A stretch of DNA of 44,561 nucleotides from a virus (IMGVR_UViG_3300030380_004215:15803-60363), one strand, 5' to 3'; counted from the stretch's first letter, positions 1-44,561 are shown. The notes: generated from the letters alone by a model not told the origin. Program-made: numbers and translations.

Positions 1-258
1 GTGTAGGCTCTCATAATTAATAACCTCAATCTCATAGTAAGGATCTAGTTGTTCGTAGTCCCAAACGATACTCCCAATAGCTCTCTTCTTCGTGATGAAC
101 AATACCTTGTTCACACTCATCAAGTTCTGAAGAGTTCCTAAAGCAGTAAGTGTTTTCCCTGTTCTAACCTCCATTGACAAATAAACAAACCTATGCTTGT
201 TCAATATCAATGTGGCTTTGTTAATTATCTCTGATTGGTATTCTCTAAATTGTATCAT
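1..258 (-). CDS. SF2/SNF2-type helicase, N-terminal fragment (cut by window edge)
   Basis: This is the first 86 codons of a gene that runs off the left edge. The start ATG (258-256) overlaps the end of the preceding gene by 14 bases. A motif I (Walker A-like) reads MEVRTGKTLTAL around residues 29-40, and a motif Ia-like strand (VLFITKKRAI) follows at about residue 50, the layout of SF2 helicases, especially the SNF2 branch. Such phage proteins remodel DNA or displace strands during replication and recombination. The gene is last in a minus-strand replication block. The helicase call rests on two motifs only; motifs II-VI lie outside the window. Confidence 0.7.
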   Translation of the reverse strand, partial: MIQFREYQSEIINKATLILNKHRFVYLSMEVRTGKTLTALGTLQNLMSVNKVLFITKKRAIGSIVWDYEQLDPYYEIEVINYESLH

Positions 259-487
259 ATTCGTGTCTTATTTTTTGAAGTTCAGCACACTTTTCATAGT
301 CTTCTGTTTCTTTGAAATAATAAATCAAGTTATCTATAACGTCTCTTGTTACAGGCTTGGTTATGTCGTGAATAAAAAAACTATTTTCAGTTATTGCCAA
401 TTCAGAATAAGGCACTTTGTATACAGCTATGTCATAGGAATTAAGCATTCCTAAATGTACTTGACTATCTTCATCATACATTTCCAT
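245..487 (-). CDS. Hypothetical protein, 80 aa
   Basis: I do not recognise this small acidic protein. It has no signal peptide or membrane segment, and its C-terminal third (YYFKETEDYEKCAELQKIRH) looks helical. It overlaps the helicase start by 14 bases and the upstream gene's end by 14 bases, so translation is probably coupled. A second Met two codons downstream could also be the start. Confidence 0.6.
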   Translation of the reverse strand: MEMYDEDSQVHLGMLNSYDIAVYKVPYSELAITENSFFIHDITKPVTRDVIDNLIYYFKETEDYEKCAELQKIRHEYDTI

Positions 488-746
488 AGCGCTCTTTAAG
501 GTATTTATAAACCATTGGTAAAGCTTTCATCGCTTTCTTTTGATTCTTGTAAATTACTTTACCTTCGGTTTCTTTACTATACAAAGTTACGCCTTTTTCT
601 TTATTGTATTTTAAGTCCTTCCCCTCTGTTGATATTCCTCCTTTGCGAATTGCTATCTTACATTCTCCTGAATTATTAAGTGGTTTGATATAAACTTGAA
701 AGTCATTTTCAATACACCATTTGAAATCAGAATATGAGTTCAGCAT
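474..746 (-). CDS. Hypothetical protein, 90 aa
   Basis: This is a mixed-charge protein, basic towards the C terminus (KNQKKAMKALPMVYKYLKER), of a kind often seen in phage replication blocks. I see no known domain. It overlaps the end of the primase-helicase gene by 20 bases and the next gene by 14, which places it in one transcription unit between the primase and the terminal helicase. Function is unknown. Confidence 0.6.
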   Translation of the reverse strand: MLNSYSDFKWCIENDFQVYIKPLNNSGECKIAIRKGGISTEGKDLKYNKEKGVTLYSKETEGKVIYKNQKKAMKALPMVYKYLKERYGNV

Positions 747-3150
747 CTTTCTTTACTTTTGATTTGTCAGTTAAAAATATAATCCATCTACCATTGAGGT
801 CTCTACCCTCATCTGCTTTTATTCCTGTTTTGAATAAAGCAAATGAATTCAACCAACGATAGAATTCTGTTCTTGATATGGTTCTCTTTGCTTTCGGTGC
901 AAAGTCAGGATTGTCTTGAATAAACTCCAGGTATAAATCATTCTTATAAATCTTTTCATTATACTTGATCGCTTCATTAGCATTGTCGCTCCCAACCAAT
1001 CCACACCATTCTATAAACTCGTGACAAGTATCAGCTGATAATTTTCTAACTGTAAGATTTTTAAAGTCAGCTTTGATCAGTCCATTAGTTAAATAGAACA
1101 TAAGGTTTTCAACCATGTAGTTGTCAAACGCACACCACTCTTCTTCATTCCATTCAGAAAACAAAAGCTTACCAAACTCTACTAAAGGTGTAAAATCTTT
1201 GGTGTAGAATTGCTTAAACTCTAACTCCCACTTTCTTCTTTCAAATGAATTACCTCTACCCTTGATTGCATAGTTAGTTGTAATTGCAACCTTTGGTGAT
1301 TTCTTAAATGGTATCTTGATTGCATCTTTGTTTTTCTTTTCTAATGTTAATCCCTCAGTGACTACACTAAACAATCTTTCAAAATCAAAATGTTTTTTTA
1401 CATCATCAAAGCATAGTATCTGTGTGTCTGCTGAAACTAATTGATAAGCAAAACTTTTCTCAAAGTTAAAGGCTTTACCATCTATTACTACCAGCTTTTT
1501 CATTTGTGATAAAGCATTAATAAACAATCCTTTACCTGTACCACCCTCAGGATTATCAGATATAACCTCATCATTTAAAATGATAGCAGGGCAGTAAGAA
1601 AGATTCTTATAAGCATGTAACATAAAACCAATTGTACTACGCATAGATTTTATTGTCTGTTTGTTTTCTCCTGCAATATTAGATATGAAAGTTTTGTAAT
1701 CGCAATCAAAGGACTCACACATATCAAAGTCACGATCAATGACTTGATCTTTCCATACATAACCACCTAGGTCTAAGTAATCTATAGTGGTCTTCTTGTT
1801 TTTTGTTACTTTGACTGCACAGTTTCTATAATATAGATAAGCTGTTTCTTTATCATCTTCAATGAAGTATACATCTACTGTTCCTAGTAATGACAAGAAC
1901 TCTTCACGGAAAAATCTAGTCTTGTCTGCAAAGTAATTGTAGACAGACATATCATCTAAGTCCTCAAGATATCCTAATACAAAATCTTTTATCTCCTCCT
2001 CACTTGTATGGTCTATCAAGTTATTTGTAACTCTAACAAAAATAAAGTTACGACTACCTTCAGGGCAAAACTTGTAGAACCCATTGTCTTCTAAGAATTG
2101 TCTAAATAAATAATGTATTATGTTTATGACTCCCTTTTCACTCTTAGTCCAAAATCTTTTTTCGCTTTCATCTTCTTCAATGGATGTAATTACTGAATCT
2201 ATTACTGCGTCCTCAATTTGAGAGTCAGCTAATTGAGAACGGATTTCTTTTTTTGATACACCACGTTTGAGTTTCATCCTAACTTGATTAACTCTATCTT
2301 CATCTTCGTAATACTTTGATCCAAAGTTTTGTGTTTGAGTATAAGCTGAATTAATTGTCTGCTTGATTTCCTGCATTGTAAAGCCTTGACTTTCAAACTG
2401 CGACATAATATATTCAGCTAATGATTTGTTTACACCATAGTCATTAAAGGCAGCGGCTAGTATATACACATTGTTGTTTCTTTCTCCCTCAACCAATCCA
2501 TACTTCTTTGTCCACCACTTCATTAGTATATCTACTATCTTGTTTTCATCAGTGACAGGTATAGTTGGTCTTGAAGAATACTTGTCTACAACTTTATACT
2601 CTTGCTCTTCAATCTTAGTCCATAAGTGAGAGTTAGTATTTATATGTATCAGTGGATCATAAGACTCATAACAAACACGAGAAATGTTTTTACTTGTCTT
2701 GTCAAAGTATGTTGAGTTATAATACTTATCAAGTGATAAGAAATAACTTTTATGATTGTCTACTTCCTTTGGAATTCTAACCAGGGCTTTTAATCCATTG
2801 CCACTAGGAGATACGAATACAGAATAAATATATCTGTCTTTAGATAGTCTTTCTTTTTCTGACATCATATCTTTCTTGGTCTTATAACCATCAAAGTCTA
2901 GGCATATAAAACCTGAATGTTCTATGATACTATCATCTGCTCTCTTATTAAATGTTCCTGAAAAACAAATAGCAGGTAAACTCTTTTTTAGTTCTTGCCT
3001 AACATCTTTGTTTTTCTCTGAACGAATCTGCTTGATTAGTTCTTTTGACTTACCTTCTTTTATTCTTTCCAATATAGAATCGAGGTCTCTGAAGAAAGGA
3101 GTGGAGGTGTCTTTTATGTTTCTAAAAATTGTTACTTGATTTTCTTGCAT
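727..3150 (-). CDS. Primase-helicase (BT4734/VirE-N-like domain plus SF3 helicase)
   Basis: This 807-residue protein probably primes and unwinds phage DNA. Residues about 60-180 match the BT4734/VirE N-terminal type, a derived archaeo-eukaryotic primase fold: CLDFDGY holds the acidic DxD at 84-88 and SPSGNGLKALV lies at 114-124, with Lys where many relatives have His, as is common in this branch. Residues about 200-285 look like a primase C-terminal helical domain. The SF3 helicase part has Walker A NPEGGTGKG (533-541), Walker B QILCFDDV (577-584), a sensor strand ending in TTN (about 624-626) and an arginine-finger region FERR (636-639). A terminator at 3245-3278 separates it from the upstream genes, so it probably has its own promoter in the AT-rich 3151-3240 gap. 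Helicase activity is well supported; primase activity is inferred. Confidence 0.85.
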   Translation of the reverse strand: MQENQVTIFRNIKDTSTPFFRDLDSILERIKEGKSKELIKQIRSEKNKDVRQELKKSLPAICFSGTFNKRADDSIIEHSGFICLDFDGYKTKKDMMSEKERLSKDRYIYSVFVSPSGNGLKALVRIPKEVDNHKSYFLSLDKYYNSTYFDKTSKNISRVCYESYDPLIHINTNSHLWTKIEEQEYKVVDKYSSRPTIPVTDENKIVDILMKWWTKKYGLVEGERNNNVYILAAAFNDYGVNKSLAEYIMSQFESQGFTMQEIKQTINSAYTQTQNFGSKYYEDEDRVNQVRMKLKRGVSKKEIRSQLADSQIEDAVIDSVITSIEEDESEKRFWTKSEKGVINIIHYLFRQFLEDNGFYKFCPEGSRNFIFVRVTNNLIDHTSEEEIKDFVLGYLEDLDDMSVYNYFADKTRFFREEFLSLLGTVDVYFIEDDKETAYLYYRNCAVKVTKNKKTTIDYLDLGGYVWKDQVIDRDFDMCESFDCDYKTFISNIAGENKQTIKSMRSTIGFMLHAYKNLSYCPAIILNDEVISDNPEGGTGKGLFINALSQMKKLVVIDGKAFNFEKSFAYQLVSADTQILCFDDVKKHFDFERLFSVVTEGLTLEKKNKDAIKIPFKKSPKVAITTNYAIKGRGNSFERRKWELEFKQFYTKDFTPLVEFGKLLFSEWNEEEWCAFDNYMVENLMFYLTNGLIKADFKNLTVRKLSADTCHEFIEWCGLVGSDNANEAIKYNEKIYKNDLYLEFIQDNPDFAPKAKRTISRTEFYRWLNSFALFKTGIKADEGRDLNGRWIIFLTDKSKVKKDAELIF

Positions 3151-3244
3151 GTCGATTTTATTCTATTATATACTCTATATATATTTTATTATAATTATAT
3201 TTTTATTTTACATATCTAAGGAAAATAATTGACATTTTCAACAT

Positions 3245-3278
3245 AGATAAAAGAAAAGAAGAGAGGCCGAAGCCTCTT
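3245..3278 (-). terminator. Intrinsic terminator with UUCG tetraloop (minus strand)
   Basis: Read on the minus strand, GAGGC-TTCG-GCCTC forms a stem closed by a C(UUCG)G tetraloop, extended by an A-T and a G-T pair. A pyrimidine tract rich in T (ttcttttcttttatct) follows. It lies 50 bases after the stop of the SSB-like gene and before the primase gene, so it probably ends the upstream minus-strand transcript or attenuates it. Confidence 0.7.
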
Positions 3279-3327
3279 CTTCTTATGAGCCTGGCAGGTA
3301 ATAAATTACCGTACACCCCAGGGTTCT

Positions 3328-3594
3328 CTAAAATGGCAGATCACCAGCTGGTTCTGCTTTCGCAGGTTCTGATGCTACTTCTTTCTTCTTTGGAACAAAT
3401 GTATCTAACTCAATATAAGGCTTACCTGCCTGACTATTAAGAACGTTTAGGTTTACCCATCCATTCTTTGAGTTTGATTTTAAAAATGCAATGGCTTCAT
3501 CAACCTTTACACTTATGTTTCCGATTACAAAATCGGGTGCGTTTTCTCTTCTCTTGAAGATAAAACCGTCTGCAAATACTTTGTCTTGTGACAT
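3328..3594 (-). CDS. Small SSB-like protein with acidic C-terminal tail, 88 aa
   Basis: The protein starts MSQDKVFADGFIFKR and looks like a short beta-rich (OB-like) domain followed by a charged linker and the tail AGDLPF. Tails ending in acidic residues plus Pro-Phe are typical of single-stranded DNA-binding proteins and recruit partner enzymes. I chose ATG 3594, preceded by TAATAATT as for neighbouring genes; an upstream ATG at 3669 would add 25 unusual residues (two adjacent Cys) and overlap the exonuclease gene. The position right after the exonuclease and annealing protein genes supports a recombination/replication SSB role. The family is inferred. Confidence 0.65.
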   Translation of the reverse strand: MSQDKVFADGFIFKRRENAPDFVIGNISVKVDEAIAFLKSNSKNGWVNLNVLNSQAGKPYIELDTFVPKKKEVASEPAKAEPAGDLPF

Positions 3595-3649
3595 AATTAT
3601 TAGTATTAATTTGAGTGCTGAGTTGGAGCAGCACATCTGACTCCTTTTT

Positions 3650-4387
3650 TTAAAATTCTTCGTACTCAATGTATTGAGTTAGGTCTTCACTTGAATCCTC
3701 TGCAAAGAACTTTTTATATACTTCTATAGCCTTTAAAACTTTATCCCTACCTCTCAATATAGTTTCTTCTATTGGTGTGGCAATTTTAAGTTTAAGTGTC
3801 TTCTTATCTACTATGTAAAACATAACAGGCTTATTAAATATCTGCTGATATATGTATGCTTGACTATCGTAATTATAATCATTAGCACTCCACTTCCATT
3901 TATCTATATTGGATGAGGTTTTGATATCAATCACGTGAGTATCAGTAATTATATCAGCTTTGCCTTTCCACTTCATTCCAAACAATTCTACAACACCAGG
4001 TTGTTCATACATGTTTTGATCCATATATATATCACTATACATTGTAAAGTTAGATTGCATTGCTTGAATCCAAGTATCAATAGTTTCTATTTCTTTTTGT
4101 AAAAGAACATCATAGTTGTCCAAATTGTTTTCTACAACATACTCTTTGAAAACTTTGGTACTTCTTGTAGATGAATCCACAACAGCATACTCTCCTATTT
4201 TGGAGGGCTCGAGCATAGCAGTATGAAAATACCTACCCATAATTAAGGGTAAAGTTTTTTCATTTTTCCTGAAGTCTCTAGGGTTATTTAATAAACTATA
4301 TATGTCTGAGTTGGATAAATAATTTCTACCCAACTCTCCATAATAATTCTTATCATCCTTGAGTTGCTCTATTATATTACTTGACAT
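3650..4387 (-). CDS. PD-(D/E)XK exonuclease, RecE/Cas4-like
   Basis: This 245-residue protein carries the nuclease core GKADII...VIDIKTSS (about residues 143-159), the Gx(n)D...(D/E)xK signature of the RecE/lambda-exo/Cas4 branch of PD-(D/E)XK nucleases, with a following conserved Gln-Tyr motif (SQAYIYQQ). The N-terminal half (LSNSDIYSLLNNPRDFRK, LIMGRYFHTAMLEP) matches the RecE/DUF3799-type entry region. It would resect double-strand ends 5' to 3' to give single strands for the annealing protein encoded just upstream. The two genes overlap by 11 bases, so they are translated as a pair. I am confident of the fold, less so of the polarity. Confidence 0.85.
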   Translation of the reverse strand: MSSNIIEQLKDDKNYYGELGRNYLSNSDIYSLLNNPRDFRKNEKTLPLIMGRYFHTAMLEPSKIGEYAVVDSSTRSTKVFKEYVVENNLDNYDVLLQKEIETIDTWIQAMQSNFTMYSDIYMDQNMYEQPGVVELFGMKWKGKADIITDTHVIDIKTSSNIDKWKWSANDYNYDSQAYIYQQIFNKPVMFYIVDKKTLKLKIATPIEETILRGRDKVLKAIEVYKKFFAEDSSEDLTQYIEYEEF

Positions 4388-4967
4388 AGGCTCCGAGTTC
4401 TTTCTTCAGTGCAGTAGGCACTACATATTTCTGTTCAATAGCTTTCATTGTAGTTGCAAATGGTTGATTGCTTTTACTCTTTACATAATCTACTACACTA
4501 TCCCATTTCTCGTGGCTCTTTTTTAATGTGTCTTTTGTCTTTGCCTTTACACTTGGCGCTGACTCACTCACATCAACAAGGTCCTCTCCTGCCCATAAAG
4601 ACAATCCTAATCCATGCATACCTATAGCCTTGACTGTACTACGTTGTATAGCCTTGTTTACCATAAATGATGTGATCTTGTCTTGTGTTACGGATCTGTT
4701 TTGATTATCCATAATCGGCAGATAATCAATGTGTTCTACCCCCTTAACAGTAACACCAACCTTTACATAAGCTGTACTACCATCACTGAAATAATTAAGA
4801 CCTGTGTGTGCACTTTCATACACAGTTCTATTGCTGTCAGGATATTTATCTTTTACTATAGCCCAGGCATATGCCCAAGATAAGTAATCAAATCTTCCCT
4901 TTTTTTCTACTTTACCTTTTACATTTATAGAGGTAAGTTCTTTGAATGTTGACTTTGTGTTTGCCAT
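4377..4967 (-). CDS. Single-strand annealing protein, DUF1071/Sak3-like
   Basis: This 196-residue protein shows family landmarks: DYLSWAYAWAIVKDKYPD near residue 27, a central beta region (TAYVKVGVTVKG), and NKAIQRSTVKAIGMHGLGL followed by LWAGEDL around residues 104-131. These fit the DUF1071 group of phage annealing proteins, which coat single strands and pair complementary DNA, like Red beta. The charged C-terminal tail (about 140-196) may contact the SSB. It overlaps the exonuclease gene by 11 bases; together with the SSB-like protein they make a complete recombination trio. The initiator ATG follows ATTAATT, the local start context. Confidence 0.88.
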   Translation of the reverse strand: MANTKSTFKELTSINVKGKVEKKGRFDYLSWAYAWAIVKDKYPDSNRTVYESAHTGLNYFSDGSTAYVKVGVTVKGVEHIDYLPIMDNQNRSVTQDKITSFMVNKAIQRSTVKAIGMHGLGLSLWAGEDLVDVSESAPSVKAKTKDTLKKSHEKWDSVVDYVKSKSNQPFATTMKAIEQKYVVPTALKKELGAYVK

Positions 4968-4969
4968 AA

Positions 4970-5353
4970 TTAATTATTTAAGTTACTATATTTATTTATT
5001 AAATTTTCCCTTTTTACTTTTAAAGACTCGTAATGTTTTTTGTTATTGCGAGTATTGACTTCTCCCTGGATTTTATAATTTATTTTTTCAATTTGTTCTT
5101 TGTAAGTATTTTTTAATACTTGATGAACACCATTTCTAAATCCATGTTGTAAGAATACATCATACTCTTCTTGTGAAATTTCTTTGTAAGCGATACCTAG
5201 TTTTCTTGTGTTATAAATTTTAATATCGTCTACAACCTTAACTATTTTAATACCCTTATATATATAAGACATCTCAATAGTTGAGCTGAGGTTGATAGCT
5301 TTTCTATCACTCACTGCATCTTCCCACAAACTTTCCAAACTATGCTCTAACAT
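4970..5353 (-). CDS. Hypothetical protein, 127 aa
   Basis: I do not recognise this protein. It is predicted alpha/beta with a basic, coiled C-terminal stretch (about residues 80-127, rich in Lys, Asn and Glu). I start it at ATG 5353 (MLEHSLESLWED) because this sits one base after the upstream stop (TAATATG), the coupling pattern used elsewhere in this arm; an in-frame ATG at 5410 would overlap the upstream gene by 56 bases. It lies between the DnaA-like and annealing genes, suggesting a replication-accessory role. Confidence 0.6.
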   Translation of the reverse strand: MLEHSLESLWEDAVSDRKAINLSSTIEMSYIYKGIKIVKVVDDIKIYNTRKLGIAYKEISQEEYDVFLQHGFRNGVHQVLKNTYKEQIEKINYKIQGEVNTRNNKKHYESLKVKRENLINKYSNLNN

Positions 5354-5354
5354 A

Positions 5355-5660
5355 TTAAGCTGTTTGTAATGAACATTCTCTGATCGCAGTCTCAATAAAG
5401 TAATCGACATCTACATCTCCAGAGTTTTCTAGCTTTTGAATTCCATACTCTACTCCTGTTCTTGCAATGTCATATCCATTTTCTGCCATTAAATCTACAA
5501 TCTGTACGATTGTCATAGGCCTTTGATAACAGATACTATACAACAAAAATCTAGCAGTAGATATTTTAGCTGCTCTGTTTTTGCTGAACATCTGTTCTCT
5601 AGTTATGTTCATCTCTTGACAAACATAATCTACATACTTATTAAATATTCCTCTCTTCAT
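5355..5660 (-). CDS. DnaA domain IV-like DNA-binding protein
   Basis: The 101-residue protein resembles only the C-terminal DNA-binding domain of DnaA: a helix around YVDYVCQEMNITREQMFSK, then KISTARFLLYSICYQRP, then a helix-turn-helix-like segment ending in GVEYGIQKLE, which parallels DnaA's RDHSTV...KIE recognition helix. No AAA+ domain is present. Such stand-alone proteins could recognise an origin or act as regulators. It sits upstream of the recombination genes. The recognition-site candidates I can see are the TATGTCGA iterons at 14,328-14,506, but that link is a guess. Confidence 0.6.
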   Translation of the reverse strand: MKRGIFNKYVDYVCQEMNITREQMFSKNRAAKISTARFLLYSICYQRPMTIVQIVDLMAENGYDIARTGVEYGIQKLENSGDVDVDYFIETAIRECSLQTA

Positions 5661-5784
5661 CTCTTGATTTTATTTGATTAATATATACAAAGTAGTTTCT
5701 CCAAATGTCGTCCACAACACTGGGAGGGAGTGAGTTATTCTCCCTCTCTCTTTGTCTAATAAACTCTTCGCTTGATCTTCCCAT
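5641..5784 (-). CDS. Small hypothetical protein, 47 aa
   Basis: A short reading frame starts at ATG 5784 (MGRSSEEFIRQRE...) and ends in TAA at 5641, overlapping the DnaA-like gene by 20 bases. Composition is protein-like, with an acidic-aromatic centre (VVDDIWRNYFVYINQ), and it fills an otherwise empty gap in a run of coupled genes. Function is unknown. Confidence 0.55.
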   Translation of the reverse strand: MGRSSEEFIRQRERENNSLPPSVVDDIWRNYFVYINQIKSRDEERNI

Positions 5785-5824
5785 AGATATAAGTTTATTT
5801 GTGTTTATAAAAATAAGTTATTTT

Positions 5825-6556
5825 TTAATTACTTGCAAGTTTTTTCTTAATTTTATCCATATCTTTTTTAATTTTAAGAAGTTCCTTAACTGCTTCCTCG
5901 TAATGATTACCCATATAACGTTCTAAGTCATAGTCCAAATAGAACCCTCTTTTTCTAACCACACCGTCACGATCTGTGTAAGGTTTCTGTAAAGTAGTTA
6001 TATCATAATCATAATAAGACTTATCATCATATCTCTCATCATTTTCCCATCTTTCTGTACTCCATTCAGGTATATCCCATTCTCTAAAAGTAAACTGTAC
6101 TCCATTTTCAAACTCACGATATTCTCCGAAACCTTGTTCTTCTTCCCACTCATATACAAAATTAGGAATGTCTTCTGTTAGCTTTGCTATAATATGATCA
6201 GCAACTGGAGCCCATGCAGTTGTAAAATGATAATGGTTTCCTTCAACCTCGCCATCATAACAACCCCACTTAGTGTTCCAATTGTCATACCTGGTACACC
6301 AAGCATACCAGTCTTCTGCTCCATATGTCTTTAGGTTTTCTTTCTTTTGCTTTATGATCCAGTCTTCCTGTTCTTTCCTAAACTTTACCCAATCTTCTCC
6401 ATAAGGATTGTCGTGAGTTTTGTCGTAATACTTCTGAAGATCTAACTCTTCAGGCATAGGGTGGTAGTGTCTACACAACCCTACCTTAGCTATCTCTTTT
6501 AATTTATCGATATACTTATCTTCAACCGATATTATACTATATACGTGATTTGGCAT
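5825..6556 (-). CDS. Api92/DUF1281-like protein
   Basis: The 243-residue protein begins MPNHVYSI and contains HYHPMPEEL near residue 30, WYAWCTRYDNWNTKWGCYD around 102-120, and HFTTAWAPVADHII around 130-143. This order (MPN start, P-x-P-E-E-L, NW-TKW, TAW-P) is the signature of the YubB/Api92-like ferredoxin-fold family found on plasmids and phages, whose biochemical role is unclear. The C-terminal third is very acidic and aromatic, ending in a Lys-rich helix. Family assignment is good; function is unknown. Confidence 0.75.
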   Translation of the reverse strand: MPNHVYSIISVEDKYIDKLKEIAKVGLCRHYHPMPEELDLQKYYDKTHDNPYGEDWVKFRKEQEDWIIKQKKENLKTYGAEDWYAWCTRYDNWNTKWGCYDGEVEGNHYHFTTAWAPVADHIIAKLTEDIPNFVYEWEEEQGFGEYREFENGVQFTFREWDIPEWSTERWENDERYDDKSYYDYDITTLQKPYTDRDGVVRKRGFYLDYDLERYMGNHYEEAVKELLKIKKDMDKIKKKLASN

Positions 6557-6558
6557 AA

Positions 6559-6765
6559 TTATATTTGTTTTAAGTGTTTAATTAATCTGTTTAGTCCATC
6601 TTTTATTCCTTTATGCTCTATGGATGAATGACTATCATTTACCCATTCATCATCATCTATTATATCTTGAGCAATACTCTCTATCCTTTCAATAGTTATT
6701 TTGTCATAACTATCCAATTGTTTTTTGAGAGCTTTTATTCTCTCATCTTTAAAATTATTTTCCAT
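6559..6765 (-). CDS. Hypothetical protein, 68 aa
   Basis: This small charged protein is predicted to be mostly helical, with an acidic middle (DIIDDDEWVND) and a C-terminal helix (GLNRLIKHLKQI). It lies 2 bases upstream of the Api92-like start, so the two are probably co-translated. No family recognised. Confidence 0.6.
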   Translation of the reverse strand: MENNFKDERIKALKKQLDSYDKITIERIESIAQDIIDDDEWVNDSHSSIEHKGIKDGLNRLIKHLKQI

Positions 6766-6771
6766 ATTTAT

Positions 6772-7026
6772 TTATATTACTGGTGCGCAGGGGTAATCTT
6801 TTATCGTGGTGAATAAGGCACCCCCATCGTTGCCCTCATCATCCATACTTGGATAGATCCAAAACATAGTTCCATTAGGTCTTTTAAGTAACATACATAG
6901 TGGCGACTTATACCACATTGCCTCTTTCAATTCTTCATCTGGCATGTACTCTACTTTAACAATTTTACAACCAACTAGGTTGTCTTTGGCTTTCTTTGTC
7001 CAGTGTTTTCTTACATCTTTTATCAT
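6772..7026 (-). CDS. Conserved phage hypothetical protein, 84 aa
   Basis: The protein carries a pattern I have seen in many phage hypotheticals: an N-terminal LVGCKIVKVEYM strand, then GTMFWIYPSMDDEGNDGG, in which SxDDEGNDGGAL is the most conserved stretch. It is compact, with no membrane segment. It belongs to the same minus-strand run, 6 bases from the next gene. No biochemical role is known to me. Confidence 0.7.
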   Translation of the reverse strand: MIKDVRKHWTKKAKDNLVGCKIVKVEYMPDEELKEAMWYKSPLCMLLKRPNGTMFWIYPSMDDEGNDGGALFTTIKDYPCAPVI

Positions 7027-7037
7027 AATTTTTAATT

Positions 7038-7169
7038 TTAATTGTTAATTTGTTTTATTACACTTCCTCCCCATAGTGAAGCAATGTCTCTTGCCTCTTC
7101 TATGTTTTTTGCATCAATGTAGAATATCTCATTATGTTCGATACATTGATAAGTTTTTAATTTATTCAT
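7038..7169 (-). CDS. Small hypothetical protein, 43 aa
   Basis: The reading frame starts at ATG 7169 (MNKLKTYQCIEHNE) after AAATAAAC and stops at 7040-7038. The sequence IFYIDAKNIEEARDIASLWGG looks like one strand plus one helix, a compact ordered mini-domain. It precedes the SxDDEGNDGG gene by 11 bases. Function unknown. Confidence 0.55.
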   Translation of the reverse strand: MNKLKTYQCIEHNEIFYIDAKNIEEARDIASLWGGSVIKQINN

Positions 7170-7180
7170 GTTTATTTAAT

Positions 7181-7336
7181 TTAAGTTATACCCGAAGGTA
7201 GCCGTCTTTCCGTGCTGTCAGTCTTGTTGTAATTTAACGAGCATATTATATGAAAACAATTGATGCACCTCGTTTTTGACTCACGCATTACAACGTCCTA
7301 CATTAGCGACAACTAAGGATGGTTATCGTGCATCAA
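7181..7336 (-). other. Structured non-coding gap (nested inverted repeats, possible RNA)
   Basis: This gap after the 3D-domain gene holds a TACC/GGTA stem around a UUCG loop (minus strand; 7189-7200), an 8-bp inverted repeat GTTGTAAT/ATTACAAC (7226-7233, 7287-7294), a nested 6-bp repeat AACGAG/CTCGTT (7236-7241, 7269-7274) and a 9-bp repeat TTGATGCAC/GTGCATCAA (7260-7268, 7328-7336) whose first half lies in the loop of the others. If transcribed, these would make a pseudoknotted fold. A 35-codon frame (7288-7181) also exists but is not convincing. Confidence 0.35.
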
Positions 7337-7715
7337 CCAATATAATTTTTATATTTTCCCATTTGCCTCCCTTCATACTTTCGTTTACAAGGAAGTCTAT
7401 TCTCTTTGTCCACCTTCTATTCATTCTATCCTCTACTGTATATATTCCGTCCATATGCTGTGCCCCCATAACCATTACACGTTTGCCGAATACAAAGCCG
7501 AGTTCTTCCAGGTCTCTTGATACTGCTATCCACCTGTGTCCTGCAGGATTGCTTGGATCTATGTGTTTGCCACTGGCTGTGATCAGGGGTGTGCTATCTG
7601 TCTGTCCCTCTACTGCGTGGTAGATCGTTGCATCTACAACTACCTCATTAGTGGGGGTATACCTTCCCCCAATGATGAGTGTGAACAGTCCTATTCCCAT
7701 TACTGTTTTCATCAT
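7323..7715 (-). CDS. 3D-domain (RlpA/MltA-like double-psi barrel) exported protein
   Basis: The 130-residue protein has an N-terminal hydrophobic segment (GIGLFTLIIGG, residues 7-17) suggesting export or anchoring. The rest matches the 3D (Asp-Asp-Asp) domain: ATIYHAVEGQTDSTPLITASG at 29-49, HRWIAVSRDL at 60-69, and VEDRMNRRWTKRIDFLV at 94-110 with Asp96 and Asp107 as likely barrel-site acids. 3D domains occur in peptidoglycan-acting proteins such as MltA and RlpA. Its start overlaps the stop of the membrane peptide gene (ATGA), implying joint function at the envelope, perhaps in cell-wall change or lysis. The fold call is good; substrate is unknown. Confidence 0.72.
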   Translation of the reverse strand: MMKTVMGIGLFTLIIGGRYTPTNEVVVDATIYHAVEGQTDSTPLITASGKHIDPSNPAGHRWIAVSRDLEELGFVFGKRVMVMGAQHMDGIYTVEDRMNRRWTKRIDFLVNESMKGGKWENIKIILVDAR

Positions 7716-7810
7716 AATAAATGTGTTTTAATTAATAAATATATAAGTATCACTATGATACCTATAAGGCTATAAAAGGTTGCCTTTGCCTTGTCTTCGT
7801 ACTTGCTCAT
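7712..7810 (-). CDS. 32-aa single-span membrane peptide
   Basis: The frame begins MSKYEDKAKATFYS and continues with a run of hydrophobic residues (LIGIIVILIYLLI, about 15-27), giving a short membrane peptide with a charged N terminus. Its TGA overlaps the ATG of the 3D-domain gene by four bases (ATGA), typical of coupled genes. A holin-like or anchoring role beside a cell-wall protein is possible, but the sequence alone cannot show it. Confidence 0.6.
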   Translation of the reverse strand: MSKYEDKAKATFYSLIGIIVILIYLLIKTHLL

Positions 7811-7812
7811 AA

Positions 7813-8811
7813 TTACATATATTTAGTTATACTATTTATTTGTTGGTGCTTGTCTATTGTTCCGTAACACACATCACAATAACAATCTCCATAGTCCATT
7901 ATTGGCTCAGGGTTTGCACAGGTACATTCATCACTAATGTAATCATTGTAGCCATCATATCCATTGTAGTCCCATACATCTTCTGTGTATGTCTTGTGAT
8001 ACTCACCATTGTCGTGATTGTCATTGAAATATACATAAGGCATAAACACATTACCCTTGTTTGTGATTACCTCTATGCGTTTGCGTTGATACCAATGTGG
8101 GTGTCCCTCTAACATATCAATATCCATCATAGCATCTTTGTCTACTAAGAACAAGTCAATGTCTACATTGTGTCCATCGCCTACTCTGTTTAGTAGATAT
8201 GGTATTCCCTTGACTACCATTGGATATTTGTCTACCGTTTCTCCACTACCTACATATGTTTCAGTTCTTAGATGTGCGTGATAGTTTGAATAACCTTTCT
8301 TCAACGTACCATACACACCAATCAATGTCATATCCAACACGTTGTCTTTACTATACATAATCTTGTTGCGTGTAATCCAATCTTCTTTGTTGTATATAGT
8401 AAACGATTTCTTCTTGAGGTTTGCAGTAACAAATCTTGAGTCGTTCATCTCCAGCACACTTCTCCACCTCTTGCGTGGTAAGTCGCTGAGTATCTCTGCC
8501 ATATGCTGAGTGTCTGTCTTCTTCTTGTTGCCAAGCCCATGCACCGTTCCGTTCTGAAACAATATGTTGTCATCATCAATATGGAATGGGTGACAATTTG
8601 CTCGACATACTTTGCCGACTGTTGCATACCTGAAGTGTGCAATGTATGGTCGTTGTGTCTTCAACTCCATATAATCTTTGCTATCGTGATACGTTACTTT
8701 CCACGTGTCTAGCCATAATATCCCAAGTCCATCAGGATTTTTGATTGCCGAAGTCAATAAGGTTTCTGTCTTGATTAACTTCTTGTTGTTTTTAATAATA
8801 ATAATACACAT
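7813..8811 (-). CDS. Class II glutamine amidotransferase fused to gamma-glutamylcyclotransferase
   Basis: This 332-residue fusion has two enzyme parts. Residues 1-150 are a class II (Ntn) amidotransferase: Cys2 directly after Met as nucleophile, NPDGLGI at 25-31, AHFRYATVG at 58-66, HPF at 74-76 and NGTVHG at 87-92. Residues about 163-265 are an AIG2/BtrG-like cyclotransferase: VYGTLKKG at 166-173 and DMLEGHPHWYQRKR at 232-245, with Glu235 the likely catalytic acid. The C terminus has a Cys cluster (CTCANPEP...CYCDVC) that could bind zinc. The first half would release ammonia from glutamine; the second would cleave gamma-glutamyl bonds. It lies 2 bases after the amidoligase gene. Association of these families in phage operons has been noted by comparative genomics; the substrate is unknown. 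Confidence 0.82.
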   Translation of the reverse strand: MCIIIIKNNKKLIKTETLLTSAIKNPDGLGILWLDTWKVTYHDSKDYMELKTQRPYIAHFRYATVGKVCRANCHPFHIDDDNILFQNGTVHGLGNKKKTDTQHMAEILSDLPRKRWRSVLEMNDSRFVTANLKKKSFTIYNKEDWITRNKIMYSKDNVLDMTLIGVYGTLKKGYSNYHAHLRTETYVGSGETVDKYPMVVKGIPYLLNRVGDGHNVDIDLFLVDKDAMMDIDMLEGHPHWYQRKRIEVITNKGNVFMPYVYFNDNHDNGEYHKTYTEDVWDYNGYDGYNDYISDECTCANPEPIMDYGDCYCDVCYGTIDKHQQINSITKYM

Positions 8812-8813
8812 AA

Positions 8814-10118
8814 CTATTCTTCTTTTCTATAATTAATAAATGGATCTGTGAGGTCTGTTACCTCTTCAGCAATAAGATATCTTCTGAAATCCCTTGCTAT
8901 ACTATATATCTGTTCTACTTTTTGTTCGTCACCCTTGTACATCTTCATCACAATGTGCTTGACCTTTTGTAAGTACACTTCAAATGATGTTGGTTTGTTG
9001 TATGTTAGGTGTAACATCTTGTACATCAAGTCATACCTAAGTTTCATTTGCTTTGTGTTCTTGATCGCTGAGGGTATTCTGAACTCTACTTTGTTACCCT
9101 TGACATGTACTGGCGAATACTTGTAGTTGTTTTCTTTCTTCACTGGCTTGTTGCTTTCACAATAAGTTCGCTTAAGTCGATGTCGATACAATGCATAGAG
9201 TAACGCTATCTTCTGTCGTAATTTATCTACTGTGTCGTACCCATCTTCTGCTCTCATACCTTGATGCAAATCCTCACCCCTTGGAGTCCGAACTTGTATA
9301 GTCATATGTCCACCACAACTTGTGTCTGTTGCACTACCTATGATTTTTTCTGCTTCATCTATGTACTCAAACACTTTCTTTCTATTCTCACTACGAGGAG
9401 ATGATAAAGGTAGTATGTGCGTGACTGCTTCAACCCCACACGAACTATCTGTTTCATATCCAGCAAACAACTTTTGCTCACCCACTTCATCCCCCACTTC
9501 TTCAGCAACTCCATAATCAGTATTAAAGTATTTTTTCTCTACTTCAAAACCTATTGTGAATTGTGCGTGACAGTCAATGATGTGACATACATTATCCTTT
9601 GATGAATGATACTCGCATACATCTATACCTACGTTTCCATCATGAACATTTGACTCGTCCCAATAGTAACACTCTTCATTTTCACACCAATGTGCATCAT
9701 CAATGTGTACGTGTTCATCAATGTCTTCACAATATGCTGCATCATCACAATGAAGATAGTAGCCATCAGCCAATCCTCTTTCAACATATCTCCAATCATA
9801 ATCCTCAGCAAAATTATCTTCGTGTCCTACTACATCACAATACGATACTGTTCTTGCATCAAGGTTTGCATAGTGACAACTTGCTACATCACAATAGAAT
9901 GTATCGTCTTCGTATGCTTGTATTCCTTCATCTTCTACCCATACAAACATTCCACTCTGTGAAACACAATCAACATCTCCCCAGTCATAGTCCCCATTGT
10001 ACCATATTTGTTCGGCATTCCCCTTGACAATATCTTTTTGTTGCCACTCTGAATACACGACCTCATCAGGCTTATAAAACTCGCCATCGATTTCTATTAA
10101 GTTTTTTGTTTCTTCCAT
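8814..10118 (-). CDS. Amidoligase (COOH-NH2 ligase) with Cys/His-rich N-terminal repeats
   Basis: The C-terminal half (about 185-434) fits the Amidoligase_2 family: FTIGFEVE at 187-194, ETDSSCGVEAVT at 222-233, CGGHMTI at 268-274 and KVEFRIPSA at 343-351, the acidic, His and Arg residues expected of this glutamine-synthetase-like ATP-using fold. Such enzymes join a carboxylate to an amine. The N-terminal half (about 1-180) is very acidic and aromatic, with repeated Cys, His and Trp (YCDVASCHYAN, YCDVVGHED, HWCENEECYYWDE), resembling linked small zinc-binding units that could bind a target. The gene directly precedes the amidotransferase-cyclotransferase fusion. The three activities together suggest peptide, cell-wall or protein modification; the real substrate is unknown. 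Confidence 0.82.
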   Translation of the reverse strand: MEETKNLIEIDGEFYKPDEVVYSEWQQKDIVKGNAEQIWYNGDYDWGDVDCVSQSGMFVWVEDEGIQAYEDDTFYCDVASCHYANLDARTVSYCDVVGHEDNFAEDYDWRYVERGLADGYYLHCDDAAYCEDIDEHVHIDDAHWCENEECYYWDESNVHDGNVGIDVCEYHSSKDNVCHIIDCHAQFTIGFEVEKKYFNTDYGVAEEVGDEVGEQKLFAGYETDSSCGVEAVTHILPLSSPRSENRKKVFEYIDEAEKIIGSATDTSCGGHMTIQVRTPRGEDLHQGMRAEDGYDTVDKLRQKIALLYALYRHRLKRTYCESNKPVKKENNYKYSPVHVKGNKVEFRIPSAIKNTKQMKLRYDLMYKMLHLTYNKPTSFEVYLQKVKHIVMKMYKGDEQKVEQIYSIARDFRRYLIAEEVTDLTDPFINYRKEE

Positions 10119-10120
10119 AT

Positions 10121-10312
10121 CTAATTTCTTGTAATAGTATAATCATCATTCACCAAACCAAATACTGCCTGATAAAATTCTTCAGGAACTTCAGCTCGTC
10201 TCATCTGCTCGTTAATCTCCTCAAATAATGCGTCTATTGCACCACTTAGTGAACAACTATCTACTTGGTTGTACCAGTAGTATACTTGCTCGAATCTTTC
10301 TTCTTTTGTCAT
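10121..10312 (-). CDS. Hypothetical protein, 63 aa
   Basis: This is a helical, acidic protein starting MTKEERFEQVYYWYNQ. I use ATG 10312, preceded by TTTATTT, rather than the in-frame ATG at 10366, which would overlap the upstream gene and add a basic stretch. It sits 2 bases before the amidoligase start and so is probably part of that operon. No family recognised. Confidence 0.6.
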   Translation of the reverse strand: MTKEERFEQVYYWYNQVDSCSLSGAIDALFEEINEQMRRAEVPEEFYQAVFGLVNDDYTITRN

Positions 10313-10349
10313 AATAAATAAATTTAATTTGTGCCTACTCTTTAGGGTT

Positions 10350-10568
10350 TCAGCTTTCCCTTGCATGATCTACCACTTCATCATAGAAGTCGAGGTGATC
10401 CCAATAGAAGTCAGTTATATCCATATCGTTTAACCATACATCTGTTATCTCCAAGTCCTCTTCAGGTGGTTGGTAGTAGTCGCCACTATCGTAATAATAT
10501 TCGTATCGTATCATTAACTCATAGTGGTCTTGTTTTACAACATATGTTCCACTCTTTTTAGTTTTCAT
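10350..10568 (-). CDS. Acidic, tyrosine-rich hypothetical protein, 72 aa
   Basis: The protein is extremely acidic and rich in Tyr and Asp (YEYYYDSGDYYQPPEEDLE, then DITDFYWDHLDFYDE). This composition resembles DNA-mimic or inhibitor proteins but proves nothing. It overlaps the gene upstream by 11 bases. No family recognised. Confidence 0.6.
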   Translation of the reverse strand: MKTKKSGTYVVKQDHYELMIRYEYYYDSGDYYQPPEEDLEITDVWLNDMDITDFYWDHLDFYDEVVDHARES

Positions 10569-10695
10569 TGTTTAGTTTTTCTAGCTTTTTTAATTGTTGT
10601 TCAAATAAATATCTCATATAATCTGTGTCATATACTACTTTATCATCATCATCAGGTATATAACACACTGGTATTGCAATCATTCCTGTTTTCAT
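10558..10695 (-). CDS. Small hypothetical protein, 45 aa
   Basis: The frame runs from ATG 10695 (MKTGMIAIPVCYIPDDDDKV) to TAA at 10558, overlapping the next gene by 11 bases. It starts one base after the upstream stop (TAATATG), a coupling seen twice in this arm. The C terminus is a Lys/Glu-rich helix. Function unknown. Confidence 0.55.
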   Translation of the reverse strand: MKTGMIAIPVCYIPDDDDKVVYDTDYMRYLFEQQLKKLEKLNNEN

Positions 10696-10696
10696 A

Positions 10697-10861
10697 TTAA
10701 TAATTTTTAGTTGCCAAGTGCCAGTATCTTTTTAATTCTACTGGCACATATACTTTTTCTTTTGTTTCGCAGTGTATCCACATTTCTGTTTCTCCACACC
10801 CCATAGTTTCTACATAGTCATAGTCCTCAGGGTTGTCTATATATAATACTTCGTAATTCAT
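10697..10861 (-). CDS. Small hypothetical protein, 54 aa
   Basis: The frame starts at ATG 10861 (MNYEVLYIDNPEDYDYVE) and stops at 10697. Its ATG overlaps the upstream TGA (ATGA). Two Cys residues (GCGE, HCETKE) and a beta-like pattern suggest a small folded unit. No family recognised. Confidence 0.58.
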   Translation of the reverse strand: MNYEVLYIDNPEDYDYVETMGCGETEMWIHCETKEKVYVPVELKRYWHLATKNY

Positions 10862-11127
10862 ATTGTTGGGTTTATCTTGTTCTTACTTAAGTATTGTGCA
10901 AATCCTAAGGCTACTATAAAATCCTCATCACTCTTGTGAACGTCTTTATAATATCTTTCCCATGCCTCTCTCATTTCTTCCATCATTGCCTGTTCCATTA
11001 TGTCACAACACATTTCTAAATTGTCTAATAGTTGTGTTTTGCTTATGTTATCTGTCTCTGCGATATACATAAATGCTTGGTTTAATGTATCATAGATTAC
11101 TTTATCATACTCTTTGTTTACTTTCAT
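10858..11127 (-). CDS. Helical hypothetical protein, 89 aa
   Basis: This is a predicted all-helical protein with a Met/Glu-rich central helix (DIMEQAMMEEMREAWERYY). No membrane segment or motif is evident. It is coupled by four-base overlaps to both neighbours (11,124-11,127 and 10,858-10,861). Function unknown. Confidence 0.62.
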   Translation of the reverse strand: MKVNKEYDKVIYDTLNQAFMYIAETDNISKTQLLDNLEMCCDIMEQAMMEEMREAWERYYKDVHKSDEDFIVALGFAQYLSKNKINPTI

Positions 11128-11279
11128 TTTATTAATTGTTTAATTATACTTATGTCTACTGTTCCATACTTGTTGTGCACCTTTGTTAGGTGTCTCTCAG
11201 CCTCGTTAAAAGCTGAGTCATTGGGTGGATATTTCCACACTCTCAACCACTTTCGTAGTTCTGTTATTTCTGTTTCCAT
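11124..11279 (-). CDS. Small hypothetical protein, 51 aa
   Basis: The frame starts at ATG 11279 (METEITELRKWLRVWKYPPN) and its TGA overlaps the next ATG. The charged helical pattern and perfect coupling on the 3' side support a real gene. No known family. Confidence 0.57.
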   Translation of the reverse strand: METEITELRKWLRVWKYPPNDSAFNEAERHLTKVHNKYGTVDISIIKQLIK

Positions 11280-11282
11280 ATA

Positions 11283-11576
11283 CTATTCTCTATTTAATTG
11301 TTCTTGTTTTCTAACTGCTGAACTATATGAGTTCAAAAAGTATTCTTCTCCTGTAACATAATCTGTCACTATATACTCTACTCTTTGCCCAAAGTTTGAA
11401 GCTATTGTTACTCCGTTCTCTAATGCTATGTACACATAACCTGTGTTCATATTCATTCCAGTTCCCTCATACATTACTTCTTCTCCACTACAATTTCTCA
11501 TATAAGCATTGATGACTTTCATCATACTTTCTTTGTCTGAGTACCCCATAGCACTCACATCAAATTTAAAATCCAT
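11283..11576 (-). CDS. Hypothetical protein, 97 aa
   Basis: This alpha/beta protein has a helix near the start (DKESMMKVINAYMRNC) and then a beta-rich part (TGYVYIALENGVTIASNF, VEYIVTDYVTGEEYFLN). Three bases separate it from the next gene. I cannot name a family. Confidence 0.6.
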   Translation of the reverse strand: MDFKFDVSAMGYSDKESMMKVINAYMRNCSGEEVMYEGTGMNMNTGYVYIALENGVTIASNFGQRVEYIVTDYVTGEEYFLNSYSSAVRKQEQLNRE

Positions 11577-11587
11577 ATCTATTTATT

Positions 11588-11782
11588 TTATTTGTTTATT
11601 GATTTTCTTAATATACTTACCACATCTACCATAGCACTTAGTTGGTCTGAGTTTACGCTTAATTGTCCAAGCTGTATGCTTTTTAATTCTCTGTGTAATC
11701 TCTCTGCTTGTGCTTTAGATATTTTAATCTTTACTTTTTCTACTGGCTCTGTTTCCCAGTAATTATAACTTCTCTTTTTCAT
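11588..11782 (-). CDS. Hypothetical protein, 64 aa
   Basis: This is a small basic protein with a helix (KISKAQAERLHRELKSIQL) followed by a polar stretch and a second helix (SAMVDVVSILRKSINK), perhaps a helical hairpin. Its ATG overlaps the upstream TGA. Function unknown. Confidence 0.6.
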   Translation of the reverse strand: MKKRSYNYWETEPVEKVKIKISKAQAERLHRELKSIQLGQLSVNSDQLSAMVDVVSILRKSINK

Positions 11783-11919
11783 CTTTTAAATTTTAAATTA
11801 TACTTGATTTTAATTTTATTCCACCACGTTAAGTGTATGTATTCCTTTTCAGTGTATACATTTACTCGACCTCCTTTATCTATGATACAATGAAGTCCGT
11901 TTACTATCTTATGTTCCAT
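11779..11919 (-). CDS. Small basic hypothetical protein, 46 aa
   Basis: The frame starts at ATG 11919 (MEHKIVNGLHCIIDKGGRV) inside a TAATG stop/start overlap and ends with TGA overlapping the next ATG. The C terminus is strongly basic (KIKIKYNLKFKR). It fills the gap between two genes exactly. No family recognised. Confidence 0.58.
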   Translation of the reverse strand: MEHKIVNGLHCIIDKGGRVNVYTEKEYIHLTWWNKIKIKYNLKFKR

Positions 11920-12137
11920 TATCCTAATATTCCAAAGTTAGCGTTGCTTACATTTATCTCACCTGTTACCCACATTAATACAAAGGCTACTATTCCACCG
12001 ATTGCCATCGTGAATAGTCCTGCCAGTATTAATCTAATGATGATTGTGAACAAAGTTCCAGTCATTGTTGTTAAGACATTCCCTTGTCCATCTCTTACTC
12101 TTGTTTCGTTTGCGATTTCTCTAATAAGTGTTTTCAT
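11919..12137 (-). CDS. Small membrane protein, 72 aa
   Basis: A polar N-terminal part (about 1-26) is followed by a long hydrophobic stretch (TIIIRLILAGLFTMAIGG... to LMWVT, about 30-58) that could make one or two membrane passes. The rest is short and polar. It could be a holin-like or superinfection-related inner-membrane protein; nothing specific supports either. Confidence 0.6.
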   Translation of the reverse strand: MKTLIREIANETRVRDGQGNVLTTMTGTLFTIIIRLILAGLFTMAIGGIVAFVLMWVTGEINVSNANFGILG

Positions 12138-12149
12138 TTTTATTGATTT

Positions 12150-12614
12150 TTAAATTAAGTTAAACTCTCTTTTTATTGCTCTCTCTACATTATTTCTTTT
12201 GTAGATTTTTTTTGCCTCTTCCCAACTGCACGACTGCTCTTGCATTATGTCTGAAACTATCTCTCCAAACATTGCCTTGCGTTGATCAAGTTGCTCTTGT
12301 ATTTTCGTGCCAAGTTCTCCCACTTTTACACGAATTCTTTTTCTTGTTCCCACTTTGATTTGATTTAAAATTAGTAGGCATAGGGGGATTCGAACCCCCA
12401 GCAGTCCCTTGTTTCTTTGTGTTTCTACTATATGCCTTGCCTCTCTTTTCTTTTCCTTACAACCTAAATGAATAGGTAATTTTGGTATTTGGTAGGTGTC
12501 TAAATCTACTTCAAGCAAGTTTTTAAACTTGACTTTGCACTTTACACATTGCCCCAAAATTTTATATAAGTTGGCTAACTTTCTGTTGTTGGTTTCCCTC
12601 CAATAGTTCCACAT
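12150..12614 (-). CDS. Basic protein, possibly two genes; overlaps a tRNA-like element
   Basis: An open frame of 154 codons. Its first part has a possible metal site (GQCVKCKVKFKN...HLGC) and its last 67 codons look like an independent basic helical protein. The middle (about residues 60-80) coincides with the tRNA-like element at 12,375-12,437, so uninterrupted translation is doubtful. A GTG at 12,353 (VGTRKRIRVKVGEL), 22 bases after the element, would give a clean 67-residue protein ending at the same stop, and I think this is at least as likely as the full frame. Confidence 0.5.
   Translation of the reverse strand: MWNYWRETNNRKLANLYKILGQCVKCKVKFKNLLEVDLDTYQIPKLPIHLGCKEKKREARHIVETQRNKGLLGVRIPLCLLILNQIKVGTRKRIRVKVGELGTKIQEQLDQRKAMFGEIVSDIMQEQSCSWEEAKKIYKRNNVERAIKREFNLI
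12375..12437 (-). ncRNA. Compact tRNA-like structure (acceptor + T arm + one stem-loop)
   Basis: On the minus strand, a perfect 7-bp acceptor pairs AGGCATA (12,437-12,431) with TATGCCT (12,382-12,376). It is followed without a gap by a 5-bp GGGGG/CCCCC T stem and a canonical T loop TTCGAAT. A single further stem AGTAG/CTGCT (12,429-12,425 with 12,404-12,400, one G-T pair) closes a 20-nt unpaired A-rich loop. D arm and anticodon arm are absent, so total length is 63 nt with a discriminator A. It could be a decayed tRNA, a tRNA-mimic RNA, or a tRNA 3'-end acting as an attachment site, though no integrase is visible. Confidence 0.55.
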
Positions 12615-12961
12615 CTACTAACGCCGAATGCGAAGCGTTGCAACTGACAAGACAAAATTTAATCTTTGAGTATTTGCGTTGCTATTCAACATGATTGGAC
12701 AGGTTGCGTTTCATTCGTTTTGTTTGTCGTATCTCTCGACTGGGTAGAGTAAACCCCTTTGCGTAACTATCCTTTCAATATGTCCCCTCGGTTTGGCTTC
12801 AATTTTCAGAAAAACATTTCGTTCGTTGGGCATTGCACCCCTGAAAATCTACTACTTAACAAATCAATGTAATTTGCCGAAGTTAAAATTTTGTACCCCC
12901 TTGAAAATATGATTTTCAAATTATGCTCTAAAAAGCATTTAAAGGGGGTTTTAAGCGTGTT
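12615..12961. other. Gene-free, hairpin-rich region (347 bp)
   Basis: No convincing gene is present. Base composition is richer in G and C than the neighbouring DNA. Visible structures are AACGC/GCGTT near 12,618-12,640, an 8-bp inverted repeat ATTTTCAG/CTGAAAAT (12,802-12,809 and 12,841-12,848) with a GGG/CCC pairing inside, and a three-way junction at 12,896-12,948: outer CCCCCTT/AAGGGGG enclosing GAAAAT/ATTTTC and ATGCT/AGCAT hairpins. Tiny minus-strand frames (39 and 24 codons) exist but lack protein-like composition. It may be a non-coding RNA, an origin or a transcript 3' end. Confidence 0.4.
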
Positions 12962-13372
12962 TTATTTGCTTGCTGTGGCTTTGTTTTGTCTTTTGACTTT
13001 TGCCCTTGTGCGTGCTATTTTATTGAATTGCTTAACAATTAATAAACCAGAGTAAACCGAAAAATAAACTTGTCCTTTTTTCGCCTTTGCTTTGAATTGT
13101 GCAAAGGTTGGAAAATTTGATTTGCCTAATATCTCAGAAATTAATGCTTTTATCTCTGTTGATGGGTTTGCAAGTTCTCTGTAAATCTTTGACAAAGACC
13201 TATTTTCGATTTTGTACATCTGATTAACTAAACGCAATGTTTCAAATTGTGTTCTATCTGTTTTTTTGGATAGGGTTTTAATTGTCTTCTTTGCGTTTGT
13301 TGCCCATTTTGGAGAGGTTGCTTTTTTAGTTGTTACAACCTTTTGAATTGAATTTGTTTTAATAGTTTTCAT
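12962..13372 (-). CDS. Highly basic hypothetical protein, 136 aa
   Basis: The protein is rich in Lys, Thr and Arg, with basic tails at both ends (TTKKATSPKWATNAKKTIK and RTRAKVKRQNKATASK) around a helical core (FETLRLVNQMYKIENRSL). The charge suggests nucleic-acid binding. It is the first gene of the left arm, next to the divergent switch region, a usual place for an early regulator or host-takeover protein. An inverted repeat lies 20 bases upstream of its ATG. Confidence 0.62.
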   Translation of the reverse strand: MKTIKTNSIQKVVTTKKATSPKWATNAKKTIKTLSKKTDRTQFETLRLVNQMYKIENRSLSKIYRELANPSTEIKALISEILGKSNFPTFAQFKAKAKKGQVYFSVYSGLLIVKQFNKIARTRAKVKRQNKATASK

Positions 13373-13392
13373 TATAAATAAATTTAAATTGT

Positions 13393-13426
13393 GCTATTGC
13401 TTAACGTGGTGCAATAGCTTAACCAC
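13393..13426. promoter_or_regulatory. Inverted repeat upstream of the left arm, possible operator
   Basis: GCTATTGC (13,393-13,400) and GCAATAGC (13,411-13,418) form a perfect 8-bp inverted repeat, each followed by TTAAC. It lies just ahead of the first minus-strand gene and could be an operator or a leader hairpin. Confidence 0.4.
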
Positions 13427-13640
13427 TTATCGAAAACAAAACTAAGAAATCATTTTCGTTTTTTAGGTATTTTTTTTATTTATTTTTTGTGTTTAGCTTT
13501 AAGTTATTGAAAATCAGCAAGTTATAAATGAAATTTAGAATGATTCTAAATAACATAATTGCGTTAAATGGGTGCAATTTTGTTAAATGAAATAAAATTT
13601 TCGGTCTGTTATTGCCTTCCCTTTGTCCGTGCGTGAACGT
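13427..13640. other. AT-rich non-coding part of the switch region
   Basis: This stretch has long T-rich tracts (including runs of eight T near 13,473) and no plausible gene. It probably contains the left-arm promoter, but I cannot point to a TAnnTTTG box on the minus strand with confidence. Confidence 0.4.
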
Positions 13641-13808
13641 GGGAAAGGGGGAACGGGGGAAGGGTGGAACGGGGGAAAGGGCAAACGGGGAACGGGCGCG
13701 CGCGCGCGTGCGTGCGTGTGCGTGTGTGTGCGTGTGGGGTGGTAGGGGTGGCAAAAAAAAGCTAAAAAAATCAGGAGGAACGCAAAAATTTTTAACCCCC
13801 CCCAAGAA
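13641..13808. repeat. G-rich tract, alternating CG/TG tract and C8/A-tracts
   Basis: Positions 13,641-13,696 carry seven or more runs of three to five G separated by 2-6 bases (unit like GGAACGGGGGAA), fitting a multi-copy G-quadruplex motif. Positions 13,697-13,736 are 40 bases of strictly alternating pyrimidine-purine (CG then TG/CG), a classic Z-DNA motif. Then come GGGGTGGTAGGGG, runs of 7-8 A, an AGGAGG, and eight C at 13,796-13,803. This is extreme for an AT-rich genome and lies exactly between the two arms. Frames here are low-complexity by-products. Confidence 0.75.
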
Positions 13809-13910
13809 AAAAAAGTCAATTTATTATTATGATGATTGCGCGTAAAATATATATATTACCCAAACACTCTATGTATGTGATATGTCAAATATTTTTCGTA
13901 TATTTACTTC

Positions 13911-14069
13911 ATGGAAGAAGTTACATTAGAAATACAAGAAAGACTCTCGATCGGTTTCGCCTTAGGCTGGAGCTTTTTCGGAGCAACAGAGCAGTTCCCA
14001 TATGATGAACTAGTAATTTATTTAGGGATCGTAAGTTTAAACTTTAAATGGATAAACAATGATAGGTAA
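13911..14069 (+). CDS. Small hypothetical protein, 52 aa
   Basis: The frame starts at ATG 13911 (MEEVTLEIQERLSIGFALGW) shortly after a promoter-like TATATTTAC, and overlaps the next gene by 11 bases. It alternates polar and hydrophobic stretches (GFALGWSFFG, ELVIYLGIVSL) and may touch membranes. This is the first gene of the plus-strand arm. No family recognised. Confidence 0.58.
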   Translation: MEEVTLEIQERLSIGFALGWSFFGATEQFPYDELVIYLGIVSLNFKWINNDR

Positions 14070-14265
14070 AAGACCGATTATGGCAGAGTACATGGCAGAG
14101 CGTAATAGACACGAGCTTGACGGCTATGGACAGTACTACGAAATGGGAATAAAAAAATTAGCAAGTTTCAAAAACGCTAAACATCGTGCTAAGAAAATTA
14201 GTATGATTGCAGAGGGAATAGAACTTGCAGAAATGAAAAAAGATTTCAAAAGTATATACAGGTAA
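14059..14265 (+). CDS. Basic helical hypothetical protein, 68 aa
   Basis: The protein is short, basic and helical (KRPIMAEYMAERNRHELDG, then KKLASFKNAKHRAKKISM). It overlaps the upstream 52-residue gene and is followed 35 bases later by a strong terminator, so the two form a separate short transcript, suggestive of early regulators or host-takeover factors. No family recognised. Confidence 0.6.
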   Translation: MIGKRPIMAEYMAERNRHELDGYGQYYEMGIKKLASFKNAKHRAKKISMIAEGIELAEMKKDFKSIYR

Positions 14266-14299
14266 CTTTCTTCCCAATAGTTAATTTGTGTTTCAAAAG

Positions 14300-14328
14300 G
14301 AGGCTGATCTTATCAGTCTCTTTTTTTT
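14300..14328 (+). terminator. Rho-independent terminator
   Basis: A 9-bp stem GAGGCTGAT/ATCAGTCTC (one G-T pair) around a 3-nt loop is followed by eight T. It ends the two-gene unit at 13,911-14,265. Confidence 0.85.
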
Positions 14329-14506
14329 GTGTCGATTTATGTCAAGGTATGTCGAAACTATGTCGATATATTTTTAGCTAACTGCTTGATTACTAACTTT
14401 ATGTCGATTATGTCGATTTTATATAGTATTTATAAAAAAAAATAAAATATAAAAAGAGTATTTACTATAAGAGAGTATAGGAGCGTGGAAAAACGACATA
14501 CGACAT
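14328..14506. repeat. TATGTCGA iterons, six direct and two inverted
   Basis: Copies start at 14,328 (TGTGTCGA), 14,338 (TATGTCAA), 14,348, 14,359, 14,400 and 14,409 (all TATGTCGA), with inverted CGACATA at 14,494 and CGACAT at 14,501. The first four are spaced 10, 10 and 11 bases, one helical turn, as for a protein bound repeatedly to one DNA face. The array fills the space between a terminator and the groEL promoter, so it may be an operator set or a replication origin. Confidence 0.7.
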
Positions 14507-14521
14507 GTTAAAAATTATTTG

Positions 14522-14529
14522 TATATTTG
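14522..14529 (+). promoter_or_regulatory. Bacteroidetes-type -7 box upstream of groEL
   Basis: TATATTTG matches the TAnnTTTG box used by Bacteroidetes primary sigma factor, 22 bases before the groEL ATG. The inverted iteron copies lie 16-28 bases further upstream, over the expected -33 area. Confidence 0.55.
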
Positions 14530-14551
14530 TCATAAATCAAATTTAACTTAA

Positions 14552-16129
14552 ATGAATCCAAAGATACTCTCATTCGATGAGCAGGGAAGGGAAAAACTAT
14601 TAAGCGGTATCACACAAATAGCCAAAGCTGTTAAAAGCACGTTAGGGCCACTCGGCCAAACGGTTCTAATAGAATCCCAAAACCATACGCACGGAATTAC
14701 AATTACAAAAGACGGAGTGACCGTTGCTAAATCTATTGATCTTGAGGATGCAGTAGAGAATCTTGCAGTACGCATGATGAAGGAAGCGGCAGAACGCACA
14801 GCTAACTCGGCAGGTGACGGAACAACTACAGCAATTGTGTTAACCGAAGCAATAGTCCGTGAAGGATTGCAGTATTTTAAAAGACAAGAGAACGCAAACA
14901 AGACTATGGTAGTTCGTGATATAAATAGGATTACCGATAAGCTGTTGAAGGATCTAACTTCTAAATCTAAAAAGGTTACAGGCAAGACATTGAAAGATGT
15001 GGCAACTGTTTCTGCTAATAATGATGAAGAGCTTGGGCAGATGATAGCTAATGCTTATAAGGAATTAGGGAATGACGGAATATTAACCGTAGAAAATAGC
15101 AAAACAGAAGAAACTTACTACGAAATTACCAAAGGAATCAAAGTAGATAGAGGATATACTTCTAAATTGTTTATCAATAACCAAAGAAACGATGAATGTA
15201 TTCTTGATGATGTACATATTTTAGTTACAGACATGGAGATTACAAACATTCTTCAAATTGAAACCGTGCTTAAACCAATAATCAACCAAAATAAAAAATT
15301 ATTGATCATAGGCAATTGCGTTCAGAACGTAATCAACACGCTTGCTGCAAATGTTGTGCAGAATAATCTAAAGCTTTGCAATATTATACCACCATCGTTT
15401 GGATATAAAACAAATGAATTGCTTTCAGACATAGCATTGGCAACAGGAGCTAAGTATTTCAGCGAATCACAGGGAGATAACTTAGGATTACTTACAATGA
15501 ATGACCTTGGTCACGCAAATAAAGTGATAGTAGGTAAAGAATCTACAGTAATTATCAAAGATCAGCAAGATAATCCAGAGATTACTACAAGAATTGAAGA
15601 ATTGAAAGTTCAAAAAGAAAATAGTAAGCTTAAAAAAGACAAAGACTTCGTGAATGAGCGAATAGCTTTGCTATCTGGTGGAGTTGGAGTGATGTATGTA
15701 GGTGCAAACTCAGATATTGAGCAAAAAGAAAAATTTGACCGCATCGATGATGCGGTATGTGCTGTACGATCAGCCGTTGAAGAAGGAATCCTGCCAGGTG
15801 GAGGAATATCTTTACTAAGATGCGCAGAACAGCTAGAAGAATCAGATGCAGGAGATATATTGTATGGAGCATTGTGCTCACCTATAGAACAAATCCTGAA
15901 TAACGCAGGAGAAGACGTAAAAAAAGTGAGAGATGAAATATGCAATTGTAATGATGTCCCAGATAACTACGGTTATGACGTAAAAAATAAAAAGTTTGGT
16001 GATATGTATAAAATGGGAATCATAGATCCAGCAAAAGTAACAAAGAATGCATTAAAGAATGCAGTGAGTGTAGCAACAACTATACTTACTACAAATGCAA
16101 TCGTAACAATGAAACGTAAAAATGGCTAA
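14552..16129 (+). CDS. groEL: Phage-encoded chaperonin GroEL
   Basis: This 525-residue protein matches GroEL along its length. ATP-site features are kept: LGPLGQTV at 31-38, TKDGVTVAK at 52-60 (Asp54), GDGTTTA at 88-94 (Asp89), IDDAVCAVRSAVEEG at 398-412 (Asp400) and GILPGGG at 412-418, equivalents of the E. coli catalytic Asp52, Asp87 and Asp398. The apical region (about 180-375) is present but diverged. The Gly-Gly-Met tail of bacterial GroEL is missing; the protein ends MKRKNG. It would fold capsid or other phage proteins in the cytoplasm. A groES gene follows at 16,401. Viral chaperonins are known from marine phages. Confidence 0.96.
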   Translation: MNPKILSFDEQGREKLLSGITQIAKAVKSTLGPLGQTVLIESQNHTHGITITKDGVTVAKSIDLEDAVENLAVRMMKEAAERTANSAGDGTTTAIVLTEAIVREGLQYFKRQENANKTMVVRDINRITDKLLKDLTSKSKKVTGKTLKDVATVSANNDEELGQMIANAYKELGNDGILTVENSKTEETYYEITKGIKVDRGYTSKLFINNQRNDECILDDVHILVTDMEITNILQIETVLKPIINQNKKLLIIGNCVQNVINTLAANVVQNNLKLCNIIPPSFGYKTNELLSDIALATGAKYFSESQGDNLGLLTMNDLGHANKVIVGKESTVIIKDQQDNPEITTRIEELKVQKENSKLKKDKDFVNERIALLSGGVGVMYVGANSDIEQKEKFDRIDDAVCAVRSAVEEGILPGGGISLLRCAEQLEESDAGDILYGALCSPIEQILNNAGEDVKKVRDEICNCNDVPDNYGYDVKNKKFGDMYKMGIIDPAKVTKNALKNAVSVATTILTTNAIVTMKRKNG

Positions 16130-16253
16130 ACTAAACCTCGCTGAATATAAATCTAAGAGTAGAAAAAGAAAAGGAATACATTGCAAAACAAAAAGCAGCA
16201 AAGTAAAATCAAGTTCTAACTACTTAAAGAGGTACAGAGGCCAAGGAAGATAA
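16122..16253 (+). CDS. Lys-rich microprotein, 43 aa
   Basis: The frame starts at ATG 16122 inside the last codons of groEL (8-base overlap) and encodes MAKLNLAEYKSKSRKRKG... ending NYLKRYRGQGR. The KSKSRKRKGIHCKTKSSK pattern with a C-terminal YRGQGR recurs, as I recall, in phages of Bacteroidetes and marine hosts. It is extremely basic and likely binds nucleic acid or RNA-rich assemblies. Confidence 0.72.
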   Translation: MAKLNLAEYKSKSRKRKGIHCKTKSSKVKSSSNYLKRYRGQGR

Positions 16254-16272
16254 TTAATTTAAATTTACAAAC

Positions 16273-16404
16273 ATGGTAATACATAATCAAATATTCGAAT
16301 ACTTTAGACAAAACGAAGCTGAAATAAAAAAGTCGATTGATTTTTTAAAAGAAAACGGCTACAGCATCTATAAGAAAGAAGTAACAGAAAAAGAGGTAGT
16401 GTGA
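16273..16404 (+). CDS. Small hypothetical protein, 43 aa
   Basis: The frame from ATG 16273 (MVIHNQIFEYFRQNEAEIKK) encodes a helical, charged protein ending in KEVTEKEVV. Its stop overlaps the GTG start of groES by four bases, so it is coupled to groES translation. It sits between groEL and groES. No family recognised. Confidence 0.6.
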   Translation: MVIHNQIFEYFRQNEAEIKKSIDFLKENGYSIYKKEVTEKEVV

Positions 16405-16658
16405 AAGCAGTAGGTAAATATATTGTCCTCTCAGAGATAGAGGAAAAACAGAAAACAGAATCAGGAATCTTGCTGACTTCAGAAGACAGCAATCAACTAA
16501 GATACAAAAAAGGTTTGATACTTATTCCAGGTACTGATGTGGAGGTGGTGAAAGAGGGTAATATAATTTACTACGATAGAAACGCTGGTCATAAGATGAT
16601 GTTAAACGAAGAGATAGTAACAATAATATCGGAAAGAGATGTAGTAGTAGTACTATAG
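16401..16658 (+). CDS. groES: Phage-encoded co-chaperonin GroES (short, roof-less)
   Basis: This 85-residue protein with a GTG start follows the Cpn10 plan: an N-terminal strand GKYIVLSEIEE, a mobile loop at about 15-33 with the GroEL-binding hydrophobic triad region GILLT (22-26), and a C-terminal strand ending RDVVVVL. Between LILIPG and VKEGNIIYY only about 4 residues remain where E. coli GroES has about 14, so the roof beta-hairpin is missing, as in phage T4 gp31. This may enlarge the folding cage for capsid protein. It is adjacent to groEL and should cap that ring or the host GroEL. Confidence 0.9.
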   Translation: MKAVGKYIVLSEIEEKQKTESGILLTSEDSNQLRYKKGLILIPGTDVEVVKEGNIIYYDRNAGHKMMLNEEIVTIISERDVVVVL

Positions 16659-17081
16659 TTTTCTTTCTCTATTCATTCTTTTAATCATCTTACGATAAAC
16701 CTTGTCGCTATATTTAGCATCATATCTAAACATTGGATTCTTAGTTTCAAGTTCAGATACAGACTCTTCTTTGTTTAATTTTTTATAAATCGAAGCGCAT
16801 AAGCGCTTACTTTTGTAAGACAATTCGTACAAAGTAGCCTCCCTTCCTTTGCGTTCACGCCAAACCACTATCCATCCTTGCTTAAGTAAATTTTCAAAAC
16901 GCCTTTTATCCCACGACATAATTTCATTATACTCGTCAAAAGCTTTACGTTTAAAAGGACCTTCACTATATAAAAAAAGAATCATTTCGATTTCGGAAGT
17001 TGAGAGCTGATGCTTGGATCTAGCCCATTGTCTTACAACTTTCCAATACTTGAGGTAGTCGTTTGTTAGTGAAAATTTCAT
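16653..17081 (-). CDS. Winged-helix DNA-binding protein (MarR-like), antisense to neighbours
   Basis: Read from ATG 17081 (MKFSLTNDYLKYWKVVRQW) the 142-residue protein has a winged-helix layout: helix LSTSEIEMILFLYSEG, helix-turn-helix FDEYNEIMSWDKRRFENLLKQG, then a wing WIVVWRERKGREATLYELS. The C terminus is basic (DKVYRKMIKRMNRERKL). Similar proteins are frequent in uncultured marine phages. It is the only minus-strand gene in the right arm, and its promoter is a perfect mirror of the downstream plus promoter, so it probably controls both. The in-frame ATG at 17,114 would lie inside the promoter box and is unlikely. Confidence 0.75.
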   Translation of the reverse strand: MKFSLTNDYLKYWKVVRQWARSKHQLSTSEIEMILFLYSEGPFKRKAFDEYNEIMSWDKRRFENLLKQGWIVVWRERKGREATLYELSYKSKRLCASIYKKLNKEESVSELETKNPMFRYDAKYSDKVYRKMIKRMNRERKL

Positions 17082-17094
17082 TAGATTAAATTTG

Positions 17095-17110
17095 TATCTT
17101 TGCAAAGATA
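17095..17110. promoter_or_regulatory. Overlapping back-to-back promoter boxes (16-bp palindrome)
   Basis: TATCTTTGCAAAGATA is a perfect palindrome made of two TAnnTTTG -7 boxes. The plus box (17,095-17,102) would drive the gene at 17,122 and the minus box (17,110-17,103) the winged-helix gene at 17,081, each with a very short leader. The palindrome could also be the repressor's operator. Confidence 0.65.
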
Positions 17111-17121
17111 ACATTTTTATT

Positions 17122-17436
17122 ATGGCGCTTGGACGAACAGCGAGATACTATCGAAAAAATAAAAAGGCTCGTAAAAAACACAGAGCTTATCAATCGGAGT
17201 ATAATAAAAAGAAATCATCCATAAGACAAAGGGTTAGAGATAACCGTGAAAACCGAAAAAAAGGCACTTATGGAAACTATGACGGACTTGATGTTTCAAG
17301 AAAAAAAGGAGGCAGATATGTTTTAGAATCTGAAAAGAAAAACAGAGGAAGTAAAACAAACACTCCTGGAGACAGAAGAGCTCGTGGTAAAAAAGGAAAA
17401 GGGAGAAAGAATAAAGGAAACACAGGAGGTAAATAA
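17122..17436 (+). CDS. Conserved basic phage protein, 104 aa
   Basis: The protein begins MALGRTARYYRKNKKARKKH and contains NRKKGTYGNYDGLDVSRKKGG around residues 51-70 and NRGSKTNTPGDRRARGK around 80-96. This combination (NR-GTYGN-DG-D, then NRGSK-D-PGDRRARG) recurs in marine phages of several kinds, often near virion genes, and faintly recalls HNH-type nucleic-acid proteins, but I cannot show catalytic residues. It is extremely basic. Start ATG 17122 follows the palindromic promoter by 11 bases; the in-frame ATG at 17,092 overlaps the promoter. Confidence 0.72.
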   Translation: MALGRTARYYRKNKKARKKHRAYQSEYNKKKSSIRQRVRDNRENRKKGTYGNYDGLDVSRKKGGRYVLESEKKNRGSKTNTPGDRRARGKKGKGRKNKGNTGGK

Positions 17437-17442
17437 AAATTT

Positions 17443-17598
17443 ATGAGCGGGTTAGCAAATGGCATAGGGAATGGAACTCCATTTCCACAAAAAAGAAATA
17501 CAGCGATTCCTGAAATCTGTTTTATTATAACAGAGCTTGATGAGTTTTGTGAACAAGAAGTTGGTGCATTCAGAATGATTCCTGAAACGTGCCCATAA
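17443..17598 (+). CDS. Small hypothetical protein, 51 aa
   Basis: The frame at ATG 17443 encodes MSGLANGIGNGTPFPQKRNT followed by a more hydrophobic centre (AIPEICFIITELDEFCEQE). Two Cys residues and a neutral charge set it apart from its basic neighbours. It lies between two virion-type genes and could be a minor virion part. No family recognised. Confidence 0.6.
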   Translation: MSGLANGIGNGTPFPQKRNTAIPEICFIITELDEFCEQEVGAFRMIPETCP

Positions 17599-17615
17599 TA
17601 AATAAATAATTAAAA

Positions 17616-18197
17616 ATGGCAAATAAAAAATTTTCACAGTTTGATGTAAGAACAGATCCAGCACAAATAGATGCGTTAGTTGGATATCAAGGTTTAGATA
17701 ATATTCAAATCGATCCAGCAGATTTAATACCTCAAGCTAAGTTCATGGTAACAGGAACATTTCAAAACTTATTCGGAGGATCTCCAGGAATATTTGGAGA
17801 CACCTTAGAGTTTGGTGTAAAGGCTGTACCTGCAGCAGGTAACTCATCAGTATTAACTATACCATTTGATTGTACAATTACAGATGCTAGTATGAAGTGG
17901 ATTTCCAATACAGCGGTACAAATTTTAAATGCACAAGATGTATGGCAAGTTAAATTATTTAAAATGACAAGTGTTCAAGGATCAGTAACAGTTACTGCTA
18001 ACTACGGCACTCCTGTTGACTTTACAGGATTAGTTTTAGGCCCAGGAGACAATAACACTTTTCCTGCTAAATTTGCCACAGGATTGAATATTGATTTGAA
18101 CGCTGGTGATATTATTAATGTTTCAGGTGTAGAGTCTGGAACAATAGGAACATCAGATGGTGAGATGGAGATGACAATTGCAATGGTTCCTAGATAA
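17616..18197 (+). CDS. Putative virion (decoration or fibre-like) protein, 193 aa
   Basis: The N terminus MANKKFSQFDVRTDPAQIDALVGYQGLDNIQID resembles attachment modules at the start of phage tail and decoration proteins (SQF-x-T-x-P...LVGYQG-DN). The rest, about 45-193, is beta-rich (LTIPFDCTITDASMKWISN, SVTVTANYGTPVDFTG, GDIINVSG), suggesting a jelly-roll or fibre-type domain on the virion surface. No membrane segment. Function inferred from composition and context. Confidence 0.65.
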   Translation: MANKKFSQFDVRTDPAQIDALVGYQGLDNIQIDPADLIPQAKFMVTGTFQNLFGGSPGIFGDTLEFGVKAVPAAGNSSVLTIPFDCTITDASMKWISNTAVQILNAQDVWQVKLFKMTSVQGSVTVTANYGTPVDFTGLVLGPGDNNTFPAKFATGLNIDLNAGDIINVSGVESGTIGTSDGEMEMTIAMVPR

Positions 18198-18358
18198 TGA
18201 GTAAAGCAACTAAAAGAAAAGGAAATAAGATTTGTCCAGCAGGAATAGCATGGGCAAAGAGAACATTTGACACATATCCGTCTGCGTATGCGAATATGGC
18301 AGCTAGTAAATATTGTAAAGATCCTAATTACGCTAAAGGAGCAAAAAAGAAAAAGTAA
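18197..18358 (+). CDS. Conserved microprotein CPAGIAWAKRTFDTYPSAYAN type, 53 aa
   Basis: The start overlaps the upstream stop (TAATG). The centre KICPAGIAWAKRTFDTYPSA followed by YANMAASKYCKDPNYAK is a pattern I recall from many marine phages. Two conserved Cys (CPAG, YCKD) may bind metal. Basic tail GAKKKK. Function unknown. Confidence 0.75.
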   Translation: MSKATKRKGNKICPAGIAWAKRTFDTYPSAYANMAASKYCKDPNYAKGAKKKK

Positions 18359-18474
18359 TGGATGCAAAAAAATTAAAACAAATAGCTTCAGAGCTTAGAA
18401 AAGCTTCTGCTATGCACAAAGGCCAAGCGGCTAAGATTGACAAAATGCTTAAATCTATAAAGAAAAAGAAATGA
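18358..18474 (+). CDS. Lys-rich microprotein, 38 aa
   Basis: Coupled to the previous gene by TAATG and to the next by ATGA. It encodes one amphipathic helix (MDAKKLKQIASELRKASAMH) and a second (QAAKIDKMLKSIKKKK). Similar AKKLKxIAxEL-xASxMHxxQA peptides recur in phages. Role unknown, possibly nucleic-acid binding. Confidence 0.68.
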   Translation: MDAKKLKQIASELRKASAMHKGQAAKIDKMLKSIKKKK

Positions 18475-18611
18475 GCAAGTTAAGCAAAGACAGCCCACAT
18501 AGAAAAGGAGCATCACGTGCAGAAATGGAAAGACTTGAAAAGGAGCGTCAAGAAAGAGCTAGAGAAAGAGCAAGAAAAAGATTAGCAATATTAATGCAAA
18601 GAGATGATTAA
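18471..18611 (+). CDS. Arg/Glu-rich microprotein, 46 aa
   Basis: It starts MSKLSKDSPHRKGASRAEME and continues as a long charged helix (RLEKERQERARERARKRL). It shares the MSKLSK start with the next gene. Coupled by ATGA to the previous gene and followed immediately by the next ATG. Function unknown. Confidence 0.65.
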   Translation: MSKLSKDSPHRKGASRAEMERLEKERQERARERARKRLAILMQRDD

Positions 18612-18725
18612 ATGAGTAAGTTAAGCAAAGCACAGAGAAAAATAGCTAGAGCTGCATTTCCTTTCAATAAGATTACAGGAGATGATTTCAAAGCTATAAA
18701 GAAAAATAAGAATACTAAAAAATAG
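18612..18725 (+). CDS. Lys-rich microprotein, 37 aa
   Basis: It encodes MSKLSKAQRKIARAAFPFNK followed by ITGDDFKAIKKNKNTKK. The AAFPFNKITGDDFKAI centre is a recurring phage microprotein pattern. Start directly abuts the previous stop. Function unknown. Confidence 0.65.
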   Translation: MSKLSKAQRKIARAAFPFNKITGDDFKAIKKNKNTKK

Positions 18726-18730
18726 AAATT

Positions 18731-18892
18731 ATGCCAACAGTAAATTATAGTTGCCCAGACACAGGTAAATCAATGAAGAAAAGTTTTCCTTACAATGCAG
18801 TAGGAAAAGCTCAAGCTCACGAGTTTGCAAAAACAATGGGTGGATCAATGAAGAACAACCCTAATACTAGAATGACAGAGTCAGGATACTAA
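18731..18892 (+). CDS. Microprotein, 53 aa
   Basis: It encodes MPTVNYSCPDTGKSMKKSFPY then NAVGKAQAHEFAKTMGGSM and an Asn/Thr-rich tail ending ESGY. The FPYNAxGKAxA pattern is shared with other phage small proteins. Stop overlaps the next start (TAATG). Function unknown. Confidence 0.68.
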   Translation: MPTVNYSCPDTGKSMKKSFPYNAVGKAQAHEFAKTMGGSMKNNPNTRMTESGY

Positions 18893-19146
18893 TGGGTGAG
18901 CTTAAAAAGTGGAGAGATGAAAAATGGGTAAGGATTGGTTTGGATGGATCAATCAAAGGCGCTTGTGGAACAAGCAAAAATAAAAAGAACCCAGATAGAT
19001 GTCTGCCATTAGCTAAAGCTAAATCAATGACCAAAGCTCAAAGAGCTAGAACAGCTCGAAAGAAAAAAGCTGCAGGTCGAAAAGGAAAAACAGTGGTAGC
19101 AAATACCAAAGCAGGTAAAGTTACTAAGAAGTATACAAAAAGATAA
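18892..19146 (+). CDS. Basic conserved protein (DUF5872-like), 84 aa
   Basis: The protein starts MGELKKWRDEKWVRIGLDGS and contains GACGTSKNKKNPDRCLPLAKAKS at about 23-45, then a Lys/Arg/Ala-rich tail (KAQRARTARKKKAAGRKGKTVV). From memory this order (KKWRDEKWVRI, CGTSKNKK-PDRCLP-AKA, ARKKK-AGxKGKTV) is the DUF5872 type found in marine phages and large viruses. Two Cys may bind metal; the tail resembles histone or protamine-like sequences. Possibly a virion DNA-binding protein. Confidence 0.72.
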   Translation: MGELKKWRDEKWVRIGLDGSIKGACGTSKNKKNPDRCLPLAKAKSMTKAQRARTARKKKAAGRKGKTVVANTKAGKVTKKYTKR

Positions 19147-19150
19147 TGAT

Positions 19151-19441
19151 ATGGCCAATAAAAAGAACATGCCTTGTAACAAACCTAGACCTTCTGATAG
19201 GGCGGGTAAAAAGCGTATGGTCAAAGCCTGCGAAGGAGGAAAAGAAAAACTTATTCACTTTGGAGCAAAAGGATATGGACATAATTATTCAGCAGCTGCA
19301 AGAAAGAGCTTCAAGGCACGTCACAAATGCGGATCAGCAAAATCAAAACTAACAGCTCGTTATTGGGCATGTAAAAATTTATGGGCTGGAAAAGGCGGTT
19401 CTAAGAAGGCTAGTCCTAAAAATAGGCAAGGAAAATATTAG
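19151..19441 (+). CDS. Basic Cys-containing conserved protein (DUF6321-like), 96 aa
   Basis: The protein encodes MANKKNMPCNKPRPSDRAGKK, then VKACEGGKEKLIHFGAKGYGHNYSAAARKSF (residues about 24-54) and ARHKCGSAKSKLTARYWACKNLW (about 56-78). Four spaced Cys with nearby His could hold a zinc ion. The block KACxGGKExxIHxGAxGYGHNYSxxARKSFKARHKCG is strongly conserved in phages (I recall it as DUF6321). It is basic and clustered with similar proteins. Function unknown. Confidence 0.75.
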   Translation: MANKKNMPCNKPRPSDRAGKKRMVKACEGGKEKLIHFGAKGYGHNYSAAARKSFKARHKCGSAKSKLTARYWACKNLWAGKGGSKKASPKNRQGKY

Positions 19442-19449
19442 TATATTTG
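19442..19449 (+). promoter_or_regulatory. Bacteroidetes-type -7 box
   Basis: TATATTTG lies directly after the stop of the DUF6321-like gene and 30 bases before the next ATG, so a new transcript may begin inside the microprotein cluster. Confidence 0.5.
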
Positions 19450-19479
19450 TAAAATAATAAAAAATAAAAATAATTAGAT

Positions 19480-19707
19480 ATGCCAGATTATAGTATGCCT
19501 TTTAGAAATAAAGCGATAGACAGACTTTCTACTAGGATTGAAAATTTAGAACAGAAAGATCAAGATCTTATTCAAGAACATTTAACTCACGTTGACGGAA
19601 CTTCTAATTATTCTAAAAGAAAAGCCAAAGCGTCATTAAGAAAAATGAATCGTATTGGCCCAAGAATAAAAAGATTGAAGGCCAAAAGAAAAAATAAGAA
19701 AAAATAA
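19480..19707 (+). CDS. Basic helical protein, 75 aa
   Basis: The protein starts MPDYSMPFRNKAIDRLSTRI and is largely helical with a strongly basic C terminus (RKMNRIGPRIKRLKAKRKNKKK). An N-terminal acidic-helical part and a basic tail suggest protein contact plus nucleic-acid binding. No family recognised. Confidence 0.66.
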   Translation: MPDYSMPFRNKAIDRLSTRIENLEQKDQDLIQEHLTHVDGTSNYSKRKAKASLRKMNRIGPRIKRLKAKRKNKKK

Positions 19708-19725
19708 ATATTAAAAAATTAAGGT

Positions 19726-19938
19726 ATGAAACAAGGGTACAACGACAGACTTGATGAGTCATTAGGAAACAAGCACAAAGGTGCACATTCTCAATCTATG
19801 AAAGATCGTAGAGATGAGTCTAAAGCTATGTCAAAAAAGATATATGGTCACGCTTATGGTGGAGATCACTCAATGAAGTATGAAAAACATTACCCATCAA
19901 GTGTACACAGTCACTTGGGTAAGTTAATTAAAAAATAA
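19726..19938 (+). CDS. His/Lys-rich protein, 70 aa
   Basis: The protein begins MKQGYNDRLDESLGNKHKGA and is rich in Ser, His and Lys (MSKKIYGHAYGGDHSMKYEKH). RLDESLG...R-DESKAM repeats the ‘DES’ element. No fold is obvious; it looks disordered. It is followed 2 bases later by the next gene. Function unknown. Confidence 0.64.
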   Translation: MKQGYNDRLDESLGNKHKGAHSQSMKDRRDESKAMSKKIYGHAYGGDHSMKYEKHYPSSVHSHLGKLIKK

Positions 19939-19939
19939 A

Positions 19940-20140
19940 ATGGCAAAAAAGAAAAAAGCATTTCCTGCAATTAAAAAAAAGAATGAAGGAAAATTTTCTG
20001 CTTGGGCAAAAAAAAATGGATTTAAAGATACATGCAGTGCTGCATCAGCAGTAATGAAAAGCCCAAAGAAATATTCTCAGACTATTGTAAAGCAGGCTAA
20101 TTATGCTAAAAACTTTGGCTGTTCAATGAAAAAGAAATAA
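19940..20140 (+). CDS. Conserved microprotein GKFSAWAKKNGF type, 66 aa
   Basis: The centre KNEGKFSAWAKKNGFKDTCSAASAVM (about 14-39) and KQANYAKNFGCSMKKK at the end form a recurring phage pattern with two Cys. Helical and basic. Its stop overlaps the next start (TAATG). Function unknown; context suggests virion or DNA association. Confidence 0.7.
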   Translation: MAKKKKAFPAIKKKNEGKFSAWAKKNGFKDTCSAASAVMKSPKKYSQTIVKQANYAKNFGCSMKKK

Positions 20141-20280
20141 TGGGGAAATTATTAGTAAAATTAGGACTTTGGATGCAGAAGGTTTGGTGTAAGTTATTAT
20201 GCAAGTGGAACTGGCTAGTATCCAAATTAATAGTAAATGTAAATGACTGCCCAGTTGCAGAGTGCGTTTGCAAAAAATAA
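20140..20280 (+). CDS. Trp/Cys-rich amphipathic microprotein, 46 aa
   Basis: The frame encodes MGKLLVKLGLWMQKVWCKLL then CKWNWLVSKLIVNVND and CPVAECVCKK. Five Trp/Cys-rich turns with regularly spaced Lys make an amphipathic helix, quite unlike the Lys-rich neighbours, that could lie on or perturb a membrane. Start overlaps the upstream stop. Function unknown. Confidence 0.6.
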   Translation: MGKLLVKLGLWMQKVWCKLLCKWNWLVSKLIVNVNDCPVAECVCKK

Positions 20281-20285
20281 ATTAA

Positions 20286-20441
20286 ATGAAATCTAAAGGA
20301 TTTGGAGATACTGTTCACAAAGCTGCTAAATTAGTAGGAGCTGATAAAGTGGCAAAGGTCTATGAAAAAGTAACAGGGAAACCATGTGGTTGTCAAGAAA
20401 GAAGAGATTCTTTAAATCGCAAATTCCCATATAATAAATAA
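20286..20441 (+). CDS. Conserved microprotein ending CGC-x-LN-x-FPY, 51 aa
   Basis: The protein MKSKGFGDTVHKAAKLVGAD... continues to a C-terminal CGCQERRDSLNRKFPYNK. Phage proteins with GFGDTVxxxxKxxGxxK and CGC-x-R-xx-LN-x-FPY are widespread, as I recall, and the paired Cys could bind metal. It precedes a virion-type gene by 5 bases. Function unknown. Confidence 0.72.
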   Translation: MKSKGFGDTVHKAAKLVGADKVAKVYEKVTGKPCGCQERRDSLNRKFPYNK

Positions 20442-20446
20442 TAAAA

Positions 20447-20704
20447 ATGGCATATCAAAAATTACAAGCAGGTAGAGCTGCATTAGTTGTTCCTAGTGAC
20501 ACTGACGAAATTCCAGCAGTAACTGGTGGAACGAATAACGGTTGTGTTCTTTATATTGGAACACCTGGTGACATTCAGGTCAAAACAGTAGGTGGAGATG
20601 TTGTTACATTTGTAGGGGTTTATGCTGGTCAGTTTTTTCCAGTTAATGTTCTACAGGTATTTGCAACAGGTACAACAGCTGGTGAGATTATTGCTCTATG
20701 GTAG
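20447..20704 (+). CDS. Putative small virion (decoration/spike) protein, 85 aa
   Basis: The beta-rich protein MAYQKLQAGRAALVVPSDTD... has NNGCVLYIGTPGDIQVKT (about 30-47) and ends FATGTTAGEIIALW. This layout (QAGRA-VIPSD, NNGCVLY-G--GD-KV-T, VF-TGTTA--I-ALW) is common in marine phages, where it is usually called a virion or decoration protein. No export signal. Confidence 0.66.
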   Translation: MAYQKLQAGRAALVVPSDTDEIPAVTGGTNNGCVLYIGTPGDIQVKTVGGDVVTFVGVYAGQFFPVNVLQVFATGTTAGEIIALW

Positions 20705-20778
20705 AATATTTTGAAAAAGATATTACGCTTGGTGATATAGAGGTAGTATATGTGATAGTAAATAGTGATGGCGACTGA
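20698..20778 (+). CDS. Possible 26-aa peptide bridging two genes
   Basis: A short frame starts at ATG 20698, overlapping the upstream stop, and ends in TGA at 20,778 just inside the next gene. It reads MVEYFEKDITLGDIEVVYVI then VNSDGD. The exact bridging of the gap is suggestive, but the length is too small for confidence. Confidence 0.35.
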   Translation: MVEYFEKDITLGDIEVVYVIVNSDGD

Positions 20779-21073
20779 AGTATCTGAAAATACAAAACTT
20801 ACATTAGATGTAAAAACGATTGGACTTATAATTGGGTTCACTGTTAGTTTAGCGACTACCTACTTCACATTAAAATCAGATATTGCAGTAGCAATGAATG
20901 AGCCTAAGCCAGAAGTTAGTTCTATAGAATTTCAATACAAAGACGAATTAGTAAGAAGCACAATTGAAAAAGTAGAATCAGATGTCGGAACTTTAATGAT
21001 CGACATAAATGAAATCAAAGAACAATTAAATAAAATGGATGAAAGACTTTATGAATTGAGCAAACAAAGATAA
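20768..21073 (+). CDS. Membrane-anchored coiled-coil protein, 101 aa
   Basis: After a short polar start (MATEVSENTKLTLDVKT) comes one hydrophobic span (IGLIIGFTVSLATTYFTL, about 18-35), then a soluble part ending in a coiled coil (IEKVESDVGTLMIDINEIKEQLNKMDERLYEL). This layout fits an i-spanin or an antiholin-like membrane protein, and the position just ahead of exported proteins, peptidase and holin supports a lysis-related role. A GTG at 20,765 is a possible alternative start one codon upstream. Confidence 0.68.
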   Translation: MATEVSENTKLTLDVKTIGLIIGFTVSLATTYFTLKSDIAVAMNEPKPEVSSIEFQYKDELVRSTIEKVESDVGTLMIDINEIKEQLNKMDERLYELSKQR

Positions 21074-21074
21074 A

Positions 21075-21416
21075 ATGAAACGTCTATTAGCGATAATATT
21101 AATATTTTTATACACGAATATCGCAGCTCAAGATTATAAAGATCAAATATCAGTAGTTCAGTTTAGTGCTCCATTTACACAAAGCTCAGAGATATCACTT
21201 AAAAATTTCTCTGATCACAACACACACACTTTTCATATCACAGAAAAAGGAGATGTTTTCAAAAAAGAAAACATAACTTATTTACCTACCATAATATTAT
21301 TTCATAATGGTAAAGAAGTTGTTAGAATAGAGAGCGGAATCTCTTTAAAACTTCCAGAAGATACACTTGATATAATTAACGATAATATAGAAGAAATATT
21401 AGCAAACAAATTTTAG
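21075..21416 (+). CDS. Exported thioredoxin-fold protein lacking CxxC
   Basis: The 113-residue protein has a signal peptide (MKRLLAIILIFLYTNIAAQ) and then a thioredoxin-like layout: ISVVQFSAPFTQSSEI at 25-40, where the active-site WCxxC region should be but both Cys are absent, and YLPTIILFHNGKEVVRIESG at 69-88, which carries the cis-Pro loop (Pro71) and the following strands. It therefore could not perform disulfide exchange by the usual route and may instead serve as a binding or structural factor in the periplasm. It starts 1 base after the coiled-coil gene. I am fairly sure of the fold, not of the role. Confidence 0.65.
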   Translation: MKRLLAIILIFLYTNIAAQDYKDQISVVQFSAPFTQSSEISLKNFSDHNTHTFHITEKGDVFKKENITYLPTIILFHNGKEVVRIESGISLKLPEDTLDIINDNIEEILANKF

Positions 21417-21418
21417 AT

Positions 21419-22609
21419 ATGAATAGAAAAGAAAAAACAGAAAAATTCGCATTAAACTCCATACTATTTTTAATAGTATTTTTTTTATTAGCATTTACAC
21501 TAAGCTCTTATGCACAGTTAATCGACACTTCTAAAAAGCTAGAAAATAAAATTGTAAGAAGCTATAAAGTAAAAGAATCATTTAAGAAATTTTACAAAGA
21601 TGTTTTCAAATACTCTACTATATATGGTTCATACTCAGAGTCTAGCCCTTTGTTTACTCCTGAAAGTTATTTTGTAACTCAGTTGGGTGATGTAGTAGAT
21701 GTTTCTCCTGAAAGAGAAAACGATTATGCTATTTCAATAGGACTTAGAAAAATAGCTAGAATGGATTATGAAAACAGAGAAAACAGATTCTATGATGGCA
21801 CTGAGCAAAATGCCAGCTTACAATCAAATATTGGGAATGTAAAAGGATTAGAGTATTTATTTCAATACAGTCAGGGTAGACAAAGAGGCAGAGATTTTGA
21901 AAGTCAAAGATATTTGGTTAGATACATAGCTAAGTGGTGGATGGCTAAAGGAGAGATTCAGCAAAACGGATTAATTAATTTAGATTACAAGTCAGCTGAT
22001 TTAAGATTTAGAGTTCCTTTATTTAAAAAGTTTAGCTTGTCAATTGGAGGAGCGTTGAGAACTCATTTGCCTTATGGGTATAATCCCATAGATGATTATC
22101 TGAGTCAAAATAATTGGTGGGAGCTTGCCTATGATTACGGATTTCAAGACATTGGTTATTCAATAGATTATGATTATGATGGGGAATACGATGATTTTGA
22201 TTGGTATTGGATAAATGATCAAGGAGATAGAGTAGCAGATACAGATTTGGATTTTAGAAAAAACGATTATACAGATATTGTAAATGATTATAATAGACGA
22301 GAGTTAAACGCCATAGGTACTTTAGGTACATTGTCTGGAGTTGTGGGATTAGATTTTTATCATTACAGGGATAGTTTTTGGTTACATAGTTGGACTTCTA
22401 TATATCCTAAACATAAACATGTTTATGGAGATCAAGATTTTAGTTATGAAACATTTATTGGTAAAGATGATTGGGTAGATTACAATTTAGGATTGATTAC
22501 TGGATGGAACGTAACCAAAAAACTTGGCGTGTTTGTAGAGTATGAGAAAACAAAATTTTGGGATAAAAATTTAGTATACATGAAAGCAGGATTAAATATT
22601 AAACTATAA
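21419..22609 (+). CDS. Phage-encoded outer-membrane beta-barrel-like protein
   Basis: The 396-residue protein begins with an export signal (hydrophobic LNSILFLIVFFLLAFTLSSYA, about 13-33, cut likely after Ala). The rest is rich in alternating polar/aromatic beta-strands (AISIGLRKIARMDYEN, LEYLFQYSQGRQRG, LSGVVGLDFYHYRDSFW) and ends in a strand like KNLVYMKAGLNIKL, typical of barrel C termini. An acidic Tyr/Asp-rich loop lies around 243-295. A phage gene for an outer-membrane barrel could alter receptors, exclude other phages, or aid envelope breach at lysis. It stands between an exported thioredoxin-like gene and a cell-wall peptidase. Barrel fold is inferred. Confidence 0.65.
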   Translation: MNRKEKTEKFALNSILFLIVFFLLAFTLSSYAQLIDTSKKLENKIVRSYKVKESFKKFYKDVFKYSTIYGSYSESSPLFTPESYFVTQLGDVVDVSPERENDYAISIGLRKIARMDYENRENRFYDGTEQNASLQSNIGNVKGLEYLFQYSQGRQRGRDFESQRYLVRYIAKWWMAKGEIQQNGLINLDYKSADLRFRVPLFKKFSLSIGGALRTHLPYGYNPIDDYLSQNNWWELAYDYGFQDIGYSIDYDYDGEYDDFDWYWINDQGDRVADTDLDFRKNDYTDIVNDYNRRELNAIGTLGTLSGVVGLDFYHYRDSFWLHSWTSIYPKHKHVYGDQDFSYETFIGKDDWVDYNLGLITGWNVTKKLGVFVEYEKTKFWDKNLVYMKAGLNIKL

Positions 22610-23070
22610 TGGAAAATATATCAAAAAACATAACATACAAAGAGGCTATACATTCTAACACTGCAAAAAGATTAGGTATTAAGAACGAGCCAAATGAAGA
22701 ACAGATTGCTAATATGTTTACAATCGCTGAAATGATTTTTCAACCTCTACGCAGCTATGTAGGTGGGCCAATAAAAATAACTTCTTTTTTCAGGTCTCCT
22801 GATTTAAATCGTGCTATTGGAGGAAGTAAATCCAGCCAGCATATGAAAGGTCAGGCTTTGGATTTGGATGACGTTTATGGTCATAAAACAAATGCTGAAA
22901 TGTATCATTGGATTAAAGATAATTTAGATTTTGATCAACTGATATGGGAGTTTGGAGATGACAATAACCCCAACTGGATTCATGTTTCTTATGTAGACAA
23001 GCAAGAAAATAGAAATAGATGTTTAAAAGCATATAAAGAAAAAGGTAAAACTAAATACATGGTAATATGA
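22609..23070 (+). CDS. Peptidase M15 family endolysin
   Basis: The 153-residue protein has the zinc peptidase M15 pattern: SFFRSPDLNRAIGG at 59-72, SSQHMKGQALDLD at 75-87 (SxHxxGxAxD, His78, Asp85), a likely catalytic acid in WEFG (Glu114), and NWIHVSY at 122-128 (His125). These are the three zinc ligands and the catalytic Glu of D-Ala-D-Ala carboxypeptidase/endopeptidases. It would cut peptidoglycan cross-links at lysis. No signal peptide is seen, so it needs the holin encoded immediately downstream (4-base overlap). Its start overlaps the barrel gene's stop. Confidence 0.88.
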   Translation: MENISKNITYKEAIHSNTAKRLGIKNEPNEEQIANMFTIAEMIFQPLRSYVGGPIKITSFFRSPDLNRAIGGSKSSQHMKGQALDLDDVYGHKTNAEMYHWIKDNLDFDQLIWEFGDDNNPNWIHVSYVDKQENRNRCLKAYKEKGKTKYMVI

Positions 23071-23498
23071 GTAAGCCAAGAAAAAAATTCAAAGACACGA
23101 AGGTAGGAAAATTTCTTACTAAAGCAGCCCCAGGATTGTTAGGAACAATCGGAGACGTACTGCCTGATCAAGGCGTTTTAGGTGTGGTAAAAAATTTAAT
23201 TGATAAAGATGATACTATGCCAGCTGAAGATAAAGAAAAAGCAATGAAGCTTTTAGAGCTAGATATTATTGAAATGCAGGAAGTTTCAAAAAGATGGACA
23301 GCAGACATGGCGAGTACAAGTTGGCTTTCAAAAAACGTAAGACCAATAACGCTTGTGTTTTTTTCAGTAGCCTATATAATAGGATGGTATGCTGGATATG
23401 AATTAGATAGCGTGGCAGGAGTTCTTTCTCTCATTGTTGGAGCATATTTCGGTTCGCGTGGGGTTGAGAAGGTTATGGGGAATAATCGCCATAAATAG
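23067..23498 (+). CDS. Holin-like protein (3TM GTA-type)
   Basis: The 143-residue protein has an amphipathic N-terminal part, then SKRWTADMASTSWLSKNVRPITLVFFSVAYII (about 85-116) and a second hydrophobic span (VAGVLSLIVGAYFGSRGVEKV, about 115-135). The motif RW-x-D-M-x-S-x-SWLSKN-RP-TL is typical of phage holins of the GTA/3TM superfamily. It would form inner-membrane lesions that release the M15 endolysin encoded just before. The last segment, GVEKVMGNNRHK, is cytoplasmic and basic. Confidence 0.8.
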   Translation: MSKPRKKFKDTKVGKFLTKAAPGLLGTIGDVLPDQGVLGVVKNLIDKDDTMPAEDKEKAMKLLELDIIEMQEVSKRWTADMASTSWLSKNVRPITLVFFSVAYIIGWYAGYELDSVAGVLSLIVGAYFGSRGVEKVMGNNRHK

Positions 23499-23534
23499 TT
23501 GCGGAAAAAATATAAGAATAATTGATTACCTTTG
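23499..23534 (+). promoter_or_regulatory. Promoter TTG-N25-TACCTTTG
   Basis: Directly after the holin stop lies TTG (23,499-23,501) and, 25 bases on, TACCTTTG (23,527-23,534), the Bacteroidetes -33/-7 pair. The next ATG is at 23,559. It would drive the fibre-terminase operon. Confidence 0.6.
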
Positions 23535-23558
23535 CATTAATAACTTAAATTTAAAATA

Positions 23559-23786
23559 ATGAAAAAAGTAGAAGAAAAAGAATTAGAGAAATTACAACAA
23601 TTAAACTCTGATTTTGTAAAAGCAAAAACACAGCTAGGAGATTTAGAGATTCAAAAGTCTATGATAATTTCAAGCGTACAAGAAATTAGATCTCAATTTG
23701 CTGAATTAGAACAATCGTTAATGAAGAAATATGGCGAAAATTCTGTTATTAATTTACAAACAGGGGAAATAAAAGAAAAAGAATAA
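23559..23786 (+). CDS. Small coiled-coil protein, 75 aa
   Basis: A helical, charged protein (KKVEEKELEKLQQLNSDFVK, then LEIQKSMIISSVQEIRSQF) with a polar tail INLQTGEIKEKE. It is likely a coiled coil, a fibre chaperone or scaffold. It precedes the giant fibre by 1 base. No family recognised. Confidence 0.66.
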   Translation: MKKVEEKELEKLQQLNSDFVKAKTQLGDLEIQKSMIISSVQEIRSQFAELEQSLMKKYGENSVINLQTGEIKEKE

Positions 23787-23787
23787 G

Positions 23788-26700
23788 ATGGCAAAAATTA
23801 GCAATACTTTATCATATCCCAATCAATCTCCTATTGAGGGAGCAGATTATTTGATTGGAACAGCTGCAAATTCAACACCAATTGATAAGCAGACCAAAAC
23901 ATTTACAATACAAGGTATTGCTGATTATGTTATTGATTCCGCATTTAATGGCGTGTCTTATAGACTGCCAATTTTTACAGCATCAAGTGTAGATCAAGAA
24001 TCAGTTTTATTAGTAAACTCATTACTTTATCAGGACACAGCAGCACCAGCAGGTGAAAAAGCTGAGGTAGTACTTGGCTCAACTGTTTATCTTGACAATG
24101 GAGCAGGAGTTGGTAATTTAATTGTTGCTCAACAAATAACAGGAAATGATGTAACTGCTGTAGCAGATGTTAATGTAGGAGCGGATTTATCAATGGGGGT
24201 AAACACCTACTTTAACAATTCAGTTGTTTATGATGCAAATGACGTACCTGGTACAGGCGAGCAAGTATTAGTTTCTCAGCCTAATGGTACAGTTGAATGG
24301 CAAAATTATCAAGGATCTGGATTAGAGTTTCAGGGTAGTTGGGATGCAAGAACAGCAGCAGAAGGTGGAGCTTTAGGTGATGGAGGTAATCCAAACCTAC
24401 TTAATGTTCCTTTAGATCCTGCTAACACAGGTAAGTATTGGATTGTTACTGCAGATGGTAGTGTTGCTTTAACCACTCAAGGTGGTGCAACAATAACTGA
24501 CTGGAAAGTCGGAGATTGGGCAATAGTATCAGAAGACTTAAACAACAATATATTTTGGGATAAAATAGACAACTCATCAGTATTAACTGGTGGAGGTACA
24601 ACAGGCAACATTGCAATATGGACTTCTCCTAATGAACTAGGAGATGCTCCAATAGTTATCGATCCTATTCCAGGTGGCACATCAATGGCCTTTAACGAAA
24701 CTGCAACTCATACAATTACAGGCACTGCAGGATCGAATGCGTTTGGTAGTGATCAATTAATCACAGCAGATTTAGCTATTAGTGGTGGAGAAGACAATGA
24801 AAATGCTGGTCAATCATCAATTGTAGTTGGCTCTAATATTGTTAACAATGCAGCTGAATTAGCAGCATTTGGTAAAACTCATAATATTAGTTCACAATCC
24901 ACTCACTCTTTAGTCGCAGGTGCCGCTAACACGGTTGACGGCTCAAAGAATGTTGTGGGAGGTAAAGACCATACTATTACTGCAGATACTAGTGCAGTAT
25001 TCGGTGCCACAAACGATGTGAGCGGATTGGGTCATTTAGTTTCAGGTAGTGGCAATCAAGTTTCTGGAGAATTAGGATTTTTTGGAGGTTTAGATAATAC
25101 TTGTAGTACAGATTTTTCAATAATAGCAGGGGAAGGTAACTCTGTTACTGCGGATCATGGTACTGCATTTGGAAAAAGTAACTCTGTGACTGGACAGTAT
25201 TCTACAGCAATGGGAGTGGATACAATAGCTAGTGGAGTTACAAGTTTTGCAGCTGGATTTACGGCTTTAGCTTCTGGAGGCAACTCGGTAGCAATGGGTA
25301 GTAATCCAATAGCATCTAATACAGGAGCTGTAGCTTTAGGTGTTACTGTTACAGCATCAGGAGAAAAATCTTTTGCCTCAGGTCTTGATACAGTAGCAAG
25401 TGGATTAGCTTCTACAGCAATGGGGAATGACAGTGAAGCAAGTGGAATTAATTCGTTTGCAGCAGGAAAAGCCAATATTGCTTCTGGGAATCAATCTACA
25501 GCGTTTGGACAAGGATCTGAATCATCAGGTAATTTTAGTATATCATGGGGAGAGGGATCTCAAGCAATTGGAGACTATTCCACTGCAGGAGGTGATAGTT
25601 GTGAAGCAAAAGGAAATAAATCTGTTGCGCTAGGAGATCAAACTCTAACTGAAAAAGATGGAGGTATTTCTTTAGGTACTAAAACTCAATCACTAGATAA
25701 TTATGATGTGGCTATCGGGGACGGTGCAATAGCGCAAGGAGAAAATTCAGTATCTATAGGTAAAGACACAAACGCTACAGGATTTAAATCAATGGCCTTA
25801 GTAGATTCATCGGTTGCAAGTGGAGAGACTTCATTAGCAGCTGGTAAAGCCGCAGCAGCATCAGGTGATGCTTCAGTTGCTATAGGAAATGCAGCAGCTT
25901 CTTCAGGAGTAAGCGCAATAGCACTAGGACAAGAGGCTGAAGCGCAAGGAGAAGGATCAGCATCACTAGGATTTAAAGCTTTTGCTGTAGGAAGAAACTC
26001 CGTAGCATTAGGCCCTGAATCATTAGCAAACGGAGAAGGATCTATTGCAATGGGACAAGGTTCTTCAGCAAATGGTAAATACTCTGTAGCAATTGGATCA
26101 GAAAATGATATAGTTGAAGATGGAGGACAAGGAAATGTAGCAATAGGTAACAACAATAAAGTTAATGATATTGCGGCAGCACAACCAGGTGATGGTAACT
26201 TTGCACTAGGTAATTCTAATACAATAACTGGTAGTGTAGGTGCTGTTGGTGAAGGAAATGAATGGCTAATTACTGCAGGTTCAGTTGGAAGAAAAGCTCT
26301 AGTTTTAGGTAATGATAATAAACCTGCTAACGCAGCATCAGGTAGAGTAGGAGCAATAGTGTTAGGTAACTCACTTAACAACTTTGCACAAGATAATGCA
26401 ATATATATCGGAGGTGCTAATAGAACTTCATTCTATTCTAACCAAAAACCAGGTCCAACCAATTTAAGTAAGGAAATAGTAAGAATGGTTGGCAGTGCTG
26501 TAAGAATAGGCACAGGTTTAGTAGTAGCAGACAGGGTAGACATTGGTTCTAATGTTCCTGCAGGAAGTATGATTGTTGGGCCATACGCATCTAATCAATC
26601 AATAGATAGTAATTCTGTAGGTTGTGCAGTAATTGGAATTAGAAATGAAATTATAAACGGTACTGGATCTGCAATTTTAGGAGTAGATAACAGTGCTGAT

Positions 26701-27747
26701 TTTACTAACTCAACTGACACAAGTCGAAGTCATATAATAGGTTTCCAAAATAATATGGAAAACTGTTATTCTTCATTTATTGTCGGTGGTCAAAATGAGA
26801 TACAAACAAACAACAATGGATTTGCTTTAGGATTTAGCCACATACTTAAAGGTCAAGACTCAATGTTTGCCTTTGGAGAAAACAATACAGGGCCAAGTGG
26901 AGTTAACGACAGAAACTCATTTATGATTGGTGGTCAGCTTATAGGTTCTGACAAAACAATGAATTTAGGATTCAGAAACAATATTGCTGAATATCCTGCT
27001 AGCAATAGAAATGCAGGATTAGGAGATGTTACTTTTAGTGTATCTACAGGGCTAAACACAAACATAAGTTCAAACGCATTATTAATCACGGAAGGTGGAA
27101 TAAATGGTGGAAACCCAAGTGTACCGCAAGTACCAAGAATAATATTGCCTACAGTACCATCATTCGAAGCCAGCGATGATGCGGCTGCAGATGCAAGAGG
27201 AATTCCAAAAGGAGGGTTGTATCATGATAATGGTGTGGTTAGAGTAAATAGAGGTACAGGATCAACATCAAATTCAGCTCCTTTAGTTTCTTTTAACGGA
27301 ACTTTTGTAAACTTCGGTGCTTCTGGTGGAGGTGCAGATATTTTAGGAGGAAGTAGTGTAGATTGGGGTGTAGAGCAAAATACAGCAAGTGATCACTTCC
27401 CATTCTTAATTGTTCCAGGGCCTTTTAAAATTATAGGAGTTGGATGTCAGTGGGGATCAAATTTAGACTATCAAGTTGCTAATGGAAGCTCTACAGTTAG
27501 TTTCACAATAAGTTCTGCACCACTAGGATCTGTAATGACTGATCCTGCAAGCTGGACTACTGTTGGAACAATAACAACTCAATGGGACGGTACTTCAGGA
27601 GCGTCACCAGGATTCTATGAAACAGTAAGTCTTCCTGCATCAGGTAATTTACAAGGATTGGTTGTTCAAATAACAGCAGTTGCAAGTTCAGGATTTGCAA
27701 ATACTGGAGAAGAAGTGGAAGCAAATCTTTTATTTGAAAAAGTATAA
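23788..27747 (+). CDS. Tail fibre / receptor-binding protein with YadA-type repeats
   Basis: The 1319-residue protein starts with a short attachment module (MAKISNTLSYPNQSPIEGAD). About residues 315-900 consist of many 14-residue-type repeats with Ser/Ala-x-Ala-x-Gly and ASG (for example GVDTIASGVTSFAAG, NEVSPLAT is the antisense shadow), the left-handed parallel beta-roll seen in YadA head domains of trimeric adhesins. Residues about 1190-1319 form a beta-rich C-terminal knob (DWGVEQNTASDHFPFLIV...), the likely receptor-contact end. Fibre trimers would stand on the virion. The repeat region may vary by recombination between copies. No catalytic motifs seen. Confidence 0.85.
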   Translation: MAKISNTLSYPNQSPIEGADYLIGTAANSTPIDKQTKTFTIQGIADYVIDSAFNGVSYRLPIFTASSVDQESVLLVNSLLYQDTAAPAGEKAEVVLGSTVYLDNGAGVGNLIVAQQITGNDVTAVADVNVGADLSMGVNTYFNNSVVYDANDVPGTGEQVLVSQPNGTVEWQNYQGSGLEFQGSWDARTAAEGGALGDGGNPNLLNVPLDPANTGKYWIVTADGSVALTTQGGATITDWKVGDWAIVSEDLNNNIFWDKIDNSSVLTGGGTTGNIAIWTSPNELGDAPIVIDPIPGGTSMAFNETATHTITGTAGSNAFGSDQLITADLAISGGEDNENAGQSSIVVGSNIVNNAAELAAFGKTHNISSQSTHSLVAGAANTVDGSKNVVGGKDHTITADTSAVFGATNDVSGLGHLVSGSGNQVSGELGFFGGLDNTCSTDFSIIAGEGNSVTADHGTAFGKSNSVTGQYSTAMGVDTIASGVTSFAAGFTALASGGNSVAMGSNPIASNTGAVALGVTVTASGEKSFASGLDTVASGLASTAMGNDSEASGINSFAAGKANIASGNQSTAFGQGSESSGNFSISWGEGSQAIGDYSTAGGDSCEAKGNKSVALGDQTLTEKDGGISLGTKTQSLDNYDVAIGDGAIAQGENSVSIGKDTNATGFKSMALVDSSVASGETSLAAGKAAAASGDASVAIGNAAASSGVSAIALGQEAEAQGEGSASLGFKAFAVGRNSVALGPESLANGEGSIAMGQGSSANGKYSVAIGSENDIVEDGGQGNVAIGNNNKVNDIAAAQPGDGNFALGNSNTITGSVGAVGEGNEWLITAGSVGRKALVLGNDNKPANAASGRVGAIVLGNSLNNFAQDNAIYIGGANRTSFYSNQKPGPTNLSKEIVRMVGSAVRIGTGLVVADRVDIGSNVPAGSMIVGPYASNQSIDSNSVGCAVIGIRNEIINGTGSAILGVDNSADFTNSTDTSRSHIIGFQNNMENCYSSFIVGGQNEIQTNNNGFALGFSHILKGQDSMFAFGENNTGPSGVNDRNSFMIGGQLIGSDKTMNLGFRNNIAEYPASNRNAGLGDVTFSVSTGLNTNISSNALLITEGGINGGNPSVPQVPRIILPTVPSFEASDDAAADARGIPKGGLYHDNGVVRVNRGTGSTSNSAPLVSFNGTFVNFGASGGGADILGGSSVDWGVEQNTASDHFPFLIVPGPFKIIGVGCQWGSNLDYQVANGSSTVSFTISSAPLGSVMTDPASWTTVGTITTQWDGTSGASPGFYETVSLPASGNLQGLVVQITAVASSGFANTGEEVEANLLFEKV

Positions 27748-27776
27748 TAGAGTAAAATCTATTTTAATATAATATA

Positions 27777-28007
27777 ATGGAAATAAGAAAAATCTCAATA
27801 GGAGCAGACTATAAGTCTAGTGCTATGCACTACATAGTAAATCAAGTAGTACTAGGAGGTAGCTATCACATACACTTAATTAAGCATGATTCAGAATCTA
27901 ACTCAATAAAAATTTGGGTAGAAAACTCTTCACAGGAAGTTTATTTATGGAAGGAGTTCAATCCTAATATGCCTGTTTCAATTGAATATAATATTAATTT
28001 TGAATGA
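27777..28007 (+). CDS. Conserved phage hypothetical protein, 76 aa
   Basis: The protein MEIRKISIGADYKSSAMHYI... includes VVLGGSYHIHLIKHD, IWVENSSQEVYLWKEFN and ends PVSIEYNINF. This pattern, with His-Tyr near the N terminus and LWKEFNxNMPVSIEYNI at the end, recurs beside terminase genes in marine and crAss-like phages. It is beta-rich. Function unknown. It overlaps the next gene by 4 bases. Confidence 0.7.
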   Translation: MEIRKISIGADYKSSAMHYIVNQVVLGGSYHIHLIKHDSESNSIKIWVENSSQEVYLWKEFNPNMPVSIEYNINFE

Positions 28008-28573
28008 AATCACCTTTTTACTTCATTGTAAAACCTTACAATGGAAAAAGGTATGACAACACAAAACGAATTGGCAATATTGATTTTATTGTAAGCAGTT
28101 CAAAAGAAGATCATACCGTTTCTAACAGGTATGCTATTGTTCAAGAAGTTCCAATAAACTATAAAGGTGATGTTAAAATAGGTGACACCTTGCTTGTTCA
28201 TCACAATGTTTTCAAATACTATAATGACATGAAAGGGCGTGAAAAAAGTGGTAAAAGCTTTTTTAAAGACGACCTTTTTTTTATTGATGTGGATCAGTTT
28301 TATATGTACAAACATGATGATGTTTGGAAGTGTCATTCAAAGTATTGTATGATTAAGCCAATACCTAAAAAAAATCATTATATTAAAACTCATCAAGAAG
28401 AAGAACCTTTAACAGGTATTATAAAATATTCAAACAATGAGCTTAAAAATAAAGGATTAAGTGTGGGTGATTTAATATCTTTTCAGCCTGACAGCGAGTA
28501 TGAATACACTGTGGATGGAGAAAAATTATATAGAATGTTTACTAATAATATTACTTTAATATATGACAAATAA
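28004..28573 (+). CDS. GroES-like tandem (two Cpn10-type barrels), 189 aa
   Basis: This protein looks like two Cpn10-type units. Unit 1 (about 5-115) has FYFIVKPYNG, a long variable loop, DVKIGDTLLVHHNVF at 56-70 and DLFFIDVDQFYMYKHDD at 90-106. Unit 2 (about 114-189) has YCMIKPIPKK, LTGIIKYSNNE at 136-146, LSVGDLISFQPDSEYEYTV at 152-170 and DGEKLYRMFTNNITLIY at 171-187. The VxVGDxxxF...DGExxYxM plan is that of co-chaperonins and resembles phage proteins labelled GroES-like. It has no GroEL-type mobile loop that I can point to. It sits before the terminase, away from groEL-groES. Fold inferred from pattern only. Confidence 0.5.
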   Translation: MKSPFYFIVKPYNGKRYDNTKRIGNIDFIVSSSKEDHTVSNRYAIVQEVPINYKGDVKIGDTLLVHHNVFKYYNDMKGREKSGKSFFKDDLFFIDVDQFYMYKHDDVWKCHSKYCMIKPIPKKNHYIKTHQEEEPLTGIIKYSNNELKNKGLSVGDLISFQPDSEYEYTVDGEKLYRMFTNNITLIYDK

Positions 28574-28841
28574 AGAATTAAAATTAGAAATAATAAAAGC
28601 TGGACACAGAGCTGTAACTCAACTAATTAAAGTTGCAAAAGAAGATATTATAAAGCCTGATCCTAATGATGAGCTAGCAGCAGACAGATTAAAAAATGCA
28701 GCAGCCACAAAAAAACTAGCCATATTTGATGCATTTGAAATATTAGCTAGAGTTGAATCAGAAAAAGAATTACTAGGCGAGTCCGAAAACAAAAAAAAAG
28801 ATAAAACATTAAGAGGTTTTGCAGAAAGAAGATCAAAATAA
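28563..28841 (+). CDS. Putative small terminase subunit, 92 aa
   Basis: The helical protein MTNKELKLEIIKAGHRAVTQ... has ADRLKNAAATKKLAIFDAF at about 40-58 and a charged C terminus (KKKDKTLRGFAERRSK). It is directly upstream of the large terminase, overlaps it by 23 bases, and resembles proteins found at this spot in related phages. A DNA-recognition role is inferred from position only; no clear helix-turn-helix is visible. Confidence 0.55.
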   Translation: MTNKELKLEIIKAGHRAVTQLIKVAKEDIIKPDPNDELAADRLKNAAATKKLAIFDAFEILARVESEKELLGESENKKKDKTLRGFAERRSK

Positions 28842-31065
28842 ACTATATCATTTACTAGAGGATGTTATTCCCAAATCTACCTTGGCAGTAAAAAATAAAG
28901 CTAAGTCGTGGAAGTATGGCTATGACGAAAAACATGACATAGTTGTTATATCTAAATCAGGTCAAATAGAAGATGTAATAAACATAAATGGACTTAGAAT
29001 TGCTCTGCCTAAACCACCAAAAAATATATACAAAAGAGATAGTAAAAAAGCTAATCAATATTGGGAAAGATTTGAATATCCAAAAGAGTTGTTCAGAATT
29101 AAAAGTATATTTAATTGGCATAGCTCGCCTACTTCTTTTAAAGATCAATGGGTGGATTATATTGAAACTGAATTTGACAGAAGAGAAGAAGGTTTTTGGT
29201 TCTATTCAAATGGAGTAAAAACTTACATTACAGGATCGCATTATATGTATCTTCAATGGACAAAGATTGATGTTGGGTTTCCTAACTATCGAGAAGCTAA
29301 TAGGATTTTTTATTTATACTGGGAAGCATGCAAAGCAGACAGTAGATCATTTGGAATATGTTATTTAAAAATTAGACGTTCAGGTTTTTCTTATATGGGA
29401 AGTGAAGAGTGTGCTAATATAGGAACAATATCAAAAGATGCTAGAATAGGAATTTTATCTAAAACAGGATCTGATGCAAAAAAAATGTTTACTGACAAAG
29501 TAGTTCCTATTTCAAATAACTACCCATTCTTTTTTAAGCCAGTTCAAGACGGTATGGATAAGCCAAAAACAGAATTAGCTTATAGAGTTCCAGCTTCAAA
29601 GATTACAAAAAAGAATATGTATACTGAGGAAGTTGATTTAGTGGAGGGATTAGATACAACTATTGATTGGAAAAATACTGGTGATAATAGCTATGATGGA
29701 GAAAAATTAAAATTATTAGTACATGATGAGTCTGGTAAATGGGAAAGACCTAATAACATTTTAAATAACTGGAGAGTAACTAAAACTTGTTTAAGGTTAG
29801 GTAGTAAAGTAATTGGTAAATGTATGATGGGTAGTACATCAAACTCATTAGAAAAGGGAGGTGATAGTTTTAAAAAATTATTTTACGATTCAGATATAAG
29901 TAATAGAAATGCGAATGGTCAAACTAAAAGTGGGTTATATTCACTTTTTATTCCTATGGAATGGAATATGGAAGGATTTATAGACATATATGGAGCTCCA
30001 GTTTTTCATAATCCTAAAGAAAAGACAATAGATGTTTATGGCGATTACATTACACAAGGCGCTGTAGATTATTGGGAAAACGAAGTGGAGTCTTTAAAAA
30101 ATGATCCTGACGCACTTAATGAATTTTATCGTCAATTCCCAAGATCTGAAAATCATGCATTTAGGGATGAAAGTAAACAATCATTATTTAACTTACAAAA
30201 AATATATCAGCAGATAGATTATAATGAATCTCTCATTAAAGATAAGTTTATAACAAGAGGATCTTTTTCTTGGAAGGATGGAATTAAAGATAGTCAAGTA
30301 ATATTTAGCCCTAACGACAGGGGTAGATTTTATGTTACTTGGACTCCAAACAAACATCTACAAAATAAAAAAGTATTCAAACAAGGCAAGGCTTATCCAG
30401 GTAATGATCATATGGGTTCATTTGGCTGTGATAGTTATGATATATCAGGAACAGTTGGTGGTGGTGGATCTAATGGAGCTTTACATGGAATGACTAAATT
30501 TCATATGGATGAAGGACCTACAAATGAGTTTTTTTTAGAATACATAGCTAGACCACAAACAGCTGAAATATTTTTTGAAGATGTATTAATGGCTTGTGTG
30601 TTTTATGGTATGCCAATACTTATTGAAAACAACAAACCTAGATTATTGTATCATTTTAAAAATAGAGGATACAGGGGATACTCAATGAATAGACCAGATA
30701 AAATTTATAACAAACTATCAAGGTCTGAAAAAGAATTAGGTGGAATACCTAACTCTAGTGAAGATGTAAAACAAGCACACGCAGCCGCAATAGAATCTTA
30801 CATAGAAAAACATGTAGGGTTAGATTTTTTAGGAACATTTAGAGATTCAGACACTATGGGTACGATGTATTTTACTAGAACCTTAAGTGACTGGGCAAGA
30901 TTCAATATCAACAATAGAACGAAGTTTGATGCATCTATTAGCTCTGGTTTGGCAGTAATGGCTAATCAAAGAAGCTTGTATCAGCCCGTTAAAAATAAAT
31001 CAAAAATAAAACTTAACTTTGCAAGATATGACAACTCGGGAAGTTTTAGCCAAATTTTAAAGTAA
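28819..31065 (+). CDS. terL: Terminase large subunit (DNA packaging ATPase-nuclease)
   Basis: The 748-residue protein has the packaging ATPase core: a Walker A-like LKIRRSGFSYMGSEE at 183-197, Walker B KLKLLVHDESG at 296-306 and a coupling/motor region after it. The nuclease part has GCDSYDIS at 536-543 and PILIENN at 599-605 with Glu603 as metal ligands. The start is TTG (28,819) inside the preceding gene; no ATG exists before residue 143, so a non-standard start is needed. It packages DNA into the prohead with the portal, the next gene. Length (about 750) matches crAss-like large terminases as I recall. Confidence 0.9.
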   Translation: MQKEDQNKLYHLLEDVIPKSTLAVKNKAKSWKYGYDEKHDIVVISKSGQIEDVININGLRIALPKPPKNIYKRDSKKANQYWERFEYPKELFRIKSIFNWHSSPTSFKDQWVDYIETEFDRREEGFWFYSNGVKTYITGSHYMYLQWTKIDVGFPNYREANRIFYLYWEACKADSRSFGICYLKIRRSGFSYMGSEECANIGTISKDARIGILSKTGSDAKKMFTDKVVPISNNYPFFFKPVQDGMDKPKTELAYRVPASKITKKNMYTEEVDLVEGLDTTIDWKNTGDNSYDGEKLKLLVHDESGKWERPNNILNNWRVTKTCLRLGSKVIGKCMMGSTSNSLEKGGDSFKKLFYDSDISNRNANGQTKSGLYSLFIPMEWNMEGFIDIYGAPVFHNPKEKTIDVYGDYITQGAVDYWENEVESLKNDPDALNEFYRQFPRSENHAFRDESKQSLFNLQKIYQQIDYNESLIKDKFITRGSFSWKDGIKDSQVIFSPNDRGRFYVTWTPNKHLQNKKVFKQGKAYPGNDHMGSFGCDSYDISGTVGGGGSNGALHGMTKFHMDEGPTNEFFLEYIARPQTAEIFFEDVLMACVFYGMPILIENNKPRLLYHFKNRGYRGYSMNRPDKIYNKLSRSEKELGGIPNSSEDVKQAHAAAIESYIEKHVGLDFLGTFRDSDTMGTMYFTRTLSDWARFNINNRTKFDASISSGLAVMANQRSLYQPVKNKSKIKLNFARYDNSGSFSQILK

Positions 31066-33501
31066 ATGAAGGACGTAAAGATATCAATTAACCCCCAGGG
31101 TTTCCCAAGTCAATTTGTGTCAGACAGTGTAAAAGATAGCTTACAATTTGGGCTACAAATAGGACAAGCGATACAATATGAATGGTTTAGAAAGGACGGA
31201 GGTCAAAGTCGGTTTTATAATCAATGGGCAGACTTTCACAGACTTAGGCTTTATGCTCGAGGAGAGCAGTCAATGCACAAATATAAAAATGAACTAGCGA
31301 TAGATGGAGATCTAAGCTATTTAAATTTAGATTGGACTCCCGTTCCAATAATTCCAAAATTTGTAGACATAGTTGTAAATGGAATGGCTGATAGGTTATT
31401 CAAAGTAAAAGCATACGCTCAAGACGGAATGTCTTTAGATAAAAGAAGTAAGTATCAGGAAGAGCTGGAAAAAGATATGTTGGCAAAGCCAATTATGAAA
31501 CAAGTTCAGCGTGATTTTGGAGTAAATACATTTAGAATGAGTGAGGAAGAAGTTCCTGAAAGTGATGAGGAACTTGCTTTACACATGCAAATTAAATACA
31601 AGCCTGCAATAGAGATAGCCGAAGAAGAAGCTATTAATACTGTATTGGCAGAAAACAGATATAAAGAAATACAAAAACAATTATACTACGACCAAATGGT
31701 GTTAGGTATTTCTGTCTGTAAACATTCATTTAAATTAGGCTCTGGAATATCAATTGAATATGTAGATCCTGCAAATGTAGTTTATAGCTATACTGAAGAT
31801 CCTACATTTAAAGATTGTTTTTATTGGGGTGAAATCAAAACCCTTCCAATAATAGAGCTTAAAAAAATAGATCCTTCTTTGACAAATGCAGATATGGATG
31901 AAATATCTAAATACAGTCAAAGCTGGTATGATTACAATAACACTGCACAATATTATAATAACAGCATGTTTAGCAAAGATAGTGCTACTTGTTTGTTCTT
32001 TAATTATAAAACCACACACACATTTACTTACAAGAAAAAAGTAAACGCTGTAGGAGCAGAAAAAGTAATTGAAAAAGATGATACATTTAATCCTTCTGAG
32101 GAAATGCAAGAGGAAGGAAAATTTAAAAAAGTTTCCAAAACTATTGATGTATGGTATGAAGGTGTGATGGTTATGGGTACTAACATTTTATTGAAATGGG
32201 AAATGGCAGAAAACATGGCTCGACCAGCTTCTGCATCTCAAGAAGTTTATCCTGAATTTATTGCTTCTGCGCCTAGAATGTATAAAGGTGTTTTAGAGTC
32301 TTTAGTAAGGAGAATGATTACGTTTGCTGACTTAATTCAAATGACTCATTTAAAATTACAACAAGTAATTAATAGAGTTGTTCCTGATGGAATTTTTATT
32401 GATGCAGATGGCTTATCAGAAGTAGATTTAGGTACTGGGCAAACTTATAATCCAGAAGATGCACTAAGAATGTTTTTTCAAACTGGTAGTGTTATAGGTA
32501 GAAGCTATACTCAAGATGGAGATTTTAATCAGTCAAGAGTTCCTATTCAGCAATTAAATGCTAGTTCAGGACAAGGTAAAATTCAAAGTTTAGTAGGAAC
32601 ATATAATCACTATATGTCTATGTTGCGTGACGTAACTGGCTTAAATGAAGCTAGAGATGGAACAAGACCTGACACTTATGCTTTGGTTGGGTTGCAAAAA
32701 TTAGCAGCCTTGAGTAGTAATACAGCGACAAGACACATATTAGATGCAGGAATATCTTTGACAGAAAGATTATGTACGGCTTTATCAAGTAGGATTGCTG
32801 ACTTAATAGAGTACTCTGACTTTAGAGAAGAATTTGTAAATCAAGTTGGAAAATTTAATGTAGGTATTTTAGAAGAAATATCTCAATTGTATTTAAGTGA
32901 CTTTGGAATATTTATCGAAGTTACTCCAGATGAAGAACAAGAAAAACTATTAGAACAGAATATTCAAATGGCACTATCTAAAAATGATATTAATTTAGAA
33001 GATGCTATTGATATAAGAGAGATTAGAAATTTAAAGCTAGCTAATCAAATGTTGAAGGTTAGAAGAAAAGCTAAGTCTGATCAAGATCAACAAGCTAAAG
33101 CAGCAGCTGCACAACAACAATCACAAATTAATATGCAATCTCAACAAATGGCTGCTCAGACTGCAATGCAAAAACTTCAAATGGAAACTCAAGCTGCAAT
33201 GCAAATTGAACAAGGAAAAGCTCAGTATGCTATAGAAAAAATGAAAGGTGAGGCAGCAATTAAATCTGAACTTATGAAGTTAGAGTTTAATCTTCAAATG
33301 CAACTTCAAGGAGTTCAACAGGAAGGTTTATTGAAGCGAGAAGAAAAAAGAGAAGAAGCTAAGGCAAGTCGTATATCACAGGCTAATACGGAACAATCAA
33401 AACTTATTGAGCAACGTAAAAATAACTTGCCTCCAGTGACGTTTGAGTCCAATGAAGATAGTTTGGACGGATTTGACTTAGCAGAATTTGAGCCTAGATA
33501 A
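31066..33501 (+). CDS. Portal protein
   Basis: The 811-residue protein is the right length and place for a large portal: it follows the terminase, with its ATG directly after the stop. An N-terminal basic-aromatic region (WADFHRLRLYARGEQSMHKY) leads to a beta-rich core and a region with YRLYARG-like strands, then a helical wing (MRMFFQTG...) and a long C-terminal Gln-rich coiled coil (about 660-780; QQSQINMQSQQMAAQTAMQK). Such Gln-rich tails occur in crAss-like portals. It forms the dodecameric DNA gate. Identification is by position, length and fold pattern. Confidence 0.85.
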   Translation: MKDVKISINPQGFPSQFVSDSVKDSLQFGLQIGQAIQYEWFRKDGGQSRFYNQWADFHRLRLYARGEQSMHKYKNELAIDGDLSYLNLDWTPVPIIPKFVDIVVNGMADRLFKVKAYAQDGMSLDKRSKYQEELEKDMLAKPIMKQVQRDFGVNTFRMSEEEVPESDEELALHMQIKYKPAIEIAEEEAINTVLAENRYKEIQKQLYYDQMVLGISVCKHSFKLGSGISIEYVDPANVVYSYTEDPTFKDCFYWGEIKTLPIIELKKIDPSLTNADMDEISKYSQSWYDYNNTAQYYNNSMFSKDSATCLFFNYKTTHTFTYKKKVNAVGAEKVIEKDDTFNPSEEMQEEGKFKKVSKTIDVWYEGVMVMGTNILLKWEMAENMARPASASQEVYPEFIASAPRMYKGVLESLVRRMITFADLIQMTHLKLQQVINRVVPDGIFIDADGLSEVDLGTGQTYNPEDALRMFFQTGSVIGRSYTQDGDFNQSRVPIQQLNASSGQGKIQSLVGTYNHYMSMLRDVTGLNEARDGTRPDTYALVGLQKLAALSSNTATRHILDAGISLTERLCTALSSRIADLIEYSDFREEFVNQVGKFNVGILEEISQLYLSDFGIFIEVTPDEEQEKLLEQNIQMALSKNDINLEDAIDIREIRNLKLANQMLKVRRKAKSDQDQQAKAAAAQQQSQINMQSQQMAAQTAMQKLQMETQAAMQIEQGKAQYAIEKMKGEAAIKSELMKLEFNLQMQLQGVQQEGLLKREEKREEAKASRISQANTEQSKLIEQRKNNLPPVTFESNEDSLDGFDLAEFEPR

Positions 33502-33510
33502 GCTTAAATT

Positions 33511-33536
33511 TTGTTATAAATTATATATTAACTTTG
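33511..33536 (+). promoter_or_regulatory. Promoter ahead of the scaffold and capsid genes
   Basis: TTG (33,511-33,513) and TAACTTTG (33,529-33,536) form the Bacteroidetes pattern with a 15-base spacer, 17 bases before the scaffold ATG. It gives the scaffold-capsid pair extra expression. Confidence 0.6.
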
Positions 33537-33552
33537 CATAAAATAAAATAAA

Positions 33553-34674
33553 ATGGAATTAAAAATTAAAGAAGTAACTCCTGTGGAGGAAAAATCTGTA
33601 CAGGAAGTAGAAGAAAAACTACTTAAAAAACACGAAGAAGAAAATTCTGCTGCTGTTAAAGCACCAGAAACAACTGCTACGGAACCTGCTGAAAAGCAAA
33701 CTGTAGAACAAAGTTCCGATGATAAGTCGGAAGTTGATAGTCCAACTATAAAAGACGAAGACGTTCTTTCATATATTAAAAATAGATATAATAAAGATAT
33801 ATCATCAGTGGATGATTTGTTTGCTCAACAAGAGAAAAATGATCCTCTACCTGAAGATGTGTCTAAATATTTGGATTTTAAAAAAAATACAGGAAGAGGT
33901 TTTCAAGACTTTGTAAAAGCTAATACAGATTATACAGAGTTTTCAGATGACCAAGTCCTGAAAGAATATTATTCTTTGACTGAAGAAGATCTTGATTCTG
34001 AAGACATTCAATACTTAATGGACGATAAGTTCGGATATGATGAAGAGGAAGATGATGAAAGAGATATAAAGAAAAAGAATATATCAAAGAAAAGAGAAAT
34101 TTCTAAAGCTAGAAAATATCTTAAAGAATTTAGTGAATCTTATAAAGTTCCTCTTGAGTCAAGTGGGAGCTCGATTCCAGAAAAAGATCTTCAAGAATTA
34201 CAGGCATATAAGGAAGCTCTCAAACAATCCGCAAGCGCCCAAGAAGCAGCTCGTAAAAAGAGCGAATACTTTTTGAAGCAAACTGATAAAGTTTTTGATT
34301 CCGAGTTCAAAGGTTTTGAGTTCAATGTAGGAGATAAAAAAATATCATACGCATATGGAGATGCTGCAGAAATGAAAGCCAAACAAGTAAATTTAGATAA
34401 TTTTGTAAAAAAGTATTTAAATGATGACGGTTTGATTGGTGACGCTAAGGGATGGCATAGGGCAATGAGTGCAGCTATGAATCCTGAGAAATTTGCTCAG
34501 TATTTTTATGAGCAAGGAAAGGCAGATGCAATAGGAGATGTTTCGAAGAAAAGTAAAAACATCAACATGAATGTAAGGCAAACGCCTCAATCAATAGGCG
34601 ACACAGGTTTTAAGGCTAGACCAGTTTCTGATACAAGCGGGAGAGGATTGAGAATTAGAAGTAAAAAGAAATAG
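33553..34674 (+). CDS. Capsid scaffolding protein
   Basis: The 373-residue protein is strongly acidic and low-complexity at its start (MELKIKEVTPVEEKSVQEVE), with coiled-coil helices and an acidic centre (DDKFGYDEEEDDERD at about 157-171), and a C-terminal basic segment (GRGLRIRSKKK) that could bind capsid protein. It sits between portal and major capsid protein, where tailed phages encode scaffolds or head-maturation proteins. No protease motif was found. Role is inferred from order and composition. Confidence 0.75.
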   Translation: MELKIKEVTPVEEKSVQEVEEKLLKKHEEENSAAVKAPETTATEPAEKQTVEQSSDDKSEVDSPTIKDEDVLSYIKNRYNKDISSVDDLFAQQEKNDPLPEDVSKYLDFKKNTGRGFQDFVKANTDYTEFSDDQVLKEYYSLTEEDLDSEDIQYLMDDKFGYDEEEDDERDIKKKNISKKREISKARKYLKEFSESYKVPLESSGSSIPEKDLQELQAYKEALKQSASAQEAARKKSEYFLKQTDKVFDSEFKGFEFNVGDKKISYAYGDAAEMKAKQVNLDNFVKKYLNDDGLIGDAKGWHRAMSAAMNPEKFAQYFYEQGKADAIGDVSKKSKNINMNVRQTPQSIGDTGFKARPVSDTSGRGLRIRSKKK

Positions 34675-34697
34675 TAAAAATTTAAAACTTAGAAATT

Positions 34698-36122
34698 ATG
34701 GCAGTAGATGCAGTACCTGGGTTTGACTTGCAACCAAGTTCGGAACAGGTTTTATTACAAACAAACTACATTACCAATTTCGATTTCTTAAATCAGTATT
34801 TACCAGATACTTATGAAAAAGAATTTGAAAGATATGGTAATCGTACAGTAGCATCATTCTTAAGAATGGTAGGCGCTGAAATGCCTTCTAACTCTGACCT
34901 TATCAAATGGGCAGAGCAAGGAAGATTACATACTAAATATGTGGACGTAGTGTCTGGAGCAGCAGCTGGATCAGCAGTAGCTACTTTAACTATTAATGAC
35001 GTACTTGTACCTGGTACAGGTGGAATCGCTATTAGAGTAGGACAAACAATCATGTTATCAGATAGTTCTATTGGATCAACAAACAGTAACAAAGCAATCG
35101 TTACAGCAGTTGATACAGCTTTAGGAACTGTTGATGTAGCATATTACGAAGCAGCAGGTCAGTCAATGGCAGCGGCAGTACAATGTTCATTATTTATTTA
35201 TGGTTCAGAGTTCCAAAAAGGAGCTATCGGAATGTCAGGTCAGCTAGAAGCTGATGACTTCATTTTTGAAAATTCACCAATCATCATTAAAGACCGTTAC
35301 GCAGTATCAGGTTCTGATATGGCTCAGATTGGATGGATCGAAGTTACAACTGAAAACGGAGCTACAGGCTTTTTATGGTACTTAAAATCAGAGCACGAAA
35401 CAAGATTGAGATTTGAAGACTATCTTGAAACAGCAATGGTTGAAGCAGTACCTGCAGTAGCAGGATCAGGAGCAGCAGCAATAGCAGAAGGAATTGCTAG
35501 TGGTGTTGGTAACAAAGGATCTGAAGGTTTATTCTATGTAGTAGAAGAAAGAGGAAATGTTTGGAGTGGTGGTAACCCTACTACTTTAGCTGACTTTGAT
35601 GCTATTATTCAGAGATTAGACAAGCAAGGTTCTATCGAAGAAAATGTACTTTTCGTAAACAGAGAATTTGGATTTGACATTGATGATATGTTAGCAGCTC
35701 AAAACTCATATGGTAATCCAGCTGGAACATCATATGGTCTTTTTGACAATGACGAGGAAATGGCGTTAAATTTAGGTTTCTCAGGATTCAGAAGAGGATA
35801 TGACTTCTATAAAACTGACTGGAAATATCTTAACGATCCTACTATGAGAGGAGATATCGTTGGTGGAGCAATTAATGGTATATTAGTACCTGCAGGTTCA
35901 ACAACTGTATACGATCAAGTATTAGGTAAAAACGCTAAGAGACCTTTCTTACACGTTAGATATAGAGCTTCAGAAACTGAAGACAGACGCTACAAAACTT
36001 GGATTACAGGTTCTGCAGGTGGAGCAGCTACATCGTCATTAGATGCGATGGAAGTTAACTTCTTATCTGAAAGAGCATTATGTACTCTAGGAGCAAACAA
36101 CTTCTTTATCTTTACTAACTAA
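34698..36122 (+). CDS. Major capsid protein (crAss-like)
   Basis: The 474-residue protein follows the scaffold gene. Its C-terminal third, VLGKNAKRPFLHVRYRASETEDRR then TWITGSAGGAATSSLDAMEVNFLSERAL (about 410-460) and GANNFFIF at the end, matches what I recall of Crassvirales major capsid proteins (RPFLHVRYRAS-x-DDR-KTW-TGS-G). An inserted beta-rich domain spans about 80-165. HK97-fold shells made of this protein enclose the genome. It starts in a favourable ATG context 23 bases after the previous stop. Confidence 0.9.
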   Translation: MAVDAVPGFDLQPSSEQVLLQTNYITNFDFLNQYLPDTYEKEFERYGNRTVASFLRMVGAEMPSNSDLIKWAEQGRLHTKYVDVVSGAAAGSAVATLTINDVLVPGTGGIAIRVGQTIMLSDSSIGSTNSNKAIVTAVDTALGTVDVAYYEAAGQSMAAAVQCSLFIYGSEFQKGAIGMSGQLEADDFIFENSPIIIKDRYAVSGSDMAQIGWIEVTTENGATGFLWYLKSEHETRLRFEDYLETAMVEAVPAVAGSGAAAIAEGIASGVGNKGSEGLFYVVEERGNVWSGGNPTTLADFDAIIQRLDKQGSIEENVLFVNREFGFDIDDMLAAQNSYGNPAGTSYGLFDNDEEMALNLGFSGFRRGYDFYKTDWKYLNDPTMRGDIVGGAINGILVPAGSTTVYDQVLGKNAKRPFLHVRYRASETEDRRYKTWITGSAGGAATSSLDAMEVNFLSERALCTLGANNFFIFTN

Positions 36123-36150
36123 GATATAGATTATAATTATGTGATAGTTG

Positions 36151-36171
36151 CCCTCGTTGAATTGACGAGGG
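36151..36171 (+). terminator. Hairpin after the capsid gene (weak terminator)
   Basis: CCCTCGT/ACGAGGG (7 bp, 7-nt loop) 28 bases after the capsid stop, followed only by AT-rich DNA without a long T run. It could trim read-through or protect the capsid mRNA 3' end. Confidence 0.5.
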
Positions 36172-36207
36172 TAATTATTACTTTTAGTAAAATTTAAATT
36201 AAATAAA

Positions 36208-36954
36208 ATGAAAAAAAATAAAAACGTATTTGTAGATAAAACCTACAGACTTACCAAAGACAAAGCTCCATTGAGCTACACAATACCTTCTCGAAATACA
36301 AAGAGAAAATCATTATTATATTTTGACGATAAAACAGGAATTAACAGATCTCTTCGTTATGCTAAAAATCAAAAAAGTATTTTTGAGGATGAGCAAGATG
36401 GAAATGTTTTGTTAGAACCAATTGTTTTTGAAGATGGATTCTTAAGAGTTCCAAAACAAAATCAAATATTACAAGAGTTTTTATCTTATCACCCAGCAAA
36501 CGGAAAAGAGTTTGTGGAGGTAGATAAAGAACAAGATGCTTCAATTGAAGTAGATCAATTAGATTTAGCTTTAGATGCTCAAGTATTAGCAAAAGATCTA
36601 GACGTTGAAATGCTAGAAACTATTGCAAGAGTTGTAATAGGATTGAATATTGAAAAAATGACTTCTGCAGAATTAAAAAGAGATGTAAGGTTATTTGCTA
36701 AAAGATATCCAAATGAATTTATGGAATCCATAAATGATCCATTACTATCATTACAGAACAAGTGTTCAAAATTCTTTAGTGAAGGATTACTTGTTTTGAA
36801 AAACAAAAAAGATGTCTACTATAACTTAAAAGGAAATAAAAACAAACTATTAACTGTTCCGTATGGTGAAGATCCTTTATTTATTCTCGCATCGTTTTTA
36901 CAAAGCGATGAAGGGTTAGAGGTTCTGCGAATATTGGAATCAAAACTAGATTAG
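36208..36954 (+). CDS. Hypothetical virion-associated protein, 248 aa
   Basis: This acidic-basic mixed protein follows the capsid gene. The start is basic (KKNKNVFVDKTYRLTKDKAP), the middle acidic (EVDKEQDASIEVDQLDLALD), the end helical (GLLVLKNKKDVYYNLKGNKN). It lies in the position of crAss-like head-associated proteins. I cannot assign a domain. It ends in a strong terminator. Confidence 0.6.
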   Translation: MKKNKNVFVDKTYRLTKDKAPLSYTIPSRNTKRKSLLYFDDKTGINRSLRYAKNQKSIFEDEQDGNVLLEPIVFEDGFLRVPKQNQILQEFLSYHPANGKEFVEVDKEQDASIEVDQLDLALDAQVLAKDLDVEMLETIARVVIGLNIEKMTSAELKRDVRLFAKRYPNEFMESINDPLLSLQNKCSKFFSEGLLVLKNKKDVYYNLKGNKNKLLTVPYGEDPLFILASFLQSDEGLEVLRILESKLD

Positions 36955-36959
36955 TCCAG

Positions 36960-36991
36960 GAGGCCTCAAAAAAAGAGGCCTCTTTTTTTTT
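36960..36991 (+). terminator. Rho-independent terminator
   Basis: Two identical palindromic halves GAGGCCTC separated by seven A form an 8-bp stem followed by nine T. It ends the capsid transcript, and a new promoter follows at once. Confidence 0.9.
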
Positions 36992-36993
36992 CT

Positions 36994-37001
36994 TATCTTT
37001 G
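36994..37001 (+). promoter_or_regulatory. -7 box TATCTTTG
   Basis: TATCTTTG matches TAnnTTTG, 17 bases before the next ATG and directly after the terminator, so it starts the tail operon. Confidence 0.6.
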
Positions 37002-37018
37002 TACAAACTAAATTTACC

Positions 37019-37993
37019 ATGATAAATGAAGTAAGAAATACTGTGCTTTCTATTGCCAATAAAAATAATTTTGGATACATAACTCCAAATGATTTTAACT
37101 TATACGCAAGACAAGCTCAGTTAGATATATTTGAAGATTATTTTTATCAATACAATGCGTGGAATGTAAAGCAGAATGTTAGACAATCTGGTACAGGGTA
37201 TGCTGATATTGTAAAAAGTCTAGAGGAAGTTTTAGATAGTTTTTCAGCGACAAGAGCTTTGTTGTATAGAGGTTCTTCTTTGTATGATTTACCAGAAAAT
37301 TACTATTTAATTAATAAGATTAATTATTACAATACTGTAATTACTACAGGTAGTACAACAAATTTTGGAACTAATTTATTAGAAGACAATACTGCAACTT
37401 TTATAACTGATAATGTACAAGTTGGAAATTTAGTAAGTAATGACGAAACGGGTTTGAGTGCTTTTGTGACAGCAGTTGTTTCAGAAACAGAGCTCAATCT
37501 AAGTAATGACCTTTTTAATTTATTAGGGATTGATTATACAATAGTATCTACTAACCCATCAACAATAAGAGAAATAGAAAGAGTTTCTCAAAATAAAATA
37601 TTTTATTTAAACAGCAGTCCTTTGACTTATCCTACAGCAATGTATCCTGCATATGTATTGGGAGGTGCTGACGGAACAGCTGGATCATCAAACACTTTTG
37701 GCAATACAGTTACTGTGTATCCTGATAGCATAGGAACACAAGGAATGGTTATTACTCAATATATAAGGTATCCTAGAGTACCTAACTGGACATATGTTCA
37801 AGTTGGAATAAATCAAGAGCCTTCATTTGATGAAAGTGCGGCAGATTATCAGGATTTTGAATTACCAGAATCAGATGCGCCTAACTTAATAAACAAAATA
37901 CTTCAGTACGCTGGTGTATCTATAAGAGACAATACAGTTGCAGCATTTGGGAAGGCAGAAGAAACTGAAGCTAATAAACAAGAAGGACAATAA
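37019..37993 (+). CDS. Putative head-tail connector protein, 324 aa
   Basis: The protein has a helical N-terminal part (NDFNLYARQAQLDIFEDYFYQ) typical of connector/adaptor proteins, a beta-rich middle, and an acidic C terminus (DESAADYQDFELPESDA). It is first in the tail operon, 2 bases before a second connector-like gene. crAss-like phages carry similar proteins here. Inferred role: ring between portal and tail. Confidence 0.62.
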   Translation: MINEVRNTVLSIANKNNFGYITPNDFNLYARQAQLDIFEDYFYQYNAWNVKQNVRQSGTGYADIVKSLEEVLDSFSATRALLYRGSSLYDLPENYYLINKINYYNTVITTGSTTNFGTNLLEDNTATFITDNVQVGNLVSNDETGLSAFVTAVVSETELNLSNDLFNLLGIDYTIVSTNPSTIREIERVSQNKIFYLNSSPLTYPTAMYPAYVLGGADGTAGSSNTFGNTVTVYPDSIGTQGMVITQYIRYPRVPNWTYVQVGINQEPSFDESAADYQDFELPESDAPNLINKILQYAGVSIRDNTVAAFGKAEETEANKQEGQ

Positions 37994-37995
37994 TT

Positions 37996-38919
37996 ATGGC
38001 ATTTTTAACAGACTATCAGTATTACGAAAATAGCGGCAACGCTCCAGAAAATGAAAACTGGGGATCGTATCAATATGTTTCATTGGATGAAATTGTAACA
38101 AATTTTATTCTAATGTATGTTGGTAATGATAAGCTAATAAATAATGTAGAAAAATACAATATCAGGTTTCACGCAAAAAGAGCTATTCAAGAATTAAATT
38201 ACGATTCTTTAAAAGAAATTAAAATTCTTGAGCTACAAGTTTGTGACACCCTTAGATATGTATTGCCTGCAGACTATGTAAATTGGGTTAGAATATCATT
38301 ATATAAAGACGGATTGTTATTGCCTTTAAGTGAAAACATTCAAACAAACTGGGCAGATGCTTATTTGCAAGATAATAATTGTAGAATATTATTTGATCAC
38401 GATGGACAAATATTAAAACCATCTACATCTACAATTGATATGCAAAGAATATTAAAGCAAAAGAAAACTATTTATCTTAATGAAATGAGTCAATATCATG
38501 GGCAAGAAGGATATTTTTATAATGGACTATGGTATTTCGAATACCCCATAGGAGCTAGATATGGTTTAAATACTGAAACGGCAAATCAAAATCCTACGTT
38601 TAAATTAAATAAACAAGCAGGTGTAATTAATTTTAGTTCTGACATGGCTAATGAACTTTGTGTGTTAGAATATGTTTCTGATGGAATGGAAAAGGGAGAT
38701 GACTCAAATGTAAGTGTAAATAAACTTTTTGAAGAATTTATATATGCATATATGAAGTATGTTATTCTAAATAGCAAAGTAGGTGTTCAAGAATATATCA
38801 TAAACAGGGTTAGAAAAGAAAAAGCAGCGCTTCTAAGAAACGCAAAATTAAGATTAAGTAATATACACCCAGGAAGATTATTAATGAATCTAAGAGGGCG
38901 TGCTAAATGGATAAAGTAA
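37996..38919 (+). CDS. Putative head-tail connector/adaptor, 307 aa
   Basis: The protein has an N-terminal polar stretch (MAFLTDYQYYENSGNAPENE), then a helical part (DKLINNVEKYNIRFHAKRAI) and an aromatic-rich beta part (YVLPADYVNWVRISLYKDG). It ends in a basic helical tail (KAALLRNAKLRLSNIHPG). The position between another connector and the giant tail gene suggests a neck ring protein. No named family is certain. Confidence 0.62.
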   Translation: MAFLTDYQYYENSGNAPENENWGSYQYVSLDEIVTNFILMYVGNDKLINNVEKYNIRFHAKRAIQELNYDSLKEIKILELQVCDTLRYVLPADYVNWVRISLYKDGLLLPLSENIQTNWADAYLQDNNCRILFDHDGQILKPSTSTIDMQRILKQKKTIYLNEMSQYHGQEGYFYNGLWYFEYPIGARYGLNTETANQNPTFKLNKQAGVINFSSDMANELCVLEYVSDGMEKGDDSNVSVNKLFEEFIYAYMKYVILNSKVGVQEYIINRVRKEKAALLRNAKLRLSNIHPGRLLMNLRGRAKWIK

Positions 38920-38920
38920 T

Positions 38921-41900
38921 ATGCCTAAGATTTCCAAAAATTTTATAAAGGGACGAATGAACAAGGGCGTTGATGAACGTCTTGTTCCTCAGGGTGAATA
39001 TGTAGATGCTCTTAATGTAAGGTTGGGATCTACTGAAGGAACTGAGATTGGTGCTGTAGAAAACTCGAAAGGTAATGAGGAGTTAGTTTCCTTGCAATTT
39101 AAAGGCGTTTCTTTAAGTGCTCAAGCGAGATGTATTGGAGCTTTTGAAGATGGTCAAAACGAAACAATGTATTGGTTTGTTAATGATCCAAACAATAATT
39201 CAAGTGCAACAGGGAAAGTAGATATGCTTGTCTCCTACAACACGAGAACTTTTGTTCTTGTATATCATTTAATTTCTACTAGTATATTAAATTTTGACAA
39301 AAAGTTTTTAGTAACAGGTGTAAATAAAATTGGTGATTTATTGTTTTTTACAGACAATTTAAATCCACCAAGAAAAATTAATGTAACAAGAACTTATTTG
39401 TCACCTGATAATGCAGATGTAGATCAGCTAACAGAGCAAGATATAAATGTAATTTTAGCACCGCCATTAAATGCACCTCAAATAGATCAGTATCAAATAG
39501 GTGGAGGGGAAAACTTTATGGAAGAGATTCTTATAAGTTTTGCTTATAGATGGCAATATGAAGATGGAGAGTATTCTGCTTTATCGCCTTTTAGTCAGTA
39601 TGCTTTTACACCAGGTCCTTTTGACTTTGATTATAGTACTTATAATCAGGAGGGAATGAAAAACATATTTAATACAGTTGATATTACTTTTGACACTGGA
39701 GGTAGAAATGTAAAAGACTTGGATGTGTGTTTTAAATTTAGCACAAGTCAAACTATTAATGTTATAGAAAGATTTAACAAAGTAAATGAAGGTTGGCTTG
39801 ATAACACACAGCAAACGCTTACTTTTACTAATAAAAAAATATTCACAACATTACCTGAAGCACAACTATTAAGATTATATGATAATGTGCCTTTAAAAGC
39901 GCAAGCACAAACTATTATGGGAAATAGATTGATGTATGGAAACTACATTGATGGATTTGATATTGTAGATGAAAATGGAGCACCAATTTATTTAGACTAT
40001 GATTTAGAATTGATAAGTGAAAGCTTATCTGCAGATGAAATAACAGCAACACTTTCTAGTCAAACATATACAATTGATGGATCAGTTACTATTTCAAATG
40101 CCAGGTTTACTATTGATTTTGGTGGAGACAATATTGTATTAGAAGAAGGGGCTCAAATAGGTTTCTCTTTTAATTTTGTTCACGCGGACTTTTCAGGTGA
40201 CACTGCTAGTTATGTTGACGGAACAGAACCTTTAAATGAATTTGATGATACATTTTTATTTGTTCTTCAGCAAGATTTTAATAGTGTTTATGAATTGGCA
40301 ACTAGTCCTGAATTTATAACAGCTATTTCTGAATTTGTGCCTTTAGCAGATAATCAGTGTTTTCCAGTTTTGGATACAGGGGCTAGTGAACAAGGAACAT
40401 CTTTAACAGATGTTTTTACTTGTGGTGCTGTAGCTAAGTCAGGATATGAAAAAGTAGGTTTTGGAATAGATTCTAATCCACAAGGCTTTCAAATTATAGC
40501 AAACCAAGGGAGTACAGAAATTACTCTTGTTATACCTGCTTTACAGTTTCAAGAATATGATCAAACAGTTGTTCCACCAGTTCCTATTGTTCCAAGCTCA
40601 ATTGTTTATGAATATTTATCCTGTATAAGTGCAGTAGGTCTTTACTCACAAGATTCTTCTAAACAATCTTTACATAGTAATAGAGATTATGAGGTTGCTA
40701 TAGTATATATGGATGAATATGGTAGATCAAGCACCGCTTTAGTTGATACAGATAACACTGTGTTTGTTTCATGTGATAAATCTATTGATAAAAATAACAT
40801 AAGAGTAACGCTTAACAACTATCCTCCTTTCTGGGCAAAGAAATATAAGTTTGTAATTAAAGAATCAAAAGGTCTTTACAGAACAATTTATAGTAATATA
40901 TTTTTTAGACAAGAAGAAACAGGTGATGCATATTATTTGTTAGATGGAGACAATCGGGATAAAGTAAAAGATAACGACACACTATATATTAAATCAGACA
41001 CAAATGGCCCTACATTAAGCTGTGTTTCTACAAAAGTTTTAGGATTTGGAAGTGAAGCAGAAGATTTCTTGTGTAGAAGAGATATAAATGATGACGTGGT
41101 AGAAGGAACTTGTGGTCAGCCCACAGGAACTTACATGAAGTTAAAACCAAATAATTTTGCTGCAAATAAGCCGCCTAATGCTTTTGTAGAAAGAAGCGAT
41201 GGAGATGGAGATAGTAGGCCTGTTTCTTTAGTTGATGTTAGCATAGAAGATGAAGCTAATCCAGGTCAATATGTAGATATTGATATTCCTGCGGGATCAT
41301 TAATTAGAGTTAAATTTGGAGCTAGCAGAAGAAGAAGAGGAAGTAGATGTGGTAGTCTTAAATATAGTTACGACAAAAGATTTGTGTCTTCTAGGGATTA
41401 TGACAGCTTATCTTCTTGGTTTGTTGGAGATAATATAGATTTTACTAACGGAATTTATACAGGTTCTGATAGCACTGTTCCACTAATCGAGCAATATGAA
41501 AACGTGTTAGCTTATCCAACCAATACAAACGAAAGGTTTAAATATATTTTCGGGTTTCAAAGAAGCGAACTTGCGAGTGGTGGAGACAATAGGTTGTATT
41601 TAAGATTCGATTCAGGAGTTCCTAAATGTAGTTCTCCAGACAAAAGAGGATCTTATAATAATATATTGTTAGAAATTGAAAGAGCTTCAACCCTGACAGT
41701 TTTTGAAACTGAACCGTTAGATGCTAATGATGAGTTGTATTATGAAAATGAACAAACATTTGATATTGTAAATGGATTTCATTTATCAGGCACAGCAGAT
41801 GCAGACCAAGATCAAACCGCTACCTTACCAGCAATAATCGATTTAACATTTTTCAACTGCTATACATTTGGTAATGGGGCGGAAGAAAATTATGTGTTAT

Positions 41901-43738
41901 CGGGATTAACAAAACCGTATGTTCAGTTTGGTGAAAAAGTAACTTCAGTATCTGAAGAAGAATTTCAAGAAGCTGATAGGTTTGCAGACATTACTTATAG
42001 TGGTGTATTTAATCAAGAAACAAATCTAAATAAGCTAAATCAGTTTAACCTGGCATTGTCTAATTTTAAAACATTAGAAACAGACTTTGGTCCTATTAGA
42101 AAAATGCATGCAAGGCAAACAGATATACTTACACTACAGGAAGATAAGATATCTTATGTATTAGTGGGTAAAAACTTATTATCTGATGCTGCAGCTGGAG
42201 GTGCAATTACATCTGTACCTGAAGTTTTAGGAACACAATTAGCTAGAATAGAGGAGTATGGAATAAGTAATAACCCTGAAAGCTTTGCTTCTTATGGTTA
42301 TGATGTGTTTTTTACTGACGCTAAAAGAAGTTCAGTAATACAGCTAAAAGGTGGAAGCGCAAAAACAGATCAACTTTTAGTTATATCACAAGTAGGCATG
42401 AGGTCTTGGTTTAGAGATTTATTTGTTGATGCTTTTGAAACTCAAAAACTAGGAGGATTTGATCCTTATATGAATGAGTTTGTAATTAGTTCTAATGATA
42501 CTTTAAAACCTCAACCACCTAATGAGCAAAATTGTGGTTATACTTTAGATATAAACGGAAGAAATGAAGCATATGAAATATTAGTAGACTACGGAACTTT
42601 AATAGGAACACCAGAGATTATTATAACCACTAATGTAGAGCTTTTAGTCTCAATAACTTATCCTTTAGATAATACTAACAATACATATGAGGCTACTGCT
42701 GCCCCAGGTACAACAACAATTTTATGGAGCGATGGTTTTGGTGGAAAAGATCAAGCTTATCCAACTCAAGCTCTATATTTAATTGAACCTGATGTTGATC
42801 CAGGTGATCCTGATGCTAGTTATACTATAGATTTTCCTTGTATTGAGCCCGAACAGTTGACGGTTAAGAAAATAGTATTAAATTTTTCAGGAGATGAAAC
42901 TCTTACTACTACTGCTAGATATAGATGGAGTTTAGGAGCCACAACAAGTCCTTACAGCTCAACAGCTGTGGTGTTAGAACAAGATGGAGTTTCGTTATTT
43001 GATGAAGCCACAGGATCAAGTTCTTTTGGTGTACTTCCAGCAACTGGAGCAACAGTAACTATACAAAATCTACAAGGAGCTGGACAAACTTTTCAATTTG
43101 ATCCTGCTGCAGATAAATTAAAATATTTAGCGACTAACACTAATTATGATGAAGCTGATTTAGCTACACTAATTCCTTTACTTAATAACGCTACACCAAT
43201 TACAACTACAAACTTAATTAACGAAGCTAGCTTTATTTTCCCAGGCTCTTCATATTTATATTTAGTATGGGATTTAAGAGAGGCTAACGCTATTGAATTA
43301 TGTTACGATGCAACTTCAATAGATGATGCTTGTTGTTCATGTATTGATCCATTACCAACAGGAACTTTTGAAGTTGTTAGATGTCAAATTGATGGTACAG
43401 GCGCTGTACCTACAGAATATATACTTCAAGACGGAGTATTACAAATAGGGGATTATGTTAGCTTAACTGGATATACAGGTTGTCAATGGGAAATAGTTGC
43501 AACATCAAATTTGGCGCCAACAGACACGGTTGATTCTGACGATAATACGTGTTGTTATGCTTACTTTATAGAAAATCCTAGTACAACAGAAACTAAAACT
43601 TTCTTTTATACAGATTGCAATGGTGATGCTCAAACTGTAAATATTTCTCCAACTGGAGTAACTATTAAGTGTATGTTATCATACACTACACCGCAGCCAT
43701 TTAATGTTGGATTTCAAACATGTAATTGTATATCTTAA
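38921..43738 (+). CDS. Giant tail/DNA-stabilisation protein with Cys-rich C terminus, 1605 aa
   Basis: The start KISKNFIKGRMNKGVDERLVP followed by QGEYVDALNVRLGSTEG and DLLFFTDNLNPPRKIN resembles the P22 gp10-like tail-stabilisation proteins of crAss-like phages, beta-propeller proteins that plug the portal and hold the tail. The rest is beta-rich with many insert domains. The last 170 residues are Cys-rich (DDACCSCIDPLPTG, VRCQIDG, NTCCYAYF, DCNGDAQ, CMLSYT, FQTCNCIS) and look like small disulfide-stabilised receptor-type modules. It begins 1 base after the connector gene. Confidence 0.75.
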   Translation: MPKISKNFIKGRMNKGVDERLVPQGEYVDALNVRLGSTEGTEIGAVENSKGNEELVSLQFKGVSLSAQARCIGAFEDGQNETMYWFVNDPNNNSSATGKVDMLVSYNTRTFVLVYHLISTSILNFDKKFLVTGVNKIGDLLFFTDNLNPPRKINVTRTYLSPDNADVDQLTEQDINVILAPPLNAPQIDQYQIGGGENFMEEILISFAYRWQYEDGEYSALSPFSQYAFTPGPFDFDYSTYNQEGMKNIFNTVDITFDTGGRNVKDLDVCFKFSTSQTINVIERFNKVNEGWLDNTQQTLTFTNKKIFTTLPEAQLLRLYDNVPLKAQAQTIMGNRLMYGNYIDGFDIVDENGAPIYLDYDLELISESLSADEITATLSSQTYTIDGSVTISNARFTIDFGGDNIVLEEGAQIGFSFNFVHADFSGDTASYVDGTEPLNEFDDTFLFVLQQDFNSVYELATSPEFITAISEFVPLADNQCFPVLDTGASEQGTSLTDVFTCGAVAKSGYEKVGFGIDSNPQGFQIIANQGSTEITLVIPALQFQEYDQTVVPPVPIVPSSIVYEYLSCISAVGLYSQDSSKQSLHSNRDYEVAIVYMDEYGRSSTALVDTDNTVFVSCDKSIDKNNIRVTLNNYPPFWAKKYKFVIKESKGLYRTIYSNIFFRQEETGDAYYLLDGDNRDKVKDNDTLYIKSDTNGPTLSCVSTKVLGFGSEAEDFLCRRDINDDVVEGTCGQPTGTYMKLKPNNFAANKPPNAFVERSDGDGDSRPVSLVDVSIEDEANPGQYVDIDIPAGSLIRVKFGASRRRRGSRCGSLKYSYDKRFVSSRDYDSLSSWFVGDNIDFTNGIYTGSDSTVPLIEQYENVLAYPTNTNERFKYIFGFQRSELASGGDNRLYLRFDSGVPKCSSPDKRGSYNNILLEIERASTLTVFETEPLDANDELYYENEQTFDIVNGFHLSGTADADQDQTATLPAIIDLTFFNCYTFGNGAEENYVLSGLTKPYVQFGEKVTSVSEEEFQEADRFADITYSGVFNQETNLNKLNQFNLALSNFKTLETDFGPIRKMHARQTDILTLQEDKISYVLVGKNLLSDAAAGGAITSVPEVLGTQLARIEEYGISNNPESFASYGYDVFFTDAKRSSVIQLKGGSAKTDQLLVISQVGMRSWFRDLFVDAFETQKLGGFDPYMNEFVISSNDTLKPQPPNEQNCGYTLDINGRNEAYEILVDYGTLIGTPEIIITTNVELLVSITYPLDNTNNTYEATAAPGTTTILWSDGFGGKDQAYPTQALYLIEPDVDPGDPDASYTIDFPCIEPEQLTVKKIVLNFSGDETLTTTARYRWSLGATTSPYSSTAVVLEQDGVSLFDEATGSSSFGVLPATGATVTIQNLQGAGQTFQFDPAADKLKYLATNTNYDEADLATLIPLLNNATPITTTNLINEASFIFPGSSYLYLVWDLREANAIELCYDATSIDDACCSCIDPLPTGTFEVVRCQIDGTGAVPTEYILQDGVLQIGDYVSLTGYTGCQWEIVATSNLAPTDTVDSDDNTCCYAYFIENPSTTETKTFFYTDCNGDAQTVNISPTGVTIKCMLSYTTPQPFNVGFQTCNCIS

Positions 43739-43748
43739 AAATTAAATT

Positions 43749-44561
43749 ATGAGCTTAGTAAATAAATTTATCGATTCTTCAGATTTTTTAACAGCAACAG
43801 CTGTTTATGATGATGTTACACTAATTACAAAGTCAGCAGACGGTTACTATCAGTCTAACGGAAGTTATAGACAACAACTAAATGGAATCCTTGGGCCTGC
43901 TGTGTTATGTGAAGAGTGTGGTATACCTTGTGGAGGAACTTTAAATCCTCCAGGTGGAGAAGATGGGTTGTATCAACTAACTTTTTCTGCTGGTACAGAT
44001 CCTGCAGATATAGGGGCGATATTAGTTTATTTTGATCCAAAATCTATTCCAGATGGTATTAGGGTTTTATATAATGGAGTATATTATAATAGACTTGCAA
44101 GTCCTACAGACGGAAATAGACAAAGTACAAGTGGTGTCTCAGATGCATTCACTGTTCTTGGTGATATCACAGATGGATGCTTACCTTCTACTCCTAACAC
44201 CTCTAATTATACTTTTTATGATTCATTCAATGGAGCATGGAATGTAGGAACTCCTTCACCTCAATCAGCAACTCTAAACACAGGAGATTATGTTGGTGGT
44301 GGAGAGGATGAGTTTAGTGTTATGGTTATTCCAAAACCTACTCGACTACCAGGAAATGTAACATTAGAGGTTTTAGGACCGTGTGGCTCTACTGGATGGG
44401 ATGTAGAAGTAGTTTGTCCTGCGCCACTTCCTTCGTTTTTTGGTAAAGAAAACGGAGTGGGTAATATTAGTTGTGGTACAACAACTGTTAAATTCTATTT
44501 TGCTAGATTTAGAAATGCAGTAAATGCATATCCAGTAATTAACAATCCTGTGTTTTCCGAT
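43749..44561 (+). CDS. Tail or fibre protein, N-terminal part (cut by window edge)
   Basis: An open frame of 271 codons starts at ATG 43749 (MSLVNKFIDSSDFLTATAVY) and runs off the right edge without a stop. It has beta-rich, Gly/Thr/Asn-rich sequence with scattered Cys pairs (CEECGIPCGG, GPCGSTGW), like the C-terminal part of the preceding tail protein, suggesting a further tail or receptor-binding component. Spacing to the previous stop is 10 bases. Confidence 0.7.
   Translation, partial: MSLVNKFIDSSDFLTATAVYDDVTLITKSADGYYQSNGSYRQQLNGILGPAVLCEECGIPCGGTLNPPGGEDGLYQLTFSAGTDPADIGAILVYFDPKSIPDGIRVLYNGVYYNRLASPTDGNRQSTSGVSDAFTVLGDITDGCLPSTPNTSNYTFYDSFNGAWNVGTPSPQSATLNTGDYVGGGEDEFSVMVIPKPTRLPGNVTLEVLGPCGSTGWDVEVVCPAPLPSFFGKENGVGNISCGTTTVKFYFARFRNAVNAYPVINNPVFSD

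Follow-up and report, generated by a model that had tools for sequence, protein, structure and literature searches.

A compact, domain-fused version of the phage amidoligase/glutamine amidotransferase/cyclotransferase cassette in two adjacent genes

Two adjacent genes of a virus genome are a compact, fused version of the amidoligase/class II glutamine amidotransferase (GATase)/gamma-glutamylcyclotransferase (GGCT) cassette of phiEco32-, LUZ24- and RIO-1-like phages. Judged from sequences and predicted structures, the pair is a real, conserved, phage-borne module and a minimal, domain-fused variant of this known kind of cassette. It is likely that the two proteins work as one functional module, combining glutamine- and ATP-dependent amide-bond formation with a built-in gamma-glutamyl remover; three folds, intact active sites and the pairing of the genes provide computed support.

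Amidoligase cassettes are known from numerous phages and were first noted in 2009 or earlier. Full cassettes comprise approximately five to seven genes and are therefore hard to reconstitute. The family described here, present in roughly 100 contig groups from uncultured phages, has only two proteins, both with intact active sites, and its fusion makes the functional link between GATase and GGCT explicit, so that the old question of what the cassette enzymes modify becomes testable. That these families go together in phages, as stated in a preliminary description of the locus, has been published (PMC5498523, PMC10580990, PMC3890496), the last of these papers listing the cassette genes of phage UFV-P2. 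In the literature searched, which lay outside the original descriptions, we found no enzymology, knock-out or proven substrate of a phage amidoligase.

Two adjacent genes and their genome

The window (the whole 44,561-nucleotide stretch of DNA analysed) corresponds to positions 15,803-60,363 of a 60,363-bp IMG/VR virus record. Its minus strand carries a pair of open reading frames separated by a gap of 2 bp. As reported in the preliminary description, the two genes are adjacent and the quoted motifs FTIGFEVE, CGGHMTI and VEFRIPSA are present in the amidoligase. The fusion protein contains MCIIII (with Cys2), YGTL and LEGHP. The features considered below are as follows, with window coordinates and the evidence for each in brackets.

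8814..10118, minus strand: amidoligase gene, 434 aa, N-terminal extension and predicted glutamine synthetase (GS)-fold domain (ORF, AF2 model, structure matches, profile-profile comparison)
9582..10118, minus strand: amidoligase N-terminal domain, residues 1-179 (secondary structure of the model, survey of N-termini in the family)
8817..9581, minus strand: amidoligase catalytic domain, residues 180-434 (15 invariant columns in 80 homologues)
7813..8811, minus strand: fusion protein gene, 332 aa, class II GATase, GGACT and CxC/CxxC tail (ORF, Pfam, AF2 model)
8332..8811, minus strand: class II GATase domain, residues 1-160, predicted nucleophile Cys2 (conserved residues, GlmS structure match)
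7963..8331, minus strand: GGACT-like domain, residues 161-283, predicted catalytic Glu235 (PF06094, GGACT structures, residue alignment)
7858..7935, minus strand: C-terminal CxC-x13-CxxC motif, C296, C298, C312 and C315 (cysteine conservation, strands of the model)
7712..7810, minus strand: 32-aa hydrophobic peptide of the same gene run, outside the module (sequence, tblastn)
7323..7715, minus strand: 130-aa protein labelled '3D-domain', a restricted neighbour outside the module (phrog_21574, presence in related contig groups)

The terminase large subunit encoded by the record is nearest to that of Podoviridae sp. ctfjg026 (MW202828; 74% identity) and to the subunits of Flavobacterium, Cellulophaga, Tenacibaculum and Maribacter phages. 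Judged from this relationship to phages of Bacteroidota, the host probably belongs to that phylum. MW202828 is also the closest annotated phage record and has the same gene order, with 49% identity in the fusion protein and 33% in the amidoligase. Its ligase is longer (574 aa) with a different N-terminus, and GGCT is the only one of these functions annotated there.

The amidoligase is related to PF12224 by profile comparison and predicted fold

HMMER returned no relevant Pfam match for the window amidoligase. The amidoligase profile PF12224 matched none of 80 homologues at E ≤ 1, and produced no match to the whole record at E ≤ 10. By plain HMM search, the amidoligase named in the preliminary description thus literally has no profile match; the assignment nevertheless stands because more sensitive tests were positive. 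In hhalign, a profile of the catalytic domain aligned with bona fide PF12224 phage proteins over 172 columns (E = 3.6e-6, Prob 87.5), whereas ten column-shuffled controls of the same comparison gave E ≥ 0.2. Comparisons of the family with the KBNP1711/NV1 ligases (as two-sequence profiles) and with the single MEP401 gp05 sequence were not significant; the motifs align in both.

The AlphaFold2 (AF2) model of the amidoligase (pLDDT 93.1) could be superposed on glutamine synthetase (Z 9.0, 171 residues, 3.7 Å) and on YbdK (Z 8.9, 191 residues, 3.9 Å), and a Foldseek search retrieved GmaS (1.4e-4), type III GS (1.8e-4) and, weakly, Dop. The GS match is one of fold, with a best Z of about 9 at 13-14% identity and 3.6-4.3 Å. 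Searching BFVD matched the model to phage models annotated as 'amidoligase enzyme', including those of Cellulophaga phage phi14:2 and crAss-like viruses. Glutamine synthetase, GmaS and YbdK share the fold with the phage ligase, in which the E-x-E, His and E-x-R motifs follow one another as they do in these enzymes; the phage ligase differs from them in its low identity (10-14%) and much smaller catalytic domain.

The predicted catalytic residues are E192xE194, D224xS226, E230, C268GGH271, R314, C320 and E345xR347. An alignment of 80 homologues contained 15 invariant columns (G190, E192, E194, K195, E222, D224, S226, G228, E230, L238, C268, H271, E345, R347 and R361), and E192, E194, E230, H271, E345 and R347 were likewise 100% conserved among amidoligases fetched via the fusion protein. 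We take E192, E194, D224, E230, H271, E345 and R347 to match, in order rather than atom by atom, the metal/ATP and substrate residues of GS. The motifs GxExE, DxS, E[AL]V (EAV here), CGGH, R..YC and ExR align with canonical PF12224 members, and within the family the motifs GxExE, DxS, E[AL]V, CGxH and ExR vary little or not at all. Where the usual CGxHVH motif has its second His, CGGHxT has Thr. As the PF12224 gathering cut-off is not reached, we file the family as a GS-fold amidoligase that, by profile comparison and predicted structure, is related to PF12224 rather than a Pfam-recognised member of it.

The second gene encodes a GATase-GGACT fusion

The central region of the second protein is matched by the Pfam GGACT family PF06094 (residues 166-280, E = 1e-16, 62 bits against a cut-off of 22.8), as anticipated in the preliminary description. 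For the class II GATase, the profile evidence was mixed. GATase_6 (1.4e-3) and GATase_4 (1.7e-3) matched residues 51-97 of the window protein below threshold; the assignment is upheld by the homologues, 68 of 70 of which match GATase_4, and by a GlmS fold. A GlmS-like PHROG family also matches the window protein (4e-6). Both regions frequently occur in one chain: a strict motif test detected class II GATase plus GGACT in 92 of 107 distinct proteins, a test that undercounts GGACT, for which the Pfam count of 69/70 is the better figure.

In the AF2 model of the fusion protein (pLDDT 90.7), residues 2-160 match the GlmS glutaminase domain (1xff; Z 11.8, 156 residues, 3.8 Å) and are thus modelled as an NTN-hydrolase glutaminase fold. 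The GATase domain is short, with about 158 residues as compared with 238 for the GlmS glutaminase domain. Residues 159-279 match human and mouse GGACT (3jub and 1vkb; Z 18.3-18.4, 118-120 residues, 1.6-1.7 Å, 30-32% identity). Glu235 aligns with Glu82 of human GGACT (3jub), the residue mutated to Gln in 3jud (E82Q). The fold and the catalytic Glu are common to the animal enzymes and the phage domain, but GGACT is a free-standing enzyme in animals and the middle domain of a fusion in the phage.

Conservation was scored on 53 homologues fetched via the amidoligase gene. Cys2 directly follows the initiating Met in 53/53; it was scored on these proteins only, since the GATase-GGCT scan had been partly selected on 'MC[IVL]II'. 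Residues C2, R61, H74, N87 and G88 are kept in 100% and D100 in 98%, while the YGTL motif (Y167-L170) and E235 are each conserved in 98%. R61, H74, N87, G88 and D100 also align with other phage GATases and presumably represent the glutamine-binding and oxyanion residues of GlmS (Arg, His, Asn-Gly, Asp). Thus, the listed residues are retained in 98-100% of homologues at the active sites, the structural models agree with GS/YbdK, GlmS glutaminase and GGACT, and the proposal of three chemistries in two genes (a GS-fold ligase, a Cys2 GATase and GGACT) is borne out by profiles and predicted structures.

The two genes form a near-obligate pair

In IMG/VR, scans yielded 247 ligase relatives and 261 fusion-protein relatives; 80 of each were kept. 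The fusion gene lies downstream in 63 of 64 amidoligase loci with at least 3.5 kb of sequence on that side, and an amidoligase lies upstream in 63 of 64 fusion loci with equal room; the gene order suggested for a survey of related phages is hence kept. The ligase comes first, with both genes on the plus strand, in 145/147 locus pairs, the two exceptions being the window itself, taken in the opposite orientation, and locus L085, which bears an additional ligase. After merging of overlapping loci, 119 groups were obtained: 104 contain a ligase, 110 a fusion protein or GATase/GGCT relative and 95 both, with most of those wanting one partner being cut by contig ends. The pairing of ligase and fusion is near-obligate. 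Ligase and GATase are still found together where GGACT is missing, in L020 and in a second set in L085.

The two genes abut within the window's own sub-clade; elsewhere 0.4-4.5 kb of small genes, diverse across the family, lie between them. A tight complex of both proteins is not required, given this separation in most relatives. When 84,980 prokaryote genomes were scanned by pattern, the full fusion occurred once; the 56-kb contig carrying it comes from a Cytophagales MAG and has the same phage-type genes around the fusion. On this sequence evidence, the module is essentially viral within the reach of that scan. The phage collection searched yielded no cultured relative with the pair.

Replication and recombination genes recur beside the module

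The recurring neighbours among the 119 groups encode GroEL (62), a DnaA-C-like protein (67), a Sak annealase (64), an exonuclease (57) and a 213-aa protein of no assigned function (82); these counts are lower bounds, the fetched flanks being short.

The preliminary description had argued for modification of peptidoglycan or a surface peptide from the two small genes next in the run. The 130-aa '3D' protein matches phrog_21574 (function unknown) at 2e-24; although RlpA/3D-like by eye, it gave no Pfam match at E ≤ 1, to the 3D domain (PF06725) or otherwise, and no PDB match with a four-sequence profile. It was found in 4 of the 119 related contig groups and was dropped as functional context. The 32-aa hydrophobic peptide, considered as a possible substrate, was dropped as well, since tblastn matched it only at the window's own locus. 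With the one neighbour restricted and the other unique to this genome, neither lends support to the idea that the module as such acts on the cell wall. The chemistry of the preliminary description is right; its peptidoglycan argument from neighbours is weak.

Related cassettes recur in unrelated phages

Within the family, common descent from one phage lineage explains part of the co-occurrence. Because this inflates the pairing figure, recurrence in unrelated phages provides independent evidence. Phage C75C1 (OQ984151) encodes an amidoligase followed by a GATase-GGCT fusion, Arthrobacter phage Salgado and phage MEP401 an amidoligase and a GATase, and Bacillus phage 055SW001 an amidoligase and a GGCT. 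Pseudomonas phage NV1 and E. coli phage KBNP1711 carry two ligases, a GATase, an ATP-grasp protein and a GGCT, followed by one small gene and then a primase/helicase. By these sequence comparisons, the stable core is the ligase plus class II GATase, with GGCT a frequent third component. That ligase and GATase persist without GGACT favours the GATase as the partner of the ligase.

Known relatives are the cassettes of RIO-1/PSA-HP1, phiEco32, LUZ24, PaP3, tf, UFV-P2, KBNP1711 and NV1. They share with the window module a GS-fold amidoligase, a class II GATase and a GGCT in an early-region run beside replication genes. The window module differs from the full cassettes in having one ligase instead of two and no ATP-grasp partner (neither a second ligase nor an ATP-grasp protein occurs among the Pfam matches of the record's proteins), in the fusion of GATase and GGCT with a Cys-motif tail and in a ligase beyond the PF12224 HMM. 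C75C1, Salgado and MEP401 likewise have no second ligase or ATP-grasp partner.

The C75C1 fusion, downstream of its amidoligase, has the same GATase-GGCT architecture (40% identity over 250 aa). Its ligase, however, is a canonical PF12224 member (3.5e-30) without N-terminal repeats, small genes separate ligase and fusion, and the fusion has no Cys tail. In the OM43 phage MEP401, as in the window, the amidoligase (gp05) precedes a class II GATase with Cys2 (gp06); unlike the window fusion, gp06 has no GGCT domain.

Proposed mechanism and candidate targets

In the proposed mechanism, Cys2 of the class II GATase domain would hydrolyse glutamine to ammonia and glutamate. The GS-fold amidoligase would use ATP to activate a carboxylate for joining to ammonia or an amine, making a gamma-glutamyl bond or a primary amide. 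The GGACT domain would split a gamma-glutamyl group off an amine, yielding 5-oxoproline, and thereby deprotect, trim or reset the product. We infer the order of these steps, any substrate and the transfer of ammonia or glutamate from one protein to the other. The position of the module beside early-type replication and recombination genes makes action during infection probable, and the molecule acted upon probably belongs to host or phage. Several observations count against the module reading: PF12224 does not recognise the ligase, the GS match is at the level of fold, the second His is missing, the GATase domain is short, the genes lie apart in relatives and the lineage shares descent.

Two kinds of target, an envelope peptide and a protein or small amine, are about equally likely, and each is advanced tentatively. 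Were the target in the envelope, the module would alter the host wall or a surface peptide, for example to block superinfection. Cell-wall peptides contain both amide and gamma-glutamyl bonds, which counts in favour of such a target. Related cassettes have been called putative or hypothetical peptidoglycan modification modules that may stop superinfection (PMC5498523, PMC11945000, PMC10580990). By analogy with this literature a role at the wall is possible; against it stand the scarcity of the '3D' neighbour (4/119 groups, no 3D or PDB profile match) and the recurring neighbours, which are replication and recombination genes, the KBNP1711 and NV1 cassettes similarly preceding a primase/helicase. 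Alternatively, the ligase could add, and GGACT remove, a group (gamma-glutamyl or another) on a protein of host or phage, a polyamine or a defence-related small molecule. Such tagging is favoured by GGACT being the best structural match of the middle domain (Z 18.4), by the action of characterised GGACT on gamma-glutamyl-epsilon-lysine and by GS-fold relatives that include gamma-glutamylmethylamide synthetase and, weakly, the protein-tag enzyme Dop. Furthermore, the presence of a ligase and a remover in one module suggests a make-and-remove cycle. Conversely, no gene for a substrate protein or peptide co-occurs as consistently as the pair itself, the intervening small genes being diverse. It is doubtful, at present, that tagging takes the form of a self-contained reversible gamma-glutamyl cycle with the amidoligase as writer, the GATase for glutamine supply and GGACT as eraser; the further proposal that this is an isopeptide-type mark, set early in infection on an amine in a small molecule or in a protein of host or phage, we view with the same reserve. 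If true, the phage would encode both writer and eraser of a modification new to phage biology.

Hypermodification of phage DNA, in which a modified base would receive an amino acid or amide from the ligase, is very improbable. Roles for amidoligases in the base-modification pathways of phages have been proposed, and the pair is located among DNA replication genes. However, we sought base-modifying anchors (a thymidylate synthase or hydroxymethylase type, a methyltransferase or a hydroxymethyl-base kinase) among the Pfam matches of the 55 other genome proteins and among the 25 of 38 PHROG families listed, and found none; the reading is unlikely on account of this absence. It is also very improbable that there is no joint pathway and that separate nitrogen- or glutathione-scavenging enzymes merely lie side by side. 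A lone GGCT in L007 and a bacterial class II GATase standing alone in Methylomonas would fit such independence, but the fusion of class II GATase and GGACT (by motif and by Pfam counts alike) and its 63/64 pairing with the amidoligase speak for a single module, and independence was already disfavoured.

Accessory elements of the two proteins

Two elements lie beyond the preliminary description. Residues 1-179 of the amidoligase (approximately 180 aa) form a Cys-rich beta-hairpin repeat domain in the AF2 model. An N-terminus longer than 150 aa occurs in 14 family members, 12 of which have 5-12 Cys there, and is short and Cys-poor in the other 87. At a guess, this domain might bind a substrate or partner. 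The fusion protein ends in a conserved CxC-x13-CxxC tail, in which C296, C298, C312 and C315 are each conserved in 96% of the 53 homologues, a pattern that probably denotes zinc binding. The model places two strands in the tail (residues 303-306 and 309-312) at low-to-medium pLDDT.

Domain architecture of the amidoligase and amidotransferase

The phage amidoligase encoded at 8814-10118 is fused to a Cys-rich beta-hairpin repeat domain, which occupies residues 1 to 179 and is also present in the relative at locus L020. Some of the proteins that match this domain in BFVD, a collection of viral protein structure models, are labelled metallothionein or LIM domain; these labels are probably due to nothing more than a high Cys content. 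In one related phage (locus L085), the usual amidoligase at 3815-4726 is accompanied by a further set:

L085, 845-2991: second, divergent amidoligase and class II glutamine amidotransferase (GAT) set

Here the amidoligase possesses a Cys-bearing N-terminus and is followed by a Cys2 GAT devoid of the gamma-glutamylcyclotransferase domain. A free-standing class II GAT of approximately 228 residues, with the N-terminus MCLIIHKPK, was observed in Methylomonas bacterial contigs (L169-L171); no amidoligase was seen near it in these contigs.

Genes surrounding the module

In 66 contig groups, small proteins that share the motif SWDWLMPVV lie around the module, with several copies per phage. Examples from two related loci are:

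L107, 3070-3489: small SWDWLMPVV protein
L051, 3870-4858: small SWDWLMPVV protein(s)

Upstream of the module and on the opposite strand lies a chaperonin gene, an arrangement found in at least 62 of the 119 related contig groups:

14552-16126, + strand: phage-encoded GroEL (Pfam Cpn60_TCP1, 5.8e-58; PHROG GroEL, 9e-134)

A GroES-like protein (phrog_13932) is encoded elsewhere in the same genome.

The structural region

23788-27744, + strand: 1319-residue protein in which the YadA head repeat occurs 11 times (Pfam, 3e-32)

This protein resembles a trimeric autotransporter adhesin but resides within the phage structural region, and is probably a fibre or receptor-binding protein. One structural protein of the record matched the crAss muzzle C-terminal domain (PF25729) at 1.4e-14 (alignment A5), suggesting that this phage and the Crassvirales have tail parts in common. 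Directly left of the window start, a helicase open reading frame is broken by a short stretch of unreadable bases (approximately 15770-15802 of the record, G000:C1).
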